A stretch of DNA of 33,676 nucleotides, taken from a virus. The first letter of the stretch is position 1. Every line of letters begins with the position of its first letter. The notes beneath the pieces were generated by a model that saw only the letters and a list, made by a program, of their open reading frames with translations, was not told the origin of the DNA and did not search any database. The translations under genes were made by a program, and so were the position numbers. Below are positions 1-33,676 of the stretch, one piece after another. The stretch covers positions 1 to 33,676 of the IMG/VR virus record IMGVR_UViG_3300022198_002462, one strand, 5' to 3'.

Positions 1-2
1 AC

Positions 3-287
3 CCGGGCATCAGCAGCAAGGCAGAGTTCCGCAAGGAGTTCAACGCACTCCATGGGGTGAGCCTCTCAGCCGCCAAGTTCGAGGAGTACCTCTCCTACCT
101 CAACATCAACTTCACCAAGAAGGTTGTGATTGAAGGCTTGTTCCCCGGTGTACCGCCCCGCCCGCAGGCCGGGGCGGCCACCCCGGAGGAATTGGAGGAT
201 GATGACTTCGTGTTCGACAACGAACCAAAAGCCCTTGATGAAAAATTCAGGGGATTGAATCCCCGTGACATGTTCGGACTGGCATGA
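3..287 (+). CDS. C-terminal part of an unidentified protein (5' end outside window)
   Basis: The frame is open from the first bases of the window to the stop at 285-287. A GTG at 57 could act as a start, but in-frame codons upstream still read as ordinary protein (beginning PGISSKAEFRKEF), so this is more likely the end of a longer gene. The visible part has a mixed helical segment, then a Pro/Ala-rich linker, an acidic patch (EELEDDDFVFDNE) and a short tail. I recognise no domain. Its stop overlaps the start of the Sak4-like gene in an ATGA arrangement at 284-287, which suggests coupled translation and membership of the same DNA-metabolism operon. Confidence 0.6.
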   Translation, partial: PGISSKAEFRKEFNALHGVSLSAAKFEEYLSYLNINFTKKVVIEGLFPGVPPRPQAGAATPEELEDDDFVFDNEPKALDEKFRGLNPRDMFGLA

Positions 288-1183
288 CCCACACAACTCT
301 CATGAAAGGAGAACCGTTGGGCTTTACCAAACTCGGTTTCTCGGGACAGAAGATGAAGTACCCACTCAATGCCCTCTTCGGCATGGTGGTGGGTGAGCAG
401 AACACAGGCAAGTCCTACCTGTTCCAGTCCAACCCGGACGCCTTCATCATCAACCTCGACCTCTCCTCCACCGTCACCCCCGAGTGCCGTGCCACCATCT
501 GGCCGGGTGTCAACGACGAGGGCCTACCCATCGACATCGACGGAAGCCACCTCGTTCTGACTTGGGACAAGGTGTTGGAGAAGAAGAAGCAGTTGATCGA
601 CATGGCGAGGGCCGGAGAGCCCCGTCCCAAGTGCGTGGTCCTCGACACCATCACGCCCTGCGTCCGACTCCTCAAGCCCTACATCGCCAGCAAGATGGAC
701 CGCTCGTCCTTCGAGCAGGCTCACGGCCCAGCCGCCTACGACAAACTCTTCGACGAGATCCTGTCGTTCGCGTTCGACCTCCGGCAGGTTGGCTACGGGG
801 TGTGGTTCATCGCCCACCTCAGCCGTGAGTTTCTTCAGGTTTCTGACGATGGGGCCAAGACGGAGGAGTTGACGCTCAACATGTCGGCGGGTATGGTACG
901 CCGCCTGACCCCAGCCGTTGAGATGATTGCCCCGGTCTGTTGTGATCGCCGGTCTACCACCGTTATGGAGACCAAGATTGTCAAGTCCGGGACAAAGGAG
1001 ATCGAGCGGAAGATTCCAATTGAGCGGATTCTATACGAACGGAAACTGGCGTTCGACGATCCCCGCTTCAGCCGCATCATCCGCACTCGCACTACCAGCC
1101 GTATGCCAAATGTTCCCCTTGATCCTGTTGATCCTTGGGGGTCTTTCGAGTCAGCCTTCAATGAGGCAAATAAGGAATCCTGA
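284..1183 (+). CDS. Sak4-like / AAA_24 RecA-fold ATPase (phage recombination)
   Basis: The protein has 299 aa. Residues 37-44 (GEQNTGKS) form a clear Walker A loop, and residues 117-121 (CVVLD) fit Walker B, with a Thr/Pro-rich strand after it. The length and single RecA-type core match phage Sak4/AAA_24 nucleotide-binding proteins, which are known single-strand annealing or recombination factors. The next gene is a DUF669-type protein, the usual partner of this ATPase in phage genomes, and this supports the assignment. The ATG at 284 overlaps the previous stop (ATGA). A TTG at 317 sits 5 nt after a perfect AAAGGAG and is a credible alternative start that would remove 11 residues before the conserved core. 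The function is inferred from motifs and context. Confidence 0.82.
   Translation: MTHTTLMKGEPLGFTKLGFSGQKMKYPLNALFGMVVGEQNTGKSYLFQSNPDAFIINLDLSSTVTPECRATIWPGVNDEGLPIDIDGSHLVLTWDKVLEKKKQLIDMARAGEPRPKCVVLDTITPCVRLLKPYIASKMDRSSFEQAHGPAAYDKLFDEILSFAFDLRQVGYGVWFIAHLSREFLQVSDDGAKTEELTLNMSAGMVRRLTPAVEMIAPVCCDRRSTTVMETKIVKSGTKEIERKIPIERILYERKLAFDDPRFSRIIRTRTTSRMPNVPLDPVDPWGSFESAFNEANKES
305..311 (+). promoter_or_regulatory. Strong Shine-Dalgarno (AAAGGAG) inside the annotated 5' end of the Sak4-like gene
   Basis: AAAGGAG lies 5 nt before an in-frame TTG (317-319) of the Sak4-like gene. It may mark the real start, or a second internal start, instead of the coupled ATG at 284. Confidence 0.4.
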
Positions 1184-1184
1184 C

Positions 1185-1697
1185 ATGAGTATCAAGCGAG
1201 CCGTCTTCGACAACTTCGAGAGCGACTTCTCGGCTGCCGAAGTGTCGCCGGGCTACAACGACTGGTTCCCCGAAGACGGGGACTACGAAGCCCTCATCAC
1301 CAGCATCGTGCAGGTGGACTGCCCCTTCAAGGAGAGGGACGGAACCACCCACGACGGCACCCTCATCAAGTTCACTTACCGTCTTCTTCAGGACGACGAC
1401 CAGCCCGACAACCCCCGCTCCTTCGAGGGTGGCCCGATGGTCTTCCCCGACTGCGGCAAGGCTGGCCTCAAGACTGATGGTGGTCAGGTCCGTGTGGACA
1501 TCGCCATCAAGCGGCTCAAGCAGACCCTGACCGTCTGCCTTGGCGATGTGCCCTCCATGGGTGCTGGCCTCATGCAGATCGAGGAACTCCTTGGCACTGA
1601 GGAGATCCCGGTCCTCGTCCGTTGCAAGTCCCGTGAGGGTGCCAACGGCAAGGTCTACGGCGAGGAGCAGGTCCTCCGCCGTCTCCAAGAGTCCTGA
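1185..1697 (+). CDS. DUF669-type single-stranded DNA-binding protein
   Basis: The protein has 170 aa and is acidic. The ATG at 1185 follows the Sak4-like stop by one base and is preceded by AAGGA about 8 nt upstream. The N-terminus (DNFESDF, then PGYNDWFPEDGDYEALI) is followed by a beta-rich core, and the pattern fits DUF669 proteins, which bind ssDNA and are found next to AAA_24/Sak4 ATPases. The frame is open further upstream (from 927), but that part is antiphase overlap with the ATPase gene and is rejected. A likely role is coating ssDNA for the neighbouring recombinase. The family call rests on overall pattern and context, because I see no diagnostic catalytic residues. Confidence 0.7.
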   Translation: MSIKRAVFDNFESDFSAAEVSPGYNDWFPEDGDYEALITSIVQVDCPFKERDGTTHDGTLIKFTYRLLQDDDQPDNPRSFEGGPMVFPDCGKAGLKTDGGQVRVDIAIKRLKQTLTVCLGDVPSMGAGLMQIEELLGTEEIPVLVRCKSREGANGKVYGEEQVLRRLQES

Positions 1698-1912
1698 GCG
1701 AACCAAGGATAGGTGCCGGTCCGGGGCGGGCAACCACAGGCACCCTAGGTGGCCCCGTCTACTAAACTCTCTCTCGGGTCCCGTCTCCTTTTATCCATGG
1801 GGGAGGCGGGGCCATTCTCCCCCCCGCTCGCCTGTCCTACCCGGGATTACTCCTTCATCTACCCAACTCGCTTCCTGCGGTGGAGGGGTAGGGCAGGCAT
1901 TTCTTTCGTCCG

Positions 1913-1947
1913 CCCCGGCATCGGCTTCGGTCGGTGTCGGGGTTTTT
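1913..1947 (+). terminator. Rho-independent terminator after the recombination genes
   Basis: An 11-bp stem (1913-1923 with 1932-1942, including two G-U pairs and CCCC/GGGG at the base) encloses an 8-nt loop containing TTCG and is followed directly by TTTTT (1943-1947). It lies 216 nt downstream of the DUF669-type stop and would end the first plus-strand unit. Confidence 0.8.
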
Positions 1948-1950
1948 CTA

Positions 1951-1979
1951 TTGAAGTTTGCCTTGGCTAGGGGTAGACT
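1951..1979 (+). promoter_or_regulatory. Sigma70-like promoter directly after the terminator
   Basis: TTGAAG (1951-1956), a 17-nt spacer and TAGACT (1974-1979) match -35 and -10 hexamers with ideal spacing. The site starts 3 nt after the T-run of the terminator, a typical place for the next unit's promoter. Initiation would be expected near 1986. It is not experimentally supported here. Confidence 0.55.
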
Positions 1980-2007
1980 TCCTGTACAAACTAGTCCCCC
2001 CACTTCC

Positions 2008-2044
2008 GGCGTGGGGTTGCCGTTGCTACGGTCCCCACGCCTTT
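2008..2044 (+). terminator. Leader hairpin with T-rich tail (attenuator or small-RNA end)
   Basis: A perfect 9-bp stem GGCGTGGGG/CCCCACGCC (2008-2016 with 2033-2041) has an inner CCGT/ACGG stem in its loop and is followed by TTTCATCTCTTT. It begins about 20 nt after the predicted start of the 1951-1979 promoter. It could attenuate transcription into the downstream genes or end a short leader RNA. The T-run is interrupted, so efficiency is uncertain. Confidence 0.45.
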
Positions 2045-2057
2045 CATCTCTTTCTCC

Positions 2058-2558
2058 TTGGCCCTATACTCTCTTCGGGGGGTATGGGGCTTTTCGTTGG
2101 ACTCGGACTTGACGGACCATCCCGTATGGACTACGCTGGATCCGGTGCGGCATAACGACGCACCTGATGCGGCTGTCAGGATCCGCATCACGCAGGACCT
2201 AGAGTCGGTCCCGTTGCCCCGGTTGGACCACATTACCCTCACGGCTCGGGGGTTCTGGAGGCAGCAGGGAACACTCAGCGTCATCGGCCATTGGCTGGTG
2301 GCGAAGGTCGGAGAGGGCCCCGGGCCAGTCGAGAGCCTACGCCGTCCACTCGTCGTAGCCTTCAGACAGGTCCGGGGCTCCCTCAAATTCATTGACTTCG
2401 TCGTCACGCGAGACCACAAGGAAGAACTGGGGGGACTCATCTCCCCCCACCAGATGTCTAGGCTCACGCCCGGACGCTGCCCTGCGGGCGTCCGGGCGAC
2501 GCCCCCAGACAACTACGAGGTTTGGATACCCCTAGGAGACCCTGATGCAGCACGCTGA
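2058..2558 (+). CDS. Hypothetical protein, start uncertain
   Basis: The open frame gives up to 166 aa. The 2058 start is a TTG with no clear ribosome binding site. TTG at 2097 or 2109, or GTG at 2145, are equally possible, and the more convincing protein-like part begins around 2145. The core has alternating hydrophobic residues (ITLTARGFW, SVIGHWLVAKV, LKFIDFVVT), suggesting a small beta-rich fold. No family is recognised. Two strong hairpins lie inside the coding region: G6A/TC6 (2429-2448) and CCCGGACGC/GCGTCCGGG (2469-2496). The 3' end overlaps the next gene by 14 nt. It is probably real but is the weakest of the plus-strand genes. Confidence 0.45.
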   Translation: MALYSLRGVWGFSLDSDLTDHPVWTTLDPVRHNDAPDAAVRIRITQDLESVPLPRLDHITLTARGFWRQQGTLSVIGHWLVAKVGEGPGPVESLRRPLVVAFRQVRGSLKFIDFVVTRDHKEELGGLISPHQMSRLTPGRCPAGVRATPPDNYEVWIPLGDPDAAR

Positions 2559-2775
2559 CCACATCACGATCGAAGACGTTACGACAGGCCCGGCCATCAC
2601 AAGCCGGGTCTTTCATTGGGAGCATCTTCCGCAAGCAACCAGAGACCACATAAAGAGTCTCATCAACGGTGCGATCGACAACGAGATCTCGCAGAATCTT
2701 GCCCCCGGTTCCGACATCCTCGAAGCAGAGGTCGTCGTCCAAGTCACCATTCACACCCAGATCGCGGAGTACTAG
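2545..2775 (+). CDS. Small acidic hypothetical protein (76 aa)
   Basis: The ATG at 2545 has a good AGGAG (2534-2538) six bases upstream, and its stop is directly abutted by the next ATG. The protein has 76 aa with several acidic residues and a likely helix in the middle (TRDHIKSLINGAIDNEI). No motif or family is recognised. The tight spacing with 2776-2994 and 2999-4033 suggests one small operon with the DUF932 gene. Confidence 0.65.
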   Translation: MQHADHITIEDVTTGPAITSRVFHWEHLPQATRDHIKSLINGAIDNEISQNLAPGSDILEAEVVVQVTIHTQIAEY

Positions 2776-2994
2776 ATGGCTGAGAAAGAAGGATTCACCC
2801 CGGAAGAGGAACCAATGGCAATCATCGTCATGGCAGATGGAACGTGGTGTTCTGTCCGGGCAGTCACCATGACCATCATCACCCAAAAGCAGCACATTCA
2901 ACTTTGTGACGGAGAGATCGAACCCAAGGACCTCGTGAATGTCCTTGATATACATTTCCCCACATACTTCCACCGCTTTCGCGAAGAGGACTGA
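2776..2994 (+). CDS. Small acidic hypothetical protein (72 aa)
   Basis: The ATG follows the preceding TAG with no gap, so translation is probably coupled. A GGAG-type signal lies about 7-8 nt upstream. The 72-aa product is Met- and Glu-rich with two short beta-like stretches (AIIVMADGTW, VRAVTMTIITQ). The function is unknown. It ends 4 nt before the DUF932 start. Confidence 0.6.
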   Translation: MAEKEGFTPEEEPMAIIVMADGTWCSVRAVTMTIITQKQHIQLCDGEIEPKDLVNVLDIHFPTYFHRFREED

Positions 2995-2998
2995 GAAA

Positions 2999-4033
2999 AT
3001 GGCTCACGAAATCACATCCAATGATCACCTCGTTCTTGCCGGTAAGGCCGCATGGCATGGCTTCGGCACTATCGTCGAGGACGCACCAACCACCTACGAA
3101 GCCCTGAAGTTGGCCCGCATGGAATGGAACGTCCTTGAGACCAACTACCTCAAGGGCTACGCCCCCACGATGACGGCGGACAATGAGTACCGCACCGACA
3201 AGTGGAAGTTCACGGTGAGGGAGGACACGCAAGAGATCCTCGGTTGCGTTACCTCAGGCTTCCAGCCAGTTCAGAACTCTGAACTAGCGAACTTCTGCTC
3301 GGAGTTGTCGATGGACTCCGTCGTCAAAGTGGAGTCGGCAGGTTCTCTCTTCGGTGGCCGCCGGGTCTGGTTCCTACTCAAGGCCGACACCTTCAACGTG
3401 GGGCAGAAGGAGGGGCCTACCTACGATCCCATCACTCCCTACATCCTCGTTGCCAACGGCCACGACGGATCCCTCTCCTTTACCGGCATGACGACCTCCG
3501 TCCGTGTTGTCTGCAACAACACGTTGTCATGGGCGTTGAAGGGCAAGGGTAAGGTGTTCTCCTACAAGCACACCGCCAACATCATGTCCCGCATCGACGA
3601 CGCCCGCAAGGCAATGCACAACGCATTGAAGGGACTTGACAACTTCAAGTATGCCTGCCACCATCTCCGCAGTCGCACCATGACGAGGCAGGAAGTGCAG
3701 GCGTTCTTCCTCGACGTGTACTCTCACGTCGTGGATCCCATCGTCAAGACCACCCGCGAAGAGCGGCTGAACAACCCGTTCTCTCGGAAGGAAGAGACGG
3801 ATCGTCGGTACGTCAACGCGATGGAGAACCTCGACAAGATCTGCCGCAACTTCGATGACGAGTATCGGATTGCGGGTGCCACCTACTGGAACGCATTCAA
3901 CGCGACCAGCAGTTGGCTTCAGGACCGCAATCGCAAACTCGGCGACCACCACACTTACAATGTCGTGATGGGTACCGCCGCCGACAACACCAGCAAGGCG
4001 TTCAAGTTCGCACTGACCGCCGCTGGTACCTGA
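2999..4033 (+). CDS. DUF932 phage/plasmid-like protein
   Basis: The protein has 344 aa. The N-terminus has the typical 'KAAWHGFGTIVEDAPTT' type of segment. The middle has the conserved 'GFTGMTTSVRVVCNNTLSWAL'-like region (about residues 160-180) that characterises DUF932, also known as the TIGR03299 phage/plasmid-like family, followed by a helical C-terminal half. The molecular role of the family is not established. It is often found near replication or recombination genes in phages and plasmids, as here. The ATG at 2999 is chosen because it lies 4 nt after the previous stop, has a GAGG upstream, and the MAHEI start fits the family better than the longer in-frame start at 2939. A strong terminator follows. 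Confidence 0.85.
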   Translation: MAHEITSNDHLVLAGKAAWHGFGTIVEDAPTTYEALKLARMEWNVLETNYLKGYAPTMTADNEYRTDKWKFTVREDTQEILGCVTSGFQPVQNSELANFCSELSMDSVVKVESAGSLFGGRRVWFLLKADTFNVGQKEGPTYDPITPYILVANGHDGSLSFTGMTTSVRVVCNNTLSWALKGKGKVFSYKHTANIMSRIDDARKAMHNALKGLDNFKYACHHLRSRTMTRQEVQAFFLDVYSHVVDPIVKTTREERLNNPFSRKEETDRRYVNAMENLDKICRNFDDEYRIAGATYWNAFNATSSWLQDRNRKLGDHHTYNVVMGTAADNTSKAFKFALTAAGT

Positions 4034-4047
4034 CCATTTCTTTCCTC

Positions 4048-4081
4048 CCCCCCACTGGGCTTCGGTTCAGTGGGGGGTTTT
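4048..4081 (+). terminator. Strong terminator built from an inverted pair of the genome-wide AGTGGGGGG motif
   Basis: A perfect 10-bp stem CCCCCCACTG/CAGTGGGGGG (4048-4057 with 4068-4077) with a 10-nt loop containing TTCG is followed by TTTT. It starts 14 nt after the DUF932 stop. Both arms carry the same 9-base core that recurs across the window. Confidence 0.9.
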
Positions 4082-4113
4082 GTGGAAGGGGCTGCGTTAG
4101 CCCCTGATCGGGA

Positions 4114-4157
4114 GGGGTGGGGGTTTTCCTGCCGAGGGCCCCTACCCCAACCTTTTT
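4114..4157 (+). terminator. Second hairpin with T5, upstream of the DnaA-like gene
   Basis: GGGGTGGGGG (4114-4123) pairs with CCCCTACCCC (4139-4148) over 10 positions, with one G-U pair. The loop is 15 nt, and TTTTT follows at 4153-4157. A further small stem, GGGGCT/AGCCCC, sits at 4088-4104. Coming right before a gene with a good ribosome binding site, it may be a backup terminator or an attenuator. Confidence 0.5.
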
Positions 4158-4166
4158 GGAGATGAC

Positions 4167-4568
4167 ATGCGGAAGAAGCATTGGATTATCGACGCCGTCA
4201 ACCAGTGGATCGGGATCCCCGGTGAGAACAAAGGATTCAGAACCGAAGATATAGTGCGTCAGAGGTTTGTGTGGGCAGGCATCATCTTGGAGTTTGTGCC
4301 TGACATGCCACATCCCGACTTGGCAAAGATCGCCAAGGTCAAGACCCACACTACTATTGGTCAATGGCTACAAGGCTGGAAATCCTTGCCGGTGCAGGTA
4401 CGGCACTCATGGATTGAGTTCTTTATGGGGTCAGGCCACAAGCGAGCAATGATGCTGATGCTTGGAAGGGATCCACTCTTCCAGTCTCTGGTCAATCCGT
4501 CACAAATTGATAGGGATCGAACACGTCGAAGGAAGAAGGCAGCATCCTTGCCTTCTCCGCCGTGCTGA
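4167..4568 (+). CDS. Small protein with DnaA domain IV-like DNA-binding segment
   Basis: The protein has 133 aa. The ATG at 4167 has GGAG five bases upstream. Residues 30-70 (RQRFVWAGIILEF, then HPDLAKIAKVKTHTTIGQWL) resemble the domain IV helix-turn-helix of DnaA: an arginine-led hydrophobic helix followed by 'P-x-I-A ... x-H-T-T-V'. Small DnaA-domain-IV-like proteins occur in other phages. The family AAA+ ATPase part is absent. The last about 20 residues are Arg/Lys-rich (DRDRTRRRKK) and could add DNA contacts. Its 3' end overlaps the convergent 1303-aa gene by 77 nt. It could bind an origin or act as a regulator, but both are inferences. An alternative is an unrelated helix-turn-helix protein. 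Confidence 0.5.
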   Translation: MRKKHWIIDAVNQWIGIPGENKGFRTEDIVRQRFVWAGIILEFVPDMPHPDLAKIAKVKTHTTIGQWLQGWKSLPVQVRHSWIEFFMGSGHKRAMMLMLGRDPLFQSLVNPSQIDRDRTRRRKKAASLPSPPC

Positions 4569-7500
4569 GATCCAACTCTTCAGGCGTCCGAGACTTGAGA
4601 GTTTCCAGACGCTCGACAAGATACGGGCGAACCTGCGGACGGAACTCCGGAGAGATCCTTTGGTACATCCGTTCCTTCAGGGGGACTTCTCTCAACTGAA
4701 TGGCCCGGTCGATCTGGTCCTTCGTAACGGAGAGAGGCCGCTTGAAGCGTTTCTCAAAGGCTGCCTTGATCCGGCTGGCCTTGCCCATGTCGTTGGCAAG
4801 CACGGCATCGACATACTTCCGACGCTCCTGCACCACAGCGTCTCGGTTCTTGACAAGGAACGCATTGAGTTCCTGATCCGTCTTGAACATGTAGGAGTTG
4901 AAGCCAAGGCTCCCGAGGATGGTGCGGGGGGCACTCCGATACTCAAGGAGGCTCCCGTCTGCACGGTAGATGGGGACTTGTCCCTGCTCATTCATGGCGG
5001 TCCAGTCCGCCGACTCACGCTGGAGACCCCCAAGGAACCCAGTGGGGGGAGCAACGCGGGGCAACGCATTCAGCAGGCGGGACGCCGCGATGCCGCCGGG
5101 GATGAAGCGGGGAGCCATCGAGCCGATCAGACTTACGTCGTCCTGCATCAGGGCTTGGGCTGCATCCCGAACCGTGCTGAAGGCGGGGGACAACGGGATG
5201 TTGTAGGCGGCTTCGCTGTCGGGCTCCAGCATGAAGGGGCCGACGATCGTAGACTCGTAGAGCGTCTGACCCGCAAGACCCCGACTCAGGTCGATGCCCG
5301 CAGCATTCTTGCCGACCTCGTACACGATCGCAGAGGTTCCCATCATTCGCATCAGGTCGTGAGCCATGGCGGAGAATCGACCCTCCGTCTCAAAGCCCGT
5401 GATGCCCCAAGTACGGCGACCCTGATTCACCATCGGCGTGGTGTCGGTCCAAGCAGTCAGCGTTCGGACAGGGAACGTGAAGAACTGACGGACCCACGGA
5501 AGACCGAAGCCCGTCCTCTGGAACAGGTCAGGGCTGTTGATAAGGTCAGAACCGAACTGCGTGTTCTGCACCATCTCGCGGACGTTCTCGGCAACCTCGA
5601 CATCCGCAAACTCCGTCTTTCCCCCCACTACGCGGTGGACGCCGTTCTTCATTTCGAGGCCACGGAGGCGGCCCGCCTTCTGCATCTGGCCCAGCATTGC
5701 TTCACCCGTCACCGTACGGTTGAAGAGTTCCGAGTGCGTGAACAACTTCAGCGGCATCTCAGAAAGCCAGAAGTCTGCGGACCCCTTGCCACGGGCCTTG
5801 AGGGCGGCCTCCGCCGCAAAGGCCGTCGAGTCCATCAACTCGAAGTCCGTGGCCCGAATGTCCAGAAGGTCCATGCCAAGAGGCTGATCCTTCGTAGCGA
5901 TGTTGGAAAGACGGAAGTGCTTGGCTCGGAGTTGATCCACCTGTAGGGGATCGGCATTGAGCGGCAACTTTACACGCTCTCGCAGATACCCGAAGTACTG
6001 CTTGAGGGCACTGCCGTACGCCTTGACCATGACATCGGGATCCATCCAAGTCGCGGCGTACATGAGGGGCTGCATGAGGTTGAGCATCGCAGACCCAAGG
6101 TTCAAACCAAGGTGCGAAGCATAGAACACCTTGGTCAAACCCCGCCCAAGATTGGAGCCTTGAGCGTCGGCCAAGTCCATGGCTCCGTACCGCTCAAGAC
6201 TCTCGACAAACTTGGCGGGATATCCCCCCATCTTCTTGATGGATTGGAAGGCTTTGCTGTGGGCCATGGCGTCTGCCATGTCCATCGCCATCATGGTGGC
6301 GTACTCACTCATCATGTCTCGCATGGGCATCGAGCCTCTCATGCGGTTGACGAGTGTCCCCATGATGTATTCGCGAGCCCTCTCTCCTCCCTTGCGACCA
6401 ACCTTGTCGAGGTCCGTGGCAATCGTGTTGGAGGCCACCTCCAACAGGCGATATCGAGTGGCACCCACTTCGCCAAGACCACCAAGAAGTTTGGTCTCAA
6501 TACCTCGACGAGCCCCGGGCTTGGCGTACTCCAGCATCTGCAAGTAGGCTGGGTCGTTGGTTTCCCGAAGCCTACGGATGAACTGATCTTGGTAAGCGTC
6601 GTCGATGTGGAGGACAAGGTCGTTGCGAGTCTGCTTCATGTACCGGCTGAAGGACGTGTTGTAATCAAGGTTCATCACCTGAACACGGTTGGCTTCTGCC
6701 GTTGCCGACGTTTCAATCTCGAACTTTCTGCTCCGCTCCATCGCGTCGTCAAGACGACCGTTCAAGAGACCACGACGCTTGTAGTCTTCTTCCAAAATCA
6801 TCAAGTCGTCAGAGTCAATGAAGGGATCTTCAAGACTTCTCTCGTTGACGCGGCCCGAAAGCGAGGCGGCTCGATCCTTGGGGCTTACCTTGATGCTATC
6901 AGTACGACGCTTGACGATGTTGCCCGCCTCGTTGTCAACATAAGACCAGACGTTGCGGGGCATAAAGTTGTCGAGGTCGTCGGCCTCCTTGCGAACGGAC
7001 ACCAGAAGATTCTGGAACTGCTCCAGCGTCATCTTCTTGCTTTGAAGGGCCTCGATGATCTTCTTGTAGCCGTCTCCCCCCACATACCCTTGGAACTCCT
7101 TGTGGAGGACGTTGGAGATTTCCTCCGCCGTCTTGGCTGCGGGGTCCGACGACAACGAACGGAAGATACGAGTCAACTTGCCCTTGTCGTAGACCAGTTC
7201 CCCCGTGCGATCGAAGACCTCACGGTTGCCAAAGAGATCCACATACCGAGCCTTCATCATGGCCCGGCTCTGATCCAGTAGGGGCATGAACCCCTCGCGA
7301 CGGAGCCACGCACCGGACAGGTTGTTGGGGTCAAGGGCTTGGATCTCGCGAGATTCAGTGAAGACACGGAGCGGAGACTCGCCCGGTACGTACTCCAACT
7401 TCTCGCCCCGAGTGGGAGTCATGCGAATCGCGACAGTCTCGTCGATGTCTTCCGCAACTCCCATCTTCTTCAGGAGTTTGGTGCGATTCTTGGCGATGTC

Positions 7501-8403
7501 GATGATCGCCTCGCGATGCCTATCGGCAAGAGCATCGTCGCCCGCGTCAATCGCAGCCTGCATCTTCATGCGGCTTCGGAGCAAAGACCCTTCCAACTTG
7601 GAGAAGGCTTCGACATTCTTTGGATCAATGTCGTAAGTGCGAATCTTTCCGTCAAACCGGAACTGGATCTTTGCGTTGGGAGCAATCGTCGCCACCCTAC
7701 GAACCGTGTTCTGGTTCATGCCCGACATGTGGAGGTGGGCGTAAGTGTTGAACTTCTTGAGATACTCCTTGAGGCTGACAGCCTCACCGTCGATCATGGC
7801 GGTGGCGACGGGAGCATCGTTGGGGTCAAGGCTGCGAACCGTCACCCCAAACTTCTTCGACATGTTGGCAAGAACTTCCGACACCATGGGCTGGATGTCG
7901 GTCATGTCCTGTCGAGTCAACTGACTGAAGCGGGCTTGAGCAGAATGCAGGAAGGTGGAGAGGGGAGTACCTGCTCCGTACTGGTGAGCATTCAGAAGTC
8001 CAAGACTGGACAGGAATGAGTACCGACCAGTCACAAACTTGAAGTACTCGCTGCCTTCGTTGACGACAGTCTTGCCAAGACCCGAGAAAACCTTGGCTCC
8101 CGACTTTAGGGCGTTACCACCTGCCGGAGTCGTCAAGAACATGAACCACACGAAAGGGTTCAGAGCGACATCCAACACCGAGTTGGTGAGGGGGTTGTCT
8201 CCAAGTGACTTCTTCAAACGAGAAACATAGGAGTCCCGCTCCGCCGGTGAGAGCGAAGCGGGATCCATGAATGTATCCCGTAGGCTACGGAAGGAAGATT
8301 CGCCCTCAAACATCTGCGACAACGCCACAGTTGGTGCGTCGTAGATCTTGATGGGGTCGAACGATCCTGCGACGAAGCCTTCGTCGTCGTAGTTCGAAGG
8401 CAT
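4492..8403 (-). CDS. Very large virion protein (1303 aa), probable internal/ejection protein
   Basis: This is the longest gene of the window and the last gene of the late operon. It has long helical, charged stretches and two hydrophobic zones. One lies near residues 93-115 (VALNPFVWFMFLTTPAGG) and one near 757-790 (VFYASHLGLNLGSAMLNL and onward), with further amphipathic segments near 965-1100. Size, position after the nozzle and small internal proteins, and membrane-prone segments fit the large internal virion proteins that podoviruses eject into the cell. I see no lysozyme or protease catalytic motif. A large polyvalent-type protein is an alternative. The ATG overlaps the upstream stop (TGATG at 8401-8405). 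The 3' end overlaps the convergent plus-strand gene. Confidence 0.65.
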   Translation of the reverse strand: MPSNYDDEGFVAGSFDPIKIYDAPTVALSQMFEGESSFRSLRDTFMDPASLSPAERDSYVSRLKKSLGDNPLTNSVLDVALNPFVWFMFLTTPAGGNALKSGAKVFSGLGKTVVNEGSEYFKFVTGRYSFLSSLGLLNAHQYGAGTPLSTFLHSAQARFSQLTRQDMTDIQPMVSEVLANMSKKFGVTVRSLDPNDAPVATAMIDGEAVSLKEYLKKFNTYAHLHMSGMNQNTVRRVATIAPNAKIQFRFDGKIRTYDIDPKNVEAFSKLEGSLLRSRMKMQAAIDAGDDALADRHREAIIDIAKNRTKLLKKMGVAEDIDETVAIRMTPTRGEKLEYVPGESPLRVFTESREIQALDPNNLSGAWLRREGFMPLLDQSRAMMKARYVDLFGNREVFDRTGELVYDKGKLTRIFRSLSSDPAAKTAEEISNVLHKEFQGYVGGDGYKKIIEALQSKKMTLEQFQNLLVSVRKEADDLDNFMPRNVWSYVDNEAGNIVKRRTDSIKVSPKDRAASLSGRVNERSLEDPFIDSDDLMILEEDYKRRGLLNGRLDDAMERSRKFEIETSATAEANRVQVMNLDYNTSFSRYMKQTRNDLVLHIDDAYQDQFIRRLRETNDPAYLQMLEYAKPGARRGIETKLLGGLGEVGATRYRLLEVASNTIATDLDKVGRKGGERAREYIMGTLVNRMRGSMPMRDMMSEYATMMAMDMADAMAHSKAFQSIKKMGGYPAKFVESLERYGAMDLADAQGSNLGRGLTKVFYASHLGLNLGSAMLNLMQPLMYAATWMDPDVMVKAYGSALKQYFGYLRERVKLPLNADPLQVDQLRAKHFRLSNIATKDQPLGMDLLDIRATDFELMDSTAFAAEAALKARGKGSADFWLSEMPLKLFTHSELFNRTVTGEAMLGQMQKAGRLRGLEMKNGVHRVVGGKTEFADVEVAENVREMVQNTQFGSDLINSPDLFQRTGFGLPWVRQFFTFPVRTLTAWTDTTPMVNQGRRTWGITGFETEGRFSAMAHDLMRMMGTSAIVYEVGKNAAGIDLSRGLAGQTLYESTIVGPFMLEPDSEAAYNIPLSPAFSTVRDAAQALMQDDVSLIGSMAPRFIPGGIAASRLLNALPRVAPPTGFLGGLQRESADWTAMNEQGQVPIYRADGSLLEYRSAPRTILGSLGFNSYMFKTDQELNAFLVKNRDAVVQERRKYVDAVLANDMGKASRIKAAFEKRFKRPLSVTKDQIDRAIQLREVPLKERMYQRISPEFRPQVRPYLVERLETLKSRTPEELDLSTAEKARMLPSSFDVFDPYQFVTD

Positions 8404-8855
8404 CAGGCGGGACGGGTCCGATACCGAACGGTCACAAGAAGTTGAGCCTGACTAGTGACATTTGTCTGGACAAGACAAACAAGAGCCCCAGTCGGAATTC
8501 TATTTGCCTCCTCCGTAGTATTGAGGCCCTTACCGCTGTAGGAAGTATGCAGAACCATGTTGCCACCAGCACCGTCACCAACAATGGTTTCAGTCACCTT
8601 GTTGTTTTCAGCATCCGTGTTAGCATCCCCGTCAGCCGCATAACCAATGCTGTGCTGAGCGGTACCCGGAGTGGTGGAAAGGGTTCCATTCACACGAAAG
8701 GTAAAAGAGTCGATGTAGATCGGGCGATCGGTCACGAACAGCGGGGTGTTAAGCCCGGTTCCGATACCATCCATACTGAAAATTGCAAACTCGTCGGGGT
8801 ACTGAGTAGCAACCTTGTCGTTTGCAATATCCATTTCGTGCTGAACAATCGTCAT
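8403..8855 (-). CDS. Putative beta-rich virion protein (150 aa)
   Basis: The product has 150 aa, rich in Thr, Gly and Asn, with alternating hydrophobic residues (PIYIDSFTFRVNGTL, ALVCLVQTNVTSQAQLLVTVRY) typical of a beta-sandwich head-decoration or fibre-associated protein. AAGGA lies about 9 nt before the ATG. The stop overlaps the start of the 1303-aa gene. The specific role is unknown, and structural assignment rests on composition and location in the late operon. Confidence 0.55.
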   Translation of the reverse strand: MTIVQHEMDIANDKVATQYPDEFAIFSMDGIGTGLNTPLFVTDRPIYIDSFTFRVNGTLSTTPGTAQHSIGYAADGDANTDAENNKVTETIVGDGAGGNMVLHTSYSGKGLNTTEEANRIPTGALVCLVQTNVTSQAQLLVTVRYRTRPA

Positions 8856-8865
8856 TGGTCAATCC

Positions 8866-9351
8866 TTACTGGAAAAGGGAAGTGAATTCTTCGGGGTTGG
8901 TAGAGTTGCCCATTGCGTAGGCAAGTTCTTCCATGAGGTCTTGTCGTCGAGGACCACCCAAGACGACGGCTCCCTGAGGCAAGACTCTACCTGCCATGAC
9001 TTGGGAGTACAGGTGGGGATCGCGGGAGGCAACCACCGCCATGTTTCGCTCGATCATCTCCTCAATACGACGGCGCTTGAGGTCTTCTCCCAAATTGCTC
9101 ATCGCCTCGGAACGACGTTCCTGATAGCGACGTTCTGCTCGACCTTCGTCAATGAAGTCCTGAATAGGAGTAAGGTTGTAGGCTCCCTCTGCAATCGGAG
9201 CAACAACCTCTGACCCCAAAAATCCCGCAGTTGGCAACACAAGACCCGCAGTCACAAGAGGATGGTCACGGGCATAGGCCCGAACACTGTCGTTCTTGCT
9301 GAACCCACTGGCCGTCTTGAGAAGACTTCGGATGCCTTTTAGTACACTCAT
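8866..9351 (-). CDS. Hypothetical virion-module protein (161 aa) with a hydrophobic segment
   Basis: Residues about 29-55 (HPLVTAGLVLPTAGFLGSEVV) form a hydrophobic stretch long enough for a membrane segment. It is followed by a strongly charged helical region (RAERRYQERRSEAMSNLGEDLKRRR is part of it) with coiled-coil character. The N-terminus is basic. The start overlaps the upstream stop (ATGA at 9348-9351). Together with 9348-10055 it could be a small internal virion or ejection protein. No family is recognised. Confidence 0.55.
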   Translation of the reverse strand: MSVLKGIRSLLKTASGFSKNDSVRAYARDHPLVTAGLVLPTAGFLGSEVVAPIAEGAYNLTPIQDFIDEGRAERRYQERRSEAMSNLGEDLKRRRIEEMIERNMAVVASRDPHLYSQVMAGRVLPQGAVVLGGPRRQDLMEELAYAMGNSTNPEEFTSLFQ

Positions 9352-10055
9352 GGGAGTAGCCCTGCTCGGGCGTAAGCCTCCTGAAGACCGGGCTTGCTTC
9401 GCTGTCGGAGTTTAGCAAGTTCTCTGACTTGCTGAGCCCCCACCAACTCCTGAAGATCTCGGCTCACGCCCATTTGGTAGGGAGCGTAATTGAGAGCCTG
9501 CCGGGAAAGATCCTGTGAACGACGGAGTTGTTGAGTTGTGCTAGGAGTCTGGCCTGCTTGCAGAAGGTCCGCAATCTCGTTGCCCGCACCCCGACGGGCG
9601 ACACTTGGACCTTCATCCGAAGCAGCCCCCTTCAGCATCATCAGCAGGTCAACGGCCATCAAAGCGGTACCAAGGGCACCAGCACCGTACAGCAGTTTGC
9701 TGCCAATGCCTCCCGCCATCCTGCCTGCCACCTTGCCACCAAACCGCATCTTGCGGCCACCTTCCATGGCCTTTCGAGCAGCGGCCCGCTTCTCCCGGGA
9801 AACCCTGCGTCCCTCGCGGTAGCCGCTTTCGGCTCCCTCAATGATGCCTGCTCGCCGCAAAGCCTCCGCCTGCTCCGGGGTAAGACGCCCCATGAATTCA
9901 CGGGTAAAATCAGGATCTCCCAAGAGACTCCGAAGTTGATCTTCAATGTCCTTGCCCGGAGTTCCAATAGGAGAACTTCGGCTTCCCTTTGGAATGGGAG
10001 AAGCACCCGTCAAAAGCCCGAGAAGAGCGGCTTGTTCTTGAACGCTAAGAGCCAT
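9348..10055 (-). CDS. Hypothetical virion-module protein (235 aa), basic with central hydrophobic segment
   Basis: The N-terminal third contains an 'LTPEQAEALRRAGI' helix, then a very basic region (RREVSREKRAAARKAMEGG-like, about residues 80-110). A glycine-rich hydrophobic segment at about 112-140 (GGIGSKLLYGAGALGTALMAVDLLMML) could insert in a membrane. A Gln/Arg-rich helical C-terminus follows. The architecture resembles the 161-aa neighbour (charged helix plus one hydrophobic segment). It may be an internal virion protein. It overlaps the preceding gene by 11 nt. The function is unknown. Confidence 0.55.
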   Translation of the reverse strand: MALSVQEQAALLGLLTGASPIPKGSRSSPIGTPGKDIEDQLRSLLGDPDFTREFMGRLTPEQAEALRRAGIIEGAESGYREGRRVSREKRAAARKAMEGGRKMRFGGKVAGRMAGGIGSKLLYGAGALGTALMAVDLLMMLKGAASDEGPSVARRGAGNEIADLLQAGQTPSTTQQLRRSQDLSRQALNYAPYQMGVSRDLQELVGAQQVRELAKLRQRSKPGLQEAYARAGLLP

Positions 10056-10374
10056 GAGGCATCCTCTCTAACACAGGAAGTGCAGTCATTGTACCGACTC
10101 GAATCCGGGATACATCAGATTCTTCGTCGTATTCAGTTTCTACAAAGGCCCGGTCCCGCTGGATAGGACGGGTATTCCGATGTTCCCAAAGGAACCGTCG
10201 GACGGCTTTAGGACTCAGATCGGGACCGGGGAAGGAACGCTCATAACCCTCATGGTAAAAAGGCACCGCCTCCTCCGGAAACTCCTCCACCGGAAAGTGG
10301 GGGGACTCCAGAAAGACCACGCCGCCCGGATGACGGCCTGCAACCACCTTCGAGATCTCCTTCCAATCTCTCAC
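10045..10374 (-). CDS. Hypothetical protein (109 aa)
   Basis: The start is a GTG at 10374 that overlaps the previous TGA (GTGA), the coupling pattern used across this operon. The 109-aa protein is acidic, with an 'FPVEEFPEEAVPFYHEG' segment and 'DLSPKAVRRFLWEH' helix. No family is recognised. An exact copy of the genome-wide motif (10296-10305) lies inside, read here as Ser-Pro-His. Confidence 0.55.
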   Translation of the reverse strand: MRDWKEISKVVAGRHPGGVVFLESPHFPVEEFPEEAVPFYHEGYERSFPGPDLSPKAVRRFLWEHRNTRPIQRDRAFVETEYDEESDVSRIRVGTMTALPVLERMPHGS

Positions 10375-12050
10375 TGTCCAGTTCTCCGGGCACGGCGTCC
10401 AGCAATAAGTTCTTCCAACGCCCCAACTTCTCCCATGGTTGCTCCTCGATCGGCTCGAATCTTAGCCAAGTTGGTGAGGTCTTCGTCGAAGATCTCTTCA
10501 GTCTCTCTCTGCCGCAACATATCTTCAATCGTTCTTTCTTGGCTTCGAAGGCCCGCAAGTCCTGTCTCCAAGCCAGAGAAGTCGGTACCAAACGCGGGGC
10601 CTTCGTAATCCCCCAAGAGATCTTGAAGTGCGTCTACCCGGAAACCTTCTTCTCTCTCAACCTCAGCACCGAGGCTCTCTCTGAAGTCTGTAAGAGAATC
10701 AACAGAGTCCACTGACTCCCCAAGAAGAATCAGAGGAGTAGCGTTCTGGCCTCCAAAGATCTTCTTGGAGACGTAAGCACCAAACCCCGTCATAAACCCC
10801 GCGGCCCCGTAGTCCCTTTCCTCGTCAAGACCTTCAAGATCCTCGAAACTGTCAGGAACACCGGCAGTCATCAAAGCCTTTCGCCGTGCATCCAACTGGC
10901 GACCTGCGGTCTGAATCGCACTTTGAAGGATCAAAGGACTGACCTTGGCTTGGGCTGCAAGATCAACCAGTTTCTTCTTGGTGTCTTGAATTGAAGTGGG
11001 ATCGTCGGAAAGACTCCTGAAGATGTCCTGCAACCCTTGGTTGATGATGCCCCGAGAATCCTCTTGGATTCCACCGAGAGCATTTGCAATACCCGAAGCC
11101 ATTCGTCGGTTTAGAACTTCCCTTGCTCCCAAAGGCTCTACCCCGGTATCCATCCCGAGCATTCCCGCCACACCCGCTATAGCCTCTAGTTTGAACTCAG
11201 GAGAGCCAGTCGAAAGATTGGAAGCCACAAACTCACCAATGCCGGTGTCTTCGCCGAGAGCCTCCAACACCATTCTCTGTCGAGTGTTGAGATCTTCAAA
11301 AAACCACCGCGTAGGATTAAGGGCCTTCAGGATGTCTGTTCCAGCCCGAGACAGCCTATCACTGTCAATGCCGAAAGCAGACAGATCTTGAGACTCAATC
11401 CAGTTTGCAGAGGCCAAGGAATCTGCAATGGATGCCCCTACCTTGTCCACTACAATTTGGTTCTTGAGGATCTCATCGTCAAGACCCTTCATAATTTTCC
11501 GAAGATCTTCAGAAACATTCTCATTGCCCGTCCTCAGCATGGTCTGAGCCTTGATCATTGCGACCTCAAAGGCTGACCGCTTTTTACGGATTTCTGCAAG
11601 TTCTTCTTCGTAACGGAGTTGGGACTCTCCAAGGGCTCTTGCCTTCTTAGCCTCCAACTGTATCTCTTCATCCTTCATCGCAAGAAGTTCTGAGTACTTC
11701 TCACGCTCAAACGACTGTTCCTCTTCAAACCTGCTTTGTTCTTGACCCATGCGTTCGCGAGCAACATCGGCTTCAATCCTCGCCTTCTCGGCGAGAAGTT
11801 TACGGTAGTCCTCCTGCGATTGAGCAGTAGCAGTAATTCCGGCAAGTTGGACAGCATTTGAGGCAAGCCCCTGCTGACGAGCAAGATCCAACTGCTCGCG
11901 TTGCATCTGCTCCTGCGAACGCTGACGCTGGGCCGCCATCGCCTGCTGTGCCCGGATCTGCTGCTGCTGAACAGAAGTCTGTTGAGCCTGAGCAATAGGC
12001 TGTTGAGCGGCTTCAGCAGGATTGAAAAGAGGAGATGCGCCTCGGGACAT
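10371..12050 (-). CDS. Coiled-coil-rich internal virion protein candidate (559 aa)
   Basis: Residues about 10-75 are extremely Gln/Ala-rich (AQQTSVQQQQIRAQQ), followed by a long charged coiled coil (about 75-160, Glu/Lys/Arg heptads) and a mixed globular C-terminal half. This composition is typical of podovirus internal core or ejection proteins. I take the ATG at 12050 because GAGG sits about 7 nt upstream and the alternative TTG at 12062 adds only four residues. The gene lies 8 nt downstream of the 353-aa gene. The role is inferred from composition and position. Confidence 0.6.
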   Translation of the reverse strand: MSRGASPLFNPAEAAQQPIAQAQQTSVQQQQIRAQQAMAAQRQRSQEQMQREQLDLARQQGLASNAVQLAGITATAQSQEDYRKLLAEKARIEADVARERMGQEQSRFEEEQSFEREKYSELLAMKDEEIQLEAKKARALGESQLRYEEELAEIRKKRSAFEVAMIKAQTMLRTGNENVSEDLRKIMKGLDDEILKNQIVVDKVGASIADSLASANWIESQDLSAFGIDSDRLSRAGTDILKALNPTRWFFEDLNTRQRMVLEALGEDTGIGEFVASNLSTGSPEFKLEAIAGVAGMLGMDTGVEPLGAREVLNRRMASGIANALGGIQEDSRGIINQGLQDIFRSLSDDPTSIQDTKKKLVDLAAQAKVSPLILQSAIQTAGRQLDARRKALMTAGVPDSFEDLEGLDEERDYGAAGFMTGFGAYVSKKIFGGQNATPLILLGESVDSVDSLTDFRESLGAEVEREEGFRVDALQDLLGDYEGPAFGTDFSGLETGLAGLRSQERTIEDMLRQRETEEIFDEDLTNLAKIRADRGATMGEVGALEELIAGRRARRTGQ

Positions 12051-12058
12051 GGGATACC

Positions 12059-13120
12059 TCAAGCGTTGGCAAGGAACTCACTGAAACCAGAACTATAGTC
12101 TTTGACTCCCTCAATCTGACCGTAAGAAGTCAGAGTTGCAAGGAGAGGAGCAAAGGCAATGTTTGAGAATGGGTTGCTTTGAATGAACTGAGCATACTGC
12201 CAGTTGCCCATGCTCTCATGCTTTGCCGCTTCCAACTCCATCATGGAGATCATGTTTGCTCCGGCCTGATGCAGACCGGAAGCCAAAGTGTTGTATTGAG
12301 ATTCAAGACCTCCACCGGCAATCATGGCCTGCACCACATTCTGGCCCAAACCCGCATTGAACTGCTGGTTCTGTCGGTAGATCTGGGTTTGCTGGGCCTG
12401 AACTTCGGCGTCTCTTTGACCCATGAGTTGCGATCTTTGAGCAATCAACATGGGATCTCCAGTAGCCTTGATCTGGGCATCAAGTTGTTGGATTTGAGAT
12501 CCGTAGTTCTTGACCAATCCGTAAGCAGCCTCTGACAGATAGGTCGAGCCTGCAATCTTTCCTTCTTCTTCCACGCGGCGGGCTTCTGCTACAATCTCGT
12601 TAGCCCTGTCCGCACCAATCCCAGCCAACTGTCCTGCAACATCCGTCAGTTGGCCCGCAGCCGTTTGCCCCGCCTCTCGAATGCTTTGCGCTCCCTGCGT
12701 CGTGGAGGCCAAAGCCTGATTCGCGGCTGCAAGATTCTGCTGGTAGTTGAACTGATTGGTCTGCCCAGCGGTTGCTGCATCTCCCATTATCAGACCCATC
12801 ATAGTGTCATAGTCGGTAAAACCACCAGACGACGGGGCTCGTTGAAACGTTACAGAAGAAAATGGATTCTGGAAGGATCCCCCCACTTGCCTTTGGAACA
12901 TCCCGGTGGCGGGGTTGAAGTTGTAACCTTCGGGTGCTTGAGGCTGTACGTTTTGGAAAAGATCCATGTACGGGCCATAGGGAGACGCCGTTGGGGGCGG
13001 ACCCTGAAAGCCGGGAGTATTCCCCCCACTCCCCATGTTGTAGCCCGGGTTCGTGGTGGAGCCGAAGTTCGTGAAGGTCGGCCCGCCTCCAAATGCTCCA
13101 AATGAACTCATCGAACTCAT
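12059..13120 (-). CDS. Internal virion protein candidate (353 aa), Gly/Phe-rich N-terminus and helical C-terminus
   Basis: The first about 110 residues are low complexity, rich in Gly, Phe, Pro, Asn and Ser. The rest is a continuous Ala/Gln-rich helical region (about 115-300) with small residues typical of a helical bundle. In T7-like viruses the small core protein (gp14-type) follows the tail tube genes and is helical with such composition. That analogy is an inference without sequence match. The ATG overlaps the upstream stop as TGATG (13118-13122). Two exact copies of the repeated 10-mer (12878, 13021) lie in the low-complexity part. Confidence 0.55.
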   Translation of the reverse strand: MSSMSSFGAFGGGPTFTNFGSTTNPGYNMGSGGNTPGFQGPPPTASPYGPYMDLFQNVQPQAPEGYNFNPATGMFQRQVGGSFQNPFSSVTFQRAPSSGGFTDYDTMMGLIMGDAATAGQTNQFNYQQNLAAANQALASTTQGAQSIREAGQTAAGQLTDVAGQLAGIGADRANEIVAEARRVEEEGKIAGSTYLSEAAYGLVKNYGSQIQQLDAQIKATGDPMLIAQRSQLMGQRDAEVQAQQTQIYRQNQQFNAGLGQNVVQAMIAGGGLESQYNTLASGLHQAGANMISMMELEAAKHESMGNWQYAQFIQSNPFSNIAFAPLLATLTSYGQIEGVKDYSSGFSEFLANA

Positions 13121-15768
13121 CAGGTGTTCCTTTCGCTGGTGTCGGTGTTCGTGGTGCGGCCCCTACAGATCACCGCCATCAACTTATAGTCTACGTCCGG
13201 ACAGAAGATCTCGATCCCCGGATTGAGGGCTGAGTCCTGAATTCCGTGGCGGCCCCGGGTCTGAATGCCCGTGGCAGTGAACGCCGCGTAGTCTTCGGAC
13301 TCCCCGTTCTTGATGGATTCCCCAATAATAGTACCAGAAAAATCCACGGGAATAGAAGAAACTGCCGCAGAATCCGATTCCGTGTTGTAGACAAGGCCCC
13401 GGAAGAACTTGTAGCCGGTAGTCCCTCCACTAACGTCGGAGAAGTGGCAGCCCACGGACGAGACCTGCTTGTTCTGGAAGAGGTCCATGGTGGACACCAC
13501 CTGATTATCCTCCGTCCGGACCATGGGCAGGGCCCCGCCGACGTACCGGAACAGGACCGGGCTCAGGGCGATAACGTCCCCCACCGCCAGAGCATCCCAC
13601 CGATTGAAGACGATGGATCCTTGGCCGTACCCCGGAAGAGTCAGGTTGGCTGTGCCGGGGGTGACGCTGAAAATCTGCTTCTTGGTACCGACCTTTGAGG
13701 GGTCTGAAGACGCTACGACGTAAGCGTAGGCCCCAACAAGATCGTAGCCAGAACCAGACGAAATGCTCTTAGCCGTAGAAGTGTCAGTCAGAGGCTCTAC
13801 CGTAGTGACACCGCTAGCCGTGGTGACTGATCCCACCTTGAAGATGACATCGCCGTCATATTCTAGAGTACGGATCGTGGAGGTCCCGTTTGGGATAGCA
13901 GTTGCACCGTTCGACGCCTTGACCCGGTCAAAGTCTTGGATGTAGACGCGGGGTTGCCACCCGTCGGGGATATTGGCTGAGGAGGTAGAGGGGGCATTTT
14001 GAAGGAAGAACGCCCGCTCCACCATGACAGTGTCTACCCCGATCGAGGTCCCGGTCTTGGGCCAGATCCCGGTGCGAACGTCGTCAAATGGAACGTCGTG
14101 GAACTCAGAGATGCGTCCAGTCCCGAACCACATGCAGACAGCCTTGTGCTGGTTGGGGTTCTGGATGTAGAGAGACGACGAGTACGGATCGTAACCAAGC
14201 CTCAGATCCGCCAAGTCATCGTACCAATCCTCCAACAGGAGGTTGTCGAGGGCTTGAACATCGTTGAGTTGGCCGTTGTTGGCGACGGACTTGAGGCCCT
14301 TCGTCGTCAGGAAGTAAACGACCGGGCCGACAGATGCCACACCGTTCCGGGCTGCAAGGCCAAAGCCAGCGTGGAGATCCTCGATCCTCAGGTAGATCCC
14401 GTTCCGGCGGATGTGGTACAGGCGGTCGTTGCTGAACCCGATTGCAAACTCGCCAGTCCTCACCAACTTCGAGACACGATTCTGGAAGACATCCGGAACG
14501 TACTTGTTGTTGATGGGGAAGAGTTCCGGACTTCGCTCCGTGAGCGAGGACCACCGAATCTCCCCGACGTTCCGCTTTCGCTCCGCCATGCTGATGGAGA
14601 CTTGGAAGGGTCCGGATCCTTCCGGCACATTCGTGGGCCCATCCGGATCACCAATGATGAGACTGCCCTCAAAGGGCACGGCGGCACCAGCGTACGGAAC
14701 CTCAGCGTCATAAATCGAACGGTCAAGATAGATGTCCTGCATCGCCAAAGAGATGTCGCTCAGGGCAAAACTCACCTTCTTGACGTTGAAGTCTGCCGTG
14801 TACGGAACCGATCCGTTGTCAGCGTCGGTGAGGTCAGCGACATCGTAGATGCCGTCAAGGTGCATGATGCTGCCTGCGTACACTCCCCCCACTGATTGGA
14901 GGCGGACAGACCGGAACAGGTAGATCTGGTCGTACTTCGTGGAGTCCACCTCGCAGTACAGCGTTACCTGCTGGGCGGATGCCCCGAAGTCTTCTTCTTC
15001 CTTGGAAGTAATTTCGCTGAGGGCGGTGCGGCGTCCCGTCAGGCTGTTGTGGAGGTAGAACGCGAAAGAGTAATCGCCCGCCTCAAAGGTGTGGTTGTCG
15101 CCAGCCTGCGTCTCCAGCACAAACCGGAACCGGGGGTACTCCTCCGCCGGGTCGCCCCACTGGGTCAGGCTGTCGAAAACCTCCTCAGTGGGGGGAAGGC
15201 CGGGGCCTGCGTCCAGTACCGTCGAAACGAAATTGCCAAGGCCCGTGGGGTCCTCAGTGTAGAAGACGCGGGGAGCCTCTCCCCTCACGAACACAAACAC
15301 GAAGCGGCCCATCGACACCACCTCCATGTTGGCAGTGGGGCTGACGTGACTTCCTCCCGTGTGATCACTCAGAAGAATGGTCCGCCAACTGGTAGCCGCG
15401 TCCACGGCGAGCGTGGTCTGGAAGTCCATGTAGACAGCGGCGTCTGAGCCCGTCTTCACTCGGTACACGAAACCGTGGCCGAAGTGATTCTCCTTGATCT
15501 GGAAATGGACGGGGTAGCAGTCCGTGACCCTCGAAGACTTTGTGGCGGCAGGAGGAGCGTCTGCTCCAAGACTGCTGAAGTCTTCGAGAGTGCCAAGAGT
15601 GTGGACATACTTGAAGCCCGAGGAAGGACGGCACCCAAACTTGCGAGAGCCATCAATGCCCACGACCTCATGGGCAAGACCCTCCCCACTGAGGGCGATT
15701 CGTTCAATGCCCTTGTTCTCAGAGGCAGTAATAGTTGGGTAGATCCACCGTCTATTGATCTCAGCCAT
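13120..15768 (-). CDS. Tail nozzle / tail tubular protein B-like protein (882 aa)
   Basis: The product has 882 aa, beta-rich throughout, beginning MAEINRRWIYPTITASENKG. The middle third carries propeller-like repeats of the kind 'GEFAIGFSNDRLYHIRRNGIYL ... VGPVVYFLTTKGLKSV ... GYDPYSSSLYIQNPNQ', reminiscent of podovirus nozzle (tail tubular B) proteins that form the tail tip below the adaptor. Length and position fit. The family match is by pattern, not motif, and a host-specificity or knob protein is an alternative. ATGA overlap (15766-15769) links it to the 85-aa gene upstream. Two exact repeat motifs (14884, 15187) lie inside. Confidence 0.55.
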   Translation of the reverse strand: MAEINRRWIYPTITASENKGIERIALSGEGLAHEVVGIDGSRKFGCRPSSGFKYVHTLGTLEDFSSLGADAPPAATKSSRVTDCYPVHFQIKENHFGHGFVYRVKTGSDAAVYMDFQTTLAVDAATSWRTILLSDHTGGSHVSPTANMEVVSMGRFVFVFVRGEAPRVFYTEDPTGLGNFVSTVLDAGPGLPPTEEVFDSLTQWGDPAEEYPRFRFVLETQAGDNHTFEAGDYSFAFYLHNSLTGRRTALSEITSKEEEDFGASAQQVTLYCEVDSTKYDQIYLFRSVRLQSVGGVYAGSIMHLDGIYDVADLTDADNGSVPYTADFNVKKVSFALSDISLAMQDIYLDRSIYDAEVPYAGAAVPFEGSLIIGDPDGPTNVPEGSGPFQVSISMAERKRNVGEIRWSSLTERSPELFPINNKYVPDVFQNRVSKLVRTGEFAIGFSNDRLYHIRRNGIYLRIEDLHAGFGLAARNGVASVGPVVYFLTTKGLKSVANNGQLNDVQALDNLLLEDWYDDLADLRLGYDPYSSSLYIQNPNQHKAVCMWFGTGRISEFHDVPFDDVRTGIWPKTGTSIGVDTVMVERAFFLQNAPSTSSANIPDGWQPRVYIQDFDRVKASNGATAIPNGTSTIRTLEYDGDVIFKVGSVTTASGVTTVEPLTDTSTAKSISSGSGYDLVGAYAYVVASSDPSKVGTKKQIFSVTPGTANLTLPGYGQGSIVFNRWDALAVGDVIALSPVLFRYVGGALPMVRTEDNQVVSTMDLFQNKQVSSVGCHFSDVSGGTTGYKFFRGLVYNTESDSAAVSSIPVDFSGTIIGESIKNGESEDYAAFTATGIQTRGRHGIQDSALNPGIEIFCPDVDYKLMAVICRGRTTNTDTSERNT

Positions 15769-16025
15769 CAGTCTTCGCTTTCATGAGGAAAGAGTTCGTT
15801 CCACTGTTTTCGTCTTTTGGCACACCCACAGTTAGATTTGAAGGAGGCAGAGAGTTTCTCTCCGACGTTCTCTAACTTCATTTTCCGGAGAGCCCGGGTA
15901 ATGTCGTCTCCGAGACCCCTGCTCACGCCGTCATAGTCTTTGCACGACAAGCAGTCGCTGTTTGTGGGAGTTCCACTGAAGTGTCCCAGCGTGCAGTAAG
16001 GCCCATTCAGATTGTAGCACTTCAT
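15768..16025 (-). CDS. Small Cys-rich phage protein with C-terminal CGCxKRR motif (85 aa)
   Basis: I chose the ATG at 16025 because it forms an ATGA overlap with the stop of the upstream gene. A longer reading from a TTG at 16127 would overlap that gene by about 100 nt. The 85-aa product has an N-terminal Cys cluster (CYNLNGPYCTLG, then CLSCKDYD). Next comes an amphipathic helix and the ending 'NCGCAKRRKQWNELFP'. C-x-C-x-x-R-R endings with a following Asn occur in many small proteins near phage tail or fibre genes. Metal binding by the Cys pairs is plausible but not shown. The gene shares the low GC of its upstream neighbour. Confidence 0.6.
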   Translation of the reverse strand: MKCYNLNGPYCTLGHFSGTPTNSDCLSCKDYDGVSRGLGDDITRALRKMKLENVGEKLSASFKSNCGCAKRRKQWNELFPHESED

Positions 16026-17098
16026 GGTGTTGGACAATTTGCAGCCCCCCAATCTTCGATGGTAGACCTTGCCGTGGCCCGGATAACTTGAGTCCTGCTC
16101 ACAGTTGCAGGAAGACTCAAAACGCAAGGACCCGTATCGTAAATATCTACTCCAGCAGCACTTCTAGTGTGAGGGGCTTGCTGTTCTCCTTGCTCACAAA
16201 CTTCGGTCTCCGGGTAATTCAGATCTGGCAACCCAATAGGCAAATACCCAATACCTAATGCCCTCTCCATAGCAAAGCACATGGCCTCCGTGTTTCCTTG
16301 GGCCAACTCGTAAGACCCAATATCATCATCGCAATCTACTCGGTTGTTCAGAATTCGATGTAAGTGGGCGTAAGGGAAGTAATAATCGTTTTGGTCAGAG
16401 ATTGGAAATGTCTCTTGATAAACGATACTTCCACTTTCATCAAACTCTTGGACAAGTGTTTGTCCACTCCTTATCTGCCGATACGCGACAGACAATGTTT
16501 CAGGAAAAATGCTAGGGGTAAAAGCACTTCCTGCCCCATTTAAGACTCCGCCGTTCGGGATGAGAATCATGCACCTTTCTTCTTCATCACAATTGTAATC
16601 ATCGTTTACAATATCCCATGCGTAGGCAGAAAAATTTGGGCCGGGTTCATTAGAGCCAACGAAGAGAAAGTTGGAATTAGGACTTCCAAGATTTGACCAT
16701 GTGACAGTGTAATCAGTTGTCACAACATTTCGTATTCGCTCTGAACCCAAGAAGTAGTAAGTCACACTCTCCGAGGAGTACGAACCACTTCCGGTAATAG
16801 AAAGACCACCGCTGATATTGCCATTGCTGTAGGGGTTAGATTTCGGGCATGTGCAAATCCACTCAGGTGTTCCTATTCCACCTCGGTTTAGAATGTACCC
16901 CGGCTGCCCAATCGCAATAAACGAAAAGTTACGAGACATCGTCTCGTAATCGTCATCAAAACAATCTGAAGAAGAATAGGTGTCAGTAAAAGTTCCAGTG
17001 GCTGTGTAATTCAGATCTACATACATGCAGTCAAGCCTGCACCTTTCGGGGGGGCAGTCACAACAGCACACGGAACCAGCAAGTCCACCTCTACTCAT
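16022..17098 (-). CDS. Cys-rich tail-associated protein of unknown family (358 aa)
   Basis: The ATG at 17098 lies 2 nt after the upstream stop. The reading frame runs further 5' but inside the neighbouring gene. The N-terminus carries a dense cysteine cluster (CCCDCPPERCRLDC, residues 11-24). After it comes a Tyr/Ser/Thr/Asn-rich beta region (for example ATGTFTDTYSSSDC, SGSYSSESVTYYFLG), and the middle has further Cys. This is unusual for a cytoplasmically folded virion protein. It sits among fibre-like genes, so receptor binding is a fair guess. Base composition drops to about one third GC in sampled 60-nt lines (16381, 16561), against above 60% in neighbouring genes. It also has no copy of the repeated 10-mer. 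Both suggest recent acquisition. Confidence 0.6.
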   Translation of the reverse strand: MSRGGLAGSVCCCDCPPERCRLDCMYVDLNYTATGTFTDTYSSSDCFDDDYETMSRNFSFIAIGQPGYILNRGGIGTPEWICTCPKSNPYSNGNISGGLSITGSGSYSSESVTYYFLGSERIRNVVTTDYTVTWSNLGSPNSNFLFVGSNEPGPNFSAYAWDIVNDDYNCDEEERCMILIPNGGVLNGAGSAFTPSIFPETLSVAYRQIRSGQTLVQEFDESGSIVYQETFPISDQNDYYFPYAHLHRILNNRVDCDDDIGSYELAQGNTEAMCFAMERALGIGYLPIGLPDLNYPETEVCEQGEQQAPHTRSAAGVDIYDTGPCVLSLPATVSRTQVIRATARSTIEDWGAANCPTP

Positions 17099-17100
17099 GA

Positions 17101-18165
17101 CTAAACACAAGCCACACCAAGTGCAGGCATTCCTCCCATGATGTAGACGCGGCCAATGCCCCAAGACGCGGGAGCCTCAATCTCGACTGCCGTCACGATC
17201 GTGTCCACGGCATAGGCTTGAAGCGTGAAGGAGGCTACGACAGTTGATGGCTCGTTCTTGACGTTGACACTGAAGTCGTAGAGGACTCCAGCATTCGTGA
17301 ACTCCAAGTCTTTGGAGCCACCGTCGTCCGCCAACACCACCTCCTGTACGGGATAGGAGTAGTAATCGACATTCCCGACGCTCCCCGCTGTAACCTCCCC
17401 CGTGATCTGGACAATGGTGGGGCGGCCCGTGGTGGAGATCGTGACCTTCGTATTGGTGCTGTCTGCCGCACCCACTGCCTTGATACCAAGCCCGTCCTCA
17501 AAGATGAGAGATGCGTTCTGGGCTCCAGCCTCAAAGGTCGTGGGATTCCCCCCACTATCGTTGACGGTGATGGTTTCGTGGAACCAGCGGTCAAACGAGA
17601 GGTTCACCGTCTGGCCGCTGGCGTCCGTCTTGATGTAATAGGATCGTCCGTTGGCTCCGCTCGTCCAGTCACCGGAGATCGTGAAGGTGTCGTCTCCTCC
17701 CGATGCGGAGATCGTGCCAGCATCCGACGCTACGTTGCCGTATCCGTCCACCGCCGTCACACAAGAAACCAGAAACGAGCAGAGGTCGTCGCCCTTATCC
17801 AACTCGTAGTTGGTACCGCCCGCAACATTCGGGCTGGTTGTGATCCTGATGAAGTCCGTATTGGCAGTCGTTATCGAAGTGTATGCGTTCCCCCCACCTC
17901 CACCACCGTCCGGGAAGTCAAAGTAGAAAGAATTCGGGGAAAAGAGACTGATGTCTCCCATCGTGTTAACAAGAGACAAGCCGTTGCCATAACCAGACGC
18001 CATGGAATTGGCGTTGGAGTGTGGCACCCTGAACGCAAAATCAGTCAGGTTTCCCGGAATCGCCATCGACTCCGAAAACCCTGACATGATGTGGGGAGGA
18101 TGGAGTCGAGGTACGATCGGTACCTCAACCCCGTCCATGTTGCTTGTGTCATTCAGGTACGTCAC
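17101..18165 (-). CDS. Fibre-like structural protein (354 aa)
   Basis: The start is a GTG at 18165 that overlaps the stop of the holin-like peptide (GTGA, 18162-18165). The protein is rich in Gly, Ser, Thr and Asp and strongly beta-patterned, with a six-glycine run (about residue 88) and a terminal region (SFTLQAYAVDTIVTAVEIEAPASW) typical of fibre or tip domains. No chaperone or enzymatic motif is visible. It is probably a tail fibre, tip or short tail appendage protein. One exact repeat motif (17547) and one near copy (17889) occur in it. Confidence 0.55.
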   Translation of the reverse strand: MTYLNDTSNMDGVEVPIVPRLHPPHIMSGFSESMAIPGNLTDFAFRVPHSNANSMASGYGNGLSLVNTMGDISLFSPNSFYFDFPDGGGGGGNAYTSITTANTDFIRITTSPNVAGGTNYELDKGDDLCSFLVSCVTAVDGYGNVASDAGTISASGGDDTFTISGDWTSGANGRSYYIKTDASGQTVNLSFDRWFHETITVNDSGGNPTTFEAGAQNASLIFEDGLGIKAVGAADSTNTKVTISTTGRPTIVQITGEVTAGSVGNVDYYSYPVQEVVLADDGGSKDLEFTNAGVLYDFSVNVKNEPSTVVASFTLQAYAVDTIVTAVEIEAPASWGIGRVYIMGGMPALGVACV

Positions 18166-18299
18166 TTGTCGTCCAACTTATCCTTGATGTCTTGAAGGTC
18201 CTGCCGGATCCCTTTGACCATAGTGTAGTACACCAGTACCCACACAATCAGGGGCGTGACGTTGTTCTCAAGAATCGGAATCAGGGCTGTTGGTTCCAT
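18162..18299 (-). CDS. Holin-like single-TM peptide (45 aa)
   Basis: The short open frame begins MEPTALIPILENNV, continues into a hydrophobic segment (VTPLIVWVLVYYTMV, about residues 14-28) and ends with a charged helix (KGIRQDLQDIKDKLDDK). One transmembrane segment followed by a charged C-terminal helix is the layout of small phage holins of the BhlA/UviB kind and of similar lysis accessory peptides. The GTGA overlap with the next gene and the 19-nt overlap with the dockerin-domain gene support it being translated. No endolysin is visible in this window, so the lysis role is an inference from topology. Confidence 0.6.
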   Translation of the reverse strand: MEPTALIPILENNVTPLIVWVLVYYTMVKGIRQDLQDIKDKLDDK

Positions 18300-18832
18300 G
18301 GTGCCTCCCATCCCCACTGGGTGTTTAGAATCCCGAGGTCACTTCCCCCCACTTTGCCGTCCCAGTCGAGGTCGGACCGCTGGGCGTCGGTGCCCCAATC
18401 CGCAAACAGCAGGCCCCGGTCTTCGCCGTCCACCTTGCCATCCTCGTTGATGTCGCCTACAGGATACAGTCGGATTGCCCAATCAATGGGCACGACCTCT
18501 GTCTGGAGCGGCCCGACCGCAGTCTTCCACTGTGCGACGATCACCTTCTGCGACCACTCCCAGCAGACCTCCCCATCCGTTACCACGGGCTTCTTGCCGT
18601 CCGGGATCTTCCACCGCATCTGAAACGTGTGGAGCCGGTTCGACGCCATCTTGTTCTCGGTGGTGATCTCGCCGTCCATCTGCCACTCCCAGTCGGTGGT
18701 CTCGATGGTGTAGATCACATCGGTCTTCTTGTCGGTATTGTCGTCATGGGCTTCAACCACCCAGATCCCGTCAAGGAAGAGCCGGGTGGCCTGCATGGCG
18801 GTAAGTGCTACTGCACAAATCGGGACTTGCAT
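18281..18832 (-). CDS. Protein with C-terminal dockerin type I-like domain (183 aa)
   Basis: Residues 126-174 show two calcium-loop half-repeats: GDINEDGKVDGEDRGLLFAD with a following WG, and SDLDWDGKVGGSDLGIL with a following N-T-Q-W-G. The Asp/Asn positions 1, 3, 5, 9 and 12 of each loop fit dockerin type I. The N-terminal about 120 residues are Trp-rich and beta-like (DWEWQMDGEI, HTFQMRWKI), with a mildly hydrophobic first 20 residues that is not a convincing signal peptide. Dockerins bind cohesins in cellulosomes and occur widely, with unclear partners, in Planctomycetota. In a phage late operon it may be a virion or adhesion domain or an acquired host gene. GGAG lies upstream of the ATG, and a 211-nt non-coding gap precedes it. 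Confidence 0.75.
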   Translation of the reverse strand: MQVPICAVALTAMQATRLFLDGIWVVEAHDDNTDKKTDVIYTIETTDWEWQMDGEITTENKMASNRLHTFQMRWKIPDGKKPVVTDGEVCWEWSQKVIVAQWKTAVGPLQTEVVPIDWAIRLYPVGDINEDGKVDGEDRGLLFADWGTDAQRSDLDWDGKVGGSDLGILNTQWGWEAPWNQQP

Positions 18833-19043
18833 TCCTGATTCTCCACTATTTCTCGGACGAGAAAATGGGGTAATTCAAAATCCAACTTTGAATTGCCCTT
18901 GTGACAAACCGCTACGCCACGAGGGCAATGACCGACACTTCATCACAAGAGTTAGCGTTTTCCGCTAACCTCCCTAACTTCGGTATACCTTTCTGTCGCT
19001 TTATGGGCGATTTAACGAGATAGTTGCCAGTATTGGCACTTTC
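18833..19043 (-). other. Structured non-coding gap inside the late operon
   Basis: This is the only non-coding gap of more than about 60 nt in the late operon. It contains an 11-bp stem at 18869-18879/18887-18897 with a 7-nt loop and a 9-bp stem at 18895-18903/18918-18926 that shares bases with the first, so the two exclude each other. It also contains a perfect 7-bp GTTAGCG/CGCTAAC hairpin (18951-18969; loop GAAAA on the minus strand) and a small TGCCA/TGGCA stem (19025-19038). It is more AT-rich than its surroundings. I see no convincing -35/-10 pair and no T-run typical of a terminator. Confidence 0.5.
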
Positions 19044-19253
19044 TCACGCGGGCGGGGTGTAGTTGATCGCCTTGAGGGCAGTCGCACTTGCGGCGAGACC
19101 GTTGGCCGCAGCGACGAGCGCGTCGATCATCGCGTCATCGACGGAGGTCCGCTGCTGGACATCGGTGAAAGTGGTTCCGAGTTCGGTCACAGCCGACTCG
19201 ATGATCGTGAGCGCGGTCAGGGCCTTCTGGTATTGAGAGGTGGTGCTAGCCAT
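19044..19253 (-). CDS. Small helical protein (69 aa)
   Basis: The ATG at 19253 overlaps the tail-fibre stop as TGATG (19251-19255), so I prefer it to the TTG one codon earlier. The 69-aa protein is Ala/Thr-rich and almost entirely helical by pattern (ALTALTIIESAVTELG, DALVAAANGLAASATALKAI). It could be a coiled-coil accessory of the fibre, such as a trimerisation or assembly factor. No family is recognised. Confidence 0.6.
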   Translation of the reverse strand: MASTTSQYQKALTALTIIESAVTELGTTFTDVQQRTSVDDAMIDALVAAANGLAASATALKAINYTPPA

Positions 19254-21277
19254 CAAAGGTCTTCCAAGTTGAGGTGTGTAACAGTAGTTCCACGACCACT
19301 GTATTCGTAGTTGATCCAGTCAACGTGGTAATAACTAGTGACTGCATCGGCGTTGTTGTAAAGCATGATCGTGAAGCCGGGACACCCAGTGTCAGTGTAG
19401 ATGTTCTGGGTGAATGCTTGGGTTCCGTCGATGTATGCGGTGACTTCCCAATACTCGATGCCAAGCAGTTCCGCACGCTTGCAGTGCAATCCAAGGCGAA
19501 CCCACTGGTTGTTCGTGAAAGCAAATGAGAGCAGGTCAGACTCTGACGAGTTCTGGTAAGTGCCTTCATTGTCTCGATGGAATCTTCGCCAGTACGGCAA
19601 TGCCGGGTTTCCATAACAAGTCAACCCAACGTGGCAGATGTCTCCCCATCCCGAGCCTGAGATGGTTGACTGCAATCCCTCAGTGCCATCGCCAAACCAA
19701 CAACCAAATGAGATCTCGGCTCCGTTGGATCGCAGGTCCGGATCAAAGTAGACCTCGCACAACGCTTCCTCTCCGACCGTTCTTCCGATCATCGGCTCAA
19801 CGTCAATGTTCGCTCGTCGCCACGACTGGTTGGCGGTGTAACCACGGACGACTCCGTGGTGGTCGTTGTAGATTCCTGCCAACTGGGTCCAGTATCCAGA
19901 CTGAGTTCCAAACAGAGGGTATAGGCTCTGCATGTCATCAAACAACTTGACCGTCCCACTTTTTGGAGTGATCTTGTAGTTGTCATCAGCCAAGACAAGG
20001 TCGTTGTTGAACTTCGACAAGTTGATGCTGCTGAGAGCAGTTGATGCCGCCTGATTGCTGGCATTGCCGAGGAAGATCCTGTCTTCGTTCAGGTTCGGGA
20101 CTGCGTTGGTACGACCTGCACCGCCGACCTTGATGATGCCAGCGGGTCCGCCGCCGGGGTTGACGCGAGCAACCCACCCGATGTTCTGGATCAGGTTGCC
20201 TTCGCCGGTCGGGGGCGAGTCAGTGAATGTTCCCGCCGTGCCGACGTAGACGTTCGAGCCGAGCGTGTAGGTTCCGGACGGAACGTCTACTCCCTCGACG
20301 CTGCCGAGCGTGGCGATATGCGTCTCGGCATTGGGGTTGACGCTTGCGTCTCGAACCATGCCGAACGCGGGCATCTTCGCTGGGTCAGAACAGTCCGCAA
20401 GACCAACGGTCGGGGTAGAGCCAGAGACACCATTGATGTAGACGATGTCACCGACCGTGAGCGTTACACCGCTAGCGTTCTTTGCCCGAAACGTCACGGC
20501 ACCATCAAGGTCTCCGTGGATGTCCAGCCAACGGAAGTCTTCGGTGCCGATGTTGTAGGTCAGGTCGGCACTCGGGTTCAGGTCGATGCTGAGGCTGCCG
20601 CTCGTTAGTTGGCTCGCAGCGATCGAGAGAGCAGCCTCGTGTTGAGTGACGCTCGACTCGGAGATGCGGGCGTCGGCGAATGTCCCACTCGTAACGTCCG
20701 TGGCAGCGTGGGTGTGGGCCGGAAGATCACCACTCGTCAGGTCGTTGGTGAAGTCCGTCAGACTCCAGTTGCTGGCTGCCCGAGCCCGGATGTTTGACCC
20801 ATCCGTATAAACGATATTGTCCGCCGTCTTTGTAATCGAGACATCGGAGAACGAGTTAATCGGAATTGTCGAGACGCGAGCGGCAGCAAGATCACCCGTG
20901 GTCAGATTTGCAGCGTCGTTTGTACCAAGGGCCGTACGGGCAGCACTTGCGGTCGTGGCTCCAGTGCCTCCTTTGTCAATCGGCACAACTGGCTGAAGCC
21001 AAGTAAAAACACCAGTCAGATTGTTATAGGAGAGACCGGTGCCTGCGGCTGAAACGGCATTCCGAGCGTCGGCATCCGTGTAGTACGGGCCAATAATGCT
21101 GGCGGATTGCGTGATCGTGACGATCTGGCTCGCGGGGGTTGTGACGGAAGTGGTAGTGTCCGCAGGCTGCGTGATCGTAATGCTCGATTCGGTAGGAGAA
21201 ACCGTCACCGTCTGAGTGTCGCCCTCAGTAACGGTGATCTGGTAGGTGGTCTCCGTGACCGTAATCGAATCAGCCAT
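19253..21277 (-). CDS. Tail fibre protein (674 aa)
   Basis: The N-terminus is a string of Thr/Val beta repeats (ITVTE, TVTVS, ITITQ). Residues 98-118 carry the classic tail-fibre segment 'PIDKGGTGATTASAARTALG', a motif widespread in phage fibres. A Gly/Ser/Thr beta region follows, then a C-terminal domain of about 200 residues, rich in Trp, Tyr and Cys (WDICHVGLTCYGN-like, YWEVTAYIDGT), which may be a lectin-like receptor-binding domain. It overlaps the upstream gene by 8 nt. No copy of the repeated 10-mer occurs in it. The fibre assignment is firm. The carbohydrate-binding role of the C-terminus is inferred. Confidence 0.85.
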   Translation of the reverse strand: MADSITVTETTYQITVTEGDTQTVTVSPTESSITITQPADTTTSVTTPASQIVTITQSASIIGPYYTDADARNAVSAAGTGLSYNNLTGVFTWLQPVVPIDKGGTGATTASAARTALGTNDAANLTTGDLAAARVSTIPINSFSDVSITKTADNIVYTDGSNIRARAASNWSLTDFTNDLTSGDLPAHTHAATDVTSGTFADARISESSVTQHEAALSIAASQLTSGSLSIDLNPSADLTYNIGTEDFRWLDIHGDLDGAVTFRAKNASGVTLTVGDIVYINGVSGSTPTVGLADCSDPAKMPAFGMVRDASVNPNAETHIATLGSVEGVDVPSGTYTLGSNVYVGTAGTFTDSPPTGEGNLIQNIGWVARVNPGGGPAGIIKVGGAGRTNAVPNLNEDRIFLGNASNQAASTALSSINLSKFNNDLVLADDNYKITPKSGTVKLFDDMQSLYPLFGTQSGYWTQLAGIYNDHHGVVRGYTANQSWRRANIDVEPMIGRTVGEEALCEVYFDPDLRSNGAEISFGCWFGDGTEGLQSTISGSGWGDICHVGLTCYGNPALPYWRRFHRDNEGTYQNSSESDLLSFAFTNNQWVRLGLHCKRAELLGIEYWEVTAYIDGTQAFTQNIYTDTGCPGFTIMLYNNADAVTSYYHVDWINYEYSGRGTTVTHLNLEDL

Positions 21278-21653
21278 CCGTCGTTACCTCAGGCTTGACG
21301 TACAGCGTGCCTTCAAGAATACGGGCAACGGTTCCAGCCCCGTCGTGGTTCTCAATGTCGTAAACATACTTACCGGCAGGAATCGCAGCCGTTTGGGCCG
21401 CCGACAACGCAATCAGAACCGTCGAGTTCCCTTCGTCATCTCCTGAATCCGAAGGATCTTTCGTGAAAGGAGCCGCAGTTCCGTCTCCAGAGACGGACAG
21501 ATAGGAGGTGCCCCCATACTTGTCCTTTGCCTGCATACGGAAGTTGTCAAGGAAGGCCGTAGTGGGGCTGTATGTCCCCCCACTGTTAGCCCTCTTGACC
21601 GTGAGTTCCGAGGTCTCGCCCTGATTGATGGTCCAGTCGTAACGAGCCGTCAT
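21270..21653 (-). CDS. Small phage structural protein (BppU/adaptor-type beta domain, 127 aa)
   Basis: The ATG at 21653 overlaps the upstream stop (ATGA, 21650-21653). The protein opens 'WTINQGETSELTVKR' and closes 'AGKYVYDIENHDGAGTVARILEGTLYVKPEVT'. This start-and-end pattern (a ligand-like 'QGxT' strand, and 'YDLE ... G.V..LL.G...V.PEVT') is familiar from small beta-sandwich proteins in many tailed-phage head-tail or fibre clusters. It probably links fibre to virion. One exact repeat motif (21576) sits in it as Ser-Gly-Gly. Confidence 0.65.
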   Translation of the reverse strand: MTARYDWTINQGETSELTVKRANSGGTYSPTTAFLDNFRMQAKDKYGGTSYLSVSGDGTAAPFTKDPSDSGDDEGNSTVLIALSAAQTAAIPAGKYVYDIENHDGAGTVARILEGTLYVKPEVTTDG

Positions 21654-22564
21654 GGCGTCCTCCAAGATCCAGCGAAGAAGATGTCGTCGTAGTTCGGGTT
21701 GTCCACCGTCTTCCGCTGCCACGACTTGCCAGTCCGCATCTGGAGGTTGGCGACGTTGTCGGTGGCGGTCTTGATGGCGGAGCGGTACTGCTGAAGGATC
21801 ATCTGGTAGTGGTTGCCAGTGATCTTCCGGTACGACCCCAACTTCATAGCGGCTCCTGCCGAGATCGCCTCGTAAAGCGATTGCGCCCCAATGGGAGCGA
21901 TCTCGTATCGGATGCCCGTTTCAAGGTTGGTCTTGAAGGGCACGCGAACCGCGACTTCCGCAAGGTCAACGTCATGGCTCGCGATAACACGCTCCTCCAC
22001 CATACCAGTGGGGGGAATGACTCGGAGGATCTGACCGGCATAGGCGTTCTCCCGTCGATCCAGTTCCCCAAGGTCCGGTGCCGAGTCCAGCACAAACGTC
22101 TGACGATCGCCCCGCATGGTGCCTCCGTCCACGGAGTAATGCACCATGATGTCGCCGGTGGGGACGTAGTAGATCGTCCAGTCTCGATCGGCGTTGAACT
22201 TGGAGTCGAAGCGAAGAGTGTTGCCCTCCAGACTCCAGCCCACGCCAGCGGGATGCCATTCCGTGCGGGGTTTAATCTCGTCAATCACCGCACCGTTGTC
22301 GTCTCGACACGCAATCCGCCAGATCTCGCCAACGGCGGGCGGCAACTGGTAGTACTCGTCGGTGGCGTTGGGACGGAAATCCATCCGCATCAGAACAGGG
22401 TTATCCATGTTCATGTTGACGCGGGACAGGACATCCACCATCGTCGGGCTGATGATGTGACGGATGAGGAAGTCGTTGTCGTACTTTGCGTCAAAGTCCG
22501 GATCATCGAGGTAGCCTCGGATCCGTTCAATGACCGTGTACAGGAATGAGCCCGTGCTGTGCAT
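21650..22564 (-). CDS. Head-tail adaptor / connector protein candidate (304 aa)
   Basis: The ATG at 22564 overlaps the upstream stop (TGATG). The N-terminal helices (LYTVIERIRGYLDDPDF, then FLIRHIISPTMVDVLSRV) are followed by a beta domain with 'YYQLPPAVGEIWRI' and a C-terminal helical part ending 'MRTGKSWQRKTVD'. This helix-beta-helix layout is that of podovirus adaptor (gatekeeper) proteins binding the portal, such as the phage-adaptor families seen in marine podoviruses. Its place between capsid and fibre genes fits. The identification rests on pattern and synteny. Confidence 0.6.
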   Translation of the reverse strand: MHSTGSFLYTVIERIRGYLDDPDFDAKYDNDFLIRHIISPTMVDVLSRVNMNMDNPVLMRMDFRPNATDEYYQLPPAVGEIWRIACRDDNGAVIDEIKPRTEWHPAGVGWSLEGNTLRFDSKFNADRDWTIYYVPTGDIMVHYSVDGGTMRGDRQTFVLDSAPDLGELDRRENAYAGQILRVIPPTGMVEERVIASHDVDLAEVAVRVPFKTNLETGIRYEIAPIGAQSLYEAISAGAAMKLGSYRKITGNHYQMILQQYRSAIKTATDNVANLQMRTGKSWQRKTVDNPNYDDIFFAGSWRTP

Positions 22565-22899
22565 CAACGCCTCCTATAGATGGGACGACGACGCATGACG
22601 TTCTGGAGAATGTCTCGGGCATCGTCAAGACTGTCGGGATCGTACGACCCTCCAAAGTCTTCCCGCAGCATGTCGAGGATTTCCATCTCCTTCATGTTGC
22701 TGTCAAAGGATCGCCCAAACATAGAGCCGGGATCTCGAACAGCCCTCCGACCCGTATCAGAACCACGCTCCACCATACGGAAGGCGTTGCTGTCGGCACG
22801 GGCCCCCATCTTTAAGGCCCCCATCAACTCCTGCCTTGCCTGACGAGGCAGTTGCTTAAGGATAGGGCCAAGGAGTTGGAGAAGCGTAAGAGGGTTCAT
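22564..22899 (-). CDS. Hypothetical protein (111 aa)
   Basis: The N-terminus is hydrophobic and helical (MNPLTLLQLLGPILKQLP), then basic, with an acidic 'YDPDSLDDARDILQNV' segment and an Arg-rich end (MRRRPIYRRR). The start overlaps the upstream stop (22896-22899, ATGA). No family is recognised. It may be a minor virion or assembly protein given its position. Confidence 0.55.
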   Translation of the reverse strand: MNPLTLLQLLGPILKQLPRQARQELMGALKMGARADSNAFRMVERGSDTGRRAVRDPGSMFGRSFDSNMKEMEILDMLREDFGGSYDPDSLDDARDILQNVMRRRPIYRRR

Positions 22900-23447
22900 A
22901 TGCCACCTGTGATGATGCGGCCCTTGGCCGAGTTCATGAGATCTTTCTTGAATTCTACCGCTTCCGCAGACTGATTGTTAGTCCATTTCTTGGAACGGAT
23001 AGAAAGAGCCGCCGCCTCGTCGCCGGTGGTCCTCTGCACCCAGTCCGCGACCCGGTGCTTCTCCTCGATGTCGGCCCGCTCCATGGCACGCTTGGCCCGG
23101 GCACGATCCCGGATGCCTCGCCTCATCGCTTCCGCGATCTCATCCGCAGGCCGGAGCCGCTCCCGCACCCAGTCCTGAGTGGGGGGATGCCAGTTGGGCG
23201 GCGTCGGAAACGCCTCCAACTCCATCAGAATCCCCACCCCGTCTCGCTGCGGGTGATAGAGCCACTTCGAAAACACGAAGGAGTTGGCCTGCTTGTGGCG
23301 GTATACGAACAGGTCCTTGATACCACTGAAGCGTTGTGCCCACAGAACCCACTCGGAGTCCGGGAGGACTTCGTGGTCTTCGCCAAGCGTCAGTCCCATA
23401 CCCGCAGCGTGGGCACGGGGGTCATACATGATCTCGATCTCGGTCAA
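22896..23447 (-). CDS. Hypothetical virion-module protein (183 aa)
   Basis: The N-terminal half has aromatic beta-like segments (EWVLWAQRFSGIKDLFVYRH, FVFSKWLYHPQRDG), then a 'PPNWHPPTQDWV' stretch and a basic helical C-terminal half (RRGIRDRARAKRAMERADIEEKH). It overlaps both neighbours by ATGA. No known family is apparent. One exact repeat motif (23178) is read here as Pro-Pro-Thr. Confidence 0.55.
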   Translation of the reverse strand: MTEIEIMYDPRAHAAGMGLTLGEDHEVLPDSEWVLWAQRFSGIKDLFVYRHKQANSFVFSKWLYHPQRDGVGILMELEAFPTPPNWHPPTQDWVRERLRPADEIAEAMRRGIRDRARAKRAMERADIEEKHRVADWVQRTTGDEAAALSIRSKKWTNNQSAEAVEFKKDLMNSAKGRIITGGI

Positions 23448-24484
23448 CGGCTGCGTCCTCTTGTAAGAATACGAAGTGCGAAACGGGCGGCGTTCTCCCC
23501 CCCACTTCCTGTGGGGACCTTCGACGTAAGGAGGGAGGAAGGCTTTGCGACACCCTTCCCTATCTTACCCACCATTATACGACGGGAGAGATTCCGGTTG
23601 AACTCATCAGCCAAGCGGAGTCTCTTTTCTTCAAGCAGCAAAGCAATGATTCTCGGATCCCTGAATTTTGTTGCGATCAAATTATCAAGGTCTTTGTCCG
23701 TCATGCGACGGAGTCTTCGCGGAGTGACCTGAGCCTTCTGCTCGAAGAATTTCTTTTCAAGTAACGTTCTTCTTTCGTCGGCTACTTCCTTTGCGTGCTT
23801 CTCCGCCCAAGCCGCATGTTCGTGGTCTTCCGCCTGTATTTCGGCGTAACTTTTCTTTTTCCGTGCTTTCTTTGCTTCTTTGTACTCCTCGCTGAAGAAG
23901 TACTCCGGATCAGGTTGGCCATAGAACGCCTCGTCAAATGCTTGCTGTTCAACAAACGGAAGATTCCGAATGGCGTCAGCCACCGCTTGAATCGGATTGT
24001 GGGTTTGGCTACCTCTTTCTTGCAGCAGTCGGAGTATCTCAAACTTTCCGGCTTGACGCCCGCTTCCCGGAATTGACCCTTCTAGAGATTCCCTAAACTG
24101 TCTTAGTTGGTCTGCGACCAGTTTGCGTCGATGACGAAGGAAGGGGTTTTTCTTGTTCCCTCTTTCGGGAGCAGATCTGATTGTCTGGGCTTTTTCTTGA
24201 GCCTTGATTTCCCTTCGTTCGGCAGCCTCGTATTCCTTTGCCGCCTCGGGGTAAGCAAGCGTATAATCCCGGGTGGACCCAGCGCCAACAATTCCCCTTG
24301 CAGGGTCACTCTTAGGCTTTGGAAAACGCTTGCGAATGCTCTCTTCGACCTCTCTCGTAAACCTGCTTGCACCTCTCGTCCAACCAATTTGAGGTTCAAC
24401 AACTTCAACTAGGAACTTCTCTTCGGCAGCCCGAGAGAGTGCAAGCAGCAACTTGAGTTCTTCGAGTGTGCGACGGTCTGCCAT
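23444..24484 (-). CDS. Basic, highly charged hypothetical protein (346 aa)
   Basis: The protein is rich in Lys, Arg and Glu with long helices throughout (EEYKEAKKARKKKSYAEI, EKRLRLADEFNRNLSRR). It ends in a basic tail containing GSGGEN, which is coded across a C7 version of the repeated motif (23496-23506). Base composition is lower in GC than in neighbours (sampled line 23821, about 43%). It has no enzymatic motif. A DNA-binding or capsid-internal role is possible from charge and from its place next to the basic small-protein cassette. Confidence 0.55.
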   Translation of the reverse strand: MADRRTLEELKLLLALSRAAEEKFLVEVVEPQIGWTRGASRFTREVEESIRKRFPKPKSDPARGIVGAGSTRDYTLAYPEAAKEYEAAERREIKAQEKAQTIRSAPERGNKKNPFLRHRRKLVADQLRQFRESLEGSIPGSGRQAGKFEILRLLQERGSQTHNPIQAVADAIRNLPFVEQQAFDEAFYGQPDPEYFFSEEYKEAKKARKKKSYAEIQAEDHEHAAWAEKHAKEVADERRTLLEKKFFEQKAQVTPRRLRRMTDKDLDNLIATKFRDPRIIALLLEEKRLRLADEFNRNLSRRIMVGKIGKGVAKPSSLLTSKVPTGSGGENAARFALRILTRGRSR

Positions 24485-24486
24485 TG

Positions 24487-24735
24487 CTACTTCTTCTTAC
24501 GGGATTGCCAAGAGACACGGGCAGGGCCCTTCTTGGAAGAGGTGCCCTTCTTGGTACACATCGCTTTGGTAGGGCGGCAGGCCGGATACGGACGCTTGCT
24601 GCCACCCTTTGCAGACTTCCGACCGCAAGGCCCTCCGGTCTTGCAGTCCACCCATCCCTTCCCCTGATTCCGAGAGAACCAGCCGTGCAGACCCTTCTTC
24701 TTCTCAGCGGAGAAGTTGGCTTTCTTCTTTGCCAT
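24487..24735 (-). CDS. Small basic Cys-containing protein, DUF5872-like pattern (82 aa)
   Basis: The ATG at 24735 forms TGATG with the stop of a tiny upstream frame. The protein MAKKKANFSAEKKKGLHGWF... shows the pattern 'GLHGWFSRN-x-GKGWVDCKTGGPCGR ... YPACRPT-x-x-MC', then a Lys/Ser-rich tail. I associate this Trp-Phe/Trp-Val-Asp-Cys/Pro-Cys-Gly-Arg pattern with a family of unknown function shared by aquatic phages and large algal viruses. The DUF5872 label is from memory and should be verified. It is probably a nucleic-acid-associated or metal-binding virion component. An upstream GTG or other longer start is rejected because it would overlap the next small gene. Confidence 0.65.
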   Translation of the reverse strand: MAKKKANFSAEKKKGLHGWFSRNQGKGWVDCKTGGPCGRKSAKGGSKRPYPACRPTKAMCTKKGTSSKKGPARVSWQSRKKK

Positions 24736-24782
24736 CAGCAGCGACACTCCCCCCACTTCTTGCCGCAACGGGGGCAGACCAT
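24735..24782 (-). CDS. Candidate 15-aa zinc-knuckle-like microprotein
   Basis: The frame reads MVCPRCGKKWGECRC and then stops, with the stop overlapping the start of the DUF5872-like gene in TGATG (24733-24737). C-x-x-C plus C-x-C gives four possible metal ligands in 15 residues. The ribosome binding site is weak. It may be a real microprotein, only a coupling leader, or chance. The exact repeat motif 24748-24757 lies in its last codons, in a third reading phase (Lys-Trp-Gly-Glu). Confidence 0.3.
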   Translation of the reverse strand: MVCPRCGKKWGECRC

Positions 24783-24796
24783 CTCGGAGGCGGGGA

Positions 24797-24937
24797 TCAC
24801 TTCTTGCCCCGCTTGCCCGGTCCGGACTTGCCCTTGCGGCACTTGACGGCAGCCCCTGAGGCGTAGGCTGACGGCCACACCTTGTACTTGGACTTGGCCC
24901 AACGGGCACACTTGTCGAGGGGCTTCTTCTTCGCCAT
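24797..24937 (-). CDS. Small basic protein with KVWPSAYASG motif (46 aa)
   Basis: The ATG at 24937 overlaps the preceding stop as TGATG. The protein MAKKKPLDKCARWAKSKYKVW... contains 'KYKVWPSAYASGAAVKCRKGK', a motif ('VYPSAYAN/S') recurring in tiny basic proteins of aquatic phages and algal viruses, followed by a Lys/Gly-rich tail. The function is unknown. Charge and cassette context suggest association with nucleic acid or the virion interior. It is too short for routine gene callers but well supported by coupling and motif. Confidence 0.65.
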   Translation of the reverse strand: MAKKKPLDKCARWAKSKYKVWPSAYASGAAVKCRKGKSGPGKRGKK

Positions 24938-25071
24938 CAGTAGCCTCGGCGACGGGGAGCCTTCTTGCTCATCGCCTTCTTGCCCATGACCTTCTTGCCC
25001 TTGGGCATCTTGCCACCGCAGTCACATCCCATCTTGCCACACGCACACTTGCTCTTCTTGCCGTACTTCAT
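24937..25071 (-). CDS. Small Lys/Cys-rich protein (44 aa)
   Basis: The ATG at 25071 starts 1 nt after the stop of the DUF6321-like gene. The product begins MKYGKKSKCACGKMGCDCGG. It has four cysteines (C-x-C, C-x-C) in residues 9-18, followed by Lys/Met/Gly repeats (KMPKGKKVMGKKAMSKKAP) and RRRGY. Longer in-frame starts exist but run through the neighbouring gene. It could be a small metal-binding DNA-condensing protein. No family is recognised. Confidence 0.6.
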   Translation of the reverse strand: MKYGKKSKCACGKMGCDCGGKMPKGKKVMGKKAMSKKAPRRRGY

Positions 25072-25072
25072 A

Positions 25073-25336
25073 TCAGCACGCCCACCTTTTACGGGCAAGA
25101 CACGCCCGCTTCTTGGGCGTCTTCTTGCAGTCAATGTTGAACTTGTCGATCTGACCCTTGTTGCGGGCACAGAACGAACGCTTCCGGGGACCACCCCCGG
25201 GCTGAGGAGCCTGTAGGTTTGAGCCAGTTTTTCGGTTGATTGATGCACGGCCCTTGGCGGTGAGACCACCAGCCTTGGACTTGCAGCCGCTCTTGATCGA
25301 GCAGCCCTTCATCGCACCCTTTTTCTTCTTCGCCAT
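25073..25336 (-). CDS. Small basic DUF6321-like protein (87 aa)
   Basis: The product begins MAKKKKGAMKGCSIKSGCKS. It contains 'AGGLTAKGRASINRKTGSNL', then 'PRKRSFCAR' and the ending 'TPKKRACLARKRWAC'. This order (GGLTAKGR...NR.TGSNL..P / RR.SFCAR..G / R..LA.KRW.C) is very close to DUF6321, a family of small basic Cys-containing proteins in phages, bacteria and large viruses with unknown role. It is the first gene after the capsid gene and a hairpin. Confidence 0.75.
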   Translation of the reverse strand: MAKKKKGAMKGCSIKSGCKSKAGGLTAKGRASINRKTGSNLQAPQPGGGPRKRSFCARNKGQIDKFNIDCKKTPKKRACLARKRWAC

Positions 25337-25355
25337 GCTGCACCCCCAAAGCCCC

Positions 25356-25381
25356 GGGAGGGGGGACTAAGCCCCCCTCCC
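25356..25381 (-). terminator. Perfect GC hairpin between capsid gene and small-protein cassette
   Basis: A 10-bp stem GGGAGGGGGG/CCCCCCTCCC (25356-25365 with 25372-25381) has a 6-nt loop. It begins 14 nt downstream of the capsid stop on the transcribed strand. No T-run follows, so it may be a partial terminator or an mRNA-stabilising or processing hairpin that sets high capsid expression apart from the genes below. Confidence 0.5.
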
Positions 25382-25394
25382 ACGACTATTTGGA

Positions 25395-26918
25395 TCAGTC
25401 GTCCGCGTAGACGCGATCTTCAGTCACACCAGTCAACTTCAGACCGGCGGGCTGATCGGGGATCAACTGCATTCGCAGCATACCCGGCATCTGAACCGCT
25501 TCCGTCAGAGCGTTGGCGGCATTCTGGTACGGCCACTTCACGCTGCTGAGGCCGGTGAGAGCCGGGACCACAAACCGGAACGGCACGAAGGCGTCGGCTT
25601 CCGACATGTTCTGGAGACCGGCGTAGTCCGGCGGGACGTACCGCTTCCAGTTGCTGCCAGAAGTCTTCCAGCCGTAAACCGTTTCCTTCTCGACGTACTG
25701 CGAGGTGTGACCCTTGTAGGTACGTCCCTCAAACGTGAACGCGAAGCCCTCGTTCGATCCCTCGTTGTTGAGGTTCGACAGGTTGCCGCTACGCTCGATC
25801 TGGTACTGACCGATCTTCTGGGCCTCGTAGGAGAGCCAGACACCGTCAGACGCAACGAGGCTGTCGATGGTCTGACCCAACTTGGCCTTCGCGACGTGGA
25901 AGCGACGGAGGTACTGACGCAACTTATGTTCCGTCAGGACACCGACGTTCGACTTCAGCATCGACTTGAACTCGGGGTGGGTATCGACATTGATCTGGGC
26001 ACCCGAGATCGACTCGTCACCAAGGAGGTTTCCGTTGGTCTTGAGCCAAGAGTTGACGCCCGCAATACCCGTGAACGTCGGGTTGCCGGAACCATCGGCA
26101 TGAGTTCCGTCGTTCTTCTCACCGCTATTGGCGTAGACAATATCGTCACCAATAGCAATGGTTCCCGTAATGTCAGTCGCAGCGATAAGCGTCACCACAC
26201 CGAGAAGGTCATCAACCTTTTCGACATAGAGAGACTGACGAAGGGGGGTACCAGTAGCCTCGTTGCGACGAGTGTTGCCGTTATAAACGTCAACACGCTG
26301 ACCCGCAAAGAAGCGATCGTACGCCAGTTCTTCGGTAGTAATGGCCCACCGATAAGGGCCAGAACCAGTCTTAGAAACCGTCAAAATCCGACCGAGACGG
26401 TAATTGGTGTTCTGGCTGAGGTACCAGTAGTTGCAGAGCGTATGGCTCAGGTTCTGGGCAAAGCCCTGAAGGATCGGAGCCACAACGTCACCAACGACCG
26501 CCGGGGTCGCATCCATCTGCAACTCACCAAGGGTGAGGGAGAGGTTGGTGTACATCGCCCGCATCGGAACAGTAAGCCGGAACGTCTTCGGCTTGGCACC
26601 GTCCATCGGGTCAGGGAACGAGTTGGTCACCGTGTTGCGGCGGAGACGAGCACCAAGGTCGGCGTTGTCCGGATCACCGTACAGCATAAAGTCACCGACA
26701 GGAGCACCCTGCTCAATGACGCCGGTCATGCCGGTGCGGTACAACTTGTTGACCTGAAAGTCCTTCGAGAACTCGCTGACCGGGCCAACGCCCTGCGAGG
26801 ACACGACGGTATCACGCCAAATGGGATCGAGAGTAGGGAGGATCGTGTCGATCTGCTTCGACAGGATCTCTTCAATCCGCGTACTCTCCTTGTCAAAGAT
26901 ACTACCTGCGGTAGCCAT
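25395..26918 (-). CDS. Major capsid protein (507 aa)
   Basis: The 507-aa protein is preceded by scaffold and portal, the classical order, and followed by a hairpin. It begins MATAGSIFDKESTRIEEIL and shows balanced alpha/beta composition. An N-terminal helix is followed by an extended arm region ('VNKLYRTGMTGVIEQGAPVGDF'), a central helical backbone stretch (PAVVGDVVAPILQGFAQNL) and a beta-rich C-terminal half. An HK97 fold is expected for this position but cannot be proven from motifs. The coding region lacks any copy of the repeated 10-mer and appears codon-regular, as expected for a highly expressed gene. Confidence 0.75.
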   Translation of the reverse strand: MATAGSIFDKESTRIEEILSKQIDTILPTLDPIWRDTVVSSQGVGPVSEFSKDFQVNKLYRTGMTGVIEQGAPVGDFMLYGDPDNADLGARLRRNTVTNSFPDPMDGAKPKTFRLTVPMRAMYTNLSLTLGELQMDATPAVVGDVVAPILQGFAQNLSHTLCNYWYLSQNTNYRLGRILTVSKTGSGPYRWAITTEELAYDRFFAGQRVDVYNGNTRRNEATGTPLRQSLYVEKVDDLLGVVTLIAATDITGTIAIGDDIVYANSGEKNDGTHADGSGNPTFTGIAGVNSWLKTNGNLLGDESISGAQINVDTHPEFKSMLKSNVGVLTEHKLRQYLRRFHVAKAKLGQTIDSLVASDGVWLSYEAQKIGQYQIERSGNLSNLNNEGSNEGFAFTFEGRTYKGHTSQYVEKETVYGWKTSGSNWKRYVPPDYAGLQNMSEADAFVPFRFVVPALTGLSSVKWPYQNAANALTEAVQMPGMLRMQLIPDQPAGLKLTGVTEDRVYADD

Positions 26919-26929
26919 GGGAGTTTACC

Positions 26930-27817
26930 TCACGCTTTGGAGTCGCCACCGGGATCGGAGAGCGACCGGAGAATCTGATCAGTGGTCCAGTTACGCAACT
27001 GGCCCTCCACATCACCGTAGGACTTGCCCTTAGTATCGGGCAACTTCACAGGGTCCTTGCGGTAGAGAGTCTCGGTCTGCCCCGCCGTTTCCGGAACCCG
27101 GCCAATCTTGCCGGTGTCTCCGATTACCGTGAGCATGTCCTTGGCAACCTTGTTGGCCGCCTTCTTGACTTCTTCACCAAGCCAAGACTCGTCGAAAGAA
27201 CCGGCGTAATTTCGCCGCTGCCGGAGGTTTTCAAGGGCCTGAGCCCTGACTCTCTCCGCAATGTTCTCGCGAGCCTTGGAGGCTTCTTCAGTTGTCCGAG
27301 TGGTGTTGAGCCACTCCATCAACACCTTACCATCCGAATCGCCTTCGATAGCACTAGAAAGCGAATTTTCCAGATTTTGCTGGAGCATCTGAGCCCGCAT
27401 CTTCAGGACCTGATCGTTCAGGCTGTCGGTGCGGGGATCATAAGCGGGCTGAGAAGCCTGCGGGTTTTCTGTCATCTGGGGTCCCTTGTCATAGATTTTT
27501 ACCCATTCCTCGACTTGTTCAGGAGCGTAGTTCATAGAGAGAAGGATCTCGCGAGCATCCCTCTTCTTGACCTCAACATCTGTATCGGGGTTCATAAGAC
27601 GAGAGGTCGCCTCATGAAATTGTTCAAGACCCTCCGCGTACTGCTGAAGGGTTCCGTAGTTCTCGTAGACTTCCGCCAGTTCCCGTGCGGAGTATTCCTT
27701 TCCCCCCACTTTGATCGTCTGGTCCAGATCGACAGTGTTGTTGGCCGGAGCCGCAACACCTCCATCAATCGTAGAGGCTTCGCTGGTTTCGGCGACTTCG
27801 TTGTTCTCTTCAGCCAA
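26930..27817 (-). CDS. Scaffolding protein (295 aa)
   Basis: The protein is acidic, with a low-complexity N-terminus (EENNEVAETSEAS) and a long helical middle rich in Glu/Gln (YENYGTLQQYAEGLEQFHEA). It also has a charged C-terminus, the composition typical of scaffold proteins. It lies directly between portal and capsid genes. The start is a TTG at 27817. An exceptional AAGGAG six bases upstream decides it, and the start overlaps the portal stop by 8 nt. The assignment is from composition and order. Confidence 0.7.
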   Translation of the reverse strand: MAEENNEVAETSEASTIDGGVAAPANNTVDLDQTIKVGGKEYSARELAEVYENYGTLQQYAEGLEQFHEATSRLMNPDTDVEVKKRDAREILLSMNYAPEQVEEWVKIYDKGPQMTENPQASQPAYDPRTDSLNDQVLKMRAQMLQQNLENSLSSAIEGDSDGKVLMEWLNTTRTTEEASKARENIAERVRAQALENLRQRRNYAGSFDESWLGEEVKKAANKVAKDMLTVIGDTGKIGRVPETAGQTETLYRKDPVKLPDTKGKSYGDVEGQLRNWTTDQILRSLSDPGGDSKA

Positions 27818-29804
27818 GGTTGGCTCCTTGCATCATGCCGGGACCCGGTTGAGGTCCCATGGGTGGACGGGCAGCCTGTTCTGCAAAGATTGCGGCGGAG
27901 TCTGGATTCGGCACCATCGCAGGCAGAGAGGCCCCCATGAATTGGATCAGGGCTTCACGGTACTTCTTGAACTCGTCAATAACAAGCGGGTCAGCCTTCA
28001 TCATCAGTGGGCTGGACATGAAGGATGAAAGCACCCTCATCTGGAACTCTGGGCGGCTAGTGTGGGGGGTCAGGATGACCTGCCCCGGATCCGTCCCGTT
28101 TCCATAAAGAGTAAGGATGTTCTGCACAACTTGTTCGTAAGCAGATTGATCTTCTTCCATCCAAATGGCGAAGTCAAGACCTTCCTTCAACGCCAGCAAT
28201 TTCAGACCATCGGGGTCCGTCAGCCCGGCCTGAAGCATCTGCATTGCTTCCTGCTTTCGGACAACTTCCGAACGGGGATTGACCTGCCGCACCGAGAACG
28301 TCAGGCTTGCCACGTTCGGGATGGGGTTCTGCTCAAAGGAAATCTGGCTGTTGTCAAAGTCGATCACCGCACCTGCAAGGTTGAGGTCCAAGGACTTCAC
28401 CGGGATTGGCCGGGGCTTCAGCACAAGTTCGCGACTTGCCGACGCCACCATGCTCCGGTACATCTTCCCGAACGCCTGCACCACACCCATGGTGGGGTTG
28501 GTCATGGCCCGGTTGATTTGCTCATCAAGGAACTGGAGGCCGGTCGCAGAGTCGATGCGGCCCTTCTCTTGAATGAGATCTTGGACAGGGTTAATGCCTT
28601 GCATTAACTGCTTGGCAAAAGCAGCGGTCTTGCCCGGGATGTCACCCGCGTTATGGGGAGAGATCACAAATGGCGAAAACTTCTCGTTCAACGGGTCAGG
28701 AGCATACGAGATCATGCGGAGTCCGTTGCCGACCTCCCGCAGGATTGACCGCTCGTTGAAGGAGCCTTGGGGCATCACAACGACGCCGTATCGGTCCAGT
28801 TCCCGGATGTTGTTGAAGAGAGCCTTCAGCATCTTTTCCATCTCTCGGTTGATGCTAAAGAGAAGATCGAAGAGTCCCGCTCCGTGGAACGTACCTGTCT
28901 CCATAAAACGGGCAAAGCCCACAGGACAGTACATCTGAGATCCAGAGAAGTCCTGATCGTCGATCAGGTAATCTCCGGAGCAGATGACGTAACGGGAGCA
29001 GGTGCCCCGAGGGCCGTCGATCCAAAGTTCCCGGATCCGCACCACCGTCATGGCGTCGGCAGACTGACTCTTATACCCCTTGTTGTTGAAAGGGTTGACG
29101 CTATAGCCAGTGTCGTAAGTCTCGTCGGGATCCTCGATGGGGTCCCCGATCTCAATTTCGTAAAACTCGCAGTCTTCAAGGTTTCGCTTGACGCGATCCC
29201 CAAACTTCTCCGTCAGGGTTTCTAGCGGCACAAGTCGCTGTCGAATCATGCCGCACTGCTTGGTGTAGTCCTGTGCAAGAGAAGGGAATGGGAACAACTC
29301 TTTGGGGTGGATGACCTCAAGGTCGCTCGTAAGACCAATGGTTGGATGATCAAGGATGTGGCCCTGAATGCCACAAGACCCAAGAGCCGTGAAGATGTGG
29401 GCAAACTTGGTGGAGACTTCTGCAATCTGCTCGTCGGAAGTCAAAGCATCCGCCAGCATCTGGGCCGTAGCCCGCTGCCGAATCATGGGAAGGCTGGTGC
29501 CTGTCCGCAGGACCTTGGGGCGGAGATCCATGGCGGAGATTCGAGCCGAAACCCGGTCGATCGCCGACAGCATCTCTTGCGACTGGAACTCCATGTTCCC
29601 CTCCTCGTCGAGGTAGTGGGGGGACAGGTGCCCGGTCGAGGGATCAAAAACATCAAACCGCCTCATGCCATTGAGGTAGTAGTACGTCAGTAGCCAAGTG
29701 ATGCGGCGGTAGTTGAGCCGCGACATCTCCTTTTCGGCATGATCACGAATGACCTGACAAATCTCAACCTTGTTCTTCGGCAGTTTGAATTGGTGCTGAG
29801 ACAT
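27810..29804 (-). CDS. Portal protein (664 aa)
   Basis: The product has 664 aa, located between terminase and scaffold. The N-terminal third is helical with 'RRITWLLTYYYLNGMRRFDVFDP'. The middle is beta-rich (IGLTSDLEVIHPKELFPFPSLAQD; RIRELWIDGPRGTCSRYVIC) and contains the wing-to-stem type helices ('LFDLLFSINREMEKMLKALFNNIRELDRYGVVV' in part). The C-terminus is helical and ends Pro/Met/Gly-rich. Size and layout suit a podovirus portal. AAGGA lies about 8 nt before the ATG. One exact repeat motif (29615) sits near the N-terminus as Ser-Pro-His. Confidence 0.8.
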   Translation of the reverse strand: MSQHQFKLPKNKVEICQVIRDHAEKEMSRLNYRRITWLLTYYYLNGMRRFDVFDPSTGHLSPHYLDEEGNMEFQSQEMLSAIDRVSARISAMDLRPKVLRTGTSLPMIRQRATAQMLADALTSDEQIAEVSTKFAHIFTALGSCGIQGHILDHPTIGLTSDLEVIHPKELFPFPSLAQDYTKQCGMIRQRLVPLETLTEKFGDRVKRNLEDCEFYEIEIGDPIEDPDETYDTGYSVNPFNNKGYKSQSADAMTVVRIRELWIDGPRGTCSRYVICSGDYLIDDQDFSGSQMYCPVGFARFMETGTFHGAGLFDLLFSINREMEKMLKALFNNIRELDRYGVVVMPQGSFNERSILREVGNGLRMISYAPDPLNEKFSPFVISPHNAGDIPGKTAAFAKQLMQGINPVQDLIQEKGRIDSATGLQFLDEQINRAMTNPTMGVVQAFGKMYRSMVASASRELVLKPRPIPVKSLDLNLAGAVIDFDNSQISFEQNPIPNVASLTFSVRQVNPRSEVVRKQEAMQMLQAGLTDPDGLKLLALKEGLDFAIWMEEDQSAYEQVVQNILTLYGNGTDPGQVILTPHTSRPEFQMRVLSSFMSSPLMMKADPLVIDEFKKYREALIQFMGASLPAMVPNPDSAAIFAEQAARPPMGPQPGPGMMQGANLG
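27824..27829 (-). promoter_or_regulatory. Strong Shine-Dalgarno that fixes the TTG start of the scaffold gene
   Basis: AAGGAG on the minus strand lies six bases before TTG 27817-27815. It lies inside the portal coding end. It would allow efficient initiation at a non-ATG codon, in line with the high scaffold demand. Confidence 0.6.
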
Positions 29805-30066
29805 TGCGTAGGTCCTTCGCGGCTACCCCCCCGGGCTTCCAGTGAGGCGGGATGTCGTAGGGATTGAAGTGGATATCCGAAAGATTCAAATTATTTGTAG
29901 ATCTGGGTTGACTTTCAACCGGCAGGTCGGCATTCCTTGCCTGCCCATAATAAGCCCTTGCCATGGCTTCGTACAGAAAATATGGAATAGTTACAGGTTG
30001 ATGTGCGGGATCAGACCCGACTCCCCCCACTAGGGGGTCCATTGGCTGCTCGGGATAGGACTGCAT
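29764..30066 (-). CDS. Hypothetical protein between terminase and portal (about 100 aa)
   Basis: This frame fills the otherwise non-coding gap between the large terminase stop (30011) and the portal start (29804). It overlaps the first by 56 nt if ATG 30066 is used and the second by 41 nt. ATG 30042 is the alternative start. Neither has a clear ribosome binding site. The product is Pro/Asn-rich with 'IPYFLYEAMARAYYGQA' and 'FNPYDIPPHWKPGG'. No family is recognised. It lies where some podoviruses carry a small head-associated gene. Confidence 0.45.
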   Translation of the reverse strand: MQSYPEQPMDPLVGGVGSDPAHQPVTIPYFLYEAMARAYYGQARNADLPVESQPRSTNNLNLSDIHFNPYDIPPHWKPGGVAAKDLRNVSAPIQTAEEQG

Positions 30067-31951
30067 CGAGTAGTTCCGGACTAAGGTTAGGAAGCCGGGA
30101 GGCCCAGAGGCATCCGGACTCGTCGTAGATCTCGCCGTCGAGAATGTGTTCTTCGGGGGTGCGGTCATCTTCTACTTCACCGGGAGCCCGGTGAATACGG
30201 CCCTTCAGGATGTTGCCCGACATTGAGACGGTGTCAAGGTGGTCGTCCTTGGCAAGACCACCGTCGGCGACCTCGGGGTTGAACTGCTCGATCTGGTCAA
30301 AGAGATTGGACCAGTGCCGGTCCATCCGTCGCTCCAACGGCAACTTGATGAGGCCGTTCTCAAACCGGAACTGGAGGGATCCAATCCGGCTGGTCTTCGA
30401 CATCATACCGACCTTGAGCGGCACGATCTTGGGCATGTGGGCGACACCGAACATCTCGGTGGCCCGCTGCTTCACAAGACTGTCGAGAGTCTGGTAGAGA
30501 GCGATGCTCTGACGGACGACCTCGGGATGGATGGAGGGCACCCGCCACTTGTCTGCAATCTCAAACACCTGCTTGATGAGGGTGTTCTCGTCACACTGCC
30601 CACCCCAGATATCCAACACAAACAACTCGTTGTCGGGGGTGGCCGCCATGACGGTGGCTACCTTGAAGTCAGAGTCGCCGGTGGAGGTCCACGACGTATC
30701 AATCGTCATGAAGACCCAAGACTCCCGGAGGAAGTCGGTCATCGGCATCTGCTTCGTGTTGCCGTCCAACCCCTTCCAGTTCATCAGAGTGGCGGACTCG
30801 CGGGGACTCATACCGTAGGCTGCGTCGATGCCCGTCAGCCACCAGCGGTGGGAGTCGTCGAGTTCTGGGAAGAAGGCGTCGTCCGACGCCCCGGGATCAG
30901 CCATGTACTCAGACGCAAAGTTCGCCGAACCAATCTGCTCCCGGATCTCTTCGAGGCTGATCCTCTCCTTAAGACGAGGATCCTCCTCCTTTTGCTTACG
31001 GTCCACCGGCCACATTTCCGGCCAACATGAGACAAGGCGATCCTCCTGATCCTTGTATGCCGCCTTGATGATCATGCGTGACCAGTGATCAAAGCGGGGG
31101 TCCTTGGCACGCAGACCCTTCTCGGTGGCCTGCGTCTCCATCGCGTACCACGCATAGTGGCGTCGAGACACGAAGGTCGCTAGCCACCGGAGGCTGGTGC
31201 CGGGTCGGGTGATCATGGGCATGACCACCTTGAAGAGAAGCGTGTCCATGTACGACCGAAGCACCGACATCGAGGTCGAGGCACGGGGATCGTACTCAGG
31301 GTCATCTAGAACGTAGCAACGGGGACGACCACCACGCTGACGCGACTCGGAAGAAATTGCCCGGAACCACGACCCGTTCTTCAGATACATCAACTCGATG
31401 CCGAAGGAGGCTTCGCCTCTGCGGGGCACAATTCGTTCGTCAGGAAACTCAGGACCCCAGTCATCGTGGATCCGGGCGTTCTCTTGGAACTGGGTCTTGA
31501 TGATCTGACCCGTCTGCTTCGCGTTGTCGTTGGTGGAAGTCGCGTAGATGAAGGAGTAGCCGGGCCTCGTCAGCATCTGGAGAAGGATGGACTTGCGGAT
31601 GCAGTTGGACTTCGCGAAACCACGGGGTGCAATCGCGATCGAGGCTCGGTTCTGTGCCCACTCCTTGTAGATACCGAGGTGCCCGTCTGGTAGTGGGACG
31701 GGATCCTCGTCATAGAACATCGGGTTGAAGTCGTCTTGCTCGTCGGGGGTGAGATACCAATGATCGAAGAACAGCATCGACCCGATGAAGCGGTCGGCCT
31801 TGTCTTGCGGCGTCGTGACAGGAACCAGCCACTGACGACATGCGTTGACGCGGGCTTCACGCTGCCCGTCCTCCGTCAACTCCATGTAGTCTTCGGGGAG
31901 GGGAAACAGTTCGTTTCCTTCAGCCCTTGTCTTGATGCGTTTGATCCGCAT
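30011..31951 (-). CDS. terL: Terminase large subunit (packaging ATPase-nuclease)
   Basis: The protein has 646 aa. The ATPase part shows a Walker A-like loop APRGFAKSN (residues 108-116) and a Walker B strand CYVLDDPE (212-219) with the catalytic acidic pair. The nuclease part has the RNase H-like 'MTIDTSWTSTGDSDF' segment (415-429), 'ELFVLDIWGG' (442-451) and 'DDHLDTVSM' (568-576), providing the metal-binding Asp residues. The family cuts concatemeric DNA and pumps it into the procapsid through the portal. Portal, scaffold and capsid follow directly. The ATG at 31951 overlaps the upstream frame by 32 nt. The gene lacks exact copies of the repeated 10-mer except one (30022) beside its last codons. 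Confidence 0.93.
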   Translation of the reverse strand: MRIKRIKTRAEGNELFPLPEDYMELTEDGQREARVNACRQWLVPVTTPQDKADRFIGSMLFFDHWYLTPDEQDDFNPMFYDEDPVPLPDGHLGIYKEWAQNRASIAIAPRGFAKSNCIRKSILLQMLTRPGYSFIYATSTNDNAKQTGQIIKTQFQENARIHDDWGPEFPDERIVPRRGEASFGIELMYLKNGSWFRAISSESRQRGGRPRCYVLDDPEYDPRASTSMSVLRSYMDTLLFKVVMPMITRPGTSLRWLATFVSRRHYAWYAMETQATEKGLRAKDPRFDHWSRMIIKAAYKDQEDRLVSCWPEMWPVDRKQKEEDPRLKERISLEEIREQIGSANFASEYMADPGASDDAFFPELDDSHRWWLTGIDAAYGMSPRESATLMNWKGLDGNTKQMPMTDFLRESWVFMTIDTSWTSTGDSDFKVATVMAATPDNELFVLDIWGGQCDENTLIKQVFEIADKWRVPSIHPEVVRQSIALYQTLDSLVKQRATEMFGVAHMPKIVPLKVGMMSKTSRIGSLQFRFENGLIKLPLERRMDRHWSNLFDQIEQFNPEVADGGLAKDDHLDTVSMSGNILKGRIHRAPGEVEDDRTPEEHILDGEIYDESGCLWASRLPNLSPELLDAVLSRAANGPPSGGSRV

Positions 31952-32207
31952 TCAGGCTCCCGTCAGCCATCAACTCGACGGCTGCGACCCGTGCCATAGA
32001 CGCAGCAAACGAAACCTCCGCATCCCGCACCATGCTGTGGGGGTAGAGGTTCTCCCACACCCGGAAGAAGTGGGGGGTCGGCTCACCCTTTTCAATGTAG
32101 CGGTCGTACAGCAGCGTTCCGAAACGCTCACGGCTTCCGATGAACCCATCGACGTTACTGATCGCCAAGTCGTACAGTGCTTGACCCGCCGACCTCGCTA
32201 GGCCCAT
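31920..32207 (-). CDS. C-terminal half of the small-terminase candidate, or a separate small gene (95 aa)
   Basis: The protein-like frame reads 'GLARSAGQALYDLAISNVDGFIGSRERFGTLLYDRYIEKGE', then 'HFFRVWENLYPHSMVRDAEVSFAASMARVAAVELMADGSLNADQ'. It is helical and well patterned. ATG 32207 is the only reasonable start, with no convincing ribosome binding site. Upstream of it the same frame also reads acceptably back to a C7 run (32248-32254), where the 155-aa frame stops looking regular. Either the two frames are joined by a +1 frameshift or indel there, or this is a separate gene. It overlaps the terL start by 32 nt. Confidence 0.45.
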   Translation of the reverse strand: MGLARSAGQALYDLAISNVDGFIGSRERFGTLLYDRYIEKGEPTPHFFRVWENLYPHSMVRDAEVSFAASMARVAAVELMADGSLNADQTHQDKG

Positions 32208-32622
32208 CGGACCCAGATGCCGAATCGCTCGAAGCGTGGTCTCCTGAGGGGGGGAGATACTGGGCTGCAAAGGCCGGAGCATCTGGGAGCGATGAACGGT
32301 GGGTTGTGGCTTTGAGGTTTGCGATGAGTTTTTGGTTTCGGGTGATACGGACACTCTTGTTTCCTTCGGAGTTCGTTGCGGTGAACTCTTGCGTGGTGAT
32401 GAGGCCATTTGCCTTGGCTACCTCGTTGAGGACTCGGCGAAGTTGGTTGTGGGCACGCAACGCGATCTTAGCGTCTGGGTCCCGCATGTGTTGGACGAGG
32501 GTGGAGATTTCCTCCTCAATCGAGAAGGAATTCAACTCAAGGGCTTTTGCGGCAGACTCGGCGTCAAAGAACGAAAGGACCTTTCCTGCGTCCCCTTGAT
32601 GTTCCCATTGAGCATCCGTCAC
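32155..32622 (-). CDS. Terminase small subunit candidate (155 aa as read)
   Basis: The ATG at 32622 overlaps the upstream stop (ATGA). Residues 1-110 are helical (AESAAKALELNSFSIEEEI, AKIALRAHNQLRRVLNEVAKANGLI) and would suit a small-terminase DNA-binding or oligomerising region. Position directly before the large terminase supports this. From about residue 125 the frame becomes low-complexity Ser/Gly/Asp (DHASSDSASGSDGPSE). The change coincides with the CTC-CCC-CCC run at about 32248-32254, where the other frame takes over. The stated end may therefore not be the natural one. The specific family is not recognised. Confidence 0.5.
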   Translation of the reverse strand: MTDAQWEHQGDAGKVLSFFDAESAAKALELNSFSIEEEISTLVQHMRDPDAKIALRAHNQLRRVLNEVAKANGLITTQEFTATNSEGNKSVRITRNQKLIANLKATTHRSSLPDAPAFAAQYLPPSGDHASSDSASGSDGPSEVGGSSTVRLGDQ

Positions 32623-33676
32623 TTTGCCATCCTCTTGACTAGTTCCGCTAAAGCAAGAACAGCGTTGATCCTACCAAGTCCTCCGGGAGCCAGCGGGAAC
32701 CGCGCGGACTTCCCGACTCTCTGGCCTTGAAGGAAGTTTGGTCGTCCCTTGGGCAGATCAAGTGGTCGCTCAAGAGGCCCGGCAGTAGACGGAGAGAAGG
32801 TCTTAGTGGCAAGTGCCTTTCGTTCTTCAGGGGTCATCTGCTTGAACCTTGTCAGACCTTCGGCCCTCTTGAGAAGACCTTCCCGGCCCCTTTCCGACAT
32901 CAGAAGATCTACGTCAATAGGATCTCCTGCAAGGGTCGAAGCCCTTTCAGCCCTGAACAGTTGCAGGAATGCCTTCTTCCCGGCCTTGCCTCGGAAGAGA
33001 GATTCCTGATTGATGTAGAGCGGTTCCGGCTTGTACCCCTTCTTGTGGTAAGTGCTGCTATGAGACCCCTTTGTGCGGATAAGAGTTTCAGGCTTAACTC
33101 CGAAGTACTTTGCAATCACTCGGATCTGGGCTTGTGTAAACCCTCGACTGTTCTCTCTCCCCAAATAAGCCGGAAAGATTTCAAACCGATCCTTGAACTT
33201 ACTGGAGGGGCGAACCACTACTTCGATTGGAGTCTTTCCTTTCGGGTTCGACGGAGTCTTTATCCCCTGCGGGTTCGGCAAACGCATTACAAAGGAGAGA
33301 CCGGAAACTTGTTGCCCAAGTCTTTGCCCCAACCGTGAAACAGCATCAGCCGGATTGGCAGGGCCATAATCAAGAAGATTTTGCCCAGTGCCCGCTCCGA
33401 AAACCATCCCGGTACCTTGTCGGGATGGAACAATCCGAGATGCCTGACGAGGAACAAGACTTGGCCCCGTTCCTGTGTACTTTTTCTTGGGGGGTTTTAC
33501 GCTCTTGGGGAGATCGCCTGCAACGATGTTGCCCCGTTGGAGGTTAAGAGGAGTCCTTCCCCGCTCATAAGCATCCGCCGCCTTACGGGCACCCATGGTC
33601 CCCATGAACTCTTCGGCGACTTCGTTAGCGATTCGGAGAGCGTCCTTGCGGGAAAGACCTTCCGCCACCAACTCGT
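32619..33676 (-). CDS. Hypothetical protein (C-terminal 350 aa; 5' end outside window)
   Basis: The frame is open to the right edge. A TTG at 33671 exists, but the codon before it continues in frame, so the start is probably outside. The visible part has an N-terminal helix (SRKDALRIANEVAEEFMG), a Pro/Lys/Gly-rich linker (LPKSVKPPKKKYTGTGPS) and a globular middle ('EVVVRPSSKFKDRFEIFPAY', 'AQIRVIAKYFGVKPETLIR'). A basic C-terminal stretch with Arg/Lys/Gly/Pro follows. The 'IRVIAKYFGVKPETLIR' segment could be a helix-turn-helix, but no family is certain. It lies directly upstream of the small-terminase candidate. Confidence 0.5.
   Translation of the reverse strand, partial: ELVAEGLSRKDALRIANEVAEEFMGTMGARKAADAYERGRTPLNLQRGNIVAGDLPKSVKPPKKKYTGTGPSLVPRQASRIVPSRQGTGMVFGAGTGQNLLDYGPANPADAVSRLGQRLGQQVSGLSFVMRLPNPQGIKTPSNPKGKTPIEVVVRPSSKFKDRFEIFPAYLGRENSRGFTQAQIRVIAKYFGVKPETLIRTKGSHSSTYHKKGYKPEPLYINQESLFRGKAGKKAFLQLFRAERASTLAGDPIDVDLLMSERGREGLLKRAEGLTRFKQMTPEERKALATKTFSPSTAGPLERPLDLPKGRPNFLQGQRVGKSARFPLAPGGLGRINAVLALAELVKRMAK

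Follow-up and report, generated by a model that had tools for sequence, protein, structure and literature searches.

The internal proteins of phage T4 enter the head by an N-terminal capsid-targeting sequence of about 10 residues, which is cut off by the head protease (PMC7697877). In the internal protein IPIII the first 10 residues suffice; positions 4 and 7 serve the targeting and positions 8 and 10 the processing (PMC9026906). Lysines of the T4 internal proteins touch the DNA phosphates (PMC3012670). Here we compare with these proteins a cassette of very small basic genes in an uncultured aquatic phage, known from the IMG/VR record IMGVR_UViG_3300022198_002462. The window referred to below is the whole stretch of 33,676 bases that was analysed. 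An earlier sequence-only reading had described the cassette as four coupled basic genes of 44-87 aa behind the capsid gene, and perhaps a fifth of 15 aa.

The cassette and its head-gene neighbourhood

On the minus strand of the window a terminase gene is followed by a portal-size gene, a scaffold-like gene, a 507-aa gene and then, after 58 bases, by the cassette starting with D:

30011..31951, minus strand: terminase large subunit (phrog_38, E=1.2e-42)
27810..29804, minus strand: putative portal, 664 aa, judged by position (portal-size gene) and by relatives in the same loci
26930..27817, minus strand: putative scaffold, 295 aa, acidic (53 D+E vs 36 K+R), judged by position and by relatives in the same loci
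25395..26918, minus strand: putative major capsid protein, 507 aa, judged by position only, with the cassette as the next genes downstream
25073..25336, minus strand: module D, 87 aa, 6 Cys, pI 11.0, DUF6321 (PF19846)
24937..25071, minus strand: Lys/Cys/Gly/Met-rich protein, 44 aa, 4 Cys, pI 10.3, no family
24797..24937, minus strand: module S, DKCARWAKSKYKVWPSAYASGAAVKCRK protein, 46 aa, 2 Cys, pI 10.6, similar to the N-terminal half of DUF5872
24735..24800, minus strand: VIPASEMVCPRCGKKWGECRC microprotein, 21 aa, frame and position conserved in relatives
24487..24735, minus strand: module W, GLHGWFSRNQGKGWVDCKTGGPCGRK..YPACRPTKAMC protein, 82 aa, 4 Cys, pI 10.9, similar to the C-terminal half of DUF5872

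The 664-aa protein in portal position matched no Pfam or PHROG family. The 507-aa protein has 143 relatives in IMG/VR; it was without a match in Pfam, PHROGs, PDB and isolate phage records, and a comparison with the capsid protein of P-SCSP1u gave no confirmation of its capsid identity. We labelled it a capsid protein because it is placed after the terminase, the portal-size gene and the acidic scaffold-like gene. The 507-aa family is probably an undescribed capsid lineage.

All four larger genes of the cassette were found as the sequence-only reading had described them, with pI values of 10.3-11.0, 30-36% K+R and just 1-2 acidic residues in each protein. Consecutive genes of the cassette overlap by one base or are separated by gaps of 1-60 nt. 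The suspected fifth gene proved to be real, but its length is 21 aa and not 15 aa, from a GTG start. This GTG overlaps the stop codon of S, and the TGA stop overlaps the start codon of W. The frame V[IT]PASEM[IVT]C[PS]RC[GE]KxWxECxC was found between S and W in all approx. 10 relatives with a sufficient gap. Nine distinct DNA versions of the gene differed mostly at third codon positions, with 59, 74 and 272 differences at positions 1, 2 and 3; this ratio is overestimated because the collecting pattern fixes part of the peptide. A gene for a CxxC..CxC microprotein of this kind lies below the size reach of standard gene callers.

For the 44-aa protein, Pfam and PHROG searches gave no family. Its slot holds a different small K-rich ORF in relatives, e.g. 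MPNVNGKKYPYTKKGKAAAKKAM...GGCGKM, and was filled in the loci L012, L014, L016, L019, L025, L029 and L203.

Further genes were noted elsewhere in the window. A dockerin-like EF-hand repeat protein (INEDGKVDGEDRGLLFADWG...) is encoded at 18281-18832 on the minus strand (Pfam Dockerin_1 E=0.005, below cutoff). Dockerin-like repeats are common in Planctomycetes, so the protein is a possible hint to a host from this group. Two more cysteine-rich proteins (CTWCGLC..CCCDCPPERC and CNCEQD..CKLSNTMKC..CLSC), for which Pfam gave nothing, are encoded in the tail region at 16022-17164 and 15768-16127 on the minus strand. The plus strand carries a DUF932 protein at 2939-4033 and a Sak4/AAA_24-like recombination ATPase at 284-1183; these genes probably represent the early arm of the phage.

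Families of the modules

Module D is a full member of DUF6321 (PF19846; E=1.9e-16, 60.9 bits, cutoff 28.5) and also matches 8 PHROG families, every one without an assigned function. Modules S and W cover complementary halves of the DUF5872 profile (PF19197, 116 positions), S at profile positions 5-38 (E=0.022, 15.8 bits) and W at positions 43-95 (E=0.021, 15.9 bits), both under the curated cutoff of 27.5; a PF19197 search of the window genome returned nothing. Genes in which S and W are fused also occur among the relatives (24 ORFs), and the collected loci contained 216 D ORFs and 253 W ORFs. The earlier claim of three known motifs therefore stands for DUF6321, whereas VWPSAYASG and the DUF5872-like motif are halves of one family.

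Module S matched phrog_727 (E=2.8e-8), and both PHROG 727 and PHROG 3477, which comprise long phage proteins with no assigned function, match D and S of the window. The earlier reader knew of no described function for the cassette proteins, and the families matched by the cassette indeed carry no assigned function. In the literature searched no mention of DUF6321 was found, and DUF5872 is annotated as a gene of the alga-infecting virus CpV-BQ1. D belongs to the cluster T4-GC119 (S-SM1 proteome, PMC3037559).

Profile searches of the PDB gave no credible match for D, S or W. An AlphaFold model of D consisted of three helices (pLDDT 79, pTM 0.44); it found no match in a PDB fold search, and in BFVD it gave DUF6321 proteins and weak matches only. 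The AlphaFold model of W (pLDDT 60) was too poor for use.

The D, S and W modules were found in phages that infect Synechococcus, Prochlorococcus, Roseobacter and Flavobacterium. Among bacteria and archaea (one genome per species) D was found on 52 contigs, mostly from metagenome or single-cell assemblies, as expected for phage genes.

Linkage to head genes in relatives

Relatives were gathered from three queries, the capsid-position gene, D and W. The modules recur together in hundreds of contigs. According to the sequence-only reading the proposal would fall if the proteins were missing from virions and the genes unlinked in relatives, and linkage is what we found. For 44 relatives of the capsid-position gene the downstream sequence extended over 2.4 kb or more; their capsid proteins range down to approx. 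48% identity. D was present in 41 of them and D, S and W in 35, although these counts are not independent because the loci are related. The module order in the 35 full sets was D-S-W in 32 and S-W-D in 3. Where that capsid gene is absent, 24 of the 34 loci found by D hold both S and W no more than 3 kb away, and S is also present at every locus found by W (32/32).

Among the neighbouring genes in unrelated phages are members of the families of major head proteins, head-tail adaptors and terminases, and also ribonucleotide reductase and psbA. In P-SCSP1u the D gene (PSCSP1u_00016) lies directly behind the capsid gene. Between the scaffold and capsid genes we found D in S-TIP37 and a DUF5872-like W (PSCSP2_00022) in P-SCSP2. 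The D, S and W genes of T4-type contigs, L255 for example, do not lie next to the capsid gene.

Capsid-targeting tags and the prohead protease

One group of T4-type contigs encodes D, S and W proteins that are all extended at the N-terminus by a short stretch ending in [I/L]xE, and the basic part of the protein starts just after it. The extensions in contig L257 are MQSLFESRFIEVLEE (D), MLTFKQFLTE (S) and MKFDNLVNLILE (W), and other tags in T4-type relatives are MLTFKQFLLE, MKFDALVNLILE and MQCLFESRFIQVIEE. The D protein of S-SZBM1 begins with MKTFKQYITE, and Syn1 has MKSFKQLRIDINE. MLTFKQFLLE and three siblings agree with T4 IPIII at all four of the positions 4, 7, 8 and 10.

A looser tag pattern, written after some of the sequences had been viewed, was present in most family genes of the T4-type loci (45/53), in 48/433 of the remaining genes at these loci and in 10/647 family genes elsewhere. 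Because the pattern was written post hoc, co-occurrence with the T4 prohead protease (PF03420) was used as an independent check. The protease was found in 7/15 tagged records vs 0/31 untagged records (p=1.2e-4) and T4-type gp23 in 8/15 vs 0/31; the values 7 and 8 are lower bounds, because many tagged records are fragments. One tagged record (L263) was grouped through the alignment and not through the pattern. The proteins of the window are without a capsid-targeting tag, their N-termini being MAKKK or MKYGK, and PF03420 is absent from the window record, which may be incomplete.

Fused proteins of cyanomyoviruses

Possible protease sites were counted in 21 cyanomyovirus proteins carrying the modules, 59 modules in all. 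A gp21-like [ILVMF]xE ending was found at most 5 residues upstream of 35 modules, with 6.7 expected at random positions. The excess was seen for D (10/16), S (9/16) and CWxGY (13/15) modules, and was not significant for W-like (2/8) and CxxC (1/4) modules. Where a Glu lies within three residues of a module, the P3 residue was hydrophobic in 28/37 cases vs 162/673 elsewhere (p=2e-10); the p-values for the fused proteins overstate independence, because these proteins are homologous. Examples of such sites (slash) are ISE/GKKDACY and LEE/KKNCW in S-CREM2 and LDE/GAAWT in S-SKS1. The natural reading of these sites would be that the fused protein is a precursor, cut in the prohead to yield mini-modules.

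One stretch of the fused cyanophage proteins resembles W and was initially taken for it. This assignment was rejected; the W profile was marginal in S-B43 (E=0.035) and did not find the fused proteins of S-CREM2 and S-SCSM1, and therefore only S and D are claimed in the fused cyanophage proteins. Extra short Cys modules (CWxGYxxxGxK...NCV, CKPGYYWCYTDKKCK and [YF]C[PK]xC..C) were seen at L333:19809-21362, L245:2611-3504 and L249:2764-3594. Two modules of the fused proteins, CWxGY..NCV and [YF]C[PK]xC, are zinc-like, and the likeness between the latter and the 21-aa protein is no more than suggestive.

Detection in virions

Protein gp160 of S-CREM2 (128342-129235) contains the S module (E=2e-21) and was detected in the virion proteome of this phage (7 unique peptides, coverage of 13.1%; PMC10665884 Table 3). 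The protein S-SCSM1_29 contains both modules, S at E=1e-21 and D at E=5e-25, and is named 'virion protein', a label that in this record marks structural proteins and not terS, terL or hypothetical neighbours. Mass spectrometry of S-SCSM1 identified 45 virion proteins (PMC9602691), and we infer that the label denotes this detection. The peptides of both phages are assigned to whole proteins, not to modules. The tagged D protein of S-SZBM1 (165 aa, near-perfect tag) is missing from the list of 30 virion proteins of that phage; its tryptic detection would be poor because it is small and K/R-rich.

Location and role of the cassette proteins

We consider it probable that D, S and W are capsid-internal, DNA-contacting proteins which function like the internal proteins of T4. 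Since relatives in other phages carry T4-style tags and relatives were also found in purified particles, the cassette is most likely packed with the DNA inside the capsid. For the T4-type relatives a head location is well supported by the tags, the association with the prohead protease and the published virion mass spectrometry. For the window phage, with neither tag nor PF03420, an internal location would rest on homology and gene position. The earlier claim of capsid-internal proteins is thus upheld in the T4-type relatives, and for the window phage we infer the same. The charge of the cassette proteins suggests that they may bind or condense DNA, and to call them a minimal nucleoprotein set, as was proposed, is fair but unproven.

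The proteins might also travel in the head and serve, once ejected, in host takeover or against host defences, similar to T4 IPI* directed against a restriction enzyme; contact with DNA would then be mere transport. T4 internal proteins have only the targeting tag in common and form a diverse defence set (PMC3012670), and the aromatic and Cys motifs of D, S and W are strongly conserved, beyond the needs of a bulk counter-ion. Such aromatic motifs point to a particular fold or binding partner and not to mere charge neutralisation. An anti-restriction protein would however be expected to diversify with its host, whereas D, S and W remain recognisable, the same three modules being present in Synechococcus, Prochlorococcus, Roseobacter and Flavobacterium phages and DUF5872 even being annotated in an algal virus. 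We regard an effector role as unlikely.

Cysteine pattern

Paired cysteines may bind metal or form disulfides. A zinc site of the Cys4 type should show as four conserved metal ligands in each member, and disulfides as Cys gained and lost almost only in pairs. We counted Cys in representatives below 85% identity (39 D, 42 W and 32 S). The number of Cys was even throughout D (39/39) and W (42/42) and in 30/32 of the S representatives, and perfectly co-varying Cys columns were 3-10, 66-98 and 81-90 in D, 20-60 and 34-51 in W and 4-31 in S. Only two Cys are present in 23 of the 39 D and 9 of the 42 W representatives, and S has two at most. The Cys are thus gained and lost almost only in pairs, and four conserved ligands in each member were not found in D, W or S. 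As two-Cys members are common, a single-chain Cys4 zinc site is no defining feature of the modules, and disulfides fit better. In S variants of L168, L169, L005 and L006 both Cys are lost and the xPSAYA core is kept, which indicates that the Cys pair is dispensable to the S fold.

These numbers bear on the possibility that the cassette encodes non-virion, zinc-binding nucleic-acid proteins (small fingers or ribbons) that are active in the infected cell, e.g. in late transcription or packaging initiation. The CxxC pairs of the 21-aa protein (CPRCGKKWGECRC) and the four conserved Cys kept in most W members would agree with it. However, the even Cys numbers, the perfect co-variation of the pairs and the many members with two Cys, too few for a single-chain Cys4, speak for another use of the Cys, and the tags, the neighbouring head genes and the two virion detections point to particles. 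Such a role is quite improbable, and the metal binding proposed in the sequence-only reading is disfavoured for D, S and W; zinc binding by the 21-aa and 44-aa proteins is possible.

That the proteins are outer decoration or cement proteins of the capsid, as genes of small size beside the capsid gene could suggest, is highly improbable, because T4-type capsid-targeting tags send proteins to the prohead core and because the shell of P-SCSP1u consists solely of the major capsid protein, with no cement protein by cryo-EM (PMC10575957, in the text of which no virion proteomics was found), although D follows the capsid gene there, which disfavours an outer location.

Proposed mechanism and its meaning

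In the mechanism we propose for capsid-internal, DNA-contacting proteins, D, S and W together with the 44-aa and 21-aa companions would be late proteins that are packed with the genome in the phage head. In T4-type phages they would enter the prohead via the N-terminal capsid-targeting sequence or as a multi-module precursor, and the gp21-type protease would release the modules. In phages without a gp21-type protease, including the window phage, the modules would be made directly from separate small genes beside the head genes. The lysine/arginine surface would most likely lie against the packaged DNA. The paired Cys would most likely form disulfides after the virion has left the reducing interior of the cell, and these bonds would open again when the proteins are ejected into the next cell; for the cassette proteins both this disulfide state and the ejection are suppositions.

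More tentatively, the modules could make up a disulfide-locked nucleoprotein kit that is common to large algal viruses and to tailed phages with unrelated capsids. This kit would be packed with the DNA, set in the oxidising exterior and dissolve in the reducing cytoplasm of the host, and in cyanomyoviruses it would be made as a protease-cut polyprotein of mini-modules. Because the Cys are so strictly paired, the idea that redox state controls such a nucleoprotein can be tested directly.

Hundreds of phages from marine and fresh waters carry DUF6321 and DUF5872 modules without an assigned function, and placement in the head would give them a testable role. The packaging of capsid-internal proteins would thereby reach beyond T4, and a polyprotein route for the loading of small proteins is suggested.

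Comparison with known systems

The head ejection proteins of SPN3US and phiKZ are also head-internal and processed by a gp21-related protease (PMC5694885), but they are much larger, have long propeptides and are cut at AxE or SxE sites. The proteins of PHROG 727 and 3477 are several hundred residues long with spacers, whereas the modules of the window are separate genes; the likeness is that the fused cyanophage proteins hold D and S modules in one chain. DUF5872 differs in that it is split into two genes in the window and fused in some relatives. The T4 proteins IPI, IPII and IPIII are similarly small basic head proteins, and the tag of the D, S and W relatives, which matches the four targeting and processing positions of IPIII, co-occurs with gp21 and gp23. 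In their mature parts the T4 internal proteins showed no sequence similarity to D, S and W. The latter differ as conserved modules with paired Cys, in phages of unrelated capsids that often lack any T4-type protease, as does the window phage. The window proteins are not members of the T4 group by its defining tag and protease, and the T4 internal proteins are their closest functional parallel.
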